Below are positions 1-64,000 of a stretch of 64,000 bases of DNA, piece by piece. A program made the translations under genes and the position numbers. The stretch comes from Solirubrobacterales bacterium. Its GTDB lineage: Bacteria > Actinomycetota > Thermoleophilia > Solirubrobacterales > JACPNS01. The notes under the pieces were generated by a model. The model was given only the letters and a program-made list of their open reading frames with translations. It made no database searches and was not told the DNA's origin. Positions within the stretch are counted from its first letter, which is position 1; each line of letters starts with the position of its first letter. The stretch lies in assembly GCA_016185345.1 (NCBI GenBank), contig JACPNS010000021.1, positions 124,001 to 188,000 on the forward strand, given 5' to 3'.

Positions 1-429
1 GTAAAACCGGCCCATCGCCTATCCATTCGGCGAGCCGCGCGAAACTCCCCATGCGCGAAAACCGGACGTGCGAAAGATAGCGGTTGAGCGGGGAGTAGTC
101 CATACTTACTACCGCGTTTGCAACGCGGCATTCGGACGTGGGGGAGCTGTGTTTATCACTGAGCTGCATGCGCTTTGTTGAACGTAGAAAGTTCGCTGGA
201 TCGGCGGAGGTCGATCCGTTCCAGTCGCGAAACATCCGGTCTCGCTCTGGAACTCGCTTAGAACACCCATCGACAAATCCGTTGACGACCTTAATCGCCA
301 GAATTTGAATTGGGTGTGAAGTTTCGGAGAAGCTTGTCTCCAGTGTGTCGCTCAAAGGGGTGGTATAAGTCTTGACTTGAGGGTTATGGTTGGCCTTCAC
401 CGATCATTTCTCGTATGATTCCCGGATCG
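1..429. other. Gene-free leading region with hairpins
   Basis: No reading frame here looks coding. A perfect 6-bp hairpin lies at 112-128 (CCGCGT, loop TTGCA, ACGCGG), and a GGAGA/TCTCC inverted repeat lies at 326-341. The 44-94 stretch has complementary ACTCCCC and GGGGAGT ends. None is followed by a T-run, so I do not call a terminator. The right edge (about 390-429) carries the promoter of the gene at 430. No known RNA family was recognised. Confidence 0.5.
390..419 (+). promoter_or_regulatory. Putative promoter for the gene at 430 (leaderless)
   Basis: TTGGCC at 390-395, an 18-nt spacer, and TATGAT at 414-419. The -10 ends 10 nt before the ATG at 430, so transcription would start close to that ATG. 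This excludes the in-frame upstream ATG at 415, which lies inside the -10 box. Confidence 0.5.
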
Positions 430-762
430 ATGGCAGACAAACGCGACACGAGGCACGATTCAGGCGACTCAGAGGGCATTGGCGGAATTGTCGATGAACT
501 GGCCAGCAGTTGGCTCGTAGGAGATGCTTTAACCCGCATAGTTGAAACCGGGGAAAAGGCCTTCCGTGCCCAACAGACGGCGCTTTCGGCTCTCGGACTG
601 CCCTCTGGCTCCCAGTTTGAAAGTCTCACGCTGCGAGTAAGGACTATTTTCCACCGCATTGAAGAGCTCGAGGACGAGCTCGACCGCGTGAGCGCTCGCG
701 TTTCGGCGCTCGAGGCCAAGTCCAAGCCCAGGTCGGCGGCATCCAGGCGTACGACCAAGTAA
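430..762 (+). CDS. Small hypothetical protein with C-terminal coiled coil and basic tail
   Basis: Function not recognised. The predicted protein has 110 residues. It has a polar, Asp-rich N-terminus, a central amphipathic part, and a heptad-like segment near the C-terminus rich in Glu, Leu and Arg (RIEELEDELDRVSARVSALE) that should form a coiled coil. It ends in a basic Lys/Arg/Ser tail. An in-frame ATG exists at 415, but 430 is preferred because TATGAT at 414-419 would place the transcript start next to it. It lies 35 nt upstream of fabD in the same direction, so it may be the first gene of the fatty-acid operon. The coiled coil plus basic tail resembles small phasin-like or nucleoid-associated proteins, but this is only a resemblance. 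Confidence 0.6.
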   Translation: MADKRDTRHDSGDSEGIGGIVDELASSWLVGDALTRIVETGEKAFRAQQTALSALGLPSGSQFESLTLRVRTIFHRIEELEDELDRVSARVSALEAKSKPRSAASRRTTK

Positions 763-797
763 TAGGGTCTTTGCTCCATGACGATCGGAACTCACCA

Positions 798-1580
798 ATG
801 AGGGCCGGACTGTTTCCCGGACAGGGAAGCCAGACCCCGGATATGCCAGTTGACACCGCAGGGCAGCAGCCGGCGATGTTCGCGCGCTCGATCGAAAGCT
901 TCAACACGCACGGCGTCGAATGCGATTTCTTCATCGGCCACTCGCTCGGTTCATATGCGGCGCTCGTTGCCGCTGGCGCGATGGACGAGTCTGACGGAGA
1001 GAGAGTCGTCGCCGAGCGCGGGCTCGCCATGGCCGCCGCCGCGAGCGATCACCCCGGCGGAATGATCGCGCTACTTGGCTGTTCGCCCGAAGGCGCAGCT
1101 GAACTTGCATCCAATTTTGGCCTGACCGTGGCCAACGACAACGCCCCCGGTCAGATCGTGATTACCGGCGGGATCGCGGGAATCGAGGCGATCGAGGCCG
1201 CCGAGCCTGTCGATCCGACCGCTGGCGAAGACGCCCGCCGACTCCGGCTGAAACGCCTGCCCGTGAGTGGCGCATTTCACTCTCCGCTGATTGAGTCCGC
1301 CGCCGCGCGACTTTCGGCGGCGCTGGCGGACGTCGAGTTCGGTGATGCATCGATGGTGATCGCCAACGGCACAGCTCAGCCCTACGTTGACCCACGCCGC
1401 GAACTCGCCGAGGAGCTGCTCGGCTCGGTGCGCTTTCGCGAGTCGCTACTGAACGCCTGGGAGCTCGGCGTCCGTGAGTTCGTCGAATTCGAACCCGGTG
1501 GCGTGCTGACCGGACTGGTCAAGCGCACGTTGCCCGACGCGCGTGCAGTCAAGGTCACCGATCTGGTCGCGAGCACCTGA
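798..1580 (+). CDS. fabD: Malonyl-CoA:ACP transacylase, internally shortened
   Basis: Moves malonyl from CoA to acyl carrier protein to feed type II fatty-acid elongation in the cytoplasm. The 260-residue product shows the N-terminal FPGQGSQ motif, the nucleophile elbow GHSLGSY, the RG motif of the malonate-binding region, and the catalytic histidine in SGAFHSP. The ATG at 798 directly precedes RAGLFPGQGSQ; an upstream start at 771 would add nine unrelated residues. The spacing is odd. Only 11 residues separate GQGSQ from the QPA motif that precedes the nucleophile elbow, against roughly 45-50 in the E. coli enzyme, so a helical segment appears to be missing in frame. First enzyme gene of fabD-fabH-fabG-acpP-fabF-fabI; fabH starts 1 nt after its stop. 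Confidence 0.9.
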   Translation: MRAGLFPGQGSQTPDMPVDTAGQQPAMFARSIESFNTHGVECDFFIGHSLGSYAALVAAGAMDESDGERVVAERGLAMAAAASDHPGGMIALLGCSPEGAAELASNFGLTVANDNAPGQIVITGGIAGIEAIEAAEPVDPTAGEDARRLRLKRLPVSGAFHSPLIESAAARLSAALADVEFGDASMVIANGTAQPYVDPRRELAEELLGSVRFRESLLNAWELGVREFVEFEPGGVLTGLVKRTLPDARAVKVTDLVAST

Positions 1581-1581
1581 G

Positions 1582-2592
1582 ATGTCGGGAGTGGAGACAA
1601 GCGTCGTGCCGAGGAGTACGGCAAACATCGAGTTGCGCGCAGCCGGGATGCTCGGGTACGGCTGCGCCCAGCCGAGCAAAGTCGTCACCTCTGAGGAAGT
1701 CGCCGCGCGCTACGAGCTGACGGCCGATTGGATCATCGAGCGCACCGGGGTTGAGTCGCGCCGGATCCTCGATCTCGAGAAGGGCGAGACGCTGCTCGAC
1801 CTCGTTGCCAAGTCATCGCGCGACGCGCTCGAGGTCGCAGGGCGCAGCGCCGAGGAAGTGGACATGGTCGTGGTCGCGACGATCACACCGGACAACGTCT
1901 TTCCCGCGCAATCAGTTGCGCTTGCAGAAGCGATCGGCGTGCCGCAGCGCGCAGTTGTCTATGACCTCAGCGCGGCGTGCACGGGATTCGTCACGGCGAT
2001 GGGGCAGGCCGCCGCGGCCATCGAATCAGGCCGCAGCGAACTCGCTCTGGTGGTTGGTGGCGAGGCCCTATCGCGCATCACGCCGCTCGACGACCCGAAG
2101 GCAGCACCGCTGTTTGGCGACGCAGCGGGCGCGGTCGTCGTAGGTCCGGTTGAAAAGGGCGGGATTGGGCCACTCGTAGGCGGCTACGACCACCAGTACC
2201 GCATCCTTTATTCCGAGCGCGACGACGGAAACGTCATCCGAATGCGCGGCCGCGAGACCTACACCAACGCCGTCGCACGGATGAGCGAGGTGATTCTCGA
2301 ATCACTGGCTCAACGTGGCGCCACGCTTGGCGACGTTGCCCTGCTCGTCCCACATCAGGCGAATATCCGCATCGTGCAGGCGGTGGGTGAAAAGCTCGGC
2401 ATCTCACCGGATCGCGTGTCAACGCAGATCGCAGACGTCGGAAATACCTCTGCCGCATCGATCCCCCTCGCGCTACGTCGCGAATATGAAGCCGGTCGCC
2501 TGGCCGACGGCGGCCTCATCGCCATGGCTGGGTTCGGCGCAGGATTTCTCTACTCGGCAATCACTGCAGAGATCGAAGGGATCGCTCCTTGA
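1582..2592 (+). CDS. fabH: Beta-ketoacyl-ACP synthase III
   Basis: Starts fatty-acid synthesis by condensing a short acyl-CoA with malonyl-ACP. The protein has 336 residues and shows the full Cys-His-Asn triad: cysteine in SAACTGF, histidine in VPHQANIRI, and asparagine in VGNTSAAS. The ATG at 1582 lies 1 nt after the fabD stop, so the two genes are probably translationally coupled. The open frame extends upstream into fabD (1543), but that part does not resemble FabH. Actinobacterial FabH often prefers branched or longer primers; the sequence alone does not settle the primer used here. Confidence 0.95.
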   Translation: MSGVETSVVPRSTANIELRAAGMLGYGCAQPSKVVTSEEVAARYELTADWIIERTGVESRRILDLEKGETLLDLVAKSSRDALEVAGRSAEEVDMVVVATITPDNVFPAQSVALAEAIGVPQRAVVYDLSAACTGFVTAMGQAAAAIESGRSELALVVGGEALSRITPLDDPKAAPLFGDAAGAVVVGPVEKGGIGPLVGGYDHQYRILYSERDDGNVIRMRGRETYTNAVARMSEVILESLAQRGATLGDVALLVPHQANIRIVQAVGEKLGISPDRVSTQIADVGNTSAASIPLALRREYEAGRLADGGLIAMAGFGAGFLYSAITAEIEGIAP

Positions 2593-3329
2593 CCGAAGAC
2601 ACTGTCCAGCAGCGCGTTGCACTGGTGACCGGTGCCTCGCGCGGAATTGGCCGTGCCACGGCCACGCGACTCGCACGCGACGGGCACGACGTCGCGATCA
2701 CGTATTCAACCGACGCCGACGGCGCCGCCGAGACTCTGAAGGCGATCGAATCGCACGGCCGTCGCGGGCTCTCGCTACAGGCTGACGTCCGCGACGTCGA
2801 TTCCGTCAACGCCGCCTTCGCGCAAGTCGAGCAAGCGCTTGGTGCGGTTGCGGTACTCGTGAACAATGCAGGCGTGCGCCACGACGGGCTTGCGCTACGG
2901 CTCTCCGATGACGACTGGGCCGACACGCTCAACGCCAATCTCACCGGCGCCTTCAACTGCTCGCGCGCCGCTCTGCGCGGGATGGTTCGTGCGCGCTGGG
3001 GCCGCATCGTGATGGTCTCATCGGTTGCAGGTGTGCACGGCAATCCGGGCCAGGCCGCATACGGCGCCTCCAAAGCGGGAACGATCGGACTCGCTCGCAC
3101 GCTCGCCAAGGAGTACGCGCGCAAGAACGTCACGGTCAACGCAGTCGCGCCCGGGCCGGTCGCAACGGCGATGACCGACGGTCTTGTTGACAAGATTGCC
3201 GAGGCCGTGCCGCTGGGTCGGCCCGGTACGGTTGACGAGGTCGCCGCGGCCGTCGGGTTTCTTGTATCCGACGACGCGGCATATGTAACCGGTGTGGTCC
3301 TGCCGGTTGATGGCGGCATGACCGCCTGA
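2589..3329 (+). CDS. fabG: 3-oxoacyl-ACP reductase
   Basis: NADPH-dependent reduction of 3-ketoacyl-ACP. A classical short-chain dehydrogenase of 246 residues: the nucleotide-binding TGASRGIG loop is near the N-terminus, NNAG follows, then a catalytic Ser in VSSVAG and the YGASK Tyr/Lys pair. It ends in the typical DGGMTA C-terminus. The start codon is TTG at 2589, overlapping the fabH stop codon by 4 nt (TTGA), which indicates coupled translation. Third enzyme of the operon. Confidence 0.95.
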   Translation: MTEDTVQQRVALVTGASRGIGRATATRLARDGHDVAITYSTDADGAAETLKAIESHGRRGLSLQADVRDVDSVNAAFAQVEQALGAVAVLVNNAGVRHDGLALRLSDDDWADTLNANLTGAFNCSRAALRGMVRARWGRIVMVSSVAGVHGNPGQAAYGASKAGTIGLARTLAKEYARKNVTVNAVAPGPVATAMTDGLVDKIAEAVPLGRPGTVDEVAAAVGFLVSDDAAYVTGVVLPVDGGMTA

Positions 3330-3378
3330 ATCACCACTAGTTTTTGGAAACACAAGCAATTGAAAGGCGCTCACCAGC

Positions 3379-3618
3379 ATGGCTGTGACGAACGAAGAAG
3401 TATTGAACAAGATCAAGGAAATCGTCCCGAAGTTCGGCGTGAACCCTGACGACGTGTCAGACACATCGACGCTGGAAGATCTCGACATGGACTCACTCGA
3501 CGTCGTCGAGATCATGCAATCGATCGAAGATGACCTTGGCATTCGCGTCCCGGACGAAGATCTCGAGGACCTGACCACAATCGGCGACGCCGTCGCGGCT
3601 GTCGTCAAAAACGGCTAG
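3379..3618 (+). CDS. acpP: Acyl carrier protein
   Basis: Carries the growing acyl chain on a 4'-phosphopantetheine arm. The protein is 79 residues and acidic, with the modification serine in DMDSLD. It lies 49 nt after fabG and 18 nt before fabF; a GAAAGG ribosome-binding site precedes the ATG. The holo-ACP synthase that would modify it (acpS) is also in this window at 31571. Confidence 0.97.
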   Translation: MAVTNEEVLNKIKEIVPKFGVNPDDVSDTSTLEDLDMDSLDVVEIMQSIEDDLGIRVPDEDLEDLTTIGDAVAAVVKNG

Positions 3619-3636
3619 TCCGGCCCCCGCTCGATC

Positions 3637-4824
3637 GTGGCTGCGCCTCCGCTCACCAAAGTACTGATCACCGGCATCGGAGCGATTTCGCCCGGTGGTG
3701 TCGGTGCCAACGGCCTCTGGGAGGCCGCAACTGCCGGACGCTCGTTGCCCGAGGGCGACGTCGCCGTCAGTCCCGATATCACGGACATGCTGACGATCAA
3801 GGAGTCGCGCAGGCTCGACAAGTTTGCGCGCTTTGGTCTGATTGCCGCTCGTGAAGCCGTCGCGGATGCCGGCCTCAACTTCGAGGAGCTCGACCGCGAG
3901 CGCTGCGGCGCCGTGGTCGGGTCCGGAATCGGTGGATTCGAGACGATCGACGACGGCATGGAGATCCTGCGTACGAAGGGACCGCGCATGGTCCCTGCGA
4001 CCAGCGTCCCGATGCTGATGCCGAACGCCGCGGTCGCCGCTGTGACCAAAGACTTCGGAATCTGGGGACCCGGTCACTGCGTCGTGAGCGCTTGCGCGAG
4101 CGGCAATCACTCGATCGGTGAGGGGAAACGCATGATCGAGTATGGCCACGCAGATCTGGTAATTGCGGGAAGCGCCGAAACCGCAAACCGCCCGTTGGCC
4201 ACCAGCGCCTTCCGCGCAATGGGCGCCATGAGTTCGCAGGGCATCTCGCGTCCATTCGACGCAGAGCGCGACGGATTTGTGATGGGTGAGGGCGCCGGCA
4301 TGGTGATCCTCGAGTCCGAGGAGCACGCCAAGAAACGCGGCGCGCGAGTGCTCGCTGAGCTCGCTGGCTACGGAGCGACCAACGACGCCTTCCACCTCGT
4401 TCAGCCCGACCCCGAAGGTCGCGGCGCTATCTCCGCGATGCGCAAGGCGATCGCCGAGGCAGGCATCGTCCCGACAGACATCGACTACATCAACGCGCAC
4501 GGCACCAGCACTCCTTATAACGACCTCTCAGAGACGAAGGCCGTCAAGCAGGTCTGGGGCGACAACACTCCTCCGCCGATGTCCTCGACCAAGTCTTTGG
4601 TCGGCCACATGATGGGCGCATCGGGATCGATCGAGGCCGTCGTCGCAGTCAAGTCGATCCTCGAGAACCGCGCTCACCCGACCGTGAACCTGAACACTCC
4701 TGACCCCGAGTGCGACCTTGACTACATCGCCGAAGGCGTCCGCGATTTCGAGATCAACACGGTGCTTTCAAACTCGTTCGGTTTTGGCGGGCACAACGCC
4801 TGCCTGCTCTTCAAGTCGGTCTAG
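3637..4824 (+). CDS. fabF: Beta-ketoacyl-ACP synthase II
   Basis: Condenses acyl-ACP with malonyl-ACP in each elongation round. 395 residues with the thiolase-fold triad Cys in SACASGNHSI, His in NAHGTSTPYND, and His in SLVGHMMGASG. Starts with GTG at 3637, just before the KVLITGIG motif, 18 nt after the acpP stop. A single KAS I/II enzyme in the operon fits a simple type II pathway rather than polyketide synthesis. Confidence 0.95.
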   Translation: MAAPPLTKVLITGIGAISPGGVGANGLWEAATAGRSLPEGDVAVSPDITDMLTIKESRRLDKFARFGLIAAREAVADAGLNFEELDRERCGAVVGSGIGGFETIDDGMEILRTKGPRMVPATSVPMLMPNAAVAAVTKDFGIWGPGHCVVSACASGNHSIGEGKRMIEYGHADLVIAGSAETANRPLATSAFRAMGAMSSQGISRPFDAERDGFVMGEGAGMVILESEEHAKKRGARVLAELAGYGATNDAFHLVQPDPEGRGAISAMRKAIAEAGIVPTDIDYINAHGTSTPYNDLSETKAVKQVWGDNTPPPMSSTKSLVGHMMGASGSIEAVVAVKSILENRAHPTVNLNTPDPECDLDYIAEGVRDFEINTVLSNSFGFGGHNACLLFKSV

Positions 4825-4828
4825 TTTC

Positions 4829-5617
4829 ATGGGCATCCTCGAGGGCAAGAAGCTGCTGATCACCGGGGTGCTTACGCCGCAGTCGCTGGCGTTTCATGTC
4901 GCGCAGCGCGCGCAGGAGGAAGGGGCGACGGTTGCGTTGTCGAGCTTTGGGCGGATGATGTCTTTGACGGAGCGGACGGCGAATCGCTTGGATGGTGACG
5001 TCGAGCTTGTGGAATTGGACGTCAACGATGAGGATCATCTGGCGGCACTTCCCGAAGCCGTTTCCTCGGCGCTCGGCGGGCTCGATGGCGTTTTGCACGC
5101 GATTGCATTTGCCCCCGAAGATGCGCTTGGTGGGAAGTTCATGACGGCGCCGGCTGAATCGGCCGAGTTGGCTTTCCGGACTTCGGCATACAGCTACAAA
5201 GCTGTCGCTCAGGCTTTGCTGCCGCTTCTTGAGGCTGGGGAATCTGAGTCAGCGATGGTGGGTCTGGATTTCGACGCGACGGTGGCGTGGCCGATTTATG
5301 ACTGGATGGGGGTGGCGAAGGCTGCGCTTGAGTCCGTCAACCGGTATCTGGCTCGCGACCTCGGTCCGCATGGAATCCGATCGAACCTGGTTTCCGCCGG
5401 ACCGCTGCGCACTATGGCCGCGAAGGGTATCCCCGGCTTCAAAGACCTCGCCGAGATGTGGCCAGCCCACGCGCCCCTCGGCTGGGATATCGAAGACCCG
5501 ATCCCAGTCGCAAACACGGTCTGCTTCCTGCTTTCGGACCTCGCCCGCGGCATCTCCGGCGAAATCTTGCACGTAGATGGCGGATTCCACGCCATCGGCG
5601 CCCCCTCTCCAAGCTGA
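4829..5617 (+). CDS. fabI: Enoyl-ACP reductase, InhA/FabI type
   Basis: NADH-dependent reduction of trans-2-enoyl-ACP, the last step of each elongation cycle. This family is the target of isoniazid adducts and triclosan in other bacteria. 262 residues; atypical SDR with a glycine-rich start (ITGVLTPQSLAFHVAQ) and the catalytic Tyr/Lys arrangement IYDWMGVAKAALES, close to the mycobacterial YNWMTVAK form but with Gly for Thr. It ends with a GEILHVDGG C-terminus. The ATG at 4829 lies 4 nt after fabF; the longer open frame into fabF is not conserved. Last gene of the operon, followed by a strong hairpin at 5640-5690. Confidence 0.93.
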   Translation: MGILEGKKLLITGVLTPQSLAFHVAQRAQEEGATVALSSFGRMMSLTERTANRLDGDVELVELDVNDEDHLAALPEAVSSALGGLDGVLHAIAFAPEDALGGKFMTAPAESAELAFRTSAYSYKAVAQALLPLLEAGESESAMVGLDFDATVAWPIYDWMGVAKAALESVNRYLARDLGPHGIRSNLVSAGPLRTMAAKGIPGFKDLAEMWPAHAPLGWDIEDPIPVANTVCFLLSDLARGISGEILHVDGGFHAIGAPSPS

Positions 5618-5627
5618 CTTCGCTTAC

Positions 5628-5702
5628 CTAAGCGCTTTTCTGCCCCAACATACGTCCTGCCGGGGGTCGGCAAGACGTATGTTGGGGCAGTTTTTGGCTT
5701 AG
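5628..5702 (+). terminator. Long near-perfect hairpin with T5 tract after fabI
   Basis: The arms 5640-5656 and 5674-5690 are perfectly complementary over 17 bp. They continue, after one C/A mismatch, into a further 5-bp stem (TGCCG/CGGCA) closed by a GGGGT loop. TTTTT follows at 5691-5695. Outside it, CTAAGC (5628-5633) and GCTTAG (5697-5702) form another pair. Position and T-run support an intrinsic terminator for the fab operon, but the stem is unusually long for one. Confidence 0.75.
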
Positions 5703-5789
5703 AAGCGTTTGCGGGCGTGGATGCAACGCGCGTCTCACTACCGGCGCGCACCTGAAGGAACCCCGTCACCCTTGAAGAATTCAGGCACG

Positions 5790-6554
5790 ATGAACGCAGA
5801 AGAAACAGTGCGGCAGATGGGTTCGCCCGTGGTCGAGTTCGAGCACGTGACGAAGGTTTACGACGACGGCACCCTTGGCCTTGAGAACGCTTCAACAGTG
5901 ATCCGCGAAGGCGAGTTCGTATTTCTCGTCGGCCCGACCGGTTGCGGCAAGTCAACCTTCATCCGACTGATGATGAAGGAATTCGACGCGACCGAAGGTC
6001 ACCTCTACGTTGCCGGGCGCGACATCACCAAGATGGACCGCGACCGCATTCCTCATCTGCGACGCAACATCGGCGCCGTCTTTCAGGACTTCAAGCTTCT
6101 GCCAAACCGCACCGTTTACGACAACGTTGCGTACTCGCTGTTGGTGACCGGCGCAAGCCGCGCAGAGATCCGCCAGAAGGTGCCGCACAGCTTGCGCCTC
6201 GTTGGCCTCTCCACCAAGCTCCACAGCTACCCCGACCAGCTCTCGGGCGGCGAGCAGCAGCGCGTATCGATCGCGCGCGCGTTCGTCAATCACCCGCCGC
6301 TACTGATCTGCGACGAGCCGACCGGAAACCTTGACCCCGAGACATCCCTCGGCATCATGCAACTGATCTACCGCATCAACCGAACCGGAACGACTGTCGT
6401 CGTTGCAACGCACGACAAGCAGATGGTCGACCGCATGCGCCGCCGCGTGATCGAGATGAAGGACTCGCACATCATTCGTGACGAGCGTGGGGCGGGCTAC
6501 ACCCGAGAATTCGCCGCACTCGAGGACACTCATCAGGACGTGGATGCCGCATGA
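5790..6554 (+). CDS. ftsE: Cell division ATP-binding protein FtsE
   Basis: ATPase half of the FtsEX complex, which controls peptidoglycan hydrolases at the septum from the cytoplasmic face. 254 residues with Walker A GPTGCGKST, signature LSGGEQQRV, Walker B LLICDEPTGNLD, and the H-loop in VVVATHD. The ATG at 5790 (NAEETVRQ) is chosen over an upstream in-frame start at 5709 that would add 27 unrelated residues close to the hairpin. ftsX overlaps its stop by 4 nt (ATGA). Confidence 0.95.
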   Translation: MNAEETVRQMGSPVVEFEHVTKVYDDGTLGLENASTVIREGEFVFLVGPTGCGKSTFIRLMMKEFDATEGHLYVAGRDITKMDRDRIPHLRRNIGAVFQDFKLLPNRTVYDNVAYSLLVTGASRAEIRQKVPHSLRLVGLSTKLHSYPDQLSGGEQQRVSIARAFVNHPPLLICDEPTGNLDPETSLGIMQLIYRINRTGTTVVVATHDKQMVDRMRRRVIEMKDSHIIRDERGAGYTREFAALEDTHQDVDAA

Positions 6555-7450
6555 ACTTCCGCTTCTTCTTCTCCGAGGCCCTGCGCACGCTCCGCCGCAA
6601 CTCAGCGCCGAGCATCGCTGCATTCCTGACCGTGATGGTCACCACGCTGGTGCTGGGAGTGTTCATCCCGATCACCAACATCGCCACCGGCGCCGCAAAT
6701 GACGTGCGCAGCCGCCTGATGGTCGAAGTCTTCATCGCCGACGCCGCAACCAACGCAGAAGTCAATGCGCTGAAGGGCAGACTCGAGTCGAGCCCGTACG
6801 TCAAGACGGTCACCTACGTCTCTAAGGCCGAGGCGCAAGATAGCCTCGAGGGCACGCTCAAGGACGCGAGCAAACTCCTCGGCGAGAACCCGCTTCCAGC
6901 TTCATTCCAGGTCACGCCCAAGGACCCGGACGAGGTCAACGCAATTGTCCAGTCGCTGACGAGATCAGCAAGTACCAACCGCAACAAGCCGAGCTATGTG
7001 AGCCCTGCGATCGACGAAGTCCAGAATCGCGAAGACCAGACACAGAAGATCCTCACGATCACTGGCGGCGTCAAATTCGCGATGTGGGGCCTGGCGATTC
7101 TGCTCGTGCTCACATCAGCTCTGCTCGTCGGAAACACGATCCGGCTCTCGATCTACGCTCGCCGTCGCGAGGTCGAAGTCATGCGCATGGTTGGAGCGAC
7201 CAGTTGGTTCATTCGTTGGCCGTTCGTGATCGAGGGCATTTTTGTCGGCGCAGCCGGAGGACTCTTCGCAGTGCTGATGCTGCTGATCTTCAAGCAGACG
7301 GTGATCGATCCAGTCTCGGAGAAGTTCGCTCTGTTCGCGGCTCCGGACACGATCAACTTCTGGACACTGACGCTCGTGCTGATGCTCTCTGCGGTGCTGA
7401 TCTCCGCGCTCGGGTCCGGCATGACGCTGCGCCGCTTCCTGCGCGTTTGA
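6551..7450 (+). CDS. ftsX: Cell division permease FtsX
   Basis: Membrane half of FtsEX; transmits FtsE ATPase state to extracellular hydrolases or their activators. 299 residues with the expected layout: a first membrane helix at about residues 20-42, an extracellular domain of about 110 residues, then three C-terminal helices with the loop YARRREVEVMRMVGAT between them, as in the family. Starts in the ATGA overlap with ftsE. A carboxy-terminal protease gene follows 33 nt downstream. Confidence 0.93.
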   Translation: MNFRFFFSEALRTLRRNSAPSIAAFLTVMVTTLVLGVFIPITNIATGAANDVRSRLMVEVFIADAATNAEVNALKGRLESSPYVKTVTYVSKAEAQDSLEGTLKDASKLLGENPLPASFQVTPKDPDEVNAIVQSLTRSASTNRNKPSYVSPAIDEVQNREDQTQKILTITGGVKFAMWGLAILLVLTSALLVGNTIRLSIYARRREVEVMRMVGATSWFIRWPFVIEGIFVGAAGGLFAVLMLLIFKQTVIDPVSEKFALFAAPDTINFWTLTLVLMLSAVLISALGSGMTLRRFLRV

Positions 7451-7483
7451 TCCGTCAGAACATCTAGGGTTGCGCGCAGCCAC

Positions 7484-8671
7484 ATGCGTACCTTGATCAC
7501 CATCCTCGCCATCTTCACGGCGCTCGTCGGGGGCATCTACATCGGCGCGAACCCGAACACGCCAGTCGTTGGCGTGCTCAAAGACGTCGTCGCGCCCGAT
7601 CAGGCCGAGATCCCGGCAGACCAGGTCCAGACGCTGATCGAGAATGAGTACTACCGCAAGGTCGCGGACGAGAAGCTGACCAACGGCTCGATCTCCGGGA
7701 TGGTCAAGAGCCTCAATGACCAGTTCTCGCACTACTTCGACCCGCAGCAGAACAAAGCGTTCGCCCAGGCGATCAGCGGTAGCTACACCGGAGTCGGCAT
7801 GGCGGTGGGCCAAGACAAGCGCGGGCTGCTGGTGACGCTCACTTATCCCGGATCTCCGGCCAACAAAGGCGGTCTGAAGGCCCGCGACATCATCACCGAA
7901 GTCAACGGAAAGTCAATCGCCGGTGAGTCGGCCGACGCCGCAGTCGCAAAGATCAAGGGCAAGGAGGGCACGAAGGTCACGCTGACGGTCATCACGCCGA
8001 AGACAAAGAATTCCAAGAAGTTCGGCCCCGAGCGCGCGGTCGTGTTAACCCGCAAGGCGATCGACATCCCGGTCGCCGACGGCAAGCTCTACAACCGCGA
8101 TGGCCGCAAGATCGGTGTGGTGCGCCTGCTCAGCTTCACTGAAACCGCGGGAGAGCTTGTCGCCAAGCAGGTCCAGAAGCTCAAGAAGCAGGGCGCCACC
8201 AGCTGGGTGCTCGACCTGCGCGGCAATGGCGGAGGCCGACTTGATCAGGCCGTCAACGTCTCAAGCATCTTCATCAAGGGCGGCATGATCGTTGCCACAG
8301 ACGGACGCGCACGCCCGCGCACGGTCTATGACGCAGTCGAGCGCGACTTCATCACGCCGCAGCCGCTTGCAGTGCTTGTCGACAAGGGCTCTGCCAGCGC
8401 GTCTGAGATCACCGCGGGAGCGATCAAGTACCGCGACAGGGGATTGATCATCGGCACCCGCACCTACGGCAAGGGCGTTTTCCAGGAGGTCACCGAGCTT
8501 GAGAACGGCGGCGCTCTGTCACTGACAGTCGGCCGCTACGAACTGCCCGGCAAGCGCTTCATCACGAAGGCCGGCCTAATGCCCGACCTGAAGGTCGACG
8601 ACGACCCCAGGACCAGGCCCGACGAAGCGCTCGACGCGGCGTTCGAATCGCTGGCGCAGTTCAAGCAGTGA
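7484..8671 (+). CDS. Carboxy-terminal processing protease (S41)
   Basis: Predicted periplasmic/extracytoplasmic serine protease anchored by an N-terminal helix (about residues 3-22). 395 residues: a PDZ domain (SYTGVGMAV to about residue 180) is followed by the S41 catalytic domain with the nucleophile in KGSASASE and the general-base lysine in GTRTYGKG. Family members trim the C-termini of secreted or envelope proteins. It follows ftsEX and precedes rnr and smpB, so it may be part of a cell-envelope/quality-control transcription unit. No candidate substrate can be named from the sequence. Confidence 0.92.
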   Translation: MRTLITILAIFTALVGGIYIGANPNTPVVGVLKDVVAPDQAEIPADQVQTLIENEYYRKVADEKLTNGSISGMVKSLNDQFSHYFDPQQNKAFAQAISGSYTGVGMAVGQDKRGLLVTLTYPGSPANKGGLKARDIITEVNGKSIAGESADAAVAKIKGKEGTKVTLTVITPKTKNSKKFGPERAVVLTRKAIDIPVADGKLYNRDGRKIGVVRLLSFTETAGELVAKQVQKLKKQGATSWVLDLRGNGGGRLDQAVNVSSIFIKGGMIVATDGRARPRTVYDAVERDFITPQPLAVLVDKGSASASEITAGAIKYRDRGLIIGTRTYGKGVFQEVTELENGGALSLTVGRYELPGKRFITKAGLMPDLKVDDDPRTRPDEALDAAFESLAQFKQ

Positions 8672-8684
8672 GCACGGGAACGCT

Positions 8685-10583
8685 GTGAGCGCCGCGTTCG
8701 GCAGCTTCCACGGGCCGATCGCGGCGGTACTCGTGCCCAAGGGGCGCGCGCTCGTTGCCGCTCCGCTGTTTGATCGCGGCCCGAAGATCCAACTCAAGTC
8801 CGAGGGCAAGCGGGGCAGGCCGTTGAAGGCGGGCGAGCTTGTGATCGTCGAACCGGCCGGGATGGCGCGCGGCAAGGAGCGCGGCCGTCAGGTCACTACG
8901 CCGGTGGCGCGAATCGTGCGGCGGATCGGACTCGCTGACAACGCGCGCGACGTGACCGAGGCGTTGATGATCGAGTACGGACTCGAACGGAAGTTTCCCG
9001 GCAAGGTCGAGAACTACGCGCGCGAATCCGCCGAGCGGTCCGATGAATTCGCCCGACGCGACCTCAAAGATCTCGCCACCTTCACGATGGACCCGCACGG
9101 CGCGAAGGACTTCGACGACGCAATCTCTGCCGAGCGCGTCGGGGACCGCGTGCGCATCTGGGTGCACATCGCCGATGTCTCGGCGTTCGTGCGCCCGGGC
9201 GACCCCGTGGACGTAGAAGCGCGCCGACGCGCGACAAGCGTCTACGTACCGAACATGGTCGAACCGATGCTTCCAGAAGCGCTGTCCAACAACGCCTGCT
9301 CACTCGTGCCTGGCGAAGAGAGGCGCGCCGTGACGGCCGAAATGCTCTTCGATGACGCCGAGTGCGTGGAGGCGTCGTTCTATCGCTCTCTGATCCGCTC
9401 AGACGTTCGACTGGTCTATGAACAGGTCGACGCGATCTTTGCCGGAGAGCTCGAGCCGGAGGACCCGTGGGCAGAGCCGCTCTCGCTCGCTCGCTCCGTC
9501 AGCGCAGCTCTTCAGGCCGATCGCGAGAAGCGCAGGGCCCTTGAGGTCGAATCGAGCGAACCGAGCTTCGAGTTCGACAAGACCGGCGCCCCAACCGAGA
9601 TCCACGCCGAGCATCAGACCGAGTCGCACCGCGTGATCGAGCACCTGATGATTGCCGCGAACGAGGCCGTCGCGCGCTTTCTTCAGGACAAACATCTTCC
9701 GGCGCTCTTCCGCGTGCACCCCAAGCCCGAAGTCACCGCCGTGGAGCACGTCGCGGCGCAGCTCGATTCGCTCGGCGTGGCGCTTCCGCCCATTCCCGCG
9801 GACTTCACCGAGCAACAGGCCGAGGGGATCGTGGGCGAGATCAGCGCCGCAGTTGCCAGGCACGTGCGCACCACCGGCAAGGGTCGCGCCGCGCTCACCT
9901 CACTGGTTCTCCGCTCGCTCAAGCAGGCCTCGTACTCGCCGAAGAACCTCGGCCATTCGGGACTGCGCTCAGCCAACTACTGCCACTTCACGTCCCCGAT
10001 TCGCCGCTACCCGGACCTCGTCGTCCACCGCGCGCTGCTCTCGGGCCTTGGCGTGGACAGCACCGCAGGCGGCGTTGAGGACCTTCAGGCTGAGGCCGAG
10101 TGGACCAGCGCGCGCGAACGCGAAGCGATGAAGATCGAGCGCAAGGCCGACGACATCGTCCGCGCATTTCTGCTGGAGCGCATACTCAAAGAAGCAGGCT
10201 GGACCCAACCCGGAGGCACCGGCGCCTACAACCCCAGCAGCAAGCGGCCCTCGCAGAATCGCAACCGCTCTCCGAAGTTCGCCCAGCGCGAAGAGAAGCG
10301 CGAGAGCGCTGCAGACGGCCCCGTGTTCGAGGGCGAGATCATCGGCCTGATCGGCGGTGGCATGTTCGTGCAGTTCGGCCCGGAGTTCGCGTTTGAAGGC
10401 TTCGTGCCACTGCGTGAGATCAAGGAGCGACGCGGCGGCTACTGGAATCTCAATGAGTTTCAGACGGCTCTGGTGGACGAAAACAGCGGCTTCGCACTGT
10501 CGCTTGGAGACTCGATCGACGTCTCCGTACTTGACTTGCAAACGGCCCGCGCGCGCGTGGACCTGCTACCTGTGAACCTCTGA
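8685..10583 (+). CDS. rnr: Ribonuclease R / RNase II family exoribonuclease
   Basis: 3'-5' exoribonuclease that degrades structured RNA and, with tmRNA-SmpB, non-stop mRNA. 632 residues: a short N-terminal OB-like region, the RNB catalytic domain with the metal-binding acidic motif DPHGAKDFDDA and WVHIADVSAFV, and a C-terminal S1 domain (about residues 540-625). Starts with GTG at 8685. It is shorter than the usual 700-800 residue RNase R, apparently having only one N-terminal cold-shock-like domain. Its stop overlaps the smpB ATG (TGATG), which supports a joint role in ribosome rescue. Confidence 0.93.
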   Translation: MSAAFGSFHGPIAAVLVPKGRALVAAPLFDRGPKIQLKSEGKRGRPLKAGELVIVEPAGMARGKERGRQVTTPVARIVRRIGLADNARDVTEALMIEYGLERKFPGKVENYARESAERSDEFARRDLKDLATFTMDPHGAKDFDDAISAERVGDRVRIWVHIADVSAFVRPGDPVDVEARRRATSVYVPNMVEPMLPEALSNNACSLVPGEERRAVTAEMLFDDAECVEASFYRSLIRSDVRLVYEQVDAIFAGELEPEDPWAEPLSLARSVSAALQADREKRRALEVESSEPSFEFDKTGAPTEIHAEHQTESHRVIEHLMIAANEAVARFLQDKHLPALFRVHPKPEVTAVEHVAAQLDSLGVALPPIPADFTEQQAEGIVGEISAAVARHVRTTGKGRAALTSLVLRSLKQASYSPKNLGHSGLRSANYCHFTSPIRRYPDLVVHRALLSGLGVDSTAGGVEDLQAEAEWTSAREREAMKIERKADDIVRAFLLERILKEAGWTQPGGTGAYNPSSKRPSQNRNRSPKFAQREEKRESAADGPVFEGEIIGLIGGGMFVQFGPEFAFEGFVPLREIKERRGGYWNLNEFQTALVDENSGFALSLGDSIDVSVLDLQTARARVDLLPVNL

Positions 10584-11065
10584 TGGCAGGCAAGAAGAAA
10601 AAGGTTGACGCCGGCGACATCGCAACAAATCGCGAGGCCCGCTTTCGTTTCGAGCTCTCCGATCCAGTCGAGGCCGGCATGGTGCTGCTCGGCAGCGAGG
10701 TCAAGTCGATGCGCGAAGGCGGCGTGATGATGAAGGACGCCTACGCGTCGATCGAAGACGGCGAAGTCTGGCTGCGCAACCTGCACATCGCGCCCTACAA
10801 GTTCGCCGGAGACCAGAACCACGAGCCCGAGCGCCCGCGCAAGCTTCTGCTCAACCGCCGAGAGATCGACCGCATCGTCGGCAAGCTCGCCGAGCGCGGA
10901 TTCTCTCTCATCCCGACGCGCATCTACTTCGCCAATGGTCGCGCAAAGGTTGAGTTGGCGCTCGGCCGGGGCAAAGACGTCGGCGACAAACGTCAGACGA
11001 TCAAAGACCGCGAGATGAAGCGTGAAATTGACCGCGCCGGAGCTGATTACCGACGCGGCCGTTGA
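10583..11065 (+). CDS. smpB: tmRNA-binding protein SmpB
   Basis: Binds the tRNA-like end of tmRNA and brings it to stalled ribosomes for trans-translation. 160 residues with the OB-fold core (NREARFRFEL, GSEVKSMREG, WLRNLHIAPY) and the basic C-terminal tail (DKRQTIKDREMKREIDRA) that acts in the ribosome. One-nucleotide overlap with rnr. Its RNA partner ssrA lies 5.8 kb downstream, beyond three minus-strand secreted-protein genes. The convergent neighbour ends only 7 nt away, with no terminator visible between them. Confidence 0.97.
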   Translation: MAGKKKKVDAGDIATNREARFRFELSDPVEAGMVLLGSEVKSMREGGVMMKDAYASIEDGEVWLRNLHIAPYKFAGDQNHEPERPRKLLLNRREIDRIVGKLAERGFSLIPTRIYFANGRAKVELALGRGKDVGDKRQTIKDREMKREIDRAGADYRRGR

Positions 11066-11072
11066 ACTTGAC

Positions 11073-12773
11073 CTAGCGGCAGATCTTGAAGCGCCCGGTC
11101 TTGGAGACCACGCGACCCTTCGGGTACTTGGCTTCCGGTTTGAAGTAGACCTTCGCCTTGTACTTATAGGTCCTGCCGGTCTTCAGCTTTCTCGCGAGCT
11201 TGGTCCGCGCTTTGAACGGTGACTTCTTGTATTTCTTGGCGTACTTGCCGTGTACATAGACCTTGATGTACCTGACGTAGCTACGCGATTTGATGATCGG
11301 CTTGAACGGCAGAGACCGTTTCTTCAAGCACTTTTTGATTCTGGTCAGCTTCACTGAGTAGCTGCCACAACTCGGCGACAGGTACTTCGTTGGCGAGGCG
11401 ATCGTTCTTGTCTGACCCTGGTAGCTGGTCATCGCAAACGTCGTCGAGCCGCCGTCCTCGGGATCTTTTCCGCTCAGCGGGCATTTGTCGACGAGCAAGA
11501 GGCCGTTCTTTCCGCCGGTGATCGTCAAGTTGAAGGACGAGAAACCGACCTGCGGAATGTTGTCGAACGTCGTCTGGAGCTGACTTTTGTTGACGTAGCT
11601 GTTGGTTCCGCGCACGTTGAATGTGATCGCGCCGCGGGCGATGATGCCGAGGTCTGGAAGGTTGCGGCCGGGAGTGGCTTGGACGAGATAGGCCTCGCCG
11701 TACAGACCGGCGGCGATCATCGGTGTCGAGATCTTCACTGTCCCGACCTGGGTCGTGGTCGGGCAACTGCGGGCTGCAAATGCGGCATTGCTGCAAATCC
11801 GGCCCAGCTGCTGTACGTCTACGTTGAGCGCGTCCGGGAGCGTCGCGACAACAGTCTTCGGCGTGGCCGGACTCTGCGGCTCTCCGCCGAGATTGGGAAC
11901 CGCCAAGTCGGCCTTGTACTCCGCCGACTTCCCGCGTGATTTTCCGACCACCTTCGCGTCGGCCGTGGTGTTGAACGGGGCCAGCGTGCTGCAGTCCGGC
12001 GTGGTCGGGAAGGGCGCCGTCTTGACGAAGTCATTCGTGCCGGACAACAACGGATCGGAGTTGGCGTTCGTGTTCGAGTCGTAAGCCTGCACGTAGCCAT
12101 AGGAGATCCAGGTGCCGCAGTTCGTCGGATTCGTGATGAAGATGTTGCCGTTGGCAAGCTTTCCGAAAAGCTTCTGTTGGTAGAAGGTCACCTGGATCGG
12201 CGTGTCTACGCCGAGGACCTTCGCGGTGCGCGGGAAAGGGTCGGTGACCGAGCGAACACGAAGATCGGCGTCGGGTCCGTCGGTTACGGGATAAAACACC
12301 GCGTGCGCGCGGATTGCCTCGCTCACGCCTTCGGCAGCCGGCGCGATGTAGGCACCGACGACGGTCGGAACCTCGGGAGATGTCTGAAGAATGAAGATCT
12401 TGCCCGTGAGGTCGAGCGGGACTATCCCAGCCATGGCGGTGATCTTCACTTCGCCGATCAGGGACTTGTCGTCGCAGATACCTGTGGAGAATGTTTCCTC
12501 CGTGCAGCGGTCGGCGTATGGAACGGCGTTCGGATTGCCGACGCCGCCAGTCGGGAAGTCGACGACCACGCGTTTGACGTCCTCGTTCGGGTCGCTGTAC
12601 GTGAACGTGGCGTTGACCGTCAAGTCGCCGTGGCCGCCCGGGGATGTGATTGTGGTCCCGCCGCCCGGCACGGGGTAGACGTCTGCGTCTGCCGACTGCA
12701 CAAGCGCGACTGTGAAGATGATCGTCAGCCCGACGATCGATAGAGATGCGCCTAGACGCGTTTTCCGAGACAC
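11073..12773 (-). CDS. Secreted protein, paralogue A of a three-gene family
   Basis: Function not recognised. 566 residues with an N-terminal signal peptide (MSRKTRL, hydrophobic core, then a cut near ADADVYPV). The middle has conserved blocks shared with the two neighbours: GNPNAVPYADRCT, EVPTVVGAYI, ITNPTNCGTW, a Cys-containing LGRICSNAAFAARSCP, and TTFDNIPQVGF. The paired cysteines suggest disulfides. The last about 90 residues are extremely rich in Lys, Arg and Tyr, which could bind cell-wall polymers. Start is GTG at 12773 with an AAGG ribosome-binding site. Converges with smpB. Confidence 0.8.
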   Translation of the reverse strand: MSRKTRLGASLSIVGLTIIFTVALVQSADADVYPVPGGGTTITSPGGHGDLTVNATFTYSDPNEDVKRVVVDFPTGGVGNPNAVPYADRCTEETFSTGICDDKSLIGEVKITAMAGIVPLDLTGKIFILQTSPEVPTVVGAYIAPAAEGVSEAIRAHAVFYPVTDGPDADLRVRSVTDPFPRTAKVLGVDTPIQVTFYQQKLFGKLANGNIFITNPTNCGTWISYGYVQAYDSNTNANSDPLLSGTNDFVKTAPFPTTPDCSTLAPFNTTADAKVVGKSRGKSAEYKADLAVPNLGGEPQSPATPKTVVATLPDALNVDVQQLGRICSNAAFAARSCPTTTQVGTVKISTPMIAAGLYGEAYLVQATPGRNLPDLGIIARGAITFNVRGTNSYVNKSQLQTTFDNIPQVGFSSFNLTITGGKNGLLLVDKCPLSGKDPEDGGSTTFAMTSYQGQTRTIASPTKYLSPSCGSYSVKLTRIKKCLKKRSLPFKPIIKSRSYVRYIKVYVHGKYAKKYKKSPFKARTKLARKLKTGRTYKYKAKVYFKPEAKYPKGRVVSKTGRFKICR

Positions 12774-12853
12774 TTTCTGACCTTCCAGTTGGGGCGCACT
12801 CCCCGTGCACCGACCTACTGGCTACTACCCAGTTGGGCCAACCGGAAAACCGC

Positions 12854-12883
12854 GTCGGGGCTGGTCCCCGGCGCGGCCCCGAC
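12854..12883 (-). terminator. Hairpin after paralogue B
   Basis: GTCGGGG (12854-12860) pairs with CCCCGAC (12877-12883), directly after the TGA of the gene at 12884. On the minus strand the stem is followed by GCGGTTTTCC, a weak T-run. Probably an intrinsic terminator. Confidence 0.5.
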
Positions 12884-14578
12884 TCATTTGCACATCCTGA
12901 ACTTTGCCGACTTGGTCATCACGCGGCCCTTGGGGTACTTGGCCGTGGGCTTGAAGTAGACCTTCACCTTGTAGCGGTAGGTCTTGCCGGCGCGAAGCTT
13001 CTTTGAGAGCTTCACGGTGGTCCTGAAGGGCGACTTCTTCAGCTTCTTCACGTACTTGTTGTTGACGTAGACCTTCACGAAGCGCACCTGGCTGCGCGAC
13101 TTGATCGTCGGTGACACACGAAGGCTGCGCTTCTTCAAGCACTTCGTGACGTTCTTGACCATCACCGCGTAGCTCGCGCAACTCGGCGGTGTGTACCTGG
13201 TCGGTGACGCAACGGTGCGCGTCTGACCCTGGTAGCTGGTCATCGCGAAAGTGCTGGACCCGCCGTCGTTGAGTTCCTTGCCGCTGATCGGACACTGGTC
13301 CACCTTCAGCAGGCCGTTGGAGCCTCCGTAGATCGTCAGCTTGAAAGTCGAGAAACCGACCTGCGGAATGTTGTCGAAGGTCGTCTCAAGCTGGCTCACA
13401 TTCACGTAGCGGTTGGTTCCACGCAGATTGAAGTTGATCGCCCCGCTGACCACGAGGCCGAGGTCCGGAAGGTTCTTGCCCGGAGAGGATTGCACCAGGT
13501 AGACATCTCCCTTCAATCCCGCCTTGATCATCGGCGTGGCGATGTTGACGTCACCAACTTTTGTCGTGGACGGGCAATTGCGGGCGTCAAACGCGGCGTT
13601 GGTGCAGATTCGACCGAGCTGCCGGACGTCGATGTTCAGCGCGTCTGGAAGCGTCGTGACCACGGTCTTGGGCACTGCCGCGCTCTGCGGCTCTGCTTCA
13701 AGCCCTGGGATCACCAGCTCAGCGGTGTACTGGGCGACTCCGCCGCGCGAGGGTCCTTGAACGGTCGCGTCGGCACTGGTCGTGAAGGGGGCGAGCGTCG
13801 CGCAGTTCGGTTCGGTGGGTACCACGTCGGTCTTGGTGAAGTTGTTCGTGCCGGTGAGGAACGGGTCCGAGTTGGCAGTCGAATTGTCGTCGTAGAACTC
13901 TGCGTAACCCCAGGAGTTCCAGGTGTCGCAGCGTGTCGGATTGGTGATGAACACGTTTCCGCTGGAGAGCCTGCCGAAGAGCTTCTGCTCATACTTGGTG
14001 ATCTGGATCGGCAGATCCATGCCGAATGCGCTTGCGGTCGTCGGGAACGGATCGGTTTCCGAACGGATGCGAAAGTCGCCTTCGGGGCCGGAGGTGACCG
14101 GGTAGAAGCGCGCGTACGCGCGAATCGGGTCGCCGACAGCCGGGGTGATGTACGCACCAACGACCGTGGGAACTTCCGGATCGGTTTGAATGATCGAAAT
14201 GGTTCCCGTCATGTCGTTCATCGGGATCGGAATGATTCCGAGATAGGCGATCGCGCTGATCTTGATGACGCCGAGCTGGCTGGCGGCATCGCATATTGCC
14301 GTGTCGAAAGTTGCTGTGGTGCACCGATCGGCATAGGGCACCGCATTTGGGTTCCCTACGCCGCCAGCTGGCAGGTCGATCAGAATTCGCTTGACCGTGT
14401 CGGTCGTGTTGCCGTACGTGAAGTTGACGCCCGTGGTCAGATCCCCATGCCCGCCGACGGTTGCGTCCGATGTGCCGCCGTACGGAACCGCTGTGATCGC
14501 GGCTCCCGCAACTGGCGCGAGCATCAAACATGCCCCAACCGTGGCGACCAACGCCGCAATGTCCTTGCGTGAAAACAT
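12884..14578 (-). CDS. Secreted protein, paralogue B of a three-gene family
   Basis: Function not recognised. 564 residues from the ATG at 14578, which has a strong GGAGGACAGG ribosome-binding site; an in-frame start at 14626 is less likely because the signal peptide (MFSRKDIAALV, hydrophobic core, VAGAA) begins at 14578. It shares nearly all blocks with paralogue A, including GNPNAVPYADRCT, the LGRICTNAAFDARNCP cysteine pair, DNIPQVGFSTF, and the basic Lys/Tyr-rich C-terminal domain ending in a cysteine. Probably a surface or wall-associated protein. Confidence 0.8.
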   Translation of the reverse strand: MFSRKDIAALVATVGACLMLAPVAGAAITAVPYGGTSDATVGGHGDLTTGVNFTYGNTTDTVKRILIDLPAGGVGNPNAVPYADRCTTATFDTAICDAASQLGVIKISAIAYLGIIPIPMNDMTGTISIIQTDPEVPTVVGAYITPAVGDPIRAYARFYPVTSGPEGDFRIRSETDPFPTTASAFGMDLPIQITKYEQKLFGRLSSGNVFITNPTRCDTWNSWGYAEFYDDNSTANSDPFLTGTNNFTKTDVVPTEPNCATLAPFTTSADATVQGPSRGGVAQYTAELVIPGLEAEPQSAAVPKTVVTTLPDALNIDVRQLGRICTNAAFDARNCPSTTKVGDVNIATPMIKAGLKGDVYLVQSSPGKNLPDLGLVVSGAINFNLRGTNRYVNVSQLETTFDNIPQVGFSTFKLTIYGGSNGLLKVDQCPISGKELNDGGSSTFAMTSYQGQTRTVASPTRYTPPSCASYAVMVKNVTKCLKKRSLRVSPTIKSRSQVRFVKVYVNNKYVKKLKKSPFRTTVKLSKKLRAGKTYRYKVKVYFKPTAKYPKGRVMTKSAKFRMCK

Positions 14579-14671
14579 TTCCTGTCCTCCCAATTCATAA
14601 CGGCGAACACCCCGTACGCCGCGCACAAATCACACCTACCCAAGATGGGCCTGATCAAACCTTTAAACAAG

Positions 14672-14700
14672 AACGGGGCCCGCTTGATGCGGGCCCCGTT
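14672..14700 (-). terminator. Intrinsic terminator after paralogue C
   Basis: A perfect 12-bp stem, arms 14672-14683 and 14689-14700, loop of 5 nt. On the minus strand it lies 30 nt past the stop of the gene at 14731 and is followed by CTTGTTT. Confidence 0.75.
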
Positions 14701-14730
14701 CGGGAACTTCTTGGTCTCAGCGTTAGCTGA

Positions 14731-16611
14731 TTACTTGCAGACCCTGAAGGTGTTGGTCTTGGTCTTGACGGTGTTGCCGTCCTTGTAGTAGACCTTGTAC
14801 GCGTAGTAGTAGGACTTGTTCTTCTTGTACTTGCTCTTCTTCATCGAGAGCTTGAACTTGAAGGGCAACTTGCGGTCCGTCGCGCGGTTTCTGACGTTGG
14901 TCTTCTTCGTCCCAGTCAGCAACGTGACCTTGGCAACTTCTGCCTTGGAGATGATTCCCTTCGGGGTGACCTGCAGCAGCTTGCCCTGCTTGACGCAGTT
15001 CTGAATCTTCGACGGTTTGGCAACGCCGAAGCACGGCTCGAGGCTCGTGGAAGAGCTCGCGGTCACAGTCGTTCCGCCCCAACCAGTGGTTGAGAAGGTG
15101 ATCGGTCCGTTGTCCGGCGAGGTGCCGTCGAGCGGGCACGAGCGGGTGGCCAGCAGCGATGAAGCCGATGATCCGCCAGTGATGTTGACGTCGAACTTTT
15201 CGAACGCCAGCTGCGGCAGGTTGTCGAACGTCGTCTCGATCTCGTTGAATGACGCGCCGACGAACCTCGTCGTTGCATCGAGGCGGAACTTGATAGCTCC
15301 GTCGACCCAGATCGAGAGGTACGGCAGTCCGGCCGTTGCGCCCTTCGTCATATAAACACGACCAGTCTGCGGGAGTGTCAACATCGGAGCCTTGATCGTC
15401 GCCGTACCGATCTGACTCGCAGCCGGGCAGGTGTCGGCGACGACGGCAGCCTCGGAGCAGACGTTGTTCAGCGCATTGACGTTGACCGAAACCGAAGCAG
15501 GCAGCTTGGTGACGAGCTTCGCAGCGCGGTCACGGTTGTCTGCGTCTGGGTTGTTGATCGAGACGTTCAGGCCCGGGTTGGCGCCACGCGCGTTCGAGGT
15601 AAGCGATGCGCTCGCGGTCTGGGTCAGTGCAGGCCTCGGCAGGGCACAGGAAACGTTGACCGTTCCAGCGTCGATCGCGAGGTACGGACCGGCGTTGGAG
15701 TCTCCGCCGTTTGCGGCAGTGCCGGAAACGGTGGTCGTCTGGTTGGCGGTGCCACCAGGCGTTCCGTAGCTCGACGCGTACAGCGTTGACTTCCAGTTGC
15801 CACAGCGTGACGGGTTGGTCTGGAAGGCGTTGCCGTTGGTGAGAATGCCCTTCAGGTTGAACACAATCTGCTTGATGTGTCCGTAGGTCGTTCCAGGCGC
15901 CTGACCCAGCGCGGCGCTGAGGTCTGGGCGGTTGATGGGGCCCTCGGAGACAGAACGGAGGCGGTAGTCACCTTCGGGTCCACTCGTTACAGGAGCGATC
16001 TGCGTACGGGACGTAGATGCCACTGCTTGGTTGCCTGCCGCAGGGCCGGACTGGATCGTCGACGTAAACACCGTGAACAGGGTCGTCGGGACGTCCTGGA
16101 TGCCGACTGCCGACTGCACGATGTAGATCTTTCCGCTCAACACTGCACCGGTCGCTCCGTTGGCATCGATGCCAAGCGTCAACGTGGCTGTTCCGACCTG
16201 CGCGGTCGTGGGGCATGGCGAGGATGGGTTGAATACAGGCGTACCTGGCTCCACGCCGCCGTTTACATAGTTGTTGGACTGAGCAATCGTGCAACGGTCG
16301 TCGTACGGCACTGCGTTCGGGTTTCCGTAGAAGCCTGCAGGCGTATCGAGCATCCACTGCTTCAAGTCGTCACCAGTGGTGCCTGGAGCACCGCTGGGAA
16401 CGCCGCTGTAGGTGCCCGCGTAATTCTGTGTGATGGTGATGTCGCTGTGCGCGCCCGGTGTCGGGTCAGCAAAAACAACCGATCCGGTGGCCGGCGTCGG
16501 GCCGCTGTTGGCGATGTCAGCGCTGGCTGTCGCAGGCAGGATCACAGCGAACGCCGCGATTGCCGCAATGGCCAGACAGAGCCTCAGGCGTGTGGCCTTT
16601 GGTCGATTCAT
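14731..16611 (-). CDS. Secreted protein, paralogue C of a three-gene family
   Basis: Function not recognised. 626 residues, the most divergent and longest of the three. It has a signal peptide (MNRPKATRLRLCLAIAAIAAF, then ATASA). It keeps GNPNAVPYDDRCT, the SGPEGDYRLRS block, a cysteine pair in NVCSEAAVVADTCP, and TTFDNLPQLAF. It ends in a Lys/Tyr-rich domain that is shorter than in A and B. A GGAGGAAA ribosome-binding site precedes the ATG, and a sigma-70-like promoter lies at 16668-16695. As first gene of the minus-strand run it may head its own transcript, since each gene of the trio has a hairpin or long gap behind it. Confidence 0.8.
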   Translation of the reverse strand: MNRPKATRLRLCLAIAAIAAFAVILPATASADIANSGPTPATGSVVFADPTPGAHSDITITQNYAGTYSGVPSGAPGTTGDDLKQWMLDTPAGFYGNPNAVPYDDRCTIAQSNNYVNGGVEPGTPVFNPSSPCPTTAQVGTATLTLGIDANGATGAVLSGKIYIVQSAVGIQDVPTTLFTVFTSTIQSGPAAGNQAVASTSRTQIAPVTSGPEGDYRLRSVSEGPINRPDLSAALGQAPGTTYGHIKQIVFNLKGILTNGNAFQTNPSRCGNWKSTLYASSYGTPGGTANQTTTVSGTAANGGDSNAGPYLAIDAGTVNVSCALPRPALTQTASASLTSNARGANPGLNVSINNPDADNRDRAAKLVTKLPASVSVNVNALNNVCSEAAVVADTCPAASQIGTATIKAPMLTLPQTGRVYMTKGATAGLPYLSIWVDGAIKFRLDATTRFVGASFNEIETTFDNLPQLAFEKFDVNITGGSSASSLLATRSCPLDGTSPDNGPITFSTTGWGGTTVTASSSTSLEPCFGVAKPSKIQNCVKQGKLLQVTPKGIISKAEVAKVTLLTGTKKTNVRNRATDRKLPFKFKLSMKKSKYKKNKSYYYAYKVYYKDGNTVKTKTNTFRVCK

Positions 16612-16667
16612 TTAGGTTTCCTCCGTTCGCACCTGAGCACGCTCCCCAGCGGTAAGTCAGGCGGATG

Positions 16668-16705
16668 ATTATCAACTGTTTCCGGATTCTGTTAAGGACC
16701 GGAAA
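16668..16705 (-). promoter_or_regulatory. Promoter and inverted repeat upstream of paralogue C
   Basis: On the minus strand TTAACA (16695-16690), a 16-nt spacer and GATAAT (16673-16668) form a good sigma-70-type promoter about 55-60 nt before the ATG. TTTCCGG (16679-16685) and CCGGAAA (16699-16705) form an inverted repeat around the -35 box, a candidate operator. Confidence 0.55.
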
Positions 16706-16915
16706 TTCCCTTTAATGCAAGTTACCTTGAGTCCAAGACGCCTTGCGCCATTCCTCACAAGTGTCTATTAAGTCACTTAGTAAGTGGCTGCATGCTTACA
16801 TCGGTAGAACACGCTCAACCCATTAAAAGGTTCGCTGAGGTTCGCCCGGATGGGGTAAATTTTCCGTTGATCCAAAAAGCCCGCGTACGCTGCAGGCAAA
16901 TAGCAACACATATCC
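16706..16915. other. Intergenic region between paralogue C and tmRNA
   Basis: No gene seen. AGTCACTT (16771-16778) and AAGTGGCT (16782-16789) form an imperfect 19-nt palindrome. The tmRNA promoter must lie here, but I could not find a convincing -35/-10 pair. AT content is higher than in the flanking genes. Confidence 0.4.
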
Positions 16916-17271
16916 GGGGACGCCAGGTTTCGACGAGGCTGAATCCGTGGGTGGAGTTGCGAGCCGAGGTTGGTTGGAGGCCTCGATAAACCCCAACCAA
17001 AACCATAAATGCGGACTCTCACGAGTACGCCCTCGTCTAAATAAGACGAGGCATTCGTCCAGCATGGGCCCGTGTGCTGGGTAGCGGGTGTTAGCCAACG
17101 GGCTTGATCAGACCGCGCGTCTCAGGCGCCTGATGACATCTAACTGACGACTGGTCTCCCCGGACCCTTGCCGGACCGGCTAACGGGAGACGAGATCCAG
17201 AAATCCGGACACGCTCGTAGACGCTCTATTTCACGCAGTCGCGGACGCGGGTTCAATTCCCGCCGTCTCCA
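16916..17271 (+). ncRNA. ssrA: Transfer-messenger RNA
   Basis: Rescues ribosomes stalled on mRNAs without stop codons. The 5' GGGGACG (16916-16922) pairs with CGTCTCC (17264-17270) to form the acceptor stem, and GCGGGTTCAATTCCCGC near the 3' end is the T-arm. The tag frame starts at GCG 17011 and reads ADSHEYALV before TAA at 17038-17040; its end lies in a hairpin (CCTCGTC/GACGAGG). Discriminator base is A17271. CCA is not encoded and would be added by the Cca enzyme encoded at 34661. The tag resembles the mycobacterial one but ends ALV, not LAA. Ends are judged from pairing. Confidence 0.95.
17011..17040 (+). other. tmRNA tag reading frame (ADSHEYALV, stop)
   Basis: Resume codon GCG at 17011 is preceded by AACCATAAAT, a spacing usual for tmRNA. 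Nine codons and TAA follow. The C-terminal three residues are ALV. Confidence 0.85.
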
Positions 17272-17399
17272 TTTTGAGGTGCTGACTCGCACGATCTCGC
17301 CGATGCTCGGCGAGGAGGCTGCGGTCACGACCAGAGGGTCGCTCCCTTAGCCACCTCGCCTGCGCGTCGACGATCTCGCACGGTTCAGCGCCTCAAAAT
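17271..17399 (+). repeat. 129-nt structured element bounded by 15-bp inverted repeats
   Basis: ATTTTGAGGTGCTGA (17271-17285) and TCAGCGCCTCAAAAT (17385-17399) are complementary at 14 of 15 positions. Inside, GGCGAGGAGGCT (17309-17320) pairs with AGCCACCTCGCC (17349-17360) at 11 of 12 positions around a CGACC/GGTCG hairpin. Part of the same strand can instead pair upstream (CTCGCCGA 17296-17303 with TCGGCGAG 17307-17314). The 10-mer ACGATCTCGC occurs at 17291 and 17370. It could be a tmRNA 3' extension, a separate structured RNA, or a small mobile-element remnant. No open reading frame fits. Confidence 0.6.
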
Positions 17400-17430
17400 T
17401 TGCTGAAGGGGACTTGGATTAGATGGATTG

Positions 17431-17736
17431 ATGGGCGAGCGCGCTGGCGAGATCATTTCTGTTGGAGTCACTGAGCTTCACGATCGCACCAGCGAGTTGA
17501 TGCGGGCGGTGGAGGACGGTGCGGAACTCGAGGTCACCGACCGCGGAAAACCCATCGCTCGGATGTCGCCGCAAGGCCCGCAGGATCCATTGGCGCGCGA
17601 CGGCGACATTCGCAAAGCGACAGTTGGCCGCAGCAAGCTCCCGCCTCCGCTCAAGCTCAGATCGGGTGTGACAGTCTCTGATCTGGTGAAAGAGCAGCAG
17701 CTGCCAATCACTCCGTGGGAGTCGGATTCCGCCTGA
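17431..17736 (+). CDS. Phd/YefM-type antitoxin without a visible toxin
   Basis: 101 residues. The N-terminal part (ISVGVTELHDRTSELMRAVEDG, then a VTDRGKPIARMSP strand) is the Phd/YefM DNA-binding fold found in type II antitoxins. The C-terminal half is Pro-rich and ends in a VSDLVKEQQ segment where toxin binding would be expected. The partner, usually a PIN or RelE-like toxin, is not next door: the following gene is an alpha/beta hydrolase. A TTG immediately precedes the ATG at 17431. It sits just behind ssrA, a common insertion site for acquired DNA. It may be an orphan regulator or a remnant of a toxin-antitoxin pair. Confidence 0.75.
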   Translation: MGERAGEIISVGVTELHDRTSELMRAVEDGAELEVTDRGKPIARMSPQGPQDPLARDGDIRKATVGRSKLPPPLKLRSGVTVSDLVKEQQLPITPWESDSA

Positions 17737-17753
17737 TGCAAGCGCCAGGCGCG

Positions 17754-17759
17754 TAAGCT
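17754..17759 (+). promoter_or_regulatory. Possible -10 box, leaderless hydrolase
   Basis: TAAGCT ends 7 nt before the ATG at 17767; no ribosome-binding site is visible. Confidence 0.4.
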
Positions 17760-17766
17760 GACCGTC

Positions 17767-18687
17767 ATGTCGAACGCCCTGCGGCAACCGATGCCGGAAG
17801 TCCCCGGTGTCGAGCACATCTACGTGAATGCCGGCGGGCTTCGTATGCACGTCGCGGTTGCCGGTCCCGAAGATGGTGAGCCGGTGATGCTGCTCCACGG
17901 TTGGCCGCAACACTGGTGGCTTTGGCGCAATGTGATGCCGGATCTTGCGGCCGCTGGATACCGGGTCTATGCGCCCGACACTCGGGGGTTTGGCTGGAGT
18001 CAAGCCACGGATCGGTTCAGCGACTACGACAAGCGAAACCTTGCGCGCGACTTCATTGCGCTGCTTGACACGCTTGGCATTGAGAAGGTGCGCCTTGCTG
18101 GACACGACTGGGGCGGGTTCGCCGGATTCCTCGTGGCGATGATTGCGCCCGAGCGGGTTGATCGCTTTCTCGTCTTCAACATCACGCCGCCGTGGCTGGA
18201 CCCGCGTCCTTTCAATCTGTTCGCAGCGCTGAAGGCGCTTTCACGCCTTGGCTACCAAGTCGTCATGTCCACGCCGGGACTCTCGCGTTTCGCGCAGGCT
18301 GGCCCCGGCCGAAAGCTTTTCAAGGACGGCGTGACAAAGGGCAGCAAGACTCCCGAGATTTGGGGCGACGGCGCACTTGACACCTATCTCAATCAGTTCC
18401 TCTCACCGGAGCGTTCGACCGCGACCAAGTTCTTGTACCGGAGCTTCTTGGTGAAGGAGCTTCCTCTGATCCAGTTCAACAAGTACATGCCGGTCAAGCT
18501 CACGGTCCGTACGAAGATGGTCTTCGGGCTGGACGATGTGGCGATCGATCCCGATCTGATCACGAGCAACAAGCACTCGAACTACGCGACGGACTTCACG
18601 GTCGAAACCGTCGAGAACGCCGGCCACTTCATCGTTGACGAGCAGCCAGAACTTGCGACGGCGAAGCTGCTCGAGTTCTTCGCCTAG
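17767..18687 (+). CDS. Alpha/beta hydrolase, epoxide hydrolase/dehalogenase-like
   Basis: 306 residues. It shows the oxyanion HGWPQHWW motif (about residues 45-52), the nucleophile elbow GHDWGG with Asp114, and a C-terminal histidine in ENAGHF. Asp as nucleophile with HGxP is typical of soluble epoxide hydrolases and haloalkane dehalogenases; the substrate cannot be told from sequence. No signal peptide, so cytoplasmic. Its end overlaps the convergent hydrolase gene by 4 nt. Confidence 0.85.
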   Translation: MSNALRQPMPEVPGVEHIYVNAGGLRMHVAVAGPEDGEPVMLLHGWPQHWWLWRNVMPDLAAAGYRVYAPDTRGFGWSQATDRFSDYDKRNLARDFIALLDTLGIEKVRLAGHDWGGFAGFLVAMIAPERVDRFLVFNITPPWLDPRPFNLFAALKALSRLGYQVVMSTPGLSRFAQAGPGRKLFKDGVTKGSKTPEIWGDGALDTYLNQFLSPERSTATKFLYRSFLVKELPLIQFNKYMPVKLTVRTKMVFGLDDVAIDPDLITSNKHSNYATDFTVETVENAGHFIVDEQPELATAKLLEFFA

Positions 18688-19505
18688 TTCGCCGCTTCGA
18701 GTTTTTCCATGCGCCGTTCGGCCGCTTCAGCCAAGCCGCGGAAGAGTCGTTCCTGCTGATCCTCCTGGCGCGTCTGGCTTTCCGAGTGCCACTGCACGCC
18801 GAGCATGAAGTCGCGGTCGGCGGCCTGAATGCCCTCGATCACTCCATCCGGTGCCCAGGCGATCGCCTCGATGTTGCTGCCGAGCCTGTCGCAGCACTGG
18901 TGATGGAAGGAGTTCACGTGAGTTTCCGTGCGGTCTAGCGCGCGGTGGATCTTTGAGCCCTCTTTGATCGTCACGTCGTGGGTGGCAAACGCGCCGCCCT
19001 CTTCTTGCGAATGATTGATCGGGCTGTCGGGGAAGTCCTCGGGGATGTGCTGGTGGAGGGAGCCTCCGCGGGAGACGTTCATCAACTGAGTTCCTCGGCA
19101 GACCGTGAGGATCGGCATCTGACGGATGTCCGCCTCGCGGATCAGCCCGGTCTGGAACGTGTCGGTCATCAGGTTCGTCGGGCCGACGTAGTCGGTGCGC
19201 GCCTTGTTGTAGAGCGTAGGGTCGATATCTGGGCCGCCGCTGACAAACAGTGCGTCGACGTTGTCGAGAACCTGGCCGATTGCTCCGGGCATGATCGGCG
19301 GGATCACAAAAGGAATGGCGCCCGAGAGGAGGATCGCGCGGAGGTACTCGACGCTGATCACGAAGTCCTCGCGTGGCGGGTCGCCGCGCGGCACAATGCG
19401 CTCGCGCGCTGCTTCACGGAATTCTGAGCTCGACACGCCGATCGTTACGCGGCGGCTTGGCGAGCTGAGGCCTATCGGTCCGTCATAGGGCTGTGCGTCG
19501 TTCAA
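18684..19505 (-). CDS. Class I glutamine-amidotransferase-like gamma-glutamyl hydrolase (peptidase C26), copy 2
   Basis: 273 residues. It has the SGGPDIDP motif, the nucleophile cysteine in TVCRGTQLMN, and the His-x-Glu dyad in GVQWHSES. This matches the PuuD-type family that hydrolyses gamma-glutamyl amides such as gamma-glutamyl-GABA. Last gene of the minus-strand operon with a GCS2-type ligase, another C26 protein and a permuted ATP-grasp protein. It is a paralogue of the gene at 20666, with shared blocks throughout, but the N-terminal regions differ. Substrate unknown; the operon suggests a gamma-glutamyl or other amide-linked compound. Confidence 0.88.
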   Translation of the reverse strand: MNDAQPYDGPIGLSSPSRRVTIGVSSSEFREAARERIVPRGDPPREDFVISVEYLRAILLSGAIPFVIPPIMPGAIGQVLDNVDALFVSGGPDIDPTLYNKARTDYVGPTNLMTDTFQTGLIREADIRQMPILTVCRGTQLMNVSRGGSLHQHIPEDFPDSPINHSQEEGGAFATHDVTIKEGSKIHRALDRTETHVNSFHHQCCDRLGSNIEAIAWAPDGVIEGIQAADRDFMLGVQWHSESQTRQEDQQERLFRGLAEAAERRMEKLEAAN

Positions 19506-19523
19506 TTTTCTTCAATCCTTGAC

Positions 19524-20669
19524 TCAGGCGAATTGATGAGCAAGACTGCCGACCAGTTCGGTCAGACTCGCGCCCGAGCGGACGATTTCGCGCTGGCGCT
19601 GGGCGCCGGTCTTGAAATCAATATCAAGCAGGTGGTCGAGTTCGCTCTCACAGCCGAGGTCCTGGGCGTGCGGGCGGGCGGCCTCGATCAAGAGGGGTAG
19701 CTGCTTGGCGATCGGAATGCGCGTTGAAGAATCAGCGTCGATCAGCTCGGCGTCGTAGCCGTCGCGCGCCGCGAGGAAGCGGTTCTCGTTCAGTGCCTCT
19801 TGAACTGAAGTCTGCTTCTCGCTGATCCAGCCCTCGTCGTGCTCGAGCTTGGCGATCGACTGAACCAGCGCGACCAGCGCGGCCGTTGAAGCTGAATCGA
19901 TCTGTGCATCCATCGTGCGGATTTCGATCGTGCCGAAGCGCGGCTGCGGGCGGACGTCCCACCATAGGTAGGTTGGCTCGGGAAAGCAGCCGGACCGGAT
20001 CATCAGGTCCACGGTCTCGACATACGCGGCGTAGTCGTCGAACTTCAACGGAATACCTACGCGGGGGAAGGCCTGAAAGAGGGGAGTGCGCGCGGATGCG
20101 AGGCCGGTGTCGCGGCCCTGCCAGTAAGGAGAGTTCGCCGAAAGCGCCAGAAGCAACGGCACGTGGGCGCGCAGGCGGTTGTACGAACGGATCGCGTCCT
20201 CTGCATCGCCGACGCCGATGTGCACGTGCAGCGCAAAGGTCGGTTCGCGTCGTGCGAGTTCGCGCATTGAGCCGTAGAGGCCCTGGTAGCGCTCGCCACT
20301 GGAAATCACTGTCTGGTACCAGACCGCCTGCGGGTGGGTGCCCGAGCAGGCGACCTTCAGGGCGAGGGGTTCGAGCTCGCGCTTCAACCGGGTGCGAATG
20401 TCGTTCAAATCTTCGATTGCGTCACTGACGCGTTCATTGACGCCTGTCGCAAGTTCCACTGCCGAGCCGTGCGTCTCCGGGGTCAGGCGATCTGCAAGCG
20501 AAGGCGAGACGGTGCGCAAGACGTAGTCGATGCTCTGCGCGAGGGTGGCGTCCTGGGTGTTCAGCAGCATCACCTCTTCCTCTATGCCGACGGTCCAGTT
20601 CGGGAACTTTCCGCCGCCCCATTCTGCCCAAGCGGGCGCTTCGGTCATTGGCTCGGTTGGGGAACTCAT
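19524..20669 (-). CDS. Carboxylate-amine ligase, YbdK-type glutamate-cysteine ligase (GCS2)
   Basis: 381 residues of the GCS2 family. The ATP/metal-binding start WTVGIEEEVMLL, ACSGTHPQAVW, and FALHVHIGV are recognisable. The family forms an amide between a carboxylate, usually the gamma-carboxyl of glutamate, and an amine using ATP. YbdK itself has weak gamma-glutamylcysteine activity. The start at 20669 overlaps the upstream C26 gene by 4 nt, so the two are coupled. Enclosed by two amide hydrolases and preceded by a permuted ATP-grasp ligase: the same pathway may contain both synthesis and cleavage. Confidence 0.88.
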   Translation of the reverse strand: MSSPTEPMTEAPAWAEWGGGKFPNWTVGIEEEVMLLNTQDATLAQSIDYVLRTVSPSLADRLTPETHGSAVELATGVNERVSDAIEDLNDIRTRLKRELEPLALKVACSGTHPQAVWYQTVISSGERYQGLYGSMRELARREPTFALHVHIGVGDAEDAIRSYNRLRAHVPLLLALSANSPYWQGRDTGLASARTPLFQAFPRVGIPLKFDDYAAYVETVDLMIRSGCFPEPTYLWWDVRPQPRFGTIEIRTMDAQIDSASTAALVALVQSIAKLEHDEGWISEKQTSVQEALNENRFLAARDGYDAELIDADSSTRIPIAKQLPLLIEAARPHAQDLGCESELDHLLDIDFKTGAQRQREIVRSGASLTELVGSLAHQFA

Positions 20670-21457
20670 ACGGCCTGGAATCTCCTTGTCGAGGCTTCAC
20701 TGCGGTACCGCGCAGCTGCGTCGGCCAAACCGCGGAAAAGTGCCTCGTGCTCATCGCGGTTGGTCAGGCTCTCGGCGTGCCACTGCACGCCAACTACGAA
20801 GTCACGATCAACTGCCTCCATACCTTCGACGATCCCTTCGGGGGAACGCGCGCTGATGCGGAGTCCGGCGCCGAGCTTCTCGACGCTCTGGTGGTGAAAA
20901 GAGTTCACTTCGGCCTGCGCTTCGCCGATCGTGCGCGCCAGCAATGAGCCGGGCTCGATATCGACGGCGTGGCTGGGGTGGTGCCCCAGTTCCTTCTGTC
21001 GGTGAGCCTCGGCTTCGTTTCCGTATACGTCCGGGATGTGTTGGTAGAGGGTGCCGCCGCGGGCGACGTTCAGAACCTGCATGCCTCGGCAGATCGCGAG
21101 GATCGGCATGCCCCGTGCGTCGGCCGCGCGGGCGAGGGCAATCTCAAAGGTGTCTGTGGCGAGTTCGGTCGGGCCGAGTTTCTCGTGCGGCGCCTGGCCG
21201 TAGGTGCTCGGGTCGATGTCTGGACCGCCCGAGAGGCAGACGGCGTCAACGGTCTCGAGGATCGATTCAATCGTGTCGCGGTGCATCGGCGGGATGATCA
21301 GCGGCACTGCGCCGACCTGCTGAACCGAGTTGAGATATGGGATACCAAGGCAGATCTCACGGTGGGGCGGCTCGCCCTTGGGGATCTGCTTCAAGTGCTC
21401 GGGCACGCGGATCTCGGAGCTCGAGACGCCAATCACTGGGCGCGGCGAGCTGTTCAT
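20666..21457 (-). CDS. Class I glutamine-amidotransferase-like gamma-glutamyl hydrolase (peptidase C26), copy 1
   Basis: 263 residues with SGGPDIDP, nucleophile cysteine in AICRGMQVLN, and GVQWHAES carrying the catalytic His and Glu. Paralogue of the gene at 18684. It begins 22 nt after the ATP-grasp gene and overlaps the GCS2 ligase by 4 nt. Two diverged copies in one operon suggest different substrates, or a hydrolase and a transferase form of the same fold. Confidence 0.88.
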   Translation of the reverse strand: MNSSPRPVIGVSSSEIRVPEHLKQIPKGEPPHREICLGIPYLNSVQQVGAVPLIIPPMHRDTIESILETVDAVCLSGGPDIDPSTYGQAPHEKLGPTELATDTFEIALARAADARGMPILAICRGMQVLNVARGGTLYQHIPDVYGNEAEAHRQKELGHHPSHAVDIEPGSLLARTIGEAQAEVNSFHHQSVEKLGAGLRISARSPEGIVEGMEAVDRDFVVGVQWHAESLTNRDEHEALFRGLADAAARYRSEASTRRFQAV

Positions 21458-21479
21458 TGCGTGATCTTTGCTGCGTTGT

Positions 21480-22922
21480 TCATTCGGCCGTAATCCATGT
21501 GTCTTTCGCTCCCCCGTTTTGCGAACTGTTGACGATCAATTCGCCGCGTTCGAGCGCCACACGGGTCAAGCATGCTGGGAGTGTCCTTGCATCTTCCCCG
21601 AGATGAATTGCATATGGGCGCAGATCGATGTGTCGCGGCTCCAGAGAGTTTCCGATCACCGTCGGATGTGTTGAAAGCGCGACGGTCTCCTGGACGACCC
21701 AGTCCTCGGGCGCGAGCTCGAGGTCGCGGCGCGCGGCCTCGAGCTGTTCGGCGCTCGCGCGGCGGCCGATCGTGACGCCTTTACCACCGAGCCCACCGCG
21801 CGGCTTGATCACGAGCTCGTTGATGCGCTCGTCGATCATCGCTCGTGTTTCTGCGCCTGATGGGTCGTACGTCTTCACAGATTCAAGTATCGGCTCTTCA
21901 GAGAGGTAGAAGACGATCATGTCCTCTACATACGCGTGGATCAGCTTGTCGTCGGCGATTCCCGAACCAAATGCATTGACGCAGGCGACGGCGTTCTCAC
22001 GGATCGGCCCGAGCATCAGCTCACCGAAGTGGGAGAGTGCGCCGCTGGGCAGGCGCAGGCGGTCGAGGTCAGTGCGGCGGTAGATCACGTCGATCGGCTT
22101 GAGCAGGCCGTCGTCGTCGCGTCCGTAGATCGCGCCGCCGTGGTTCTCGATCTTGTCAAGTGAAAAGAGGTAGATGTCGAGCGCTTTTGCGACCTGGCGA
22201 TGTTCGTACCACGCGGCGCTGCCCGGACCGTCGGTGACGAGCGCGATTGAAGGCTCGTCGCTGGCGCCTTCTGGCGCGGCCGCATGGAGCGCGTCGGAGA
22301 TCGCCTCGAAGACGTTGTCATCGACCGGAAGCTTCTGCCGCCCGCTGGTGAAGGGCACGACTTCATCGCTCATCTGACGCGCCGCCCGAGAGAACGTGAG
22401 GCCGGAGGGGGATCGCACGTTGTCCTCGAGCACGCGGAGCTCGCCGTCGGAGTCGCGCACGAGGTCGAGGCCGGCAACGTTGGTGAACACGCCAGCCGGC
22501 GGGGTGGTGCCCACGAGGTCGGACTCGTAGTACTCGGCGCTTTCGATCGCCTCGATCGGAATGACGCCCGCGCTGACTATGCGCTGCTCGTCATAGACAT
22601 CGAGGACGAACTCGTTGAGCGCACGCACGCGCTGGGCGACTCCGCTTGAGATGCGCCGCCATTCCTCGGCCGGGATCACGCGCGGGATCGGGTCAACGAC
22701 AAAGGGCTGAGTGCCGGTCGCAGTCGTGAACGCTACGCCGCGGCGATCGACATCAGCCTGCGCGGCCGCCCTCAGCGCGGCGAGGTCGAGCTCGGCGAGC
22801 TGCTCGATGATCGGGACGTACTGGGGTCGCGGAGCCCCGCTCTCGTCGAATGCCTCGTCGAAAAATCCGTCAACGTGGCCGTAGCCCGTCAGCGCGCCGT
22901 ATGACGCAGAAATCTCCTGCAC
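21480..22922 (-). CDS. Circularly permuted type 2 ATP-grasp ligase-like protein
   Basis: 480 residues. It resembles the circularly permuted ATP-grasp family (formerly DUF404/DUF407). Recognisable parts are the PQYVPIIEQL start, the RVRALNEFVLDVYDEQRIV block, VLEDNVRSPSG, an AFGSGIADDKLIHAYVEDMI stretch, and a C-terminal KPRGGLGGKGVTIG nucleotide-binding loop. Family members are thought to form peptide or amide bonds and are often found with GCS2-type ligases. Start codon GTG at 22922; TAAGAT lies about 15 nt upstream on the minus strand. First gene of the four-gene operon 22922-18684. Confidence 0.88.
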   Translation of the reverse strand: MQEISASYGALTGYGHVDGFFDEAFDESGAPRPQYVPIIEQLAELDLAALRAAAQADVDRRGVAFTTATGTQPFVVDPIPRVIPAEEWRRISSGVAQRVRALNEFVLDVYDEQRIVSAGVIPIEAIESAEYYESDLVGTTPPAGVFTNVAGLDLVRDSDGELRVLEDNVRSPSGLTFSRAARQMSDEVVPFTSGRQKLPVDDNVFEAISDALHAAAPEGASDEPSIALVTDGPGSAAWYEHRQVAKALDIYLFSLDKIENHGGAIYGRDDDGLLKPIDVIYRRTDLDRLRLPSGALSHFGELMLGPIRENAVACVNAFGSGIADDKLIHAYVEDMIVFYLSEEPILESVKTYDPSGAETRAMIDERINELVIKPRGGLGGKGVTIGRRASAEQLEAARRDLELAPEDWVVQETVALSTHPTVIGNSLEPRHIDLRPYAIHLGEDARTLPACLTRVALERGELIVNSSQNGGAKDTWITAE

Positions 22923-23027
22923 TGAATTGATGAAGCAATCTTAAATTGGGCGGATGGGAGTCTGGTTATACGTCCGTACAACCCGCAGAGAGGCCATGCG
23001 CCCGTATGGCCAAGCTTTACGCGCGGG

Positions 23028-23777
23028 TCAGTTGTCCGTAGAGTCGCGCGTTGCGGCTGCCAATGCGGCAACGGAGACTTCCTGGGCCATGACTTCCATC
23101 TCGAGCGTTGTCGAAAGCGCGGGGCGTGCCGACGCGTCCATCACTCGCTTGGCCAGCCCAACTGGAACTGGGAAGTTGCTCGCAAGCTCGTTCGCCAGCT
23201 CCTCGGTCGCGCCATCAAGCTCGTCCGCTGAGACGACACGGTTGGCCAGGCCAATGCGCCCGGCCTCTTCGCCATCGAGTTCGCGGCCGGTGAGGATCAG
23301 TTCCTTGGCGATTCCCAGGCCGACGATCGCTGGCAGACGGGAGGATCCGCCGACATCGGGAAGTAGACCGAGCTTGACCTCCGGGAGGCTCATTCGCGAG
23401 TCGGCCGTGACCACGCGCAGGTCGCAGGCGAGAGCCAGCTCCACCGCCCCGCCGATGCAGACCCCGTGGATCTGGGCGATCGTCGGCTTGGTCATCGTCT
23501 CGGCGAGATTCCAGGCCTCGAGCGCTTTGCGGCGGAACTCGCGCAGGCGCTCTGGCGCGCCGGCCAGTGAGGCCAGCTCCTTGATATCCATCCCGGCAGA
23601 GAAAACCGGCCCCTCGCCGCGGATCACGACAACCCGGACTTCGGTGTCGTTGGCCGCCTCGCCCAGCGCGTCGCCCAGCGCCACGACGAGCTCGGAATTG
23701 AATGAGTTGCGCTTGTCTGCGCGATTGAGAACTACGTGGCGAACCTCGCCGCGGTCCTCGATGTTGACCAGGCCCAT
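23028..23777 (-). CDS. Enoyl-CoA hydratase/isomerase family protein
   Basis: 249 residues of the crotonase fold. It shows the oxyanion-hole segments FSAGMDIKEL and GVCIGGAVELALACDLR, and the PEVKLGLLPDVGG strand with the acidic residue used by hydratases. The ATG at 23777 has a GGAGG ribosome-binding site. Stands alone between the ligase operon and the divergent GGDEF gene. Likely 2-enoyl-CoA hydration in fatty-acid or amino-acid degradation; the substrate range cannot be deduced. Confidence 0.88.
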   Translation of the reverse strand: MGLVNIEDRGEVRHVVLNRADKRNSFNSELVVALGDALGEAANDTEVRVVVIRGEGPVFSAGMDIKELASLAGAPERLREFRRKALEAWNLAETMTKPTIAQIHGVCIGGAVELALACDLRVVTADSRMSLPEVKLGLLPDVGGSSRLPAIVGLGIAKELILTGRELDGEEAGRIGLANRVVSADELDGATEELANELASNFPVPVGLAKRVMDASARPALSTTLEMEVMAQEVSVAALAAATRDSTDN

Positions 23778-23895
23778 GGTTTACGCCTCCAGATTGATGT
23801 AACTCAAGGGTAGACCTCGGCGATTCGACCCGAACGTCCCAGCTGAAGTGAGGGGTCATACGTCCAACTTTGTCCCGATGGCTTGGACTTCTGTA

Positions 23896-23907
23896 CGGCT
23901 TAAGCCG
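23896..23907. promoter_or_regulatory. 12-bp perfect palindrome upstream of the GGDEF gene
   Basis: CGGCTTAAGCCG, about 40 bp upstream of the -35-like box at 23948. Candidate binding site for a dimeric regulator; the regulator is unknown. Confidence 0.35.
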
Positions 23908-23947
23908 GAAATAACACCGAATATGCCTAAAACCGGGCGGTAAGGCT

Positions 23948-23974
23948 TAAAGCGCCGACCCGGGCCGTCGATAA
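23948..23974 (+). promoter_or_regulatory. Sigma-28 (FliA/WhiG)-like promoter
   Basis: TAAA at 23948-23951, exactly 15 nt, then GTCGATAA at 23967-23974. The consensus for sigma-28-type factors is TAAA-N15-GCCGATAA, so only one base of the -10 differs. It lies about 75 nt before the ATG of the GGDEF gene. Confidence 0.65.
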
Positions 23975-24003
23975 AAACTCCGTAGTGACCTTACAAGGAA
24001 CCT

Positions 24004-24034
24004 GACCGAAGCGAAAGCCCTTTCGCAGTCGGTC
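24004..24034 (+). other. Two-part hairpin in the GGDEF leader
   Basis: GACCGA (24004-24009) pairs with TCGGTC (24029-24034), and inside it GCGAAAG (24011-24017) pairs with CTTTCGC (24020-24026). The stem ends 1 nt before the AGGGG ribosome-binding site (24036-24040), so its folding could affect translation. It does not match the cyclic-di-GMP riboswitch consensus. Confidence 0.5.
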
Positions 24035-24049
24035 CAGGGGGTTGACACG

Positions 24050-25435
24050 ATGATTGCGAATCATCGATCAAGAATCGCGACAATTCTGATTTTCTGCATG
24101 TTGCTGGTGATCCCGGCAACTGTTCCTGCGTTCGCTTCCGGCGACGACTTTGGAACGGTTGAGGGCTCCGGCGCAGCCGACACGGTCGCGAGCCCTGTAG
24201 CGCCTGAGGCTGCGCCTACTCCTGAGCCAGAGCCCGCACCCGCGCCCGAGCCCGCTGCCGAACCGGCAGCAGAGCCCGCTGTGCCTGCCCCGGCCGAGCC
24301 GAAGAAGGTCAAGAAACTTTCCGCCTCACCCAACGCAACGGTGATCGAGCGCGACGCTGCCGCACCGACCGCCGATCCTCCGGTGGATGATCCTTCCGGC
24401 GCGACCGATGAAGCCGGCGCGACCGGCGAAACCGGCGGAACTGGTCCGACTGGCTCAACTGGCTCGACCGGCCCGAGTGGTCCGATCGCAGGCGGCGGAG
24501 GAGTCGAGGACCCTTCGGGCTCCGGTGACACGCCCACCAACAACGCACCGACGACTGGCGAGGGCACGCAGCCTTCTGGCACCACGATTCCCGGCGAGGC
24601 ACCGAGCAGCAACGGCATTCTCACTGAGGGCGGCGACCAGGGCGCGAGCAACAACGGCAACTCCGGTGACTCGGAAACCGCCGGCACGGGCGCTGCCGAC
24701 ACCGAGCAGATCGTCAACACGCTCAGCAACGGCGTCGAGAACGGCAAATCGGGCGCGGCAGACACCCGCAGCGTCGCAAGTCGCACGACCGATCAGATCC
24801 AGCGCAACGCCGAGAGTGGCGTCGTAGCCAGCCTTGTCGTGACGCGTATCATCAGCGAGATCCCGGTCTGGGTCTTCTGGGCACTTGGCGCGCTCGCAGT
24901 AATCGCGCTGGCTGGCCTCGGACTCTTTCTTCGCGAGCGTCACCGTCGTCGCAGCGCAGAGCTCGACGCGATGGTCGACGAACTGACTGGAATCTCAAAC
25001 CGCAAGGCATTCGACCGTCGACTTGATCTTGAGTGGCGTCGAGCCGCTCGTTACGGCCGATCTCTTGGTTTGATGGTCATGGACCTCGACGGCTTCAAGC
25101 AGGTCAACGACCTCAAGGGTCACGCAGCGGGCGACCGCGTTCTGCGCGACGTTGCCCAGGCGCTCGACAAGCGCATGCGCGACACCGACCTTGTGGCCCG
25201 TATCGGCGGAGACGAATTCGCAGTGATCTGCCCTGAAACCGGGATCAACGAGTTGATGACAATTCGGCGCCAACTGAGCGAGCAGACGACCCGCGAAATC
25301 GGCGAAGTCGTCGGACTCAGCATCGGCGTCGCCGAGTACGTACCGAGTGACGACGACGCGACGAGCATCCTCGCTCGCGCCGACGAGTCGATGTACCGCG
25401 TCAAGCGCGGCGAAGCCACCGCGCTGCCTGCCTGA
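24050..25435 (+). CDS. Membrane-anchored diguanylate cyclase with Pro/Ala and collagen-like ectodomain
   Basis: 461 residues. A signal peptide (1-30) is followed by a Pro-Glu-Ala repeat (about 56-84), a collagen-like Gly-x-Thr/Pro stretch (about 117-150), a Ser/Gly/Asn-rich linker, one membrane helix (271-294), and a cytoplasmic GGDEF domain. The domain has metal-binding Asp in MVMDLDGFK, the GGDEF signature at 386-390, and the inhibitory RxxD site RDTD just before it, so it should make cyclic di-GMP with product inhibition. The outer region could sense or attach to the wall. The sigma-28-like promoter suggests control together with motility or development genes. It is divergent from the enoyl-CoA hydratase gene. 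Confidence 0.9.
   Translation: MIANHRSRIATILIFCMLLVIPATVPAFASGDDFGTVEGSGAADTVASPVAPEAAPTPEPEPAPAPEPAAEPAAEPAVPAPAEPKKVKKLSASPNATVIERDAAAPTADPPVDDPSGATDEAGATGETGGTGPTGSTGSTGPSGPIAGGGGVEDPSGSGDTPTNNAPTTGEGTQPSGTTIPGEAPSSNGILTEGGDQGASNNGNSGDSETAGTGAADTEQIVNTLSNGVENGKSGAADTRSVASRTTDQIQRNAESGVVASLVVTRIISEIPVWVFWALGALAVIALAGLGLFLRERHRRRSAELDAMVDELTGISNRKAFDRRLDLEWRRAARYGRSLGLMVMDLDGFKQVNDLKGHAAGDRVLRDVAQALDKRMRDTDLVARIGGDEFAVICPETGINELMTIRRQLSEQTTREIGEVVGLSIGVAEYVPSDDDATSILARADESMYRVKRGEATALPA
24215..24301 (+). repeat. Pro-Glu-Ala codon repeat in GGDEF ectodomain
   Basis: Degenerate tandem codons for Pro, Glu and Ala (residues about 56-84). Probably an extended, rigid spacer across the wall. Confidence 0.7.
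24398..24499 (+). repeat. Collagen-like Gly-x-y repeat in GGDEF ectodomain
   Basis: Residues about 117-150 have glycine at nearly every third position (GATGETGGTGPTGSTGSTG), the pattern of bacterial collagen-like proteins. Confidence 0.65.
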
Positions 25436-25500
25436 TCCTCGATATTGCTAACGGAGACCGGCCACCGCGTGCGGCTCTACTCTGACGGCGTGATCGAAAA

Positions 25501-25893
25501 ATGATTCAGTCATCCGGCGAGCGCTACATCGAAGCGCGCTGCGAACAGGTGTGGATGGTCGTCGACGACGAGAACTGTCGTGCGCGCTGGCTCTCGTTCG
25601 CCGATCAGATTGAAGGTGTCACGGTTTACGAACCCTCGACGAGCGTCACCTTCATCACGCAGGAACATCCGAGCCTTGCTCACATGTCGAGCGTCGATTG
25701 CGCGGCCACATTGACGGTCGAGTTGATCCCCGAGGGTGCAGGTACCCGCGTTCGCATTCTCGCCTGTCGCGAGCCGTCCGGCAGACTGCGGGCGATTGCG
25801 ATGAAGTTGACGGCCCAGCGCGCGCTGGATCGCCACATTTCTATTTCGCTCGATCATCTGGCGCAGATGCTGACTGGACGCGCCAACAGCTGA
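25501..25893 (+). CDS. SRPBCC-superfamily (START/polyketide cyclase-like) protein
   Basis: 130 residues. The pattern ERYIEARCEQVWMVVDDENCRARW, a central beta-rich part, and a C-terminal amphipathic helix (ALDRHISISLDHLAQML) fit the SRPBCC fold, which binds small hydrophobic ligands. No catalytic motif or signal peptide is visible. The predicted start is the ATG at 25501, 65 nt after the GGDEF gene. Its end is 6 nt from the convergent M23-like gene. Ligand and role unknown. Confidence 0.65.
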   Translation: MIQSSGERYIEARCEQVWMVVDDENCRARWLSFADQIEGVTVYEPSTSVTFITQEHPSLAHMSSVDCAATLTVELIPEGAGTRVRILACREPSGRLRAIAMKLTAQRALDRHISISLDHLAQMLTGRANS

Positions 25894-25899
25894 ATCCGT

Positions 25900-27114
25900 T
25901 CAGCTGACGAGATCCCAGGCTTTCAATGCTGGATAGGGATCGACTGGCTTGGATCGCCAGATCTCTCCGGTCCACTGCTCGAAGTGCAGAAGGCACGCGC
26001 TTGTTCGTCCGGTGTCGCCGACGGTCCCGATCTGTTGACCCGTATAAATGCGGTCCCCGGCCTTGAATGGCGATGGCCGTGAGAGGTGGAGGTATGCCTG
26101 ATCGCCAACGCCATCGCCATCCGGCGTGATCACGATGTAGTTGCCCGCAGCACCCTGGTTTCCGCTGCGACGCACGATGCCTCCTCGCGCTGCGACGAGC
26201 TTGACGCCGCAGTTGGCGAGCACATCAAACCCTTCATGCCCACGCCCACCGCCGAAGCGTGCTCCGCCCGTGCCGTATGTGTGTCTACCGGCGACCGGGA
26301 AGACGAAGGGGTAGAGATCGAAGGCGTCGCGGCTGTTGTCGATCGGCGCAGCCTGCGAGGCCGCCACACCGCCAGCGCGCACGAGCGTGGTTCGGAATGC
26401 GTAGCGACCGGTCGCCGCATCTTTGTCCTTGGTCTTTCCGTTCCAGAGCACCGAGACGGTCCGACCAGGTGGAGCGGCGAGCTTCCAGCTAGCGACATTG
26501 GCTCGGGTGTCGGTGTTTACAAGATTGATCTCTGCGGACAGGTCGCTCGCACCGGCGGCCTGAAACGAATAGCTCACGAGCCGTTGGGCGCCGAGGAAAA
26601 CCGCGCGCGGCGTGCTGGTTCCGGCTTTCAGCGTCACGCCGGCCAGGCCGGTCGGAACTGACTTCAGATCCGGCGCGCCGATGACCGGCGGGGCGGGAAG
26701 AACGGTAACGCGTGGCCCGGACCTGGCGGCGACGCCGGATTCGCCGATGACCGAGACCGGTCCGCTCTGGGCGCTCAGCGGGACCTTCACGCGGGCAACT
26801 CCCGACGTCGCGCTGATTGCAGAGGCTGCGACATCGTCGCGGGCGCCGGAGGCGCCGACGAAGACAAATTTTGTCGCCTTGTCGAGGTTTTCGCCAGCAA
26901 CGCGAATGACTCCGCCGCCGCGTACGCGGCGCGTTTGCTTCGCTCCGGTGCAGGCCTTCTCGCACGCGATCTTCTTGATCTTCGGCGTCGCGACGAATCC
27001 ACTCCCGCCGGAATCCACGGAGGCGGAGGCTGCCGGCGGGACAAGCAGGAAAACGGCAGCGACAAGCGCAGCGTGACGAAACTTGAGTGGGAGTGTGCGG
27101 GATCGGATCAGCAT
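25900..27114 (-). CDS. Secreted M23-like (LytM/peptidoglycan endopeptidase fold) protein with IPT-like domain
   Basis: 404 residues from the ATG at 27114, which begins a clear signal peptide (MLIRSRTLPLKFRHAALVAAVFL, cut near ASASVD); the longer frame from 27204 would not. An Ig-like IPT/TIG region (about 45-140) precedes a linker and the C-terminal M23 domain. The domain shows GHEGFD (His and Asp zinc ligands) and AYLHLSRPSPFKAGD. The usual H-x-H motif is LLHFEQW, so the first histidine is Leu. Because this position normally carries the catalytic histidine, activity may be lost and the protein could act as a regulator or binder. Confidence 0.75.
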   Translation of the reverse strand: MLIRSRTLPLKFRHAALVAAVFLLVPPAASASVDSGGSGFVATPKIKKIACEKACTGAKQTRRVRGGGVIRVAGENLDKATKFVFVGASGARDDVAASAISATSGVARVKVPLSAQSGPVSVIGESGVAARSGPRVTVLPAPPVIGAPDLKSVPTGLAGVTLKAGTSTPRAVFLGAQRLVSYSFQAAGASDLSAEINLVNTDTRANVASWKLAAPPGRTVSVLWNGKTKDKDAATGRYAFRTTLVRAGGVAASQAAPIDNSRDAFDLYPFVFPVAGRHTYGTGGARFGGGRGHEGFDVLANCGVKLVAARGGIVRRSGNQGAAGNYIVITPDGDGVGDQAYLHLSRPSPFKAGDRIYTGQQIGTVGDTGRTSACLLHFEQWTGEIWRSKPVDPYPALKAWDLVS

Positions 27115-27321
27115 GGGGTCGGTCCAGATCGAGCTCGCGGCTCGAACTCTCGAGCTGCCGCGAAGCGGGCATTGTACGTAATCGGCCCGGCGGATTGCCA
27201 ACAAGCCCCTTCGACCTTCTATTCTTCGCTCACCGCAGTGGGTGCGAGAGTTCGCATGCCGTCAGACTTTTTCAAGCCGTGCTTTTCTTGAGCACCGTTC
27301 CTCCGAAGAGACCAAGACCAA

Positions 27322-27750
27322 ATGTCAAAGACATACGTAGCCACGCCCGAGACCCGCAATCGTGAATGGGTCGTAGTAGACGCCGAGGGACAGACCTTGG
27401 GACGTCTCGCGACGCAGATCGCGGATCAGCTCCGTGGCAAGAACAAGCCGGAGTACACGCCGCACATCGACACCGGCGACTTCGTGGTCGTGATCAACGC
27501 CGAGAAGATCGAGGTCACCGGCAACAAGCTGACCGAGAAGATTTACTACCGCCACACCGGCTACCCCGGTGGACTGCGCAGCCGCACCCTTGAGGAGCAG
27601 CTTGAGCGTCGTCCCGAGGAAGTCATCCGCAAGGCCGTCAAGGGCATGATCCCGCGTACCAAGCTTGGCCGCACGCAGCTGCTCAAGCTGAAGGTCTACG
27701 CCGGCACCGAGCACCCTCACCAGGCCCAGAACCCGAAAGTACTTTCCTAA
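27322..27750 (+). CDS. rplM: 50S ribosomal protein L13
   Basis: 142 residues, matching the length and motifs of bacterial L13 ([47 protein letters not shown]). The ATG at 27322 follows a purine-rich GAAGAGACC. First gene of a long plus-strand run, with rpsI overlapping its stop codon, the usual rplM-rpsI pair. Confidence 0.98.
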
Positions 27751-28313
27751 TGACCGAAGAAGCCAAGACTCCAGAGAACGAAGCAGCACCCGTCGAAGAG
27801 GCGCCAGCTGAAGAAGCGACGGCGGAAGAGACTGCCGAAGCTGCTCCTGAAGTGGTCAGGACTAAAGAGACGACCGAGGTCGTCGAAGAGGCCCCGGTCC
27901 CGAACCCGGTTCTGGCCCTCGCTGCCGACGCGCGCTACACAGCGACCGGCAAGCGCAAGACCGCCGTCGCTCGGGTGATCCTCAAGCCGGGTACCGGCGT
28001 GATCACGGTCAACGGCCGTGAGCTCAACGAATACTTCCCACGCCCGACGCTGCAGATGACCGCCAAGGAATCCCTCGAAAAGGTCAACTCAGTCGACAAG
28101 GTCGACGTGATCGCAAAGGTTCACGGCGGCGGCGTCGCCGCTCAGGCTGGCGCAGTGCGCCACGGCATCGCTCGCGCGCTGCTCGAGGCCAACGCAGACC
28201 TCCGCGGCGAGCTCAAACGCGCCGGCTTCCTGACTCGAGACGCTCGTGTCAAGGAGCGCAAGAAGGCGGGCCTCAAGAAGGCCCGTAAGCGTCCGCAGTT
28301 CAGCAAGCGCTAA
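27750..28313 (+). CDS. rpsI: 30S ribosomal protein S9 with acidic N-terminal extension
   Basis: 187 residues. The conserved S9 domain starts near residue 62 ([15 protein letters not shown]) and ends in the typical basic tail [11 protein letters not shown] that reaches the tRNA site. Before it is an extension of about 60 residues, mostly Glu, Ala, Pro and Thr, with no similarity to the core; usual S9 proteins have about 130 residues. The ATG overlaps the rplM stop by 1 nt. Confidence 0.97.
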
Positions 28314-28339
28314 AACCGCGTCTGGCCTCCGGCGCTCGT

Positions 28340-29668
28340 ATGCGCAAGTACTTCGGAACCGACGGCATCCGTGGCGATGCCGCGACTCTGCTGACCGATG
28401 AACTCGTCGAGAAGCTCGGACGCGCTGCTGTGTCCCAACTCGGCGGCGCAGGCACCCGCGTGGCGATCCTGCGCGACACGCGTGAGTCCGGCCCGCGCAT
28501 CGAGCGTGCGCTTGCACGCGGTGCATCTCTCGCTGGCGCCGATGTGAAGCTCGCGGGCGTACTGCCGACGCCGGCTGCCCCCGTGCTGATCGAGCGACTC
28601 GGCTTTGAGCTCGTCGCCGTGGTCAGCGCCTCGCACAACCCTTACGCCGACAACGGCATCAAGTTCTTCGGTGCCGGTGGGCTGAAGCTCACTGACGCGA
28701 TCGAGGCCGAAATCGAGAAGCTGATCGACACGCCGCCGACCGACGTCGATGCGCCTGGCGCAATCAGCGAACTGCATGGCGCGGAGGACGACTACGTCCG
28801 CGCGCTGGCCGAGCGCTTCGCAGATTTGGACCTGACCGGTGTGCGCGTGCTGATCGACACGGCGAACGGCGCCACCTACCTGGCGGCTCCACGCATCCTT
28901 CGGCAGCTTGGCGCCGATGTCACAGTGCTCGCTGATCGCCCTGACGGGACCAACATCAACGATGGCTGCGGGTCAACGCATCTTGATGGCCTCATCGCCG
29001 AGATCCAGCGGGGCGACTACGCCGCTGGCTTCGCGTTTGACGGGGACGGCGACCGCATGCTCGCCGTGGACAGCGAAGGTCGAATCGTGGACGGCGACGA
29101 ATTGATCGCGCTCGCGGCACTGCACCTTCGCGAGGCCGGGCGCCTTCCGGGCAACGGCGTGGCGGTCACCGTGATGACCAACTATGGGTTTCATCAGGCG
29201 ATGAAGGAGGCCGGCATCGAGGTTGAGATCACCGACGTCGGCGACCGTTACGTACTTGAAGCGCTGCTTGAGAAGGACTGGGCGCTCGGCGGCGAGCAGT
29301 CAGGCCATGTGATTGATCGCGGTTTTGTTCCGTCTGGCGACGGCACAGCCAGTGCGCTTCTCACGCTCGAGGCGCTCAGCGCGGGCGGCAGGGCATTGCA
29401 CGATGTGATTCCGATGCAGAAGCTGCCCCAGACGCTCGTGAATGTCCGTGTGACTGACCGATCAGCGATCGCAGGCGCGGACAGCGTCTGGAACGCGGTC
29501 GACGCGGCAAATGCAGACCTTGAAGGGCGAGGCCGGGTTCTGGTCCGTGCCTCGGGCACCGAACCGCTCGTTCGCGTGATGGTTGAGGCTCCGACCGAGG
29601 ACGAGGCCGACGGTGTTTGCGAGCGACTCGTTGGTCTGATTCGCAGCGAACTCGGCCGCACGGACTGA
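28340..29668 (+). CDS. glmM: Phosphoglucosamine mutase
   Basis: Converts glucosamine-6-phosphate to glucosamine-1-phosphate for UDP-GlcNAc and peptidoglycan synthesis. 442 residues with the phosphoserine loop VSASHNPYADNG, the metal loop FDGDGDR, the sugar-binding GEQSGH, and the phosphate-binding RASGTEPLVRV. It is followed 30 nt later by glmS, the preceding enzyme of the pathway. Confidence 0.96.
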   Translation: MRKYFGTDGIRGDAATLLTDELVEKLGRAAVSQLGGAGTRVAILRDTRESGPRIERALARGASLAGADVKLAGVLPTPAAPVLIERLGFELVAVVSASHNPYADNGIKFFGAGGLKLTDAIEAEIEKLIDTPPTDVDAPGAISELHGAEDDYVRALAERFADLDLTGVRVLIDTANGATYLAAPRILRQLGADVTVLADRPDGTNINDGCGSTHLDGLIAEIQRGDYAAGFAFDGDGDRMLAVDSEGRIVDGDELIALAALHLREAGRLPGNGVAVTVMTNYGFHQAMKEAGIEVEITDVGDRYVLEALLEKDWALGGEQSGHVIDRGFVPSGDGTASALLTLEALSAGGRALHDVIPMQKLPQTLVNVRVTDRSAIAGADSVWNAVDAANADLEGRGRVLVRASGTEPLVRVMVEAPTEDEADGVCERLVGLIRSELGRTD

Positions 29669-29685
29669 CCCATGATCGCGCTCCA

Positions 29686-29691
29686 TACACT
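29686..29691 (+). promoter_or_regulatory. Possible -10 box, leaderless glmS
   Basis: TACACT ends 7 nt before the glmS ATG at 29699; no ribosome-binding site is visible. Confidence 0.4.
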
Positions 29692-29698
29692 CACCTGA

Positions 29699-31540
29699 AT
29701 GTGCGGCATCGTCGGATACGTCGGTTTCAGACCGGCCCGTGACCAGCTCGTCAGTGGTCTACAAAAACTTGAGTACCGCGGCTATGACTCCGCCGGTATC
29801 GCTCTCGTGCGTCCTTCCGGCATCCAGTCGATCCGCGCCGTCGGCAATCTCAAGAACCTGAGAGAAGCGATTGACGGCCGCACCTGGAGTGGCCAGTCCG
29901 AGGCGATGACCGGCATCGGCCATACCCGCTGGGCCACCCATGGCGAGGTCACCGAAGAGAACGCGCATCCGCACTCGGACCCGACCGGTCGAGTTCAGAT
30001 CGCGCTCAACGGCATAGTCGAGAACTGGTCGGAGCTGCGCCGTCGCTTCATTGAGCGCGGCGACCGCTTCTCCTCGGACACCGACGCGGAGGTTGTGGCC
30101 CATCTCGTGGCAGACCACTACGACGGCGACCTCATCGAGGCCGTGCGCAGCGCCTTCAACGAGCTGCGCGGTCATTACGCGTTTGTCGCGGTTGCGGCCG
30201 ACGAACCAGATCTGATCGTCGCTGCTCGCCGCGAGTGCCCGCTTGTGGTTGGCGTCGGCGAGGGCGAGTGCTTCGTCGCTTCCGCGATTCCCGCATTCCT
30301 CAAAGAAACCCGTATCACGCAGATGGTCGAGGACGACGAGATCGTCGCGATCCGCGCCAGCGGGACTGAGTTCTTCACGGCCGCTGGCGAGAAGGTCGAA
30401 CGCGCCACCGAAAAGGTCGACTGGGACGAGGAGACCGCCGAGAAGGGTGGCTTCGACACATTCATGCTCAAGGAGATCTACGAGCAGCCCGACGCAGTTG
30501 CCGAGACGATCGCCGATCGCGTGATCGACGACGAGTCGGTCGATCTTGGACCGGACTTTCTTTCCGACGAGGACTTCGCGGCCGCCGATCGCGTTGTGAT
30601 CGTCGCCTGCGGTACGTCCTATCACGCAGGACTGATCGGGCGCTACGTGATCGAGAACTGGGCGCGCGTTCCCGTAGAGATGGACGTCGCCTCCGAGTAC
30701 CGCTATCGCAACCCGGTGCTGCGCGAGAACGACATTGTCATCGGCATCACCCAGTCCGGAGAGACCGCCGACACGCTCGCAGCGATGCGCATGGCCCGTG
30801 AGGCTGGCGCCAAGGTCGTGGCCGTCACCAACATCATGGGTTCACGCGCGACGCGCGATTCAGACGCCGTGCTCTTCACGCGTGCCGGGCTGGAGATCGG
30901 CGTGGCAGCAACCAAAACCTTCGTGTCGCAGGTCGCCGCGATGTATCTGATCGCCCTGAAGCTCGCTGAACTGAAGGGCGAGCTCGGCGCCGATGATCGC
31001 CGCGAGATAATCAGTGAACTGCGCAGATTGCCGCACTATCTCCAGGCGATGATCCCGGGCGACGACGAGCGCGCGCGCAAGATCGCCGAGCACTGGTGGG
31101 ACGCCGACTTTTTTCTCTACCTCGGACGTCACGTCGGACTTGGCGTCGCACTCGAGGGCGCGCTGAAGCTGAAGGAGGTCTCCTACATCCCGACCGATGC
31201 CTACGCCGCCGGCGAGATGAAGCACGGCCCGATCGCCCTGCTCGATGAGCACACGCCGGTCGTTTGTATTGCGACCGATTCGCCGGTCTATGACAAGGTC
31301 GCGTCCAACATCGCCGAGGTCCGCGCGCGCAAGGCCTACGCGATCGCGGTGGCCACCGAGGGCAACGAGAACGTCCACGAATTCACCGACGAGGTGCTCT
31401 ACGTGCCGCGCACCCACTGGTTGCTCCAGCCGCTCCTGGCCGTGGTTCCGTTGCAACTGCTGGCCTACCACATCGCCACGAAGCGAGGACTGAACGTCGA
31501 CCAGCCGCGCAACCTCGCCAAGACCGTCACCGTCGAGTAG
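29699..31540 (+). CDS. glmS: Glutamine--fructose-6-phosphate aminotransferase (isomerizing)
   Basis: Makes glucosamine-6-phosphate from fructose-6-phosphate and glutamine, the committed step to amino sugars. 613 residues: N-terminal glutaminase with nucleophile Cys2 (MCGIVGYVG), then two SIS sugar-isomerase domains (VACGTSYHAGL, GITQSGETADT), and the C-terminal PRNLAKTVTVE. The ATG has no clear ribosome-binding site but TACACT 7 nt before it, so the mRNA may be leaderless. Confidence 0.97.
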   Translation: MCGIVGYVGFRPARDQLVSGLQKLEYRGYDSAGIALVRPSGIQSIRAVGNLKNLREAIDGRTWSGQSEAMTGIGHTRWATHGEVTEENAHPHSDPTGRVQIALNGIVENWSELRRRFIERGDRFSSDTDAEVVAHLVADHYDGDLIEAVRSAFNELRGHYAFVAVAADEPDLIVAARRECPLVVGVGEGECFVASAIPAFLKETRITQMVEDDEIVAIRASGTEFFTAAGEKVERATEKVDWDEETAEKGGFDTFMLKEIYEQPDAVAETIADRVIDDESVDLGPDFLSDEDFAAADRVVIVACGTSYHAGLIGRYVIENWARVPVEMDVASEYRYRNPVLRENDIVIGITQSGETADTLAAMRMAREAGAKVVAVTNIMGSRATRDSDAVLFTRAGLEIGVAATKTFVSQVAAMYLIALKLAELKGELGADDRREIISELRRLPHYLQAMIPGDDERARKIAEHWWDADFFLYLGRHVGLGVALEGALKLKEVSYIPTDAYAAGEMKHGPIALLDEHTPVVCIATDSPVYDKVASNIAEVRARKAYAIAVATEGNENVHEFTDEVLYVPRTHWLLQPLLAVVPLQLLAYHIATKRGLNVDQPRNLAKTVTVE

Positions 31541-31558
31541 TCCGACGACTGTGGCCAA

Positions 31559-31564
31559 TAGTCT
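31559..31564 (+). promoter_or_regulatory. Possible -10 box, leaderless acpS
   Basis: TAGTCT ends 6 nt before the ATG at 31571. Confidence 0.4.
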
Positions 31565-31570
31565 GGCCGG

Positions 31571-31939
31571 ATGATTGGAGTCGGCATAGATCTGCTCGAA
31601 ATCGACCGCATGGAGGAGGCGCTCGCGCGTCGTCCGCGGCTCGCCGAGCGGATTTTCACCAGCGAGGAGCGCGCCTACGCCGAGCGGCACAGGCGGCCGG
31701 CGCAGCACTTCGCCGCCCGTTTTTGCGCCAAGGAGTCGGTGGCGAAGGCACTGAGCCTGCGGGCGTGGGCGTTCCGCGAGATTGAGGTCGTCGCGACTGG
31801 TGCGGCACCGCGTGTCCGCCTGACCGGACGCGCCGCAGAGGCCGCCGAAGCGCTCGGCGCGGAGATCCGAATTTCGCTCACGCACTGCAACCTGACCGCA
31901 GGCGCGGTTGCGATCGCTTCGGTTGCCCGGGAGCGCTGA
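31571..31939 (+). CDS. acpS: Holo-ACP synthase
   Basis: Transfers 4'-phosphopantetheine from CoA to the serine of ACP. 122 residues with the start GVGIDLLEIDRM, the metal-binding FCAKESVAKAL helix and the C-terminal RISLTHCNLTAGAVAIA. It serves the ACP encoded at 3379. One-nucleotide overlap with nnr (TGATG), a frequent pairing. Confidence 0.95.
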   Translation: MIGVGIDLLEIDRMEEALARRPRLAERIFTSEERAYAERHRRPAQHFAARFCAKESVAKALSLRAWAFREIEVVATGAAPRVRLTGRAAEAAEALGAEIRISLTHCNLTAGAVAIASVARER

Positions 31940-33489
31940 TGATGCCTTACACGACGATTCCCCGCTGGGCCGATCCGCTCTACGACGCCGACGCCATGCG
32001 CGCCGCCGACGCCTGGGCGATCGATCACGAGAAGATCCCGTCGCTCGATCTGATGGAGCTGGCCGGTCAGGCGATCGCGCGCGCGGCGCTGGAGCCCGCG
32101 CCCGAGGGTCCGATCCTGATCATCTGTGGCAAGGGCAACAACGGTGGTGACGGCCTGGTCGCCGCTCGGCTGCTGCGCGAGAATCGCGACAGGCTCGGTG
32201 ACAAGCAGGTCGCCGTGATGCTGCTTGGAGACCCGGCCGAGTTGTCGCCCGATGCGAACGCAAATCTTCAGCGACTCCCGGGCGATCCGCCGCACGCTTT
32301 CGACGCGGGGCTGATTTCGCAGGCAGGCGTGATCGTGGACGCGATGCTCGGTACCGGGGCAAAAGGCGCTCCGACCGGAGTGATCGCTGAGGCCGTAACG
32401 GCGATCAACCGGCGGTCCTCCGTGGCGCGTGTTATCGCTGTGGACAATCCGACGGGCGTCAATGCCTCTACTGGTCAGGTCGAAGGCGACGGCGTCTACG
32501 CCGAGTTGACGATCAGCCTGCATGCGCCGAAGGTCGGGCAGTTTGTTGCCCCCGGCGTGTTTCTCTGCGGAGAGGTTCGCGTCGCCGACATCGGTATCCC
32601 GCCCGAGGCATTTGATGGCGCAGGCGCAGAGCCGGCCGCCGGCACGATCGGGCCCAGAGTCCTCAGGCTGGCGCCGCGCCGCGACGACGCGAGTAGCAAG
32701 TTCAGCTCCGGCGTGCTCGGCGTGGTGGGTGGATCGACTGGTTTGACTGGCGCGCCCTGCATGTCTGCGATGGCCGGTCAGCGCACGGGGGCGGGGTACG
32801 TGACGGTCTACGTGCCGCGCAGCCTGAACTTGATCTTCGAGCAACGGCTGCTCGAGGCGATGTCCGTCCCGCTTGATGACGATGACGGCGCGCTACTTGA
32901 CAGCTCGCTTGACGACCTGGCCGAACGCAGCGAGCGCTGCGATGCGCTGGTGGTCGGTCCGGGAATCGGTCGGGCAGACTCAACCGGTCGCCTCGTGGCG
33001 GGCCTGCTCGCGCGCAGCACCAAGCCTGTGCTGCTTGACGCAGACGGGCTGTTTCCGTTTTCCGGCGCGATCGAGCAGCTCAAGCGCGAGGCTCCTTTGC
33101 TGATCACGCCGCACAGCGGTGAGCTCGCACGGTTGCTGGGTGTTTCGAGCGACGACGTCGACGGCGCTCGCGTTGCGCACGCGCAGGAGGCCGCCGATCG
33201 TAGCGGCGCGGTAGTGATCTTGAAGGGCTCCGACACGGTCGTAGCCGCACCGGGGATGGCGCCGCTCTTGAACACGCTGAAGGCCCCGGGTCTTGCCACG
33301 GCAGGAACCGGCGACGTGCTCTCTGGCATTGCGGGCGCGTACCTCGCCAAAGGGCTTGGCGCTCGCGAGGCGGCGGCCGCAGCGGTGTACGCGCATGCGC
33401 TTGCCGGTCGCGAGGCGTCCGAGCGCCACGGCGCCGAACACATGATCGCGAGCGACGTGATTTCGCTCTTGCCGACCGTGCTTGCGTAA
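31939..33489 (+). CDS. nnr: Bifunctional NAD(P)H-hydrate epimerase/dehydratase
   Basis: Repairs hydrated NADH and NADPH: the N-terminal half epimerises and the C-terminal half dehydrates with ADP or ATP. 516 residues. The N-terminal YjeF_N domain has CGKGNNGGDG and VDNPTGVNASTG; the C-terminal ribokinase-like domain has GVVGGSTGLTGAP, TPHSGELARLLG and TAGTGDVLSGIAGAYLA. Starts at 31939 (or the next ATG). Fused form is the usual one in bacteria. Confidence 0.95.
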   Translation: MMPYTTIPRWADPLYDADAMRAADAWAIDHEKIPSLDLMELAGQAIARAALEPAPEGPILIICGKGNNGGDGLVAARLLRENRDRLGDKQVAVMLLGDPAELSPDANANLQRLPGDPPHAFDAGLISQAGVIVDAMLGTGAKGAPTGVIAEAVTAINRRSSVARVIAVDNPTGVNASTGQVEGDGVYAELTISLHAPKVGQFVAPGVFLCGEVRVADIGIPPEAFDGAGAEPAAGTIGPRVLRLAPRRDDASSKFSSGVLGVVGGSTGLTGAPCMSAMAGQRTGAGYVTVYVPRSLNLIFEQRLLEAMSVPLDDDDGALLDSSLDDLAERSERCDALVVGPGIGRADSTGRLVAGLLARSTKPVLLDADGLFPFSGAIEQLKREAPLLITPHSGELARLLGVSSDDVDGARVAHAQEAADRSGAVVILKGSDTVVAAPGMAPLLNTLKAPGLATAGTGDVLSGIAGAYLAKGLGAREAAAAAVYAHALAGREASERHGAEHMIASDVISLLPTVLA

Positions 33490-33492
33490 GGT
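33487..33492 (+). promoter_or_regulatory. Possible -10 box, leaderless alr
   Basis: TAAGGT, including the nnr stop codon, ends 6 nt before the GTG at 33499. Overlap with a stop codon weakens the case. Confidence 0.3.
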
Positions 33493-33498
33493 AAAAGC

Positions 33499-34650
33499 GT
33501 GGCTACTTCGGACGTAGAGAAGACGACGCTCCGCCGCTCGGTGGCGCAGGTGGACCTCGACGCGATCTCAAAGAACGTCGAGTTCCTGCGTGCGCAGTTG
33601 ACGGGCGGCTCCAAGTTATGCGCTGTCGTGAAGGCCGACGGCTACGGGCATGGCTGCGCGCAGGTCGCGCAGGCCGCCGTGCGCGGCGGCGCGAGGCGTC
33701 TCGCCGTCGTCACGGTCGAGGAGGCCGCGCTGGTCGCAAACCTCGAGCTTGGCGTTCCCGTGATTCTGCTTGCGCCGATCAACGACGACGAGATCGTTGC
33801 CGCGGCCGCAACGGGAGCCGAGCTAACCGTATGGAACACCGCGCAGGTTGAATCGGCCGCGCGCGCCGCAGGCTTGCTCGGTCGCGACACAAAACTTCAC
33901 GTGAAGCTCGACAGCGGAATGGCTCGCTTCGGCGCGCGAGGCAGCGACGAAGCGCTGCAAGCGATTGCGACTGCGGACCAGATGGCGCGAGTCGAGCCCG
34001 TCGCGGTCTGGACCCACTTCGCCACCGCCGACGAACCCGGCGACGACTACTTCCCGCACCAGCTTGAGCGGTTCACGGCGTTCGTCGAGGCAGCCCGAGA
34101 ACTCCGACCGGAGCTACTGGCCCACGCCGCCAACAGCGCCGCGCTTCTGCGCGATCCGGCCAGCCACTTCGATTTCGCGCGCGCGGGCATCGCAATCTAC
34201 GGACTCGATCCCTTCGGCGGCGACGCGGTTGCCACCGGGCTCGCTCCAGCACTCAGCCTGCACTCCTACATCGCATCCGTGCGCGAGGTCGGCGCTGGCG
34301 AGTCGGTTGGGTACGGACGACGATTCATCGCCGAGTCCGACACCCGCATCGCCACTATCCCGATCGGATACGGAGACGGCTGGCGCCGGATCCTCTCCAA
34401 CAACAGCGACGTCCTGATCGCCGGCAAGCGCTACCCACAGCGCGGCACGGTCAGCATGGACAGCATCATGGTCGAGCTTGGCGCAGGCAGCACGATCGAT
34501 CCCGGAACGCCCGTCGTTCTGATCGGTCGCGACGGGCTCGAGGCAATCAGCGCCGAAGAGGTCGCCGAGCGCGCCCAGACGATCAACTACGAGATCACCT
34601 GTGGCCTCACGGCCCGTACCGCCCGCGACTATTGTCGCGACGGCGACTGA
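33499..34650 (+). CDS. alr: Alanine racemase
   Basis: PLP enzyme making D-alanine for peptidoglycan. 383 residues with the PLP lysine in CAVVKADGYGHG and the barrel strands typical of the family (HVKLDSGMARFG, ARAGIAIYG), then the C-terminal beta domain with SMDSIMVELG. Starts with GTG at 33499, 9 nt after nnr. Confidence 0.95.
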   Translation: MATSDVEKTTLRRSVAQVDLDAISKNVEFLRAQLTGGSKLCAVVKADGYGHGCAQVAQAAVRGGARRLAVVTVEEAALVANLELGVPVILLAPINDDEIVAAAATGAELTVWNTAQVESAARAAGLLGRDTKLHVKLDSGMARFGARGSDEALQAIATADQMARVEPVAVWTHFATADEPGDDYFPHQLERFTAFVEAARELRPELLAHAANSAALLRDPASHFDFARAGIAIYGLDPFGGDAVATGLAPALSLHSYIASVREVGAGESVGYGRRFIAESDTRIATIPIGYGDGWRRILSNNSDVLIAGKRYPQRGTVSMDSIMVELGAGSTIDPGTPVVLIGRDGLEAISAEEVAERAQTINYEITCGLTARTARDYCRDGD

Positions 34651-34660
34651 GGTTCTGGAC

Positions 34661-36082
34661 TTGACGGTTCGGGCCGACATCGCCGAGCTGGCGGCGGCCA
34701 GCGACTCGCTCGCCGCGACGCGCGCCGGGCTGCCCGAGCGTGGGGCGGGGGCATGGTTTGTCGGCGGCGCGGTGCGGGACCTGATGCTCGGCCTACCAGT
34801 GACCGACGTGGACATAGCCGTCGCCGGCGACTCGCGCAAGACCGCGCGGGCGCTGCACGCCGCGTTGGGGGGCGACATCTTCTCGCTCTCTGATCGCTTC
34901 GGTACCTGGCGTGTGCACGCGAGCGGCGGCTTTCAGATCGATGTCTCGGGTCTTCGCGGCGCGACGATCGAGGAGGATCTTTCGCACCGCGACTTCACGG
35001 TGAACGCGATCGCCCTTTCTGCCTGCGACGACACGCTGACCGACCCCTACGGCGGCGAAGCCGACGTTGCTCGCAAATTGATGCGCCTGGTCGCCGAGCG
35101 CGCATACGACGACGACCCGCTGCGCCCGCTGCGTCTTCCGCGACTGGCAGCAGTTCTCGGCTTTGAGATCGATCCCGAGACCGCGGACGCCACCCGTCGG
35201 CACGCGCCGCGTGTTTCCGAGCCGGCGGCAGAACGCGTCTTCGCCGAGCTGCGTGGGCTGATCGGCTGCGACGGAGCGCTGCGCGGCATGCGCCTGCTGG
35301 ATGAGCTCGGCCTGACGGCGATCGTCCTGCCGGAGCTTTCGGCGCTGAAGGGCGTGGATCAGTCGGCGTACCACCACCTCGATGCCTACGAGCACACGCT
35401 CGAGGTGCTCGAGCGGACGATGGAGCTCGAGCGGACTGACTATCGCGTCTTCGGCAACCATGCCGCTGGCGTGGCTGCCCTGCTCGGCGAGGAGCTGGCA
35501 GATGAACTGACGCTGGCCGGCGGCCTGCGCTGGGCCGCGCTGCTCCACGACGTCGCCAAGAGCGAGACCAGGGTCGAAATGCCCGACGGGCGGATCGGAT
35601 TCCCCGGCCATGACAAGCGCGGTGCCGAGATGGCGCGGGCGATCTGCAAGCGCCTGAACGCGAGCCAGCGTTTCTCGCAGTACGTCTCGGCGCTCACGCG
35701 CCACCACCTGCAACTCGGCTTTCTGGTTCATCAACAGCCGCTTCCGCGCCGGGCGCTCTACGAGTACCTCGTGACCACGGAGCCGGTTGAGGTTGAGGTC
35801 GGCGTGTTGTCGGTCGCCGACCGACTGGCAACGCGTGGCCGCAAGTCCGACGAAGCGATCGTCGCCCACGTTGAGCTTGCCGTCGAGATCACCGACGCAG
35901 CGCTCGACTTTCGAAATCACCCGCTGCCGCCGCTTCTGCGCGGAGATGAACTGGCTCAGGCGCTCGGAATAACCCCCGGTCCGCGGCTCGGGGAATTGCT
36001 AAGGAGAATCGCCGAGGCGCAGTTCGTGGGCGAGGTGAGCACTGCCGACGAGGCCGTGGCCATCGCTCGAACGTGGCTGTAG
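34661..36082 (+). CDS. cca: CCA-adding enzyme / poly(A) polymerase family nucleotidyltransferase with HD domain
   Basis: Class II nucleotidyltransferase, about 473 residues. The N-terminal domain has FVGGAVRDLMLGLPVTDVDIAVAG with the two catalytic acidic residues, then EEDLSHRDFTVNAIAL and the arginine-rich DDPLRPLRLPRLAAVLGF. A C-terminal HD domain has LLHDVAKSETR and GHDKRGAEMA. Likely adds CCA to tRNAs and to the tmRNA here, whose gene lacks CCA. A GTG at 34601 would overlap alr by 50 nt. The TTG at 34661 has GAGG 8 nt upstream and is preferred, but the start is uncertain. Confidence 0.85.
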   Translation: MTVRADIAELAAASDSLAATRAGLPERGAGAWFVGGAVRDLMLGLPVTDVDIAVAGDSRKTARALHAALGGDIFSLSDRFGTWRVHASGGFQIDVSGLRGATIEEDLSHRDFTVNAIALSACDDTLTDPYGGEADVARKLMRLVAERAYDDDPLRPLRLPRLAAVLGFEIDPETADATRRHAPRVSEPAAERVFAELRGLIGCDGALRGMRLLDELGLTAIVLPELSALKGVDQSAYHHLDAYEHTLEVLERTMELERTDYRVFGNHAAGVAALLGEELADELTLAGGLRWAALLHDVAKSETRVEMPDGRIGFPGHDKRGAEMARAICKRLNASQRFSQYVSALTRHHLQLGFLVHQQPLPRRALYEYLVTTEPVEVEVGVLSVADRLATRGRKSDEAIVAHVELAVEITDAALDFRNHPLPPLLRGDELAQALGITPGPRLGELLRRIAEAQFVGEVSTADEAVAIARTWL

Positions 36083-36085
36083 GCT
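36080..36085 (+). promoter_or_regulatory. Possible -10 box, leaderless HIT gene
   Basis: TAGGCT, including the cca stop codon, ends 7 nt before the GTG at 36093. Overlap with a stop codon weakens the case. Confidence 0.3.
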
Positions 36086-36092
36086 AGGCCCG

Positions 36093-36503
36093 GTGAGCAA
36101 CGATCCCGACTGCATCTTCTGCGGCATCGCGACCCGCACCGGCCCGGCCGAGGTGGTCGAGGCCGACGACAAGGCGATTGCGTTTCTCGACATCGCCCCG
36201 GCGACTCGCGGACACACACTGGTGATACCGCGAAACCACGCCGCCGACTTGCTCGAGATCGATCCAGAAGATCTCGCGCACGTGGCAAATATGGCCCAAT
36301 CGATCGCCAGGCGGATGCCGGACGCGCTCGGTTGTGACGGAGTGAATCTGCTCAATTCATGCGGAAGCGCGGCATGGCAGACGGTTTTTCACTTCCACAT
36401 GCACGTCATCCCACGCTACGTCGACGATCCGCTGAGGCTGCCGTGGACGCCGGGCGAGCCGCAATTTGATGCCCTCCCGGCGGTCGCGCAACTGCTGCGC
36501 TGA
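36093..36503 (+). CDS. HIT-family nucleotide hydrolase/transferase
   Basis: 136 residues. It has a CIFC zinc-type pair near the N-terminus, TRGHTLVIPRNHAADL, and the histidine triad HFHMHVIPR. HIT proteins hydrolyse or transfer nucleotide monophosphates from adenylated or dinucleoside substrates; the exact substrate is not clear. Starts with GTG at 36093. Confidence 0.92.
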   Translation: MSNDPDCIFCGIATRTGPAEVVEADDKAIAFLDIAPATRGHTLVIPRNHAADLLEIDPEDLAHVANMAQSIARRMPDALGCDGVNLLNSCGSAAWQTVFHFHMHVIPRYVDDPLRLPWTPGEPQFDALPAVAQLLR

Positions 36504-36539
36504 CGGGCCACGCGAGTCAAAAACCCTCGAGCGACCGCG

Positions 36540-36545
36540 TATCCT
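36540..36545 (+). promoter_or_regulatory. Possible -10 box, leaderless infA
   Basis: TATCCT ends 9 nt before the infA ATG at 36555. Confidence 0.4.
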
Positions 36546-36554
36546 TAGCGGCAG

Positions 36555-36773
36555 ATGGGAAAAGAAGAAAAAATTGAGATGGAGGGCGAGATTCTCGAAG
36601 CCCTCCCGAACACGATGTTCAAGGTCAAGCTGGACAACGACCACGAAGTGCTCGGACACATCTCGGGCAAAATGCGTCGTCACTACATCAGGATCCTTCC
36701 GGGTGACCGCATAAAGATCGAGCTTTCGCCGTACGACCTCTCAAGAGGTCGCATAACTTACCGCTACAAGTAG
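36555..36773 (+). CDS. infA: Translation initiation factor IF-1
   Basis: 72 residues, the standard length, with the S1-like OB fold: [21 protein letters not shown], then [17 protein letters not shown], and [12 protein letters not shown]. Lies at the end of the plus-strand run, away from its usual rpmJ-rpsM context. It converges with the ABC permease gene 6 nt away. Confidence 0.97.
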
Positions 36774-36779
36774 GCCGCT

Positions 36780-37556
36780 TCAAACCTCGTTCATTCGCCC
36801 GATTCGCCACACGGCGAACCACGCTGACAGCGCAATCATGCCTGCCATCGCGATCAGTGCTGGCCAGATCGTGTGCCATGTGGTCGAGGCGATGTAGGGC
36901 GCGCGAACCGCGTCGAGCACGTAGGTGAACGGGTTTACGCGGGCGACCTGCTGCAGCCACGGGGCGAGCAGCGCAATCGGGGCGTAGACAGCAGAAAGCT
37001 GCATCAGCATGAAGCCCGATGACTGCATCAGCGGCGCTGCGTCTTGTGAGCGGAACTTCATCGCCAGGCCGCAGCTCCACAGCGCCATGACTGCGGACAG
37101 CCCGGCGGCCGCGATGAACGAAATGATGATTCCGCCGACTCCCGGCCAGTGCAGTCCGGCGAGCATCCCGATTGCCACCAGCAGCAGCGCGGGGAGAAGC
37201 ACGCGCACGCCAGCCGATACGACGAGCCCGCCGAGCACGACCCAGCGTGGGGCGGGGGCTAGCAGCATGCGGTCAAACCAGCCGCTCTCGATGTCGCGGG
37301 CGAGGTTCACTCCGGTCGCCGCGCCCGTGAATGCCGCCGACTGGATGAAGCCGACCGGCAGGATCCAGTTGAGGTAATCGCCGTTGCCGAAACCGGGCAG
37401 CAGAGCGAGCCCGCCGAAGACCGAGTATGTGCCGAGCATGAAGATTGACGGTGCGAGCACGCCGGGCAGCGATGCACCCGGCACGCGGATGATTTCGTTC
37501 ATGCCGCGCCGCGCGAGTGCGCCGACGAGGCGGAAGCCTTCTGCGATGCCGGTCAT
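36780..37556 (-). CDS. ABC-2 type permease (second of two)
   Basis: 258 residues, about six membrane helices, with the ABC-2 motif region NPFTYVLDAVRAPYI near the C-terminus, as in DrrB. The ATG at 37556 overlaps the preceding permease gene by 4 nt; the long upstream frame to 37820 is read through that gene and is not real. Forms an exporter with the ATPase at 38329 and the permease at 37553. Confidence 0.88.
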   Translation of the reverse strand: MTGIAEGFRLVGALARRGMNEIIRVPGASLPGVLAPSIFMLGTYSVFGGLALLPGFGNGDYLNWILPVGFIQSAAFTGAATGVNLARDIESGWFDRMLLAPAPRWVVLGGLVVSAGVRVLLPALLLVAIGMLAGLHWPGVGGIIISFIAAAGLSAVMALWSCGLAMKFRSQDAAPLMQSSGFMLMQLSAVYAPIALLAPWLQQVARVNPFTYVLDAVRAPYIASTTWHTIWPALIAMAGMIALSAWFAVWRIGRMNEV

Positions 37557-38332
37557 CGGGATCCTCCGAGGCGCACGCGTAGTGCCCACACGGCTGCCAG
37601 CGACGTGAACAACGCCAGCCCGATACCGACCACGAACGCCTTCAGCTCGACGACCCCGCTGTTGCCGTCGATGATCGGCCCGCGCACGCCTTCGGCGAGG
37701 TAGCTGATCGGGTTGTACGTGGCGATCGTTTCGGCCGGTCCGGTGAGCAGTTCGCGCGGGAAGAAGGCCGAGGACAGAAAGATGATCACGAAAACAAATG
37801 GGAACATCCCCTGGACCCACTGGGCCTGGGCCCGCAAAGAGAGCGCGACGGCGAGTCCGCCCAGCGAAGCGCTCGAGAGTGCCGCGAGGGTCAGGATGAT
37901 GATCACGCCAAGCAAGCCACCCTCAATCGGCGCGCCGAAAATCACGCCGAGCGCGAGATACAGCGTGGCCTGAAAGAGCGCGATCACGGCGGTGCCTGCA
38001 ACGCGACCGATCACGAGGGCCGAGCGTGGGATCGGCGCGACGATCATGCGATCGAAGAAACCGCTGTCGACGTCGACCGAGAGCGCGATTCCCGTCATCA
38101 GCCCGCCGAGCATCGTCGACTGGATGATCGCCCCGGCGAGCGCGAACTGGAAGAAGCTGTCGACCTCCGGAAAGCCCGGCAGGTTGACCGCTTGCGCGGC
38201 GCCGCCGGAGGTGACGACCAGGAACATCGTCGGCACGAGGAAGATCGGTGTGAGCATCTGCGGCTTGCGCACGACGCGCGTCAGCTGTCTTGAGCCGATC
38301 GCCCAGACGATGCGCAGGTAGGCGAGACTCAT
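37553..38332 (-). CDS. ABC-2 type permease (first of two)
   Basis: 259 residues with about six membrane helices and the DrrB-like segment NPISYLAEGVRGPII. It overlaps the ATPase gene upstream and the second permease downstream, each by 4 nt, so the three are one coupled unit. Two different permeases imply a heterodimeric membrane channel; the exported compound is unknown, typically drugs, lipids or polysaccharide precursors. Confidence 0.88.
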   Translation of the reverse strand: MSLAYLRIVWAIGSRQLTRVVRKPQMLTPIFLVPTMFLVVTSGGAAQAVNLPGFPEVDSFFQFALAGAIIQSTMLGGLMTGIALSVDVDSGFFDRMIVAPIPRSALVIGRVAGTAVIALFQATLYLALGVIFGAPIEGGLLGVIIILTLAALSSASLGGLAVALSLRAQAQWVQGMFPFVFVIIFLSSAFFPRELLTGPAETIATYNPISYLAEGVRGPIIDGNSGVVELKAFVVGIGLALFTSLAAVWALRVRLGGSR

Positions 38333-39300
38333 GCCTGATCCGTGTCGTCGTCTTCGAGGTGGGCGCCGGTCTTGAGCAGAAAGACGTCGTCGAGCGTCGG
38401 CTCGACGAGGTCGATCCGGTCGACGGTGATTCCCGCCTGATCGAGCTCGAGCACGTACGGGGCGAGCCGTGTTTCGCCCTGAGCAAGCTGGAGGTAAAAG
38501 TTCACACCCGGGCGTGGGTCGAGCAACTTGCCGTGTCTGCCGAGCAGTTCGCCCGCTCGCGCTCGTTGGGCTTCATCGTGAATAGTGACTTCGAGTCGTG
38601 CTGCGCCAACGTCTGCCTTGAGGTTGGCTGGAGTGTCCTCGGCCACAAGTCTGCCGCCCGAGATGATTCCGACGCGGTCGGCCAGGGCGTCAGCTTCCTC
38701 GAGGTACTGCGTGGTCAAGAAAACAGTCGTCCCACTGTCGTTGAGCGCGCGCACCTCGTCCCACAGCACTTTCCGGCTGATCGGATCGAGGCCCGTCGTC
38801 GGCTCATCCAGAAAGAGCACCTTCGGGTCGTGGATCAGCGACATCGCGAGGTCGAGCCTGCGGCGCATTCCGCCGGAGTAGGTGCCCAGGCGGGCGTCTT
38901 TGGCGCGCACAAGATCGACGCGCTCAAGCAGCTCATCGGCCTTTTTGGACGCATCTTTTTTGCGCAGTCCATGCAATGTCGCCTGAAGTTGCAGAAGCTC
39001 AAAGCCAGTCATCAGCGGGTCGAGCGCGGCTTCCTGGAGCGTCACGCCGATCGCTGCTCGGACCTTGCCCGGCTCGCGAACGATGTCGCTGCCACCGACG
39101 CGGGCGGTGCCTCGGGTCGGGCGCAGAAGGGTCACGAGCATGCGCACGAGAGTCGTCTTTCCGGCGCCGTTGGGGCCGAGAAAGCCGTAGACCTCGCCTT
39201 CCTGCACTGCCAGGTCTACTCCGTCCACAGCCGGTAGAGTTGTGCCATTCGGGCCCTTGAACTCGCGAACGAGCCCTTCAACTTCAATCACGGGAGTCAT
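38329..39300 (-). CDS. ABC exporter ATP-binding protein, DrrA-like
   Basis: 323 residues: Walker A GPNGAGKTT, signature YSGGMRRRLDLAMSL, Walker B VLFLDEPTTGLD, then the C-terminal extension of DrrA-type ATPases (about 240-323) that binds the permease. The start at 39300 is preceded by TAGACT 7 nt upstream, suggesting a leaderless mRNA, and an inverted repeat overlaps this -10 box. Confidence 0.92.
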   Translation of the reverse strand: MTPVIEVEGLVREFKGPNGTTLPAVDGVDLAVQEGEVYGFLGPNGAGKTTLVRMLVTLLRPTRGTARVGGSDIVREPGKVRAAIGVTLQEAALDPLMTGFELLQLQATLHGLRKKDASKKADELLERVDLVRAKDARLGTYSGGMRRRLDLAMSLIHDPKVLFLDEPTTGLDPISRKVLWDEVRALNDSGTTVFLTTQYLEEADALADRVGIISGGRLVAEDTPANLKADVGAARLEVTIHDEAQRARAGELLGRHGKLLDPRPGVNFYLQLAQGETRLAPYVLELDQAGITVDRIDLVEPTLDDVFLLKTGAHLEDDDTDQA

Positions 39301-39307
39301 ACTGAGC

Positions 39308-39334
39308 AGTCTAGTTCGGTGAACATCGAACTAG
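39308..39334 (-). promoter_or_regulatory. Promoter -10 and operator-like palindrome of the ABC exporter
   Basis: On the minus strand TAGACT (39313-39308) lies 7 nt before the ATG. CTAGTTCG (39311-39318) and CGAACTAG (39327-39334) form perfect 8-bp arms with an 8-bp spacer, covering the -10 edge and the spacer. A repressor bound here would block transcription; TetR- or PadR-type regulators often control such exporters, but none is encoded nearby. Confidence 0.55.
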
Positions 39335-39351
39335 TGAAAGTCGGGCTTCTG

Positions 39352-39365
39352 ATGCCAGTTGGCAT
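39352..39365. promoter_or_regulatory. 14-bp palindrome between divergent genes
   Basis: ATGCCAGTTGGCAT, perfect arms ATGCCA/TGGCAT, in the region shared by the exporter (minus) and the secreted-protein gene at 39409 (plus). Confidence 0.35.
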
Positions 39366-39408
39366 TCAAAAGCGCAACTTCCGGCCGCCAAAGCGTATTT
39401 AATCTCAC

Positions 39409-40149
39409 ATGATGAAGAATTCTCACCGAGCGACCGGTATGCGTCGCGGATTTGTTGTGTCTGCTGCCGCGGTGCTGATGTTGGCATTTGCGACGGTCGC
39501 TTACGGAACCGTTCGCGAGGTGGGTGCTTTGACTCTGTTCTCCGCCCCTCCGTGCCAGGACACGAACTGCCGTGTGCTCACGCGGACGACCGCTTTTCAA
39601 CTGCAAGTTGGGACGACGAAGAATGTCTCTCGCGTCCCGCGCGACGGGAGCCTCGTTGCCTACACGCTCTATCTGCCCACCGTTTCAAAGAAGTACGCGA
39701 GCGGCTTTAATAGCGTGTACGCGGGCGAACCGAGCGCGCGCATCTCGATTCTGCGCTACGCGCCGCGCAAGGGAACGACCAAATACCGTTATCAGTTAGT
39801 CGCACAGAGCAAGCGAATCAATCTGACTCGATACCTCGGGAGCACTCCGACCTTCGCGATGCCCGCGCCAGTCGAAGTCAAGCGAGGTGACATCGTCGGC
39901 CTCACTACTGACACCTGGTTGCCGGCCTTTGTCAGCCGCAGTGAGGATTTGACCAGCACATGGCGTGCAAGTCGACCCAAAGGCAAATGTGACTTGATCG
40001 GGACGGACGACTACACAAACTTCACCACAGCGAGAATGCACGAGAAGATTGGTCAGATCAAGCGGTATGACTGCGGTTATAAGAGCGCTCGCGTTTTGTA
40101 CCACGCGACGATCGTCGATAAGCCGGTGAAGACCGCGGCTTCCAAGTGA
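39409..40149 (+). CDS. Secreted protein, tandem paralogue 1
   Basis: Function not recognised. 246 residues with a signal peptide (basic MMKNSHRATGMRRG, hydrophobic core, cut near VAYGTV). Blocks shared with the next gene include VGALTLFSAPPC, NCRVLTRTT, AYTLYLP, ISILRYAPRKGTTKYRY, and STWRASRPKGKC. Four cysteines are conserved between the two. Basic and beta-rich in appearance. A second ATG follows at 39412. The TATTTAAT upstream could be a -10 region. Confidence 0.75.
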   Translation: MMKNSHRATGMRRGFVVSAAAVLMLAFATVAYGTVREVGALTLFSAPPCQDTNCRVLTRTTAFQLQVGTTKNVSRVPRDGSLVAYTLYLPTVSKKYASGFNSVYAGEPSARISILRYAPRKGTTKYRYQLVAQSKRINLTRYLGSTPTFAMPAPVEVKRGDIVGLTTDTWLPAFVSRSEDLTSTWRASRPKGKCDLIGTDDYTNFTTARMHEKIGQIKRYDCGYKSARVLYHATIVDKPVKTAASK

Positions 40150-40880
40150 TCTCGCGTTCCTTCCACGCTGCGCGACTCCATTTTGTGCTTGTGGTTGCTG
40201 CAACCACTCTGTTTTCGATGGCTCGCTCGTCAACCGCTGATGCGACGATTCGCACGGTTGGTGCAACCACGCTCTTCACGGCGCCGCCCTGCGACAACGT
40301 CAACACCTGCCAGGTGCTCACGCGGGCGACGGTCTTTCAGTTGAAGGTCGGGAATAGGAGCAATGTTTCGCGGGTCCCAAATGACGGGTTACTCATGGCC
40401 TACACGCTCTACTTACCAGCCGTCGCATCCAACTTCTACTCAAATTTTTCAGTCGCCTACGGGGGCGCGCCGAGCGCGAAAATCTCGGTGCTTCGTCGAG
40501 CCCCGCGGAAAGGCATGACCAAGTACCGGTATTCACTGGTCAGTCAGGGCGACCGGATCAACTTGAAGAACTACCTCGGAAGCGTCCCATCGTTCGCGTT
40601 GACGAAGCCCCTCGCTGTTAAGAAGGGCGACGTGATCGCGTTGACGACGGACTCCTGGATGCCGAACTTCGTCGTTCGTGACGCGGACTCCACGAGCACC
40701 TGGCGCGCGAGTCGTCCAACCGGAAAATGCACTCGCGTGGGCACCGACCTGACCAATCTCGTCACGCCGCGCATGCATGAAGTTGTAAACCAGATCAAGC
40801 AGTACAACTGCGGCTTTGTCGGAGCGAGAATCCTCTACAACATGACAGTTGTGGACACGCCACCGACGACCAACAAATAG
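40146..40880 (+). CDS. Secreted protein, tandem paralogue 2
   Basis: Function not recognised. 244 residues, about half identical by eye to the preceding protein over the mature part, with the same conserved cysteines and the APRKGMTKYRYSLV and STWRASRPTGKC blocks. The GTG at 40146 overlaps the upstream stop by 4 nt (GTGA), so the pair arose by tandem duplication and is co-translated. Signal peptide at about residues 1-33. Confidence 0.75.
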   Translation: MISRSFHAARLHFVLVVAATTLFSMARSSTADATIRTVGATTLFTAPPCDNVNTCQVLTRATVFQLKVGNRSNVSRVPNDGLLMAYTLYLPAVASNFYSNFSVAYGGAPSAKISVLRRAPRKGMTKYRYSLVSQGDRINLKNYLGSVPSFALTKPLAVKKGDVIALTTDSWMPNFVVRDADSTSTWRASRPTGKCTRVGTDLTNLVTPRMHEVVNQIKQYNCGFVGARILYNMTVVDTPPTTNK

Positions 40881-40987
40881 GTACTACAAGTGGGGTACGT
40901 CCCCCGCCGCCACATCGGTTTTCTTGGCTATAGTTGTTGTGTACCCGTTCTAGGGACATATGCAATTCAGTCGGAAGGTGGTTATTT

Positions 40988-41413
40988 ATGGTGGTGCAGG
41001 GATTTATGAAGGGCTCGGCACGGTTGCTCGTGTCCGCGCTGGTCGTCATGGCTTTGGCTTTGGCGTTCGCGGTTCAGTCAGCATCGGCGGCGTCGGCAGG
41101 CTTCTGCCAAGGGGCGGGCGGAAGCGGCGGCGGAGGCGGTGTGCCTTCGCTCGGGCCCTACGGCAGCTGTACCGGTCTCGGAAACTCAAACCTCACGAAG
41201 GTTCGCGTTGAGACAACCGTCAGCGCGACGCACTGTGCTGTCGGCAAAGGAAACTCAGACGGCTCTGGCCCGAACACGATCCCGGCTGCGTGTGGCACCG
41301 CGCTGGTTCAGCAGACACCCTGCGTCGCACCGCTGCGTGCATTCCCGAAGGCAACTAACGGGACGAACTCGACGATCGTTTTCTTCGGAACCAAGTGGTA
41401 CGGCAGCTGCTGA
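40988..41413 (+). CDS. Small secreted glycine-rich cysteine-containing protein
   Basis: Function not recognised. 141 residues from the ATG at 40988, which has GAAGGTGG about 6 nt upstream; 41006 is an alternative. A signal peptide (MKGSARLLVSALVVMALAL, cut near ASAASA) is followed by a Gly-rich segment and six cysteines in the mature protein, the last one at the very C-terminus. Likely a disulfide-stabilised extracellular protein. Confidence 0.65.
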   Translation: MVVQGFMKGSARLLVSALVVMALALAFAVQSASAASAGFCQGAGGSGGGGGVPSLGPYGSCTGLGNSNLTKVRVETTVSATHCAVGKGNSDGSGPNTIPAACGTALVQQTPCVAPLRAFPKATNGTNSTIVFFGTKWYGSC

Positions 41414-41415
41414 CC

Positions 41416-42024
41416 GTGAGACGCGTTTCGAGCGTGGGCACAAATCGTGCTCACTCCCCCATTAGCGCATTGGCGACGTTGTGTGGGTTGGCCGCGTTGA
41501 CCCCGGGTTGTTCGGGCGCGAACCAGACTCCGCCGACAGCACGAGTCGTGCCTGTGTCAAATGCGTGGTCCTCCACCGCATTGATCTCTCAAGGCGTCCC
41601 GGAACGACTCCGCACAACGACGCCGGTGGAAGGCGTCGACTGGTCCGGCACGCGCCTCGTGGCGGGCGCCGCGATTCCGGGAAAGCTCTGGATCGCTCCT
41701 TGGAAGACCGCCGGCGCTTGCATGCTGCCGCTCCCGCTTGGAGCGCGCTCAGTGGGCTATTTCTGCTTCTCGTCCGCACAGGTGAGATCCGCAACCGCCG
41801 TCCAAATTCTTGAACAAGGGGGAGGCCGGAGCGTCGTAATCGGACTGGCTCGCGCGGACGCAAGAAGTGTCCATATGGTGGGCCCGAAGGGCAGGCAATC
41901 GGTACCGGTTCGCTCCGGCGTATTTGCGGCCACAACGTCGTTTTTGCCGCAACGCTTCGTGACGAAGTACGCGAACGGATCGCGCTCGCGGGAGTTGTTC
42001 GTCCAGGCGCCGCCGTCGAGCTGA
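41416..42024 (+). CDS. Hypothetical exported protein, possible lipoprotein
   Basis: Function not recognised. 202 residues from a GTG 2 nt after the preceding stop. An N-terminal hydrophobic segment ends in LTPGCSG, a weak lipobox. The rest has no recognisable motif, with two cysteines close together (GACMLPLPLG...YFCFSS). Probably translated with the small cysteine protein before it. It converges with the double GGDEF gene. Confidence 0.55.
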   Translation: MRRVSSVGTNRAHSPISALATLCGLAALTPGCSGANQTPPTARVVPVSNAWSSTALISQGVPERLRTTTPVEGVDWSGTRLVAGAAIPGKLWIAPWKTAGACMLPLPLGARSVGYFCFSSAQVRSATAVQILEQGGGRSVVIGLARADARSVHMVGPKGRQSVPVRSGVFAATTSFLPQRFVTKYANGSRSRELFVQAPPSS

Positions 42025-42038
42025 ACGCTGGCTGTCGG

Positions 42039-44273
42039 CTACGTCAGCTGCTCGCTTCGCGCGGCGCGGCTATTCGCCTTCGCGAGGCGTAGTTCCTCGT
42101 CTGCTCGCTGCATCAGTTCGTTCGCACCCTCACCCTCATGTCGAAGAACATTGACGACGGTTGCCCCGGCGACGATGTCCGGAGTGAGGCGCACGCGGGC
42201 GGTGAGTATGGCCTCCGCAAGTCGCGCGCCGATCGCATCGAGGTCCGTTGGGAGGCCCGGAGCGCAGACGACCACAAATTCATCCCCGCCGCGTCGCACC
42301 ACAAGCTCGTCCTCGCGGGCCACAGATTCGATTGCGCGGGCCGTTTCGATCAGCAGCGCGTCGCCTATCGAGTGGCTGTAGCGGTCGTTCACGTCCTTGA
42401 AGCGATCGAGGTCGATCATCGTCAAGCAGACTTCGTCCCCCATCGCTTCGCAGCGCGCGATCTCCTGTTCGACGCGCGCTTCGAATCCACGGATGTTGGC
42501 CGCGCCGGTGAGCGGATCAACGACTGACATCGCCTCCGCGGCTGCGCTGAACTCGTCCGCCAGCCGGTCGCCGCGCTGCAGCAAGACGTTGAGAACGATC
42601 AGTACGCCGATCAGAAGAACTGCCTGCATCACCGCAAAACGCTGGCCTGACGCGATCACGAAGTACGCGTAGGCGCCGCCCGACACGACGACATATGGAA
42701 TCGCCGGGCGCCAGCCGAAAAGCATCACGGCGAGTGGGGCAGAGAGCATGCTGAGCTCTGCAAGCGCGTAACGGGCGTCGCCCGAGAGGGCGACGCCGGC
42801 AAGCATCAGACCGAGCGTCGCGGCGACGAAAGGGTGGAGCCAGCGCCGGTCGAGCGTCTTGCGCGCCGCGACCAGCGCACCGGCACCGATCGCGATCAGT
42901 CCAAGGACACTTATCAACGAGGAGACAGTCTGAGCGCTGGGAAGCAGTCCGAGCCCGACGACGATCGTGATCAGGGCCGCCGGCACGAAGGCCGTCGCCG
43001 CGGTCATTCGCCATTCGATCGTGCTTCCGTCCCCACGAGCGCGTCCGCCGCGGCGCATCCGGCCGACGTGGGCGCGACGGGCTCCGGCCAGCGCGCGTGA
43101 GTTGTGCTCATCGAGAGCGACCTGCGGGTGGTCGCCAGCCAATTCAGGCGTGATGCCAAAACGCTCCGGGTGAGCGTCGAGCTTGGCGTCGTGCAGGCCG
43201 TCGTCGACACGGCGCAAGAATGCCTCCGCGGTCTCGCCCGCTACGTGGGCGACGCGGGTCACGCTCGCGCGAGGGTTCACGTCCGGGCAGATCGCCCGCC
43301 TGGTGCGTTCGATTGATGCCGCGATGCGATCGCCGAAGCGGGCCATGTGGCGGCCGGGGGTGGCAATGGTCAGAATCGCGAATTCATCGCCACCGCGCCG
43401 CGCGACCAGGTCTCCGGGCTCGACCTCCTCGGCCAGCGCCTGGGCAACCGATTGAAGCACTGCGTCGCCGAGCGCATAGCTGAAGCGATCGTTGACCTCC
43501 TTGAAGTCGTCGAGGTCGATCGCGAACATCACAATCTCGCTCTGGTCGCGCGTTGAGCGTTGGAGCTCCTGCCGAAGACGCGCGCGCAGGCCGCGTAGGT
43601 TCGCGAGCCCCGTGAGCGGGTCGGTGATCGAGCGGCTGTGGTTAGCGGCTGCGGCGCGCCGCAAGCGGCTCTGGGAAAAGACAAGTCCTGTGACAAGCGC
43701 GGCCGCCACTCCAGTGAGGACAATCGCGCGGGCGATCTGCGCATCAGCTCGTTGGTGGGCGAGGAGTAGCGCGTTCATGGCCAAGAGTGCTGCCGAGCAA
43801 TAGGGAATCGAGACTGACGGCTTATGCATGTATGCCACGGCCAGAACCGGGAAGAGCAGTAACAACACGAGTGCGCTGATCGCGCCCCCGACGACAAAGC
43901 CGCCGACAACGAGGATGATCGAGGGCATGAGAATGCGCACCGGTGCACCCCACGGGGCATCGGGCGCGAAGCGAGCGCCAAGCAACAACAACGGGGCCGT
44001 CGCAAGTTCGATCGTGCCAAGAACGCCAATCACCGGATCGATGTTTGACGTGAGCTGGTCGATCAGTACGACAGCGAGGCCGCCGATCCAGTAGAGGGCT
44101 GCGGACACGTACCAACCGGCTTCGGCCGGTAGGCCGATGCTGGCGAAGCCGCTCTCGTCGGCTTCGGCGCGCGCCCGCGCCTCATCTGCGGTTGTCGTGG
44201 TGCCGGCATGCCCTGCCGCACCTGGTTCCCTACGAGGGAATCCGCTCAGTTCCATCTGTTTCCCCTGTCCCAA
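42039..44273 (-). CDS. Membrane protein with two transmembrane-GGDEF modules
   Basis: 744 residues made of the same layout twice: about five to six membrane helices, GGDEF domain (GGDEFAIL near residue 300), a short basic linker, another helical bundle, and a second GGDEF domain (GGDEFVVV near residue 655). Both keep the metal-binding Asp motifs IDLDDFKEVND and IDLDRFKDVND. Neither has the RxxD inhibitory site: the positions read EPGD and REDE. GGDEF domains work as dimers, so one chain could form its own active pair. No EAL domain is seen in the window. ATG at 44255 is an alternative start. Confidence 0.88.
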   Translation of the reverse strand: MGQGKQMELSGFPRREPGAAGHAGTTTTADEARARAEADESGFASIGLPAEAGWYVSAALYWIGGLAVVLIDQLTSNIDPVIGVLGTIELATAPLLLLGARFAPDAPWGAPVRILMPSIILVVGGFVVGGAISALVLLLLFPVLAVAYMHKPSVSIPYCSAALLAMNALLLAHQRADAQIARAIVLTGVAAALVTGLVFSQSRLRRAAAANHSRSITDPLTGLANLRGLRARLRQELQRSTRDQSEIVMFAIDLDDFKEVNDRFSYALGDAVLQSVAQALAEEVEPGDLVARRGGDEFAILTIATPGRHMARFGDRIAASIERTRRAICPDVNPRASVTRVAHVAGETAEAFLRRVDDGLHDAKLDAHPERFGITPELAGDHPQVALDEHNSRALAGARRAHVGRMRRGGRARGDGSTIEWRMTAATAFVPAALITIVVGLGLLPSAQTVSSLISVLGLIAIGAGALVAARKTLDRRWLHPFVAATLGLMLAGVALSGDARYALAELSMLSAPLAVMLFGWRPAIPYVVVSGGAYAYFVIASGQRFAVMQAVLLIGVLIVLNVLLQRGDRLADEFSAAAEAMSVVDPLTGAANIRGFEARVEQEIARCEAMGDEVCLTMIDLDRFKDVNDRYSHSIGDALLIETARAIESVAREDELVVRRGGDEFVVVCAPGLPTDLDAIGARLAEAILTARVRLTPDIVAGATVVNVLRHEGEGANELMQRADEELRLAKANSRAARSEQLT

Positions 44274-44373
44274 ACGCGCATTTCTGCGCAGGCACAGTGT
44301 GGGACCTTCGCGGCATTAATGCCAGCGAGGGATAGAACATTTGTTTAGGGTAGGGGCGCGGGAAGTTTGAGGG

Positions 44374-44769
44374 CTAGTTGCCCGGACCCGCGCCGCCGGA
44401 GTCTGCGCCGCCGCCTGCACCGGTGTCGGTGCCGGCGCCCGTGTCGGTGCCCGCTCCGCCGGTGTCGGTTCCGGTTCCGGTGCCTGCTCCGGTGCCTGCT
44501 CCGCCCGCGTTGGTGCCGGTGTCCGCGTTGTCGGCCCCGCCGCCGCCGGAGGTGCTCGATGTGGCGCTTGTGGCGCTTGTGGCGCCCGACTTCTTAGACG
44601 CGGCGAGAGATCCTTCTGGTACTGCCAGCGGGGGCTTCTCCAGTGTGTTGCTCGTCGTCTGCACGTCGCGACCGCCGCAGCCGGAAATGGCGATTGCCAA
44701 GGCAATCACCGCAACAAAGGCCGTTGCGCGGCGAGTTCTTGCGGAGGACGCGCGGCCAGAATCAGCCAT
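44374..44769 (-). CDS. Low-complexity Gly/Thr-rich lipoprotein
   Basis: 131 residues from the ATG at 44769 (another at 44787 is possible). A basic N-terminus and hydrophobic helix end in a good lipobox, ISGCGG. From about residue 61 the protein is almost entirely Ser/Thr/Ala, then Gly/Thr/Asp repeats (GTDTGGAGTDTGAGTDTG). No domain is recognised; likely a wall-spanning or adhesive lipoprotein. Its start overlaps the upstream zinc-ribbon gene by 8 nt. Confidence 0.65.
   Translation of the reverse strand: MADSGRASSARTRRATAFVAVIALAIAISGCGGRDVQTTSNTLEKPPLAVPEGSLAASKKSGATSATSATSSTSGGGGADNADTGTNAGGAGTGAGTGTGTDTGGAGTDTGAGTDTGAGGGADSGGAGPGN
44386..44526 (-). repeat. Gly-Thr-Asp codon repeats in the lipoprotein gene
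   Basis: Imperfect short-unit repeats based on GGTGTCGGTGCC-like units, encoding about residues 82-128. Such tracts are prone to length change. Confidence 0.7.
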
Positions 44770-45067
44770 CAGATACTGCGCCGGCATCAGAGGGTGCTGT
44801 TTCAGCAGCGGGCATGCGGCGGTCGCAGTATGGGCAGTCGTTGACGTCCTTTTGCAGGAGCTGCTCGCGTGAGCAGCCGCATACGCGGAGGTTCTCGGTT
44901 GCCCAGGGCAGCGCTGACTTGGACTCGCCGACGGGTAATACTTCGCCGACGACGACGAACTGCGTGCCGGACTCCCGGTCCACGTAGCGGTCGCCTTCTT
45001 CTACCTCGGCGACGATGTCGCGCCTGAAGCCGGCCGAACGCAGGCGGTATTTCTGTGAGTCGCTCAC
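44762..45067 (-). CDS. Small zinc-ribbon-like protein
   Basis: 101 residues from the GTG at 45067. TAGTCT 8 nt upstream suggests a leaderless mRNA. The first half (GDRYVDRESGTQFVVVGEVLPVGES) is beta-rich. A CGC motif and a CPYCDRR motif lie about 16 residues apart and could bind one zinc. No family recognised. Divergent from the glycosyltransferase gene. Confidence 0.6.
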   Translation of the reverse strand: MSDSQKYRLRSAGFRRDIVAEVEEGDRYVDRESGTQFVVVGEVLPVGESKSALPWATENLRVCGCSREQLLQKDVNDCPYCDRRMPAAETAPSDAGAVSDG

Positions 45068-45075
45068 GGAGCAAA

Positions 45076-45081
45076 AGACTA
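45076..45081 (-). promoter_or_regulatory. Possible -10 box, leaderless zinc-ribbon gene
   Basis: TAGTCT on the minus strand, ending 8 nt before the GTG at 45067. Confidence 0.4.
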
Positions 45082-45144
45082 ACAACCGGGGTGGTTGCAA
45101 CCGCCATGGACGCCGACGGCGCCCATATGCTCGCTACGTCCAAG

Positions 45145-46836
45145 ATGAGAATTCTGATCTTTCACGGCTACTTGCTTCGGGGGACGGGTAGCAACGTCTA
45201 CAACGCCGAACTCGCGCGCGCCCTCGTGGCGGACGGTCACGATGTTGACCTCGTCTGCCAGGAGAAGTCCGCGAAGGACCTCGAATGGGTTGACGCCCTG
45301 GGAACCTGGGACAACGCCGGTGAGCTTGTCGTCGAGGAGTTCGATCGCAAACGCGGCAAGGGTCGCGGTCGCTGTACCGTCTTCCTGCCGCCGATCGCGG
45401 ATCAGTTGCCCGTTTATGTGCAGGACAACTACAAGGGCTTTGTCGCCCGCACATTTGACCAGTTCGACGACACCGAGCTGGAGTTCTACGTCGCCCGCAA
45501 CGTGATGGCGGTGAAGGCTGTGGCAGAGCGTGAGAAACCCGATTACGCGCTCGGCAATCACATGGTGATGGGGCCGTACATCCTCTCGCAGGCCCTCGGC
45601 GACGAAGTGCCGTACGTGGCAAAGATCCATGGCAGCGCGATGGAGTACATCGTCCGCCCATACCCTCGATTCCTGCCTTACGCTCGTACTGGCGTCGGCG
45701 AGGCCCGCCTGGTGCTGGTGGGATCGAGGCACATTGCAGAGCGCACGTGGGACACACTGAGGATTCCAGGGCTCGAGTCGCGCATTTTTCTTGGCCCCCC
45801 CGGCGTGGACATCGCACGCTTCAGGCCGGCCAAGAATCGCGAAGCCGCCCTTACCGGACTGGCCGATGCAGGCGAGCGGGTGCTCGGCTTGCCGCGGCTC
45901 GGGTACGGCCCGGGTCAGCAGGTCGCAACCGACGCGCTGTTTGATCGCGTTCGCACGGCCGCGCGGATGGACGGCATGATGGGCTATCCAGAGGTCGCTG
46001 AGGAGATCGCGGGGATGCAGACCACCTACGAGAACGACGGAATCGACTCCGCGGCCGGAGACGCGCTGCGTTCGCTGGCCGCAATTGACGCGCCGATCGT
46101 CCTTTTCGTCGGCAAGCTGATCGTCTCGAAGGGTGTCGATCTCCTGGTCGTTGCGTGGCCATTCGTGCGCAAGACCCACGCCGATGCGCGTTTGCTCGTG
46201 ACGGGATTTGGCGCCTACCGCGAGGGACTGGAGATGTTGATAGCCGCGATCTCGGATGGGGATCTTGTGACCGCGCGCTGGATCGCGGAAGGCGGACGAG
46301 CGTTTGAGGGCGACAAGGCCGCGCCGCTCAAGTTGGTTCTAGCGATGCTCGATCGCCTGGAACGGGACGAAGACGCGCTCAAGGCTTACATCGAAGCCGC
46401 GCGCGGAATGCGCGACTCGGTCACGTTTGTGGGACGCCTTGAGCACGAGTTTCTCGCCGACGTGATCCCCGTCGCGGAATGCCAGGTCGTCCCGAGCACC
46501 TTTCCCGAGGCCTTCGGCATGGTGGCCGCAGAGGCCGCAGCCTGCGGCGTGGCGCCGATCAGCGCCGACCACTCCGGGCTTGCCGAAGTCACCTCGAAAC
46601 TTCAGTCCAATTTGTCGGGCGCATCTGCGGCTCTGCTGAGCTTCAGCACAGAGGAGTCCGCGGTGGAGCAGCTGGCGACCCGCATCAGCGGAGTTCTGGC
46701 GCTCTCCGCAGCCCAGCGCGCAGAGCTCTCGGCGCGACTCGTGCAGACTGCCGACGAAAGCTTCTCCTGGGCCGGCGTGGCTCGGGATCTGCTGGCCGCC
46801 GCGCAGGGTCAGACTGATTCTCTACAGCGCCCGTGA
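45145..46836 (+). CDS. Glycosyltransferase family 4 (GT-B) protein
   Basis: About 563 residues. It starts with RILIFHGYLLRGTGSNVYNAELARALVADGHDVDLV, the N-terminal Rossmann fold with a glycine-rich loop, and has the retaining-GT acceptor/donor motif PSTFPEAFGMVAAEAAACG near residue 455. It carries about 150 extra residues in the middle (about 230-400), longer than typical GT4 enzymes. In-frame starts exist at 45055 and 45127; 45145 is chosen because the fold begins there. Sugar and acceptor unknown; possibly envelope glycans or glycolipids. Next to a diheme cytochrome, but no functional link is evident. Confidence 0.85.
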   Translation: MRILIFHGYLLRGTGSNVYNAELARALVADGHDVDLVCQEKSAKDLEWVDALGTWDNAGELVVEEFDRKRGKGRGRCTVFLPPIADQLPVYVQDNYKGFVARTFDQFDDTELEFYVARNVMAVKAVAEREKPDYALGNHMVMGPYILSQALGDEVPYVAKIHGSAMEYIVRPYPRFLPYARTGVGEARLVLVGSRHIAERTWDTLRIPGLESRIFLGPPGVDIARFRPAKNREAALTGLADAGERVLGLPRLGYGPGQQVATDALFDRVRTAARMDGMMGYPEVAEEIAGMQTTYENDGIDSAAGDALRSLAAIDAPIVLFVGKLIVSKGVDLLVVAWPFVRKTHADARLLVTGFGAYREGLEMLIAAISDGDLVTARWIAEGGRAFEGDKAAPLKLVLAMLDRLERDEDALKAYIEAARGMRDSVTFVGRLEHEFLADVIPVAECQVVPSTFPEAFGMVAAEAAACGVAPISADHSGLAEVTSKLQSNLSGASAALLSFSTEESAVEQLATRISGVLALSAAQRAELSARLVQTADESFSWAGVARDLLAAAQGQTDSLQRP

Positions 46837-46902
46837 TTGCCCGCTGGTAACGACGGCCACCAACCCTGGGAAAGCTCTTCTTCTTGCCGCCATGGTGTCG
46901 GC

Positions 46903-46908
46903 TAGGAT
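46903..46908 (+). promoter_or_regulatory. Possible -10 box of the diheme cytochrome gene
   Basis: TAGGAT ends 11 nt before the ATG at 46920. Confidence 0.4.
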
Positions 46909-46919
46909 TCCCGCCGGAT

Positions 46920-47573
46920 ATGCAGATACGACCTCACAATACATCGAAAAAAACCTTCGCGCTCGGAGCACTCCTGGTGGTCAGCGTCTTCGTCGCGGGC
47001 TGCGGGAACAACTCCAAGACCTCCCTCTCCAATGGCAAGACGCTCTTCACCGCCAAGTGCGGCGGTTGTCACAAGCTGGCGCGCGCCAGCACGGTTGGCA
47101 CGATCGGCCCTGACCTTGACGAAGCTTTCCGTCAGTCCGTCAAGGATGGGATGGGCGACACAATCCAGGGAGTCGTCGAAGGCCAGATCAAGTACCCCTC
47201 CCAGAAGCTCTACCCGAAGAGCTTGGTCATGCCACCTGACCTCGTAACCGGCATGGACGCCAACGACGTCGCGGCATATGTCTCCTACGCAGTCGCGAAG
47301 CCGGGCAAGGACCCGGGCGCTTTGGGTCAAATAGGCGGAGGCACCGACGGCAGGGGTCTCTTCAAGACCAACTGCGCCGCTTGCCACAGGCTCGCAGATG
47401 CCGGAACTGTTGGCACGGTTGGCCCGAATCTCGACCAGACCAAGCTCGGCCTGGCTGCTGCCATCAAGCAGATAGAGAACGGCGGCAACGGAATGCCCGC
47501 ATTCAAGGGCGCTCTCACCGACGCTCAGATCAAGTTGATCGCGGCGTATCTCGAGAAGGTCAAGGGCAAATAG
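46920..47573 (+). CDS. Diheme cytochrome c lipoprotein
   Basis: 217 residues. The N-terminus has a hydrophobic helix and the lipobox VAGCGN, so it is probably lipid-anchored outside the membrane. Two cytochrome c domains follow, each with one heme site (CGGCH and CAACH) and a downstream axial methionine candidate (LVMPPDL; NGMPAFKG). It lies next to the oxidase genes, convergent to them, and is a good candidate electron donor to CtaC. The ATG at 46920 matches the lipoprotein signal; 46884 would add 12 unlikely residues. Confidence 0.92.
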   Translation: MQIRPHNTSKKTFALGALLVVSVFVAGCGNNSKTSLSNGKTLFTAKCGGCHKLARASTVGTIGPDLDEAFRQSVKDGMGDTIQGVVEGQIKYPSQKLYPKSLVMPPDLVTGMDANDVAAYVSYAVAKPGKDPGALGQIGGGTDGRGLFKTNCAACHRLADAGTVGTVGPNLDQTKLGLAAAIKQIENGGNGMPAFKGALTDAQIKLIAAYLEKVKGK

Positions 47574-47603
47574 ACAAGCTCGTCAGCTTCGTTTGGTTCT
47601 TTG

Positions 47604-47638
47604 AGCCCGTCGGCCTTTTGGTCGGCGGGCTTTTTTTT
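47604..47638 (+). terminator. Strong intrinsic terminator after the diheme cytochrome
   Basis: A 12-bp stem (two G-T pairs), 47604-47615 with 47620-47631, a TTTT loop, then eight T residues at 47631-47638. Confidence 0.93.
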
Positions 47639-47784
47639 ATCGGAGTGGGGGATGGCCGCTCGCATGGCCGGGTGGCCATGTCGACTGCTGGGAGGTGCAC
47701 CGAATCGCGACTGACGCGATCACCTCATCGCCGCGACCGACAAAGAGGCCCCGCCGCACGATCAACCGTGACCGTCGACGGCTC

Positions 47785-47970
47785 CTAGAAGACCAGGTTC
47801 GCCAGAAACGCAACCAGGGCCACGACAAGCACCCCTCCACCGACCCCGAGGACGATCTTGAACATGTCGCCCTCGTTGGTGAACGGGTCGAAGCGCTGCT
47901 TTGGCTGCTCAGGGGGGCCCTCAGCGGCGTTCTGCGCGCCCTCGATGGGCTTGTTGGGACCGTTGTCCAT
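47785..47970 (-). CDS. Small single-helix membrane protein after ctaE
   Basis: 61 residues. A Pro/Gln/Asn-rich N-terminal half is followed by FKIVLGVGGGVLVVALVAFLANLVF, one membrane helix at the C-terminus. It starts 19 nt after ctaE in the same direction, so it should be co-transcribed with the oxidase. It may be a small accessory subunit. The 146 nt between it and the terminator at 47638 hold no other gene that I can see. Confidence 0.6.
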   Translation of the reverse strand: MDNGPNKPIEGAQNAAEGPPEQPKQRFDPFTNEGDMFKIVLGVGGGVLVVALVAFLANLVF

Positions 47971-47989
47971 CCCGGTTCCAGGCCTCGGC

Positions 47990-48601
47990 CTAAAGTACGT
48001 AGAGGGTTGTGAACACGAACAACCACATCACGTCGACGAAGTGCCAGTACAGACCGGGGATTTCAACGCCCCAGTGCTTTTCTTTCTCGGGGCCGTAGTG
48101 GCCCTTGAAGGCACGGTTGGCAACAACCATGAGGATGATCAGGCCAACGACCACGTGAGCTCCGTGCAATCCGGTGAGGCTGAAGAACACAGTCGCCTGC
48201 GCGCTGTCCTTGGGCAGGAAGCCCAGGTGGACGTACTCGCTGATCTGGATGCCGAAAAAGGTGGCTCCGAGAAGAATGGTGAGCACGAGGCCGGTCTTGA
48301 ATGCCTTGCGATTGTTGTGCTTGATTCCCTCAAGCGCCCAATGCATGGTCGCTGATGACGAGAAAAGAATCGCTGAGTTTGCCAGCGCTACGTAGATCGG
48401 CAACTCCTGGCCCTCGGGCATCCACGGGTCGCCCTGGACGACGCGAATAAAGAAGTATGCGGCGAAGAATGAACCGAAGAGCATCAGCTCCGAGGTGATG
48501 AACAGGACCATTCCAAGCCATTCGCGGTTGACGTTCGCCGAAGAGTTGGCGACCGGCATGTGGCCTTCGCTGTGGTCATCGTGCGCTGCGTGGGCTTCCA
48601 T
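47990..48601 (-). CDS. ctaE: Cytochrome c oxidase subunit III
   Basis: Membrane subunit supporting subunit I. 203 residues, with membrane helices and the family blocks MVLFITSELMLFGSFFAAYF, ALEGIKHNNRKAFKTGL, and GLHGAHVVVGLI. Shorter than 7-helix forms, consistent with a five-helix version. It starts 2 nt after ctaD, so it is translated with it. Confidence 0.95.
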   Translation of the reverse strand: MEAHAAHDDHSEGHMPVANSSANVNREWLGMVLFITSELMLFGSFFAAYFFIRVVQGDPWMPEGQELPIYVALANSAILFSSSATMHWALEGIKHNNRKAFKTGLVLTILLGATFFGIQISEYVHLGFLPKDSAQATVFFSLTGLHGAHVVVGLIILMVVANRAFKGHYGPEKEKHWGVEIPGLYWHFVDVMWLFVFTTLYVL

Positions 48602-48603
48602 CG

Positions 48604-50562
48604 CTATGCGTCTCCGTTAGTGGTCGAAGTGTCATCGGCTTCGGGCGCTGTCTCGGCAACGCGCTCCTCGGCAACGCGCTCCTCGGCAGGTGCGCCTACT
48701 GTGGCGACTACCGGCTCGGGCTCCTTGAATATGCCGTGACGTGCGCCGGGAACGCCGTACTCGTAGGGGTGACCGACGACCGTCGGGACCTCGTCGAAGT
48801 TGAAGATTGGCGGCGGGCTGCTGACCTGCCACTCAAGTGTGTGTGCGTGCCACGGGTTGGCCGGCGCGATCGGACCCTTGCGCCAGGACCAGACCATGTT
48901 GTAGAGGAAGATCAGCATCGACGCGCCCAGCACGAAAGATGAGATCGATATGAAGAAGTTCCAGGCAGCGAACTGCTGTGCGTAGTCAGCTACACGTCGC
49001 GGCATGCCCTCGAGACCAATCAGGTGCTGAGGGCCAAAGGTGGCGTTGAAGCTGATAAACGTCATCCAGAAGTGCCATTTGCCCAGCTTCTCGTTGTACA
49101 TGCGCCCGGTCATCTTGGGAAACCAGTGATAGATCCCGGCGAAGATCGTGAAGAGCGATCCTCCGAACAGCACATAGTGGAAGTGCGCGACTATGAAGTA
49201 CGTGTCAGAAACCGCGATGTCGAATGGGACGACGGCCAGCATGACTCCGCTGATGCCGCCCAGCACGAACATCGTTATGAAGCCGAAGGCCCAGTACATG
49301 GGTGTCCGCATATGGATCACACCTCCCCACATGGTTCCGAGCCAGGAGAAGATCTTCACTCCCGTTGGAACGGCAATGAGCATGGTGGTCAGCATCATTG
49401 GTATTCGAATCCAATTCTGCATCGGCGCCACGAACATATGGTGCGCCCATACGGCGAATCCGAGCACGATGATGGCGAGCAAGGAGAACGCCATCATTCG
49501 ATATCCGAATACGGGTTTTCGAGCGTGTGTCGAGATCACCTCCGAGATGATTCCGAAGCCCGGAAGGACCATGATGTACACCGCCGGGTGGCTGTAGAAC
49601 CAAAACACGTGCTGGTACATCACCGAGCTGCCACCCTGGGCGGCGTCGAAGAAGTTCATGCCGAGCGCGCGGTCGAAGAGGATCATGAACTGCGAACCCG
49701 CGATGAACGGCGTTGCGAGCACGACCAGCAGCGAGGTTGAGAAGTTGGCCCAACCGAGCAGCGGCATGCGCCAGAAGGTCATGCCTGGCGCGCGCATCGT
49801 GATGATCGTGACCAAGAAGTTGATCGCCGTCAGGATTGATGAGGATCCCGCAAACTGCGCAGCAACTGAGAAGAAGGTTTGGCCCAGCGGCGCGTTTGTC
49901 GAGAGCGGTGCGTAAGCGGTCCAGCCGGTCGCGAAAGCGCCGCCGGGCACGATGAAGCTCAGGACCATCATCACGCCCGCGATCGGCAGGAACCAGAAGG
50001 ACAGGGCGTTCAGGCGGGGGAAGGCCATGTCCGGCGCACCGAGCATCAGCGGTAGGACGTAGTTGGCGATTCCGGCGAATACCGGCACCATGAAGAGGAA
50101 GATCATCAACGCGGCGTGCGCAGAGAAGAGACCGTTGAAGGTCTGAGCGTCGACGAACTGCATGCCGGGCTCGAGCAGCTCGGCGCGGAACAGCATCGCG
50201 AGCATTCCGCCGATCATGAAGAAGAAGAACGTCGTGACGATGTACTGGATGCCGATGACCTTGTGGTCGGTGTTGAAGTGGAAGTAGTCCTGCCACTTGC
50301 GCGCACCGTGGTCGGCGTGGTCATCAACCTTGGTCGGCTTGCCCGAGAGCCAGTAGAGCCAGTAGTCCATGCAGCCGATTCCGTAGAGGAACGCAACCGG
50401 GACGGTCAGGAGTGCGACGGTGGTGATCGATTCCCAGCTGATTTCCTGCTCCCAGCCAAGGAGAAGGCGCATGCCGGTGACGATGACGAAGGCAACGACG
50501 TAGCCGATCGCCATCGAAAAAGTTGCGCGGTACCAACCTGGGGAGCGGAGTGATGCGGCCAT
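48604..50562 (-). CDS. ctaD: Cytochrome c oxidase subunit I, A2-type
   Basis: Catalytic subunit that reduces O2 and pumps protons. 652 residues. All metal ligands are present: low-spin heme His149 and His462, high-spin heme His460, and CuB His325, His374 and His375, with cross-linked Tyr329. The helix VI motif is YSHPAVY instead of GHPEVY, so the proton-channel glutamate is replaced as in A2-type enzymes. Two additional helices (about residues 10-70) precede the usual start, and a long acidic tail follows helix XII. Begins 24 nt after ctaC. Confidence 0.96.
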   Translation of the reverse strand: MAASLRSPGWYRATFSMAIGYVVAFVIVTGMRLLLGWEQEISWESITTVALLTVPVAFLYGIGCMDYWLYWLSGKPTKVDDHADHGARKWQDYFHFNTDHKVIGIQYIVTTFFFFMIGGMLAMLFRAELLEPGMQFVDAQTFNGLFSAHAALMIFLFMVPVFAGIANYVLPLMLGAPDMAFPRLNALSFWFLPIAGVMMVLSFIVPGGAFATGWTAYAPLSTNAPLGQTFFSVAAQFAGSSSILTAINFLVTIITMRAPGMTFWRMPLLGWANFSTSLLVVLATPFIAGSQFMILFDRALGMNFFDAAQGGSSVMYQHVFWFYSHPAVYIMVLPGFGIISEVISTHARKPVFGYRMMAFSLLAIIVLGFAVWAHHMFVAPMQNWIRIPMMLTTMLIAVPTGVKIFSWLGTMWGGVIHMRTPMYWAFGFITMFVLGGISGVMLAVVPFDIAVSDTYFIVAHFHYVLFGGSLFTIFAGIYHWFPKMTGRMYNEKLGKWHFWMTFISFNATFGPQHLIGLEGMPRRVADYAQQFAAWNFFISISSFVLGASMLIFLYNMVWSWRKGPIAPANPWHAHTLEWQVSSPPPIFNFDEVPTVVGHPYEYGVPGARHGIFKEPEPVVATVGAPAEERVAEERVAETAPEADDTSTTNGDA

Positions 50563-50586
50563 CTGGTGCGGGTTACCTTTCGCGTT

Positions 50587-51381
50587 CTACTTGGCTGTTG
50601 CGGAGTCTTGGAATGCTCCGGGCCAGGTCTGGGGGTCGGTGTTTGCGCCGGTCGGCTTGGGCGCTTTGGCGCTCTTCTGGGCCGCAACCCATGCGGTGAA
50701 CTGGGCGGGAGTGACCACACGCAGCGTCGAACGCATGGTCGCGTGTCCAATTCCGCACAGCTCGGCGCAAAGGATCGGGTAGGAGCCGAGCTTGTCTGGC
50801 TTGAAGCGGATGCGGGTGGTGAAGCCGTCGGCGACGTCGCGTTTGACGCGTGCTGACGGGATGTAGAAACTGTGAATGACGTCGGCAGATGTCATCTCGA
50901 AATAGAGCGGGCGGTCGACCGGGACGACGAGGTCTCCGCTGGTCTTGACGCCCTGTTCGGGGTACTGGTAGTTCCAGGCGAACTGCTGACCGATCACCTT
51001 GATCGTCATCGAGTTCGGCTGCGCTGCCTCGACCTTGTCGAGCACGGTCCAGGCGTAGAGGCCCAGCGCCATGACGACGATCGTCGGAATGATCGTCCAG
51101 ACGATCTCGATCTTGGTTGAGCCGTGGAACGGAGCGCCGTCCTTGTCCTCGGGGTCTTCCGGCTTGGCGCGAAACTCGACGAGGCAGAAGGCGAGGATCG
51201 CGCAAATGATGATGAAGAACGGGATCGAGGCGATGAGCAACGCCTTGTACACCGTGTCAACCGGCTTCATGTCCTCGGCGACCAGCGTTCCCATCCAGTC
51301 GTAGGCGAGGGAGAATGCGATCAGCCCAGCGGTCACCAAGAGGGCGACAACTATGCCGACGATGCGATGTGAGGCTTTCAT
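50587..51381 (-). CDS. ctaC: Cytochrome c oxidase subunit II
   Basis: Accepts electrons from cytochrome c through the binuclear CuA centre. 264 residues with two membrane helices (about 10-30 and 45-70), the aromatic QQFAWNYQYPE, and all CuA ligands: His in DVIHSFYIP and CAELCGIGHATM. A clear AAGGAG ribosome-binding site precedes the ATG. First gene of ctaC-ctaD-ctaE; no cytochrome c domain is fused, so a separate donor such as the diheme protein is needed. Confidence 0.96.
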   Translation of the reverse strand: MKASHRIVGIVVALLVTAGLIAFSLAYDWMGTLVAEDMKPVDTVYKALLIASIPFFIIICAILAFCLVEFRAKPEDPEDKDGAPFHGSTKIEIVWTIIPTIVVMALGLYAWTVLDKVEAAQPNSMTIKVIGQQFAWNYQYPEQGVKTSGDLVVPVDRPLYFEMTSADVIHSFYIPSARVKRDVADGFTTRIRFKPDKLGSYPILCAELCGIGHATMRSTLRVVTPAQFTAWVAAQKSAKAPKPTGANTDPQTWPGAFQDSATAK

Positions 51382-51440
51382 CGAGCTCCTTCGCTTGCCA
51401 ACACAAGCTCAGACGGGAACGGGGGCGTGAAACCAGCGGT

Positions 51441-51475
51441 GATCCGAGACTCGGATCGGACCGGCGCGTATGTTA
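51441..51475 (-). promoter_or_regulatory. Putative ctaC promoter and operator
   Basis: On the minus strand TAACAT (51475-51470) is a likely -10. Just downstream, 51441-51457 is the perfect palindrome GATCCGAGACTCGGATC, near or past the start of transcription, where a repressor could bind. Confidence 0.4.
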
Positions 51476-51601
51476 TCCGGTCCATCCGCGGTGATTTGTG
51501 CCGCAAGGCACTTGGCTTTGAGTCACCCCGCACTCGGGCGCGTGCTCGGTTAGTCTCATGTGAACTTTGAAACTTTCCGCACCTGAAAAGGGGATGCTGC
51601 G

Positions 51602-52012
51602 ATGTTGGTGAGTGAGGGAATGTCCAGGGTCGTGCTGACCGTGGGACCGCAACAGACTTTGCGTGACGTCGCCAAGCAGATGACCGAGCGAAAGGTTGGC
51701 GCAGCGGTTGTGATCGACCCCGACGCGCCGGGTCCAGCGATTGTGACGGAGCGCGACATTCTTCGCGCCTACGCCGAGAACCGCGTTACGGGGGGCGATC
51801 CAGTTATCAATCATGCGACCGAGCGAATCGTTTTTGCAGCGCCCAACTGGTCGCTCGAACAGGCGGCCGACGAGATGGTCCGCGGCAGCTTCCGACACCT
51901 GATTGTGATCGACGCAGGCGAAATCGTCGGCATTCTCTCGATGCGCGACATCGTCACTTCATGGGCCGGGGACGGCGCCACGAGCGAAGTACCGGTTCAG
52001 CGAACGGCTTAG
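51602..52012 (+). CDS. CBS-domain pair protein
   Basis: 136 residues forming one Bateman module: first CBS (VLTVGPQQTLRDVAKQMTERKVGAAVVID) and second CBS (IVFAAPNWSLEQAADEMVRGSFRHLIVID). Such modules bind adenosine nucleotides and usually regulate a partner enzyme or channel. There is no fused effector domain. It lies between ctaC and the ctaB operon on the opposite strand. Partner unknown. Confidence 0.85.
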   Translation: MLVSEGMSRVVLTVGPQQTLRDVAKQMTERKVGAAVVIDPDAPGPAIVTERDILRAYAENRVTGGDPVINHATERIVFAAPNWSLEQAADEMVRGSFRHLIVIDAGEIVGILSMRDIVTSWAGDGATSEVPVQRTA

Positions 52013-52017
52013 CTGGA

Positions 52018-52263
52018 TTAGCTGAGCGGGAGCTCGTCGGACTCGACGCGCGAATCGCCGATCCAGGCGATTGAGACCCAGGCGATCGTGACCAGCCCGG
52101 CATACATCAGTGGGCGGAAGGCGAAGAGGCCGATCAGCGTGAGCAGGAAAGCGACGGCAAGGACGATCGGCTTGACCGAAGGACGCGTCAGCCAGATCGA
52201 GTCGACCTCGGGCTGGTTGTTCGCGCCGCTCGCCGACTCATCAATGAACTCTGCGTGGGTCAT
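52018..52263 (-). CDS. Small two-helix membrane protein of the ctaB operon
   Basis: 81 residues. A polar N-terminus is followed by two membrane helices (about 32-50 and 52-70) and an acidic end. It lies 5 nt after the 36-residue gene and in line with ctaB. The layout resembles the small subunit IV (CtaF) of actinobacterial oxidases, but the match is by size and position only. Confidence 0.6.
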   Translation of the reverse strand: MTHAEFIDESASGANNQPEVDSIWLTRPSVKPIVLAVAFLLTLIGLFAFRPLMYAGLVTIAWVSIAWIGDSRVESDELPLS

Positions 52264-52268
52264 GTGAC

Positions 52269-52379
52269 CTAGCCGACCCAGAGGACGGTGATCAGGAAGG
52301 CCGACGCGAATGCGACGGCTGCGATGCCACCGATCAGGATCGATGAGCGAAGGTTGCGTTGTACTTGTGTGCGATTCAT
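52269..52379 (-). CDS. 36-residue membrane protein between ctaB and the 81-residue gene
   Basis: ATG at 52379-52377, TAG at 52271-52269. The product has a basic N-terminus (MNRTQVQRNLRSS) and one membrane helix, ILIGGIAAVAFASAFLITVLW. It lies 36 nt after ctaB and ends 5 nt before the next ATG, so it fits the operon without overlap. No clear ribosome-binding site. It resembles very small oxidase subunits in size and topology; its existence needs peptide or ribosome evidence. Confidence 0.5.
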   Translation of the reverse strand: MNRTQVQRNLRSSILIGGIAAVAFASAFLITVLWVG

Positions 52380-52415
52380 GCGGGGGAGATTTTTAGCAGG
52401 TCGCCCGGCGCTGGC

Positions 52416-53366
52416 CTAGAGCGACGTGTCCACGACCATCGCGACGAAGAGCAGCGCGAGGTACGTGAGCGAGTAGAGATAGGTCCTGAGGACGATTTTG
52501 CGCTCGCTGTTGCGCGTAAGTTGGACCGCGCGATAGATGAAGAGCGACCCCAGCAAAAGCGCTGAAACGGCGTAGAAGGCGCCGAAGGCGCCGGTTGCCA
52601 CTGGGATCATTGTGGTCACGAGCAGCAGGATCGAGTAGACGAGGATGTGCGTTGTCGTTGACTTCACACCACGCACGACCGGCAGCATTGGCACTGCGCT
52701 TGCGGCGTAGTCGTCTTTGATCAACACGGAAAGCGCCCAGAAGTGAGGCGGCGTCCACATGAAGACGATCGCGAAGAGCAACCAGGCAGTAGGGCTCAGC
52801 GACCCTGTGACGGCCGCCCAGCCCACCAGAGGGGGCACGGCGCCCGCAGCTCCACCGATCACGATGTTCTGAGGTGTGCGGCGTTTGAGCCACAGCGTGT
52901 ATACGAAGACGTAGCCGAGCAGGCCCGCGGTTGCTAGCGCGGCAGCCAGGGTGTTGACCGCGATCACCAGCACTACGACCGAGGCAACGCCGAGAAAGAT
53001 CCCGTAAGTCACCGCGGCGCGCGGCGAAATGCGACCGGCCGGAATCGGGCGGTTGGCAGTGCGCTCCATCTGCAGGTCGATGTCGCGGTCGATGAAGTGG
53101 TTGATCGCGCCGGCGCTGCCAGTCGAGAGCGCTCCGCCCAGGCAGGTGAAGAAGACCAGCTCGAAGGACGGGCTGCCAGCGACGAGCATCGTCGTGACGG
53201 TGGTCCAGAGCAGCAGTGACTGGACGCGCGGCTTTGTGAGTTCGAGGTAGTCGGCGGCAACTTGGCGCGCGCGACCGACGGCGCTGGGTTCAGCTGCCGG
53301 AGCCGCCTGGACGGACGGGATTGGTCGGGTTTGAGTTGCTGCTTCCACTGATCTGAGGTCGTGCAT
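52416..53366 (-). CDS. ctaB: Protoheme IX farnesyltransferase
   Basis: Makes heme O from heme B, the first step to heme A for the aa3 oxidase. 316 residues with about nine membrane helices and the prenyl-diphosphate-binding motif NHFIDRDIDLQMERTANRP. The second conserved region, LKRRTPQNIVIGG..AVPPLVGWAAVTG, is also present. ATG at 53366 has AAGG just upstream; a TTG at 53393 is too close to the TAGAAT -10 (53402-53397) to be used comfortably. No heme A synthase (ctaA) is seen in the window. Confidence 0.93.
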   Translation of the reverse strand: MHDLRSVEAATQTRPIPSVQAAPAAEPSAVGRARQVAADYLELTKPRVQSLLLWTTVTTMLVAGSPSFELVFFTCLGGALSTGSAGAINHFIDRDIDLQMERTANRPIPAGRISPRAAVTYGIFLGVASVVVLVIAVNTLAAALATAGLLGYVFVYTLWLKRRTPQNIVIGGAAGAVPPLVGWAAVTGSLSPTAWLLFAIVFMWTPPHFWALSVLIKDDYAASAVPMLPVVRGVKSTTTHILVYSILLLVTTMIPVATGAFGAFYAVSALLLGSLFIYRAVQLTRNSERKIVLRTYLYSLTYLALLFVAMVVDTSL

Positions 53367-53396
53367 CAGAGCCTTGCGTGAGGCTTGGGGCAACGA

Positions 53397-53402
53397 ATTC
53401 TA
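53397..53402 (-). promoter_or_regulatory. Possible ctaB -10 box
   Basis: TAGAAT on the minus strand, just past the terminator of the oxidase-like pair, giving a short leader before the ATG at 53366. Confidence 0.4.
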
Positions 53403-53411
53403 CCGCGCACG

Positions 53412-53438
53412 AAAAAACCGACCCTGTGGGATCGGTTT
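53412..53438 (-). terminator. Intrinsic terminator after the subunit I-like gene
   Basis: AAACCGA/TCGGTTT arms plus inner CCC/GGG. On the minus strand the stem ends in TTTTTT. It overlaps the TAA at 53437-53439. Confidence 0.85.
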
Positions 53439-55161
53439 AGTGCTTTGATTCGCGCAACGACGGCCGTCCGGCCGTCGGTGACTGCGCGACCGAGCCGGCA
53501 AGCTCGCCGGTCCCGGCAGCGATCTGTGCGCGCAGGTCGGTCAGCGGTGTTTCACTTGCAACTGCCGGGATCGCGTCAAAGTTGTTGACCGGCGGGGGCG
53601 AGGGCACAAACCATTCGAGGGTGCCCGCCCGCCAGGGGTCGTTTCCGGCGGTTGCTCCGGACGAGTTCGACTGCATGAGGTTTATCAGCAGTCCGACCGT
53701 GCCGAAGGCACCGAGGATCAGGCCGATCAGGGCAAGAATGTTGCGGAATTCGTAGCTGCTGCTCGTGTAGGTGGAGAGTTCGCGGGCGAAGCCATCGACA
53801 CCGAGCGAGAACAGAGCAAAGAACTGGAGTGCTGTGCCGATCACGAGCATGCCTAGCGCAACGCGCGCCTTGGCGGCGGAGACGTTCTTGCCGGTCATCT
53901 TCGGGAACCAGTACAGAAGCGCCGCAAAGCCGCCGAATCCTGCGGTGCCCCAGACTTGGTTCAGCCATGAGGCGTAGCCGGCCTGGCTGCCGTAGATCCA
54001 CTGTGAAAGCGCCGGAAGGCTGAGCGCGACGTGGAAGACGATCGCGATTGCAAAGAACACGCTGAAGGCGACGGCAAAGGCAGATGGGGCGGTTGACTGG
54101 TAGTCGCCGCTGCGCAGAGTGGCGATCCAGGTCTGGAAGATTACTGCCGCCGGGATCACGAGCGCGAGGCCGATCACCATGAAGACGAGGTTCCAGAATG
54201 GCTTCACCGGGGCGCCGAAAAAGACGACGCCAAAGCTGAGGATTCCGAGGATCGCGAACGCGCGGATTGCCTTCTTCAGCGCAGAAGCGTTGACGATCGA
54301 GCGGCCAGAAGCTGCGGCAAAGATTTCGCTCACCGCGCCGATCGCGACGACAGTGATCAGGTATGGAGCCGAGTGTGACCACCACTGGAAGAGCGTCTTC
54401 CAGAGCAGCGGGCTTCCGCCGTCAACGGGGTTGAAGATTCCGAACGACGTGTATTGGCGCTCGAGCAGGGCCAGAATGCAGATCGCGACCAGTACCGGGG
54501 CCGTGACGAGGATTCCATATGCGTAAACGGAGACTGCGTAGGAGAAGACCGGCGTGCGATCGCCGCTCATGCCTTCGGCGCGCAGCGTTTTGTACGTGAC
54601 GGCGAGGTCGATCGCGTTGAAGGTGAGTCCGCCACCGATCAGGACCATCGCTGTGAGCCAGAAGTCTGCGCCTGAGCCGCCCGAATAGAACAGCTCAAAG
54701 AGCGGGGCGGAGGTCTGGACAGTGCCCTGCCAGGTGTTCACGAAGGTGCTGAACACAGCAAAACTGCCGCCGAGGATGATCATCCAGGTTCCGAGCGCTG
54801 AAAGTCGCGGGAAAGCGCTGCTGCGCGCGCCGATCTGCAGGGGAAGCACGTAGGTGGCGATGCCAGCAAACAGCGGCAGCGCGAACATGTAGAGGAGGCC
54901 GGTGTCCGAAAGGGTGTGAAGGCTGTAAAAGCGCTCGGGGCTGAGGAAGGTGTTGTCGCTGACCGCAAGCTGGATTTGGCCCAGGATCTCCATGAATCCG
55001 GCGAGCACGAGCATCACGCAGGCGAAACCGATCAGTGTGGTGCCGATGACCTTGTGGTCTGCGCTGCGGGCGCGATCAATCCAGCGGGCGCGGGTGTTGT
55101 CGATCGGCTCGCGAACGACAACTTCGGAAACCTTCGAGGGCTGCTCAAATGCCGTGCTCAC
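53437..55161 (-). CDS. Subunit I-like heme-copper oxidase homologue lacking most heme and copper ligands
   Basis: 574 residues, complete, with the helix pattern of subunit I and shared blocks with CtaD (ADHKVIG, LFAGIATYVLPLQIGA, AFPRL, YWFPKMTGK, SPPP-NFD-P). Aligned with CtaD, heme-a His149 is Ser85, the CuB pair His374/375 is Val312/Val313, His460 is Ser398 and His462 is Leu400. Only CuB His (263) and the Tyr (267) of the cross-link pair remain, in SHSAPY. It cannot bind heme a or a3 in the usual way. It has no stop or frameshift and lies next to a subunit II-like partner that has also lost CuA, 2 nt away at most. Role unknown: perhaps structural, assembly or proton-linked. Confidence 0.88.
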   Translation of the reverse strand: MSTAFEQPSKVSEVVVREPIDNTRARWIDRARSADHKVIGTTLIGFACVMLVLAGFMEILGQIQLAVSDNTFLSPERFYSLHTLSDTGLLYMFALPLFAGIATYVLPLQIGARSSAFPRLSALGTWMIILGGSFAVFSTFVNTWQGTVQTSAPLFELFYSGGSGADFWLTAMVLIGGGLTFNAIDLAVTYKTLRAEGMSGDRTPVFSYAVSVYAYGILVTAPVLVAICILALLERQYTSFGIFNPVDGGSPLLWKTLFQWWSHSAPYLITVVAIGAVSEIFAAASGRSIVNASALKKAIRAFAILGILSFGVVFFGAPVKPFWNLVFMVIGLALVIPAAVIFQTWIATLRSGDYQSTAPSAFAVAFSVFFAIAIVFHVALSLPALSQWIYGSQAGYASWLNQVWGTAGFGGFAALLYWFPKMTGKNVSAAKARVALGMLVIGTALQFFALFSLGVDGFARELSTYTSSSYEFRNILALIGLILGAFGTVGLLINLMQSNSSGATAGNDPWRAGTLEWFVPSPPPVNNFDAIPAVASETPLTDLRAQIAAGTGELAGSVAQSPTAGRPSLRESKH

Positions 55162-56061
55162 TTAGTTGCCCTTTCCGTCAGACTTCGCGGCAGCGCCAGC
55201 CTGCTCGCGCTCGGCGCCAAGTGCAGTCATCGCCTCGTTGATCTCAATTTGTTTGCCGGCGAGCCAGCGCACGAAGAGGCGCGGGTCGACCACGGTCACA
55301 TTGGTGATCTGGCTTGCGTAGTTGGTCCCGTTCACCACGGTGCCTGAGCCTGTGTAGAGGCCGGGCCGCTCGGCTCGGACCCAGAATTTGTTGCTGTAGC
55401 CAGGCATTGCGGTGACCGATCCGCCTAATTGGGGTACCCACCAGGCAGCTTCCACATCTGAAGAAGTGAAGTCGAGCAATACCGTCACGCCTGCGGGGAG
55501 CACGAGGTCGTTATAGGAGTAGGTGTTCCACTTGGCGTCCTTGATACCGCTGTAGTCGTAGCGCCAAAGGAACTGTTGGGCGTTCACGCGGATGCTGTAG
55601 GCCGGGCCCTTCGGGGCTTTCACAACGTGCGCGACCTTCAGACCGGGCTGGCTGAAAGTGGTGACCTTGAAGTCTCCGGTCTCAGGAAGCGATTCTTCGG
55701 CAGACACGGTCTTGGTGTAGGCGAAGCTGCCGATTACGACAAATACGAGGAAGATCACACTGCCGACGACAACAGCGGGCTTGGCGCTGGAGTCTGCGAC
55801 GGCAGGTGCGTCGGCGTTTACTTCGGCGCGACCGGCGCCAAGAAGAGTGAGTGTGTAACCGATGACTGCGATCAGACCGACCACAAAGACAGCGAGAAAC
55901 AGGTCGAGCACGACCTGTGCGACCGGCGAATTTGGGGAGTCCGGCCACAGCGGAGTCGCCGATGCGGTCTGCGGCAGCACAAATAAAGTGGCTGCGGCAG
56001 CAGAGACGAAAAGCGAGCTACGACGGGCCGAAGAGCGATTTGTGGGGGTCTGGATCTGCAA
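55162..56061 (-). CDS. Subunit II-like protein lacking all CuA ligands
   Basis: 299 residues from the TTG at 56061, which has TACAAT 9 nt upstream; an ATG at 56106 lies beyond that box. It has a signal peptide (ending PQTASA), two membrane helices, and a cupredoxin-like domain with QQFLWRYDY and SSDVEAAWWVPQLGG, the framework of subunit II. Compared with CtaC, His of DVIHSF is Ala, and CAELCGIGHATM is replaced by GTVVNGTNYASQ, so both cysteines, the histidine and the methionine are lost. Its stop lies directly before the subunit I-like ATG. Confidence 0.87.
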   Translation of the reverse strand: MQIQTPTNRSSARRSSLFVSAAAATLFVLPQTASATPLWPDSPNSPVAQVVLDLFLAVFVVGLIAVIGYTLTLLGAGRAEVNADAPAVADSSAKPAVVVGSVIFLVFVVIGSFAYTKTVSAEESLPETGDFKVTTFSQPGLKVAHVVKAPKGPAYSIRVNAQQFLWRYDYSGIKDAKWNTYSYNDLVLPAGVTVLLDFTSSDVEAAWWVPQLGGSVTAMPGYSNKFWVRAERPGLYTGSGTVVNGTNYASQITNVTVVDPRLFVRWLAGKQIEINEAMTALGAEREQAGAAAKSDGKGN

Positions 56062-56070
56062 GGCGCGCGG

Positions 56071-56076
56071 ATTGTA
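56071..56076 (-). promoter_or_regulatory. Possible -10 box of the oxidase-like pair
   Basis: TACAAT on the minus strand, ending 9 nt before the TTG at 56061, so a leaderless mRNA is likely. Confidence 0.45.
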
Positions 56077-56158
56077 TCTATTCGCCAGACGGCCATCGAG
56101 TTTCATGCCGAGCTGACTTCCGGCGAGCGCCTGCGCGGGCGCGCCCGTCGCGGCGGAG

Positions 56159-56175
56159 GCGATCTATATGATCGC
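56159..56175. promoter_or_regulatory. Palindrome overlapping the -10 of the UPF0104-like gene
   Basis: GCGATC (56159-56164), TATAT, GATCGC (56170-56175). TATGAT (56167-56172) within it ends 9 nt before the TTG at 56182, so this is both a likely -10 and a candidate operator. Confidence 0.45.
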
Positions 56176-56181
56176 GAAATC

Positions 56182-57390
56182 TTGCCAGATTCCGAATCTC
56201 CCAGCCCCGAAGAGTTCAGCGAAGCTGTCTCGGACGTCGTCGATGAGCTGATCGATGTCGAGACCGAGGAGGAGGGCGGTGAGGATCAGGTCGAACAGGC
56301 CTGGGAGTCCTTCAAGGCCCAGTTCTTCAGCCGGCGGACGCTGTTCATCGCTGTTGCGTTCATCATTGTGGTGCTGGCATTTCTGTATGGGGTGCTGCCG
56401 CAGCTCCCCGGCCTGCAGGACAGTCTTGAGACCGTTCGCGACGAGGGTGACCGCACATGGCTCGCGGTCGCCTTCGTGATGGAGCTGCTCTCCTACGCCT
56501 CCTACATCTGGCTGTTTCGCGCGGTCTTCATCGAGAAGATCCCGGTGATCGGCTGGATTGGCAGCTACCGGATCTCGATGGCTGGAGTCGCCGCGACGCG
56601 ATTGTTCGGCGCGGCCGGCGCCGGCGGAATCGCTCTTACGTTCTGGGCAGTGCGCAAGGCCGGTATGGGCCGCCGCATGTCGGTCAGCTATCTCGTGGCG
56701 TTCTACGTGATTCTCTACGGGATCTTCATGATCGCGCTCGTGATCGACGGCGTGCTGCTGCGCACGAGCGCAATTCCGGGCGCAGCGCCGTTCGCGGTCA
56801 CGGTCATCCCGGCGATCCTCGGCGGCCTCGTCATCGCGTTCTTTCTTCTGGCTCTGCTTGTTCCGGGCAATCTTGAGCGACTGGCGGCGCGATGGTCCGA
56901 TGGGCGAGGACGCGCCGCGAATATCGCGCGCAAGCTCGCGTCCGTGCCCGCTCTGATCGGTCAGGGGACACGTGTCGGGTTCGGTCTTGTCCGTACGGGC
57001 GACATCGGACTGCTCGGTGCCTTTGGTTGGTGGGCCTTTGACATCGCGACGCTCTGGGCATGTTTCAAGGCCTTCGGAGATTCGCCGACGCTCGGCGTGT
57101 TGATCATGGGCTACTTCGTCGGCATGATCGCGAACATCATCCCGACGCCTGGGGGCATAGGGGCGGTGGAGGGCGGCATGATAGGCACGTATGCGGCCTT
57201 CGGAGTCGGCATCGGAAATGCGACGGCCGCTGTGCTTGCCTATCGCGTCTTTGCCTTCTTGATGCCGACGATTCCCGGCGTGATCGCATTCATCAGGTTG
57301 CGGGGAACGGTCTCCGAATGGCGCCCGGAAGGCGCTACTATACAAAGTGAAGTGACCTCTGCGGAGGCAACTGATCCGCCGCCCGCTTGA
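56182..57390 (+). CDS. UPF0104 / lysylphosphatidylglycerol-synthase-like membrane protein
   Basis: 402 residues starting with TTG. A cytoplasmic acidic N-terminus (about 1-50) is followed by about eight membrane helices and the family motif IIPTPGGIGAVEGGMIGTYAAFGV. It matches the integral membrane (flippase-like) part of MprF/YbhN proteins, without the cytoplasmic aminoacyl-transferase domain, so it likely moves a lipid rather than lysinylating it. Substrate unknown. It reads away from the oxidase-like pair and precedes trxB by 29 nt. Confidence 0.85.
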   Translation: MPDSESPSPEEFSEAVSDVVDELIDVETEEEGGEDQVEQAWESFKAQFFSRRTLFIAVAFIIVVLAFLYGVLPQLPGLQDSLETVRDEGDRTWLAVAFVMELLSYASYIWLFRAVFIEKIPVIGWIGSYRISMAGVAATRLFGAAGAGGIALTFWAVRKAGMGRRMSVSYLVAFYVILYGIFMIALVIDGVLLRTSAIPGAAPFAVTVIPAILGGLVIAFFLLALLVPGNLERLAARWSDGRGRAANIARKLASVPALIGQGTRVGFGLVRTGDIGLLGAFGWWAFDIATLWACFKAFGDSPTLGVLIMGYFVGMIANIIPTPGGIGAVEGGMIGTYAAFGVGIGNATAAVLAYRVFAFLMPTIPGVIAFIRLRGTVSEWRPEGATIQSEVTSAEATDPPPA

Positions 57391-57419
57391 GAACCAAAGA
57401 TTTACGTGGAGACGCAGCT

Positions 57420-58370
57420 ATGAGTGACAACCATTACGAGATCGCAATCATCGGTGCCGGACCTGCCGGACTTTCCGCAGCACTTTACGCTGGGCGGTCG
57501 ATGGTCAAGACGCTCGTCCTCGAGCGCGGCGCCACCGGTGGCCAGCTCTGGAACACGGCTGAGGTCGACAACTTTCCCGGAATCCCAGACACGACCGGGC
57601 CTGAGCTTGCGCAACGATTTGAAGAACACGCAAAAAAGTTCGGTGCCGAATTCGAGTATGGACACGTCACCAAGATCAGTCGCGATGGCGAACGGTTTGT
57701 GATCGCGACCGACGACGACGACCAGACCTACACGGCAGACTCGGTTATTGTCACCGTCGGTGGCGAAGCCAGAAAGCTCGGCGTTCCCGGCGAGGAAGAA
57801 CTCTCCGGCATGGGCGTCTCCTATTGCGCCGTCTGCGACGGCGCGTTCTTCAAGGACAAGCAGATCGCGGTCGTCGGCGGAGGAGACTCAGCGCTGGAGG
57901 AGGGCGAGTACCTCACACGCTTCGGCTCGAAGATCTTTCTGGTCCACCGCCGCGAAGAATTCCGTGCCTCACCAACCCTGGTTGAGCACTTCGACGCGAG
58001 CGACAAAACCGAGAAAGTGCTGAATTCAGTCGTCGAAGAGATTGTCGGCGACGGCACGGTCACCGGTCTTCGCGTCAAGAACGTCGAAACCGGCGAGATC
58101 AGCGAGCTCGAGGTGGACGCGGTCTTCCCGTTCGTCGGATTCACCCCGCACTCAGGAATTTTTGAAGACGGTCTGGTCGAGACCGACGAGAGCGGTCACA
58201 TCATCACGGACCAGAAGATGGAGACGAAGACGACCGGGCTGTTTGCGGCCGGTGACGTCCGGTCTCAGTTCACGCGTCAGATCTCGAACGCTGTCGGCGA
58301 CGCGACTATCGCGGCGCTCGCTGCTGCTGCGCACGTCGCCGAAGTAAAACGCGCGACAGCGGCGGCCTGA
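57420..58370 (+). CDS. trxB: Thioredoxin reductase
   Basis: NADPH-dependent FAD enzyme that reduces thioredoxin. 316 residues with FAD loop GAGPAGLSAAL, redox pair SYCAVCDG, and the NADPH loop GGGDSALEEG, then GLFAAGDVRS near the C-terminus. The ATG at 57420 (SDNHYEIAIIG) is chosen; 57387 would overlap the preceding gene. Thioredoxin itself is not in the window. Confidence 0.95.
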   Translation: MSDNHYEIAIIGAGPAGLSAALYAGRSMVKTLVLERGATGGQLWNTAEVDNFPGIPDTTGPELAQRFEEHAKKFGAEFEYGHVTKISRDGERFVIATDDDDQTYTADSVIVTVGGEARKLGVPGEEELSGMGVSYCAVCDGAFFKDKQIAVVGGGDSALEEGEYLTRFGSKIFLVHRREEFRASPTLVEHFDASDKTEKVLNSVVEEIVGDGTVTGLRVKNVETGEISELEVDAVFPFVGFTPHSGIFEDGLVETDESGHIITDQKMETKTTGLFAAGDVRSQFTRQISNAVGDATIAALAAAAHVAEVKRATAAA

Positions 58371-58431
58371 AGTACGCGATCGCGGCTGCGAGTCTCTCCG
58401 CCACACTCGCTGATTCGGCGTGCGCCTTCGA

Positions 58432-59109
58432 TTAGCTGGGATACGGCGAATAGCCCGGGGGCGGCGCGAACGGCGGGTAGCCGTGTGGCTGCGGTGCAGA
58501 TTGTTGCGGCTGCGGGTACTGCTGCTGCGGGTTCTGTTGATACAGATTTGGGGGATACGGCATCGGCTGGAACTGCGGCTGCATCGTCATCCCGTACTGC
58601 TGCGGCGGCATGTATTGGGGCTGTTGGGCCATCAGCGTGACGAAGGCGACGTACTGCTGCATCGGCATCGGTGGTGGCATGAAGGCCTGCGGCTGCGGCT
58701 GGTACGAGAACGGCGGAGCCGAATAGAACGGGAATGTCGTCGGCTGCACGCCGTAGGCCGATGGACCGGCTTGGATCGGCTGCGGGCTCAGCGACTGGCC
58801 GGGGATGATCGGCGCGACCTGGAGTGCGGCCTGCAGCGAAGCGTTGGACGGTAACGCGATCAGCGGCGTGACCGGACGGCGACGGCGAACCGGGGCGACA
58901 GGGATCTGCGCGCTGGTCGGGAGTGGCTGTTGCTCGCCTCCGCGCTGGGCCATCGGGTCCGGGTGGCGGACGGCCTCGCCGTGCATGACCGGCGGAACAA
59001 GCGACAGAAGCGGCGTGTCGCCGACGGGCGTGACCGGCGCGAAGCCAGCGGCGGGTGTCGCCGGTCGGGGCGCCTGGGGTGCTGGGGGATCGTTTGGCAG
59101 TGCTTGCAT
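58432..59109 (-). CDS. Pro/Gln-rich low-complexity protein
   Basis: Function not recognised. 225 residues from the ATG at 59109. The first third is Pro/Ala-rich, then a short LIALPSNASLQAALQVAPII segment, and the last 120 residues are dominated by Pro, Gln, Tyr and Met (QPQYMPPQQYGMTMQPQFQP). No signal peptide, so cytoplasmic. This composition is typical of disordered proteins. It has no relatives I recognise, and the frame could be longer upstream (to 59226). Confidence 0.55.
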   Translation of the reverse strand: MQALPNDPPAPQAPRPATPAAGFAPVTPVGDTPLLSLVPPVMHGEAVRHPDPMAQRGGEQQPLPTSAQIPVAPVRRRRPVTPLIALPSNASLQAALQVAPIIPGQSLSPQPIQAGPSAYGVQPTTFPFYSAPPFSYQPQPQAFMPPPMPMQQYVAFVTLMAQQPQYMPPQQYGMTMQPQFQPMPYPPNLYQQNPQQQYPQPQQSAPQPHGYPPFAPPPGYSPYPS

Positions 59110-59238
59110 GAATGTTCTTCGCTGATTCTGACTGAAGCGCCAGCGAACTGCGCCGTCCTGAACGGAATCGTCCACAGGGACAGTCCGGTTTAGCCAGCGG
59201 GAGCAAATATGCGCGGCAGGCGGCATTCGGGTGACGTA

Positions 59239-59244
59239 TAGGAT
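59239..59244 (+). promoter_or_regulatory. Possible -10 box, leaderless aconitase
   Basis: TAGGAT ends 10 nt before the GTG at 59255. Confidence 0.45.
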
Positions 59245-59254
59245 TCGGTCGCAC

Positions 59255-62107
59255 GTGAATCACGACCCCCTCCAAACCCTCGATTCGTTCAGCACCCCTT
59301 CGGGCGAGGGTTCGTTCTACTCACTGCCAAAGCTTGAGGCCGCTGGCGTTGGGCCGATCTCTCGTCTTCCGGTCAGTATCCGCATCGTGCTCGAGTCCGT
59401 TCTGCGCAACTGCGACGGAAAGCGGATCACCGAAGAACACGTCCGCGAGCTCGCCAACTGGCGCGCCAATGAAGAGCGCACGGAGGAAATTCCATTTGTC
59501 GTTGCGCGAATCGTTCTTCAGGACTTCACCGGCGTTCCGCTGCTTGTGGACCTCGCAGCGATGCGATCAGCCGTTGAGCGCATGGGCAAGGACCCGAAGG
59601 TCATTGAACCACTCGTCCCCGTGGACCTCGTCGTCGACCACTCGGTCCAGGTTGACTACTCATCGACCGGCGCATCGTTCGAGCGAAATATGGCGATGGA
59701 GTTCAAGCGCAACCGTGAGCGCTACGAGTTCCTGAAATGGGGCATGCAGGCATTTGACGCCTTCAAGGTTGTGCCCAGCGGGATCGGCATCGTTCACCAG
59801 GTCAATCTTGAATACCTCGCCCAGTGCGTGCTTGAGGCCGACGGGGTCTACTACCCGGACACTCTGGTCGGCACGGACTCGCACACGACGATGATCAACG
59901 GCCTTGGCGTTGTCGGCTGGGGCGTTGGCGGCATCGAAGCCGAGGCCGGAATGCTCGGTCAACCGGTCTACTTCCTTGCGCCCGACGTTGTCGGAGTTGA
60001 GCTGACCGGCGCGCTCCACGAGGGCGTCACGGCGACCGACATGGTACTGCGCGTCACCGAGATGCTGCGCGCCCACGGCGTCGTCGGAAAGTTCGTTGAG
60101 TTCTACGGCGAGGGCGCGGAAACCCTCTCCCTGCCCGACCGCGCGACGATCAGCAACATGGCGCCCGAGTACGGCGCGACGATGGGCTTCTTCCCGTACG
60201 ACGAGCGATCCTCCGAGTACATGCGCCTCACGGGACGCGAAGAAGCGCACATCCAGACGGTTGAGAACTACTTCAAGGCGCAGGGCCTCTTTGGGATCCC
60301 GAAAGCCGGCGAGATCGACTACTCCGTGAACCTCAAGTTGGATCTCGATCAGATCGAGCCGAGCGTCTCTGGACCCAAGCGTCCGCAGGATCGAATCGAT
60401 CTGAAAAACCTGAAGAGCCGCTTCGTGGAGCTCTTCCAGGCGCCGACCTCAGAGTCGGGTTACGGGAAGGCCGCCGACGAACTGAACAGAGTCTTCCCGA
60501 GCGACGTCGGCCTGCCTGGCGACGAGGCGCACGGCACAAACGGCGGTGGCACAGAGGACGACGACATCGACGAGCTGGACGCTTCGGCGGCGCTCGATTC
60601 TCAGGAGGAGATGGTTGCGAACCGCCCAACTCCCGATCTGCTTCAGCTTTCGGACCTGACCGACCAGGAACGCGTTGACGTTGACCTTCACCACGGCGAT
60701 GTCCTGATCGCAGCGATCACTTCTTGCACGAACACCTCGAACCCCTCGGTCATGTTGGCCGCCGGTCTCGTGGCGAAGAAGGCCGTCGAGAAAGGCCTCA
60801 CAGTTGGTCCGGCAGTAAAGACTTCATTGGCTCCCGGCTCGCGAGTGGTCAGCGACTACCTCGACCAGACCGGGCTGCAGCCATACCTCGATGAACTCGG
60901 CTTCAACCTTGTGGGCTACGGCTGCACGACGTGCATCGGTAATTCCGGTCCGCTCGACGCCGGCCTTGAGGCGACGATCGTTGACAACGACGTGATCGCG
61001 GCCAGCGTGCTCAGCGGAAACCGCAACTTCGAAGCGCGCGTTCACCAGAACATCAAGGCCAACTTCTTGATGAGCCCGCCGCTGGTCGTCGCGTTTGCGC
61101 TGGCCGGCACCGTCGAGCGTGACCTTTCGACCGAGCCGCTCGGCAAGGCCACCACTGGCGAGGACGTCTACCTCAAGGACATCTGGCCAACGCTCGATGA
61201 AGTCCGCGAACTGCTTTCGAGCTCGCTCAATCCAGACACCTTCCGTCGCCTCTACGGCGACTTCACCGAGCAGAACCCGATGTGGAACGAGATCCCCGGC
61301 AAGACCGGCGTAGTTTACGAGTGGGACCGCGAATCGACCTATGTTCAGGAGCCGCCGTTCTTCGAGGGCTTCCAGATGGAGCCCACACCGGTCAAAGCGA
61401 TTCACGGCGCCCGCGCGCTCGCCGTGCTCGGCGACTCGGTCACCACCGACCACATTTCACCTGCGGGCGCGATCAAGGAAGCCTCGCCTGCCGGGCGATT
61501 CCTGAAAGAGCACGGCGTCGAGAAGGTTGACTTCAACTCCTATGGATCGCGACGTGGAAACGACCGCATCATGACGCGAGGCACCCTCGCGAACGTGCGC
61601 ATTCGCAACCTGATGGCTCCCGGCACCGAAGGCGGCGTCACTCTGTACCACGGTGGCCAGACCGAGCAGATGGACATCTTCGACGCAGCGGCCAAGTACA
61701 AAGAAGACGGCCGCTCGTTGATGCTCTTCGCGGGCAAGGAGTACGGCTCGGGTAGCTCGCGCGACTGGGCTGCAAAGGGCACAAATCTTCTTGGAGTACG
61801 CGCTGTCGTCGCCGTGAGCTACGAGCGCATCCACCGCAGCAACCTCGTTGGCATGGGCGTGCTGCCTTGTCAATTCAAGGACGGCGAGACGGCGCAGACG
61901 CTTGGCATTGACGGCTCAGAACAGTTCCACTTGATCGGCGTTGAAAAGGGAGTGCAGCCGCGTCAGGAGTTGACGCTTGTGATTCACCGCGCGGATGACA
62001 CGACGCACGAGACGAAAGTCATCGCGCGGATCGACACTCCGATTGAGGTCGATTACTTCGAGCACGGCGGGATTCTCCCGTACGTACTACGTCAGCTCGT
62101 CGCTTAG
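59255..62107 (+). CDS. acnA: Aconitate hydratase A
   Basis: Interconverts citrate and isocitrate in the TCA cycle with a [4Fe-4S] cluster. About 950 residues, the usual AcnA/IRP size. Cluster cysteines are in [12 protein letters not shown] and [12 protein letters not shown]; the C-terminal swivel domain has [18 protein letters not shown]. The GTG at 59255 ([16 protein letters not shown]) matches family starts better than the one at 59231, which is inside the promoter region. Confidence 0.95.
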
Positions 62108-62113
62108 CTCCCG

Positions 62114-64000
62114 CTACTCGTAGCTGAGGGCGTCTATGACGTTCATTTTTGCTGCGCGCCTTGCTGGCGGGAGCGCGGCGAGGATTCCGGCGATGACCGA
62201 GAGGATTGCGACGGTGACGATCACGGCTACCGGGGGGTGGAAGTCGGCGTTGGTTTCGCCCGAGGCGATTCCTCTTACGAATGCCCAGCCGAGGGCCATG
62301 CCGACCACCAAGCCCAGGGCCGAGCCGGCGGAGGTGATCAGAAGGGATTCGGAGAGGATCATTCGGCGGATCTGCCAGCGGCTTGATCCGATCGCGCGCA
62401 AGAGGCCGATCTCACGGGTACGTTCGAGGACGCTCATCAGCAAAGTGTTGACGACGCCGAGAAGGCTCACCAGGATTGCGATGGCCATGATCACGTAGAA
62501 GATCGAGAAGACCTGGTTGATCTGGTCTTTGAGCTGCTGCTTGACCTCTTCGTTGGAGAGCGACTGGAAGGCGGGGTAGTCGCGTTCGAGCAGCGTGTCG
62601 ATCTGGCCGCCCAGCGCGCCTCGCTGTTCGGGGGTCTTTGCGATCGCGAGGATCTGGGAGTAGCCGGTGGCGCCGTAGAGAGTGTCGAAAGTGTCGAGCG
62701 ACATCACGATCGAAGAGGCCTCGATCGAGTTGCCGGTGGCGAGCGCGGCGATCTTCAGTTTCTCGGCGCCGCGCGGGCCTTCGAGGGTCAGCGAATCTCC
62801 GACTTCGAGTTTCTCCTGTTTTGCGAATCCCGATGGCAGGGTCACGCCGCCAGCGGCGAGCGCGGCGTTCACGTCCGGGACTGCGCCTTCTGCGAACTCG
62901 GGCGTTGAGAACTGGTCTCGTGTCTCGGGGTTGAGCGCGTAGACGGCCTGGCCGGAGGCGTCGCCTGAGATCAGGTAGAGCGCCTTGATGCCAGTTGCGG
63001 CCCCGGCCGCTGGCAGCGCGCGGACTTTCGCAAGCGCGGACTCGGCGATAGTCGATTGCGGGCCGCCCTGGGCTGCCTTCGGCTGGATCGTGAAGTCGGT
63101 CTTCAGTTCCTTGTCGAGGTCGTCGGAGATCGTGCCGATGAAGCTCGATCCGATGCTGCCGATCGCGGCGACCAGTGCGATTCCGATCATCAGGCCCGAC
63201 GCCGTCGAGGCCGTACGAGTCGGATTTGCGCGCGCGTTGTCAGCGGCGAGGCGCCCTTCGACCGGGGTGACCTTCTGCAGCGGCCATGCCATTCCGCGGA
63301 CGAGCCAGGGAACAACAACCGGGCCGATCATGATCACGCCGGTGAACAGGAAGATGACGCCGAACACGCCGGCGGCTATGACCGGCGGCGGGGCGTCTGA
63401 GGAAGAAGCCAGCGTGAAGACGCCGAGCAGGCCCAGCACTGTGAGCACGCTGCCGACGCTGAGCCTGCGGCCCAGGCGCAGGGGCTCGCTGCGGTGCTCA
63501 ACCAACACAGCCTGGATCGGTGGGATCCGACTGGCGCGGATCGCCGGGCGCAGCGCGCCGAGGACGGTCGCGCCGACGCCGAGAATCGGGGCGATGATGA
63601 AGGCCGTGGGCGGGTAGCTGATCGAGCCGATCGGGAAGCCGATGTTCGAGACGAGCCAGACCATCAGGCGCGTCAGCAGCAAGCCGATCACAACCGCAAG
63701 CAGCGCGCCGATCACGCCCAGAAGCAGGGCCTCGACGAGGATCATCCGCCGGATCAGTTTGCGCGAGGCGCCGAGTGTTCGCAGCATGCCGATCTCACGC
63801 AGCCGCTGGGCGACGGTCATGTTGAACGAGTTGAGGATCAGGAAGCCGCCGACAAACAGGCTCATTGCGGCGAAGAAGTAGAGGATGATGTTGAAGCCCT
63901 GGATCTGGCTGTTGATCTCGTCGGCGATGTCGCTGGGGGTGCTGACCTGAACGCCTTCGGGAGCAATAGCTTCGAGCTCCTTGGTGACGGTGTCGATGCT
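62114..64000 (-). CDS. ABC transporter permease, MacB/FtsX-like, 5' end beyond the window
   Basis: The last 628 codons of a membrane protein. The frame is open to base 64000, so the ATG at 63865 is internal. There are two FtsX-like blocks: one at the start of the visible part (FAAMSLFVGGFLILNSFNMTVAQRLREIGMLRTLGASRKLIRRMILVEA region) and one at the C-terminus (TLLMSVLERTREIGLLRAIGSSRWQIRRMI), with a large extracytoplasmic domain between. This is the permease of a MacB/LolCDE-like exporter; the ATPase is expected outside the window. The gene ends 7 nt from the aconitase stop, convergent. Confidence 0.85.
   Translation of the reverse strand, partial: SIDTVTKELEAIAPEGVQVSTPSDIADEINSQIQGFNIILYFFAAMSLFVGGFLILNSFNMTVAQRLREIGMLRTLGASRKLIRRMILVEALLLGVIGALLAVVIGLLLTRLMVWLVSNIGFPIGSISYPPTAFIIAPILGVGATVLGALRPAIRASRIPPIQAVLVEHRSEPLRLGRRLSVGSVLTVLGLLGVFTLASSSDAPPPVIAAGVFGVIFLFTGVIMIGPVVVPWLVRGMAWPLQKVTPVEGRLAADNARANPTRTASTASGLMIGIALVAAIGSIGSSFIGTISDDLDKELKTDFTIQPKAAQGGPQSTIAESALAKVRALPAAGAATGIKALYLISGDASGQAVYALNPETRDQFSTPEFAEGAVPDVNAALAAGGVTLPSGFAKQEKLEVGDSLTLEGPRGAEKLKIAALATGNSIEASSIVMSLDTFDTLYGATGYSQILAIAKTPEQRGALGGQIDTLLERDYPAFQSLSNEEVKQQLKDQINQVFSIFYVIMAIAILVSLLGVVNTLLMSVLERTREIGLLRAIGSSRWQIRRMILSESLLITSAGSALGLVVGMALGWAFVRGIASGETNADFHPPVAVIVTVAILSVIAGILAALPPARRAAKMNVIDALSYE

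What the first reader, a model, noticed from the sequence alone, without database searches (positions are those of the whole stretch)
17271..17399. 129-nt element bounded by 15-bp inverted repeats directly behind tmRNA
The outer arms match at 14 of 15 positions and enclose a second long stem (11 of 12) with an inner hairpin. A shared strand (around 17307-17314) can pair either upstream or downstream, so two folds compete, as in regulatory RNAs. It starts at the last base of tmRNA and ends before a Phd-type antitoxin. It could control tmRNA 3' processing, regulate the antitoxin, or be a miniature mobile element in a known insertion hotspot.
Basis: partly seen in the sequence, partly recalled or inferred. 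Interest (0 to 1): 0.65.

Follow-up and report, generated by a model that had tools for sequence, protein, structure and literature searches.

The report
Mobile hairpin repeat behind RNA genes
The 129-letter fold-back sequence right behind this bacterium's tmRNA gene is one copy of a scattered repeat that sits exactly at the 3' ends of tRNA, tmRNA and protein genes, in this genus and in several distant bacterial groups; it behaves like a small mobile element rather than a private switch of tmRNA.

Summary
17271-17399 folds into one long hairpin (z -8.2). It is not private to tmRNA. The own genome has two more copies, flush behind tRNA-Cys and tRNA-Ile. In five genomes of the genus, 20 of 30 distinct model hits begin at a tRNA or tmRNA 3' end, all 20 in one orientation. 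The apical motif GGTCACG-stem-CGCTCCC recurs in Solirubrobacterales, Dormibacterota, Chloroflexi and Myxococcota records; there 50 of 75 nearby gene stops lie 44-56 nt before it (null 60 of 698). At tRNA-Cys one species has the element between the tRNA and its terminator while another has the same terminator without the element. So it is an insertion and not the terminator. The arms differ between copies yet stay complementary; outer-arm mismatches show no G-U excess over A-C (6:9, against 20:6 in tRNA stems), which points to DNA-level upkeep such as template switching. The proposed competing fold is perfect in 1 of 14 scorable copies. Best reading: a new family of non-autonomous hairpin elements placed at gene 3' ends, ERIC/REP-like in kind. 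The mobilising enzyme is unknown.

The parts
16916..17271 (+). tmRNA (ssrA), host gene of the insertion
   Evidence: ARAGORN; Rfam RF00023 157.1 bits
17271..17399 (+). hairpin element; starts at the last base of tmRNA
   Evidence: fold z -8.2; model hit 130.9 bits; copies
17271..17285 (+). 5' outer arm
   Evidence: 14 of 15 complementary to 17385-17399
17385..17399 (+). 3' outer arm
   Evidence: 14 of 15 complementary to 17271-17285
17323..17346 (+). apical core GGTCACG-stem-loop-CGCTCCC, the part conserved across taxa
   Evidence: core start 17323, 52 nt after the tmRNA end; invariant columns in A2; pattern searches

Best explanation
The window holds one copy of a family of non-autonomous hairpin elements of about 120-130 nt, inserted flush and in one orientation at the 3' ends of genes: tRNA and tmRNA genes in this genus, mostly stop codons of protein genes in relatives. 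SHOWN: a multi-copy family; exact 3'-end placement; fixed orientation at tRNAs; presence and absence at the same gene between species; insertion upstream of a native terminator; decay by deletion; arms that vary but stay complementary; a conserved apical core in several phyla. INFERRED: an unknown enzyme acting in trans recognises the apical core or hairpin and places the element at gene 3' ends. The element is then transcribed with the host gene; at tRNA and tmRNA it would leave with the 3' trailer, because it starts where the trailer starts. The outer arms are kept complementary by copying one arm from the other in DNA (replication template switching), which can also run a few bases into the host gene; selection on a folded RNA is not needed for that.
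For: Two further copies in the own genome directly behind tRNA-Cys and tRNA-Ile. 20 of 30 distinct model hits in the genus start at a tRNA or tmRNA 3' end, 20 of 20 in the same orientation. Filled and empty tRNA-Cys sites align cleanly through the terminator. tRNA-Ile: full, arm-only and half-deleted forms in five species. 50 of 75 nearby gene stops 44-56 nt before the core, null 60 of 698. Upstream genes are housekeeping genes, not cassettes. A hairpin lies between rpsL and rpsG. Outer arms: 545 Watson-Crick, 6 G-U, 9 A-C, 23 other against tRNA stems 20 G-U, 6 A-C; helix 1 has 61 two-sided and 6 one-sided changed cells. Template switching is documented as a keeper of stems (PMC8794818, abstract).
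Against: No mobilising enzyme was found; Y1 homologues in the genus sit with other palindromes. No target-site duplication was seen, and junctions were not tested systematically. The core and the orientation are conserved, which selection on an RNA would also give. The G-U/A-C test is small and its copies are not independent (p 0.04 for the outer ten positions). The G003:C25 site gave no clean empty comparison. No transcript data exist.
Confidence: 0.62

Rival explanations
1. A selected RNA element: a 3'-UTR or trailer hairpin with a conserved apical protein-binding site that protects, processes or ends the transcripts of the genes it follows.
For: Fixed orientation and fixed distance to the gene end; strong two-sided covariation, 0 of 500 shuffles; conserved apex in several phyla; orthologous position behind tRNA-Ile in five species.
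Against: No G-U excess in the outer arms; few one-sided changes; present or absent at the same gene between species and degraded by deletion; a native terminator still follows at tRNA-Cys; lies between rpsL and rpsG.
Confidence: 0.22
2. A REP-like repeat mobilised by a REP-associated tyrosine (Y1) transposase.
For: Weak Y1_Tnp homologues in 4 of 5 genomes of the genus; REPs also lie behind genes and can supply stop codons (PMC3733652, abstract and passages).
Against: None of the ten Y1 loci read has the core, only sub-threshold model hits; L258, L264 and L266 carry other palindromes; core-rich g30 genomes such as G055, G076, G109 and G131 are not among the 17 with a Y1 match.
Confidence: 0.08
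3. One reading: two competing folds that regulate tmRNA 3' processing or the antitoxin.
For: The 8/8 alternative helix is present in this copy.
Against: The alternative is not kept in other copies. The element occurs at many unrelated genes. tmRNA lacks it in two of the four species whose tmRNA 3' end was read.
Confidence: 0.03

Closest known systems
ERIC / RU-1 (127-bp enterobacterial repeats)
   Same: Size, imperfect palindrome, between genes and transcribed with them (PMC2229807, passages)
   Different: Flush at gene 3' ends incl. tRNA and tmRNA; outer arms vary between copies while the apex is kept; other hosts. The ERIC consensus itself was not compared.
REP / REPIN repeats with RAYT transposases
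   Same: Behind genes, palindromic, ends can supply stop codons (PMC3733652, abstract and passages)
   Different: REPs are 20-40 bp with a GTAG or CGTC tag (PMC3733652 abstract); here 120-130 nt and no Y1 gene flanked by it was found
Rickettsia palindromic elements (RPE)
   Same: 105-146 bp long stem-loops; found in tmRNA (PMC2229807, section 9)
   Different: RPEs are fused inside genes; this element stops at the gene end
Integron attC sites
   Same: Imperfect hairpin directly behind genes; pairing matters as DNA (recalled, no call)
   Different: Apex rather than base conserved; behind housekeeping genes and tRNAs, not gene cassettes
Intrinsic transcription terminators
   Same: Hairpin behind genes
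   Different: A separate native terminator follows at tRNA-Cys; no terminator-like site scored at the window element

Membership tests
REP/RAYT system | Unit of 20-40 bp with an unpaired GTAG or CGTC tag at one end | tested here: not met
   Full copies are about 120-139 nt in most of 65 hairpins; aligned ends show no constant terminal tag. Definition from PMC3733652 abstract.
REP/RAYT system | RAYT gene flanked by the repeat | tested here: not met
   0 of 10 Y1 loci read contain the core
ERIC / RU-1 | ERIC consensus sequence | not tested
   No ERIC sequence was compared
ERIC / RU-1 | Imperfect palindrome of about 127 bp in transcribed spacers | tested here: met
   Size and palindrome met; transcription itself only inferred from position
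Rickettsia palindromic elements | Insertion inside genes, read in frame in proteins | tested here: not met
   Copies start at gene 3' ends; not tested for every copy
Integron attC | Conserved 7-bp boxes at the base of the hairpin (recalled) | tested here: not met
   Outer arms vary between copies while the apex is conserved
Intrinsic terminator | Short GC-rich hairpin followed by a T run | tested here: not met
   No plus-strand terminator-like site in window 16800-17800; native terminator separate at tRNA-Cys
Known Rfam RNA families | Covariance-model match at or above the gathering score | tested here: not met
   Window: only tmRNA; element region at E up to 10: no family other than tmRNA near its gathering score; nine other loci: only a tRNA reached its score

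The most novel reading that the evidence does not exclude
A directional transposition system, so far undescribed, that recognises a conserved hairpin apex and writes it flush onto the 3' ends of tRNA, tmRNA and protein genes in several bacterial phyla, with the outer arms rebuilt at each site from the host gene's own end.
Probability: 0.25. Interest if true: 0.82.

Novelty: new variant of a known kind. Interest (0 to 1): 0.6.

Why it matters
If right, this is a multi-phylum family of hairpin elements whose target is the boundary of a gene rather than a sequence, which raises the question of what machinery can read that boundary. It is also a natural test case for telling DNA-templated covariation from RNA selection: by the usual covariation test it would be called a conserved RNA.

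Tried and rejected
RAYT mobilisation: Y1 homologues exist in 4 of 5 genus genomes, but none of the ten loci read holds the core and several hold other palindromes. Rfam identity: none. Phage or plasmid carriage: no phage match and one plasmid match covering 30% of the query; the 7 viral stretches with the core are not among the 65 sites that passed as hairpins. Cassette idea: upstream genes are housekeeping. Terminator idea: rejected and on rpsL-rpsG. A first orientation analysis with overshooting element ends and a first hairpin alignment with a non-specific score (null median 21 against threshold 22) were discarded and redone. A first tRNA-stem control was out of register and was redone. The G003:C25 filled/empty comparison was unusable. 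A phylum-wide sample found the core in 2 of 396 genomes, one of them the window's own, so the distribution is patchy. Paper searches show nothing on this motif or family in their listings.

Full report
What was reported and whether it is there. The window carries tmRNA at 16916-17271. From its last base to 17399 runs a single long imperfect hairpin: outer arms 14 of 15 complementary, RNA energy -76.6 kcal/mol, z -8.2, 0 of 200 shuffles as stable. The second claim, a switch between two folds, rests on an 8/8 local helix that is perfect only in this copy: of 16 aligned copies 14 have the motif, one (the window) has 8 of 8 and the rest 2 to 5 of 8.

It is a repeat. A DNA search of the own genome returned the window copy and two others at 80% and 72% identity. 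ARAGORN puts the first directly behind tRNA-Cys(gca) and the second directly behind tRNA-Ile(gat). Relatives of the same genus gave many more. I aligned 16 of the 23 places printed; the seven dropped were truncated, partial or tandem copies or a fragment (L035 second copy, L038 second copy, two of L041, L045, L048, L049). A covariance model from them found, over 61 genomes, 30 distinct places in the five genus genomes once antisense hits to the same places are removed. Twenty of the 30 begin at a tRNA or tmRNA 3' end: tmRNA twice, tRNA-Cys, Ile, Val, Ala (tgc, ggc, cgc), Lys (ctt, ttt), Met and Ser (gga, gct), always on the strand of that gene. Six of the other ten are second or later copies in tandem arrays or at contig ends in G003. 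One (G003:C7:67760) follows a 3' fragment of tRNA-Val, one follows a protein stop codon (L037), and two have no RNA gene next to them. The five genomes have 201 tRNA matches, so 18 of 201 tRNAs carry a model-detected copy directly behind them.

It is an insertion. At tRNA-Cys, G000 has the element and G004 does not. Removing the 125-nt element from G000 leaves a sequence that aligns with G004 through the tRNA, a trailer of similar length, the intrinsic terminator and the sequence beyond it. The element therefore entered at the tRNA end and upstream of the tRNA's own terminator. At tRNA-Ile all five species show it: full in G000, G002 and G003, reduced to its outer arms in G001, only the 5' half in G004. 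It is therefore old there and decays. Behind tmRNA it is present in G000 and G004 and absent in G001 and G003; no tmRNA over the family cut-off was found in G002. In G001 a copy begins at the stop codon of a protein gene; the same gene ends at the same place in G000, G004 and G003. G004 and G003 lack any insert of that size, and G000 has a longer spacer without the core there.

It reaches beyond the genus. The apical core GGTCACG-stem-CGCTCCC was searched as a pattern. In the order, genomes of genus g30 hold up to 27 exact cores against 0-2 for the reversed control; G003 holds 18 against 0. Most named ones are Solirubrobacterales, Thermoleophilia or unplaced Actinomycetota MAGs, but Dormibacterota, Chloroflexi, myxobacterial, Coriobacteriia (Slackia), Opitutales/Verrucomicrobia and Bacteroidales records also appear; a few are expected by chance. 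The geometry is the check. Of 106 distinct core sites with enough flank, 75 have a long ORF ending nearby, and in 50 of the 75 the stop lies 44-56 nt before the core; random positions give 60 of 698 (Fisher 2e-29). On the other strand it is 18 of 60. The tmRNA end is 52 nt before the core. Sites with an ORF stop 41-60 nt before the core: Dormibacterota 7 of 9, one Chloroflexi MAG 3 of 3, two myxobacterial records 2 of 2; Slackia 0 of 2, other Coriobacteriia 0 of 1, Bacteroidales 0 of 1. So the reach into the last three rests on core and fold alone. Ten upstream proteins include SecA, ribosomal protein S7, GlpX, GTP cyclohydrolase II, exonuclease VII small subunit and methylmalonyl-CoA mutase. 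In one record a hairpin lies between rpsL and rpsG (rpsL recognised from its C-terminal residues, by recall). A sample of 396 genomes of the phylum had the exact core in only two, one of them the window's own: distribution is patchy.

How the arms behave. In the genus alignment 94.1% of cells pair, 30 of 43 pairs change on both sides, and no shuffle of 500 reaches either figure; the structure was derived from the same alignment. Ordinarily this would be read as a conserved RNA. Two details argue otherwise. In helix 1, 61 cells are changed on both sides and only 6 on one side. In 65 of 181 core sites that pass a threshold above the 99.5% null, positions 41-50 from the core are 93% Watson-Crick, with 6 G-U, 9 A-C and 23 other mismatches; the null maximum, 27.5, exceeds the threshold of 12, perhaps because random positions can fall in real hairpins. 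Acceptor stems of 49 tRNAs from the same loci show 20 G-U and 6 A-C. Fisher p is 0.04 for positions 41-50 and 0.0007 for positions 31-75 (36:58), with related copies not independent; nearer the core G-U does exceed A-C, there mostly as states shared by descent (my reading). Selection on an RNA helix tolerates G-U but not A-C; copying of one DNA arm from the other favours neither. Template switching during replication is described as a source and keeper of perfect stems (PMC8794818, abstract). The palindrome also runs into the host gene. Behind tRNA-Ser copies the 3' arm is complementary to about 5-8 bases of the tRNA end, differs between species as that end does, and in one case (G002, gga) fits with a mismatch. 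Behind tRNA-Ala genes and two tRNA-Lys genes the bases CCA are mirrored by TGG.

Mechanism. Shown: repeat family, exact and oriented placement, insertion, decay, constant apex, changing arms. Inferred: mobilisation in trans by an unknown enzyme, co-transcription with the host gene, loss with the 3' trailer at tRNA and tmRNA, and arm upkeep by template switching. The Y1 transposase lead failed: weak homologues occur in 4 of 5 genus genomes, yet the ten Y1 loci read contain no core and only sub-threshold model hits, and several carry other palindromes.

Comparison with the known. In kind it resembles ERIC, REP and RPE repeats (PMC2229807, passages and section 9; PMC3733652, abstract and passages). 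REPs too lie behind genes and can supply stop codons, and an RPE is reported inside tmRNA. It is not filed under any of them: the REP features tested failed, the ERIC consensus was not tested, and RPEs enter genes rather than stop at them. No Rfam family matches. The nine paper searches listed under Tried and rejected show no description of this family in their listings.

Verdict. Observation confirmed; interpretation partly supported (the mobile-element option). New variant of a known kind; interest 0.6.

Noticed in passing
L258 (G000:C8:97000-99800), minus-strand ORF with a Y1_Tnp match: A RAYT-like Y1 transposase gene (237 aa) is bracketed by another palindrome (CTACAAGGTTGC...GCAACCTTGTAG) on both sides; similar genes in G003, G002 and G004.
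   Followed up: partly
L044 (G003:C7:66800-68800), element at G003:C7:67760-67887: A copy follows a 3' fragment of tRNA-Val with no intact tRNA found by ARAGORN, as if a tRNA 3' end and element were duplicated together.
   Followed up: no
L038, L041, L087, L088 (G003): Tandem copies whose later units lack the 5' outer arm; contigs end in these arrays.
   Followed up: no
L173, about position 5710: One copy appears to start inside the apical loop of another copy's remnant, so the element may itself be a target.
   Followed up: no
window 17428-17736: Phd/YefM-like antitoxin ORF, below Pfam's cut-off; the next ORF (17767-18687) is an alpha/beta hydrolase, so no toxin gene lies directly downstream.
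   Followed up: partly
window 17182-17847: ARAGORN's second tmRNA call is overlapping and looks spurious; Rfam gives only the first.
   Followed up: yes
window 18684-19505 and 20666-21457: Two ORFs with similar amidotransferase-like translations lie on either side of a third ORF (judged by eye only).
   Followed up: no

What the first reader, a model, noticed from the sequence alone, without database searches (positions are those of the whole stretch)
53437..56061. A complete heme-copper oxidase subunit I/II pair that has lost nearly all redox cofactor ligands
The subunit I-like protein aligns along its length with the ordinary CtaD in the same window. Heme-a His149 and His462 are replaced by Ser and Leu, heme-a3 His460 by Ser, and CuB His374/375 by Val-Val. 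Only the third CuB His and the Tyr of the His-Tyr pair remain. The adjacent subunit II-like protein has lost all CuA ligands (His, both Cys, second His, Met), while the framework (QQF-W, WVPQLGG) stays. Both genes are full length, adjacent, and have a promoter and a terminator, so they look maintained rather than decayed. Joint loss in both subunits implies a non-respiratory role, perhaps an assembly scaffold, a membrane partner for the active oxidase, a proton path or a sensor.
Basis: partly seen in the sequence, partly recalled or inferred. Interest (0 to 1): 0.9.

Follow-up and report, generated by a model that had tools for sequence, protein, structure and literature searches.

The report
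Cofactor-free cytochrome oxidase subunit pair
Two neighbouring genes encode proteins that look like the two core parts of a respiratory oxygen-using enzyme but lack nearly all the residues that hold its iron and copper; related soil bacteria have kept this stripped-down pair under selection, so it has probably become a structural or assembly part rather than an enzyme.

Summary
Window 53437-56106 (-) encodes full-length subunit I- and II-like proteins of an A-type heme-copper oxidase. All heme a and a3 ligands, two of three CuB histidines and all CuA ligands are gone. Both proteins still give oxidase-fold models.

Comparison adds the history. Gene order (trxB, LPG-synthase, SU2b, SU1b, [ctaA], ctaB, 36-aa ORF, 80-aa ORF, ctaCDE) is conserved across the order Solirubrobacterales. 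In two families SU2b/SU1b is an ordinary A1-type oxidase. In the window's genus (5 of 5 genomes) and in another family (all 18 genomes read, at least 11 genera) the ligands are lost, most simply once in a shared ancestor. One further genome (G044) lost CuB, heme a3 and CuA ligands independently. The ORFs are open and under purifying selection (dN/dS 0.13 and 0.15 in the window's genus). In G044, SU1b, SU2b and the 80-aa protein diverged fast while ctaB and ctaCDE did not, as expected of one complex.

Most likely role: a cofactor-free scaffold tied to heme A/oxidase biogenesis. That role is inferred. A published precedent exists: Acetobacter keeps a COX1-like protein without metal ligands beside ctaB (PMC10715153). 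Hence a new variant of a known kind.

The parts
55162..56106 (-). dSU2: subunit II-like protein, 314 aa, cupredoxin domain without any CuA ligand
   Evidence: COX2 6.5e-10, CoxB 4.4e-25; ligand columns; AF2 pLDDT 80, pTM 0.71 and Foldseek E 3.8e-13 to CcO subunit II
53437..55161 (-). dSU1: subunit I-like protein, 574 aa, 12 TM helices, heme a / a3 ligands and two of three CuB His lost
   Evidence: PF00115 4.5e-62; ligand columns; AF2 pLDDT 84, pTM 0.88 and TM-score about 0.87 to solved oxidases
53415..53438 (-). terminator-like hairpin followed by TTTTTT after dSU1 (only imperfectly present in G001)
   Evidence: and 60 sequences; fold -18.3 kcal/mol, z -3.7
52416..53393 (-). ctaB, heme O synthase, only copy in the genome
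   Evidence: UbiA PF01040 2.8e-65; single match in G000
52269..52379 (-). 36-aa single-TM microprotein ORF, conserved across the order
52018..52263 (-). 80-aa two-TM protein, probable subunit IV-like partner of SU1b/SU2b (no Pfam match)
   Evidence: order-wide synteny; accelerates with SU1b/SU2b in G044
50587..51381 (-). ctaC, subunit II of the ordinary oxidase, CuA ligands intact
   Evidence: CoxB 1.5e-50, above cut-off
48604..50562 (-). ctaD, subunit I of the ordinary A2-type oxidase, all ligands intact
   Evidence: TIGR02891 4.6e-206, above cut-off; ligands
47990..48601 (-). ctaE, subunit III of the ordinary oxidase
   Evidence: COX3 4.2e-39

Best explanation
The pair is the orthologue, by synteny and phylogeny, of a second (A1-type) cytochrome c oxidase of Solirubrobacterales. 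The ancestor of the window's family and its probable sister family lost the heme a, heme a3, CuB and CuA sites and the proton channels, but kept the subunits as a folded, cofactor-free membrane complex (dSU1 + dSU2 + probably the 80-aa subunit-IV-like protein). Most likely it now works as a non-catalytic scaffold for making the remaining aa3 oxidase: it sits in the operon of the heme O/A synthases (ctaB, and ctaA in many relatives) and would hold or stabilise these enzymes or an assembly intermediate of CtaCDE, using the retained cytoplasmic face. Shown: ligand loss, orthology, maintenance, coordinated change of the three genes in G044. Predicted: fold. Inferred: complex formation and the scaffold role. 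I give about 0.9 to 'maintained cofactor-free pseudo-oxidase' and about 0.4 to the biogenesis-scaffold role.
For: Ligands lost in 5/5 genomes of the genus and in every f4 genome read (18 genomes, at least 11 genera), with open frames. Same synteny as canonical pairs of f2/f3. Tree: f1+f4 one clade, 100/99, sister to the order's canonical A1 proteins; RpoB also puts f1 with f4, weakly (84/84). dN/dS G000-G001 0.126 (dSU1) and 0.145 (dSU2), against 0.132 (CtaC) and 0.080 (CtaD). Oxidase fold predicted. Of 202 residues invariant in canonical SU1b, f1 keeps 103 and f4 132; retention is higher on the cytoplasmic side (f1 62/98 vs 23/64, p 0.0008; f4 73/98 vs 37/64, p 0.04). ctaA lies between SU1b and ctaB in G002, G003 and several f4/f3 genomes; ctaB is single copy. 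G044 vs G056 identity: SU1b 0.67, SU2b 0.71, 80-aa 0.70, against CtaB 0.92, CtaC 0.90, CtaD 0.97, CtaE 0.95. Precedents: Acetobacter ligand-free COX1-like beside ctaB, proposed to stabilise CtaB (PMC10715153); oxidase subunits assemble without hemes in a surf1 mutant of Paracoccus (PMC5249081).
Against: Adjacency to ctaB is ancestral (also in canonical genomes), so it is weak evidence of function. In the window genome a terminator-like hairpin and a TAGAAT-like element separate dSU1 from ctaB, so the two need not be co-transcribed. CtaB itself shows no matching rate shift. No interaction data; the fold model used canonical relatives in its alignment. The cytoplasmic bias is absent in G044 and modest in f4. 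The complex could not be modelled here.
Confidence: 0.45

Rival explanations
1. Permanent structural partner: the cofactor-free complex is built into a respiratory supercomplex or hetero-oligomer with the bc complex and CtaCDE, as an inert membrane block that holds or orients them.
For: Retained subunit-I/II framework and subunit-IV-like protein changing together; bc complex and ordinary aa3 present in the same genomes; actinobacterial III2-IV2 supercomplexes are known and are among the best fold matches. A 'deranged' bc1 kept to stabilise complex I has been proposed in Acetobacteraceae (PMC10715153).
Against: No rate shift in CtaC/D/E where the pair changed recently (G044); canonical relatives use the same pair as an oxidase, sometimes with no A2-type CtaD match in the genome (G029, G050), so a built-in contact is not ancestral.
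Confidence: 0.25
2. Retained passenger in slow decay: no function of its own, kept because of its place upstream of ctaA/ctaB (transcription or translation coupling).
For: Faster than its neighbours (f1-canonical identity 0.32 against 0.59 for CtaB); G044 shows a recent loss; in Acetobacter, mutation of ctaD beside ctaB was read as loss of function (own recollection of Matsutani 2014; paper not held).
Against: Open frames in all genomes read across at least 11 genera plus the window's genus, dN/dS 0.13, lineage-specific invariant residues at the former active site (f4 His-His->Gln-Asn in 11/11; propionate Arg->Asp/Glu in 16/16), terminator-like hairpin between dSU1 and ctaB in the window genome.
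Confidence: 0.12
3. New transport or sensing function: the emptied core became an ion/proton path or a sensor domain.
For: New polar or acidic conserved residues at the former active site and propionate site (Gln-Asn in f4; Asp/Glu at the second propionate Arg in all 16 f1/f4 rows).
Against: D-channel, K-channel and the E286-type Glu are lost in f1 and f4; f1 has several new conserved Trp near the heme sites; no channel or sensor domain detected.
Confidence: 0.13
4. Still a redox enzyme that binds heme or copper through shifted ligands.
For: dSU1 keeps one CuB His and the Tyr; part of f4 keeps the second heme a His; G044 keeps both heme a His.
Against: Of nine His invariant in canonical SU1b, f1 and f4 consensus keep two each; the remaining ligand positions vary within the genus and family; CuA Cys replaced in all. 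No compensating conserved Cys/His was seen in the columns examined.
Confidence: 0.05

Closest known systems
Acetobacter COX1-like protein (ctaD) lacking all metal ligands, next to ctaB (PMC10715153, citing Matsutani et al. 2014)
   Same: Oxidase subunit I with the cofactor ligands lost, kept in the ctaB cluster; structural role proposed
   Different: There it is described as a COX1-like gene in bacteria that use a ubiquinol oxidase. Here subunits I and II are both kept, the host has an intact aa3 oxidase, and the state is fixed across two families with measured purifying selection.
A1-type cytochrome c oxidase SU2b/SU1b of other Solirubrobacterales (e.g. Patulibacter)
   Same: Orthologous, same gene order, same predicted fold
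   Different: Those keep all heme, CuB and CuA ligands, the D- and K-channel residues and Glu286
'Deranged' bc1 complex of acidophilic Acetobacteraceae (PMC10715153)
   Same: Respiratory complex with lost cofactor ligands in two subunits at once, proposed to be kept for structure
   Different: Different complex; partial loss
Apo-oxidase formed in a Paracoccus surf1 mutant (PMC5249081)
   Same: Shows that the oxidase subunits can assemble without heme
   Different: A mutant state, not an evolved protein

Membership tests
Heme-copper oxidase superfamily, subunit I (by descent) | Sequence match over the whole COX1 domain and 12-TM fold | tested here: met
   PF00115 4.5e-62 over 2-434/436; AF2 and Foldseek TM about 0.87
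Heme-copper oxidase superfamily, subunit I (as an oxygen reductase) | Six His ligands of two hemes and CuB | tested here: not met
   One of six left in dSU1. Classifiers discard sequences without these His (PMC3084760)
Heme-copper oxidase superfamily, subunit I (as an oxygen reductase) | D/K proton channels | tested here: not met
   Asp132, Asn139, Glu286 and Lys362 equivalents replaced in all f1 rows; Thr359 in 4 of 5
CoxA/CtaD equivalog | Score above TIGR02891 cut-off | tested here: not met
   297.5 against 670.75 bits
CoxB/CtaC (CuA subunit II) | CuA ligands His, 2 Cys, His, Met | tested here: not met
   all replaced in dSU2; 88.4 against 147.7 bits
Solirubrobacterales SU2b/SU1b orthologue group | Same gene order and one clade with the order's A1 proteins | tested here: met
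Ligand-free COX1-like protein of Acetobacter type | All cofactor ligands lost and gene adjacent to ctaB | tested here: inconclusive
   both features met apart from one residual CuB His; whether the two losses are related was not tested, because no Acetobacter sequence was read here
Pseudoenzyme kept for a scaffold role | Demonstrated non-catalytic role in another protein's assembly or activity | not testable with these tools
   needs deletion and pull-down

The most novel reading that the evidence does not exclude
A family-wide, multi-subunit, cofactor-free heme-copper oxidase complex that has been recruited, in more than one lineage, to a new non-redox job (assembly hub or ion path) that the living cell depends on.
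Probability: 0.35. Interest if true: 0.85.

Novelty: new variant of a known kind. Interest (0 to 1): 0.62.

Why it matters
Heme-copper oxidases are defined by their metal ligands, and a widely used classifier discarded sequences without them (PMC3084760), so pseudo-oxidases are easily filtered out of view. A conserved two- to three-subunit oxidase without cofactors, with an intact sister version in neighbouring families and one recent independent loss, is a natural experiment: it separates what the scaffold needs for folding and partner contacts from what catalysis needs. It also offers a direct test of whether oxidase subunits help heme A synthesis or oxidase assembly.

Tried and rejected
A first RpoB tree was spoiled by antisense ORFs and was replaced. 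The absence of SU1b in G010 was not used as evidence of dispensability, because ctaB is missing from that assembly too. The low scores of G110, G111, G090, G114 and G128 were fragments, ordinary CtaD or canonical proteins, not further losses. The sigma-70 promoter scan found nothing; no defence-system match. The gene first labelled Sco-like downstream of ctaE is a diheme cytochrome c. A complex structure prediction and laying out the whole genome were not possible. Literature: no paper on this pair in Solirubrobacterales was found.

Full report
What is there. Two adjacent minus-strand genes, dSU2 (55162-56106) and dSU1 (53437-55161), code for full-length relatives of cytochrome c oxidase subunits II and I. 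dSU1 matches PF00115 end to end (4.5e-62), scores 297.5 bits on the CtaD/CoxA model (cut-off 670.75), and matches solved aa3 subunit I chains at about 1e-62; dSU2 matches COX2 and CoxB. The stop of dSU2 abuts the GTG start of dSU1. The genome has one further heme-copper oxidase subunit I, the ordinary CtaD in the same window, plus a bd oxidase and a bc complex.

Ligands. In CtaD numbering, dSU1 has Ser for H149 and Leu for H462 (heme a), Ser for H460 (heme a3), Val-Val for H374/H375 (CuB). H325 and Y329 remain but are not conserved in the genus: G002 has Asn for H325, and G003 and G004 have Phe for Y329. The D-channel Asp and Asn, the Glu286 equivalent, the K-channel Lys and one of the two propionate Arg are lost as well. 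dSU2 has no CuA ligand left, while the QQF-W and WVPQLGG framework stays.

Relatives. All five genomes of the genus carry the pair (57-88% identity in dSU1, no internal stop). A second family of the same order, here f4, carries a ligand-free pair with a different and partly fixed set of replacements: CuB His-His became Gln-Asn in every f4 protein, the second propionate Arg became Asp (11/11 rows in alignment A1), and the CuA Cys pair became other residues, mostly Ser. This was seen in all 18 f4 genomes whose gene was read (at least 11 genera), and in named MAG contigs of Solirubrobacterales (L006, L007, L009, L011). Families f2 and f3, and the class-level outgroups read, have all ligands. One f2 genome, G044, has lost CuB, heme a3 and CuA ligands but keeps both heme a His; its close relative G056 is intact. 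This is a separate, later loss.

Orthology and history. The gene order trxB, LPG-synthase, SU2b, SU1b, [ctaA], ctaB, 36-aa ORF, 80-aa ORF, CBS, ctaC, ctaD, ctaE is shared, with local variation, between canonical and ligand-free genomes. The SU1b tree, rooted on canonical class-level sequences, unites f1 and f4 with 100/99 support. Long branches there could mislead, but RpoB also places f1 next to f4, weakly (84/84), and f1 and f4 share derived residues (for example Gly at 179 and 411, Ala at 95, 16/16). One ancestral loss plus one in G044 is the simplest account.

Maintenance. Between G000 and G001 dN/dS is 0.126 for dSU1 and 0.145 for dSU2, against 0.132 for CtaC, 0.080 for CtaD and 0.082 for CtaB. 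The pair is therefore under purifying selection, though it changes faster than CtaD. AlphaFold2 gives dSU1 pLDDT 84 and pTM 0.88, and Foldseek finds oxidase subunit I at TM about 0.87; dSU2 gives pLDDT 80 with subunit II matches. The alignment behind the models contains canonical relatives, so the fold is expected rather than independent evidence. Residues invariant in canonical SU1b are kept more on the cytoplasmic side than on the periplasmic side (f1 62/98 vs 23/64, p 0.0008; f4 73/98 vs 37/64, p 0.04), a bias absent in G044. f1 has gained conserved Trp near the heme sites (260, 323, 399, 404; 144 and 388 in loops), which suggests filled pockets; this was not measured on coordinates.

A complex rather than single proteins. 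In G044 against G056 identity falls to 0.67 (SU1b), 0.71 (SU2b) and 0.70 (80-aa protein), while CtaB, CtaC, CtaD and CtaE stay at 0.92, 0.90, 0.97 and 0.95. The 80-aa protein has the motif IHLPGPS in most canonical genomes and loses it in f1 and f4. I take it as a likely subunit IV of this complex (inference).

Function. No tool result shows function. The gene neighbourhood is the heme O/A synthesis operon: ctaB is single copy, and ctaA lies between SU1b and ctaB in G002, G003 and several f3/f4 genomes, though in the window genome ctaA is elsewhere and a terminator-like hairpin separates dSU1 from ctaB. Published work describes a COX1-like protein of Acetobacter that lacks all metal-binding residues and is kept beside ctaB, with a proposed role in stabilising CtaB (PMC10715153). 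Oxidase subunits can assemble with empty heme sites in a Paracoccus surf1 mutant (PMC5249081). I therefore favour a cofactor-free scaffold in heme A/oxidase biogenesis (about 0.4). A structural place in a respiratory supercomplex is next (0.25), then transport or sensing (0.13), a passenger in slow decay (0.12), or residual redox function (0.05).

Novelty. The kind (oxidase subunit without ligands beside ctaB) is known from one short description. A conserved two- to three-subunit version, fixed across two bacterial families that also have a working aa3 oxidase, with intact orthologues next door, was not found in the papers searched. A published survey pipeline discarded such sequences by design (PMC3084760). 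I file it as a new variant of a known kind.

Noticed in passing
window 52269-52379 (-): 36-aa single-TM ORF (MNRTQVQRNLRSSILIGGIAAVAFASAFLITVLWVG) directly after ctaB; relatives of it lie in the same place in nearly all loci of f1, f2 and f4 where the site could be read. Possibly a CtaK-like small oxidase assembly protein (recalled, not tested).
   Followed up: partly
window 52018-52263 (-): 80-aa two-TM protein without Pfam match; motif IHLPGPS in most canonical genomes, changed in ligand-free genomes; diverges with SU1b/SU2b in G044.
   Followed up: partly
G044:C17 (L146 9126-12073): Partial pseudo-oxidase: keeps both heme a His, loses CuB, heme a3 and CuA ligands; its close relative G056 is intact. 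A recent intermediate worth biochemical study.
   Followed up: partly
L185-L190 (class-level relatives, f6/f8): A1-type subunit I with HxHN instead of HxHY after the heme a His; otherwise the ligands are present.
   Followed up: no
window 46884-47573 (+): Lipoprotein-like diheme cytochrome c (two cytochrome c domains) next to ctaE, opposite strand; possible electron donor to the ordinary oxidase.
   Followed up: no
G029, G050 (complete or near-complete genomes): Only the A1-type SU1b matched; no A2-type CtaD match, so in these genomes the SU2b/SU1b pair is probably the sole A-type oxidase, with no subunit III seen in the locus.
   Followed up: no
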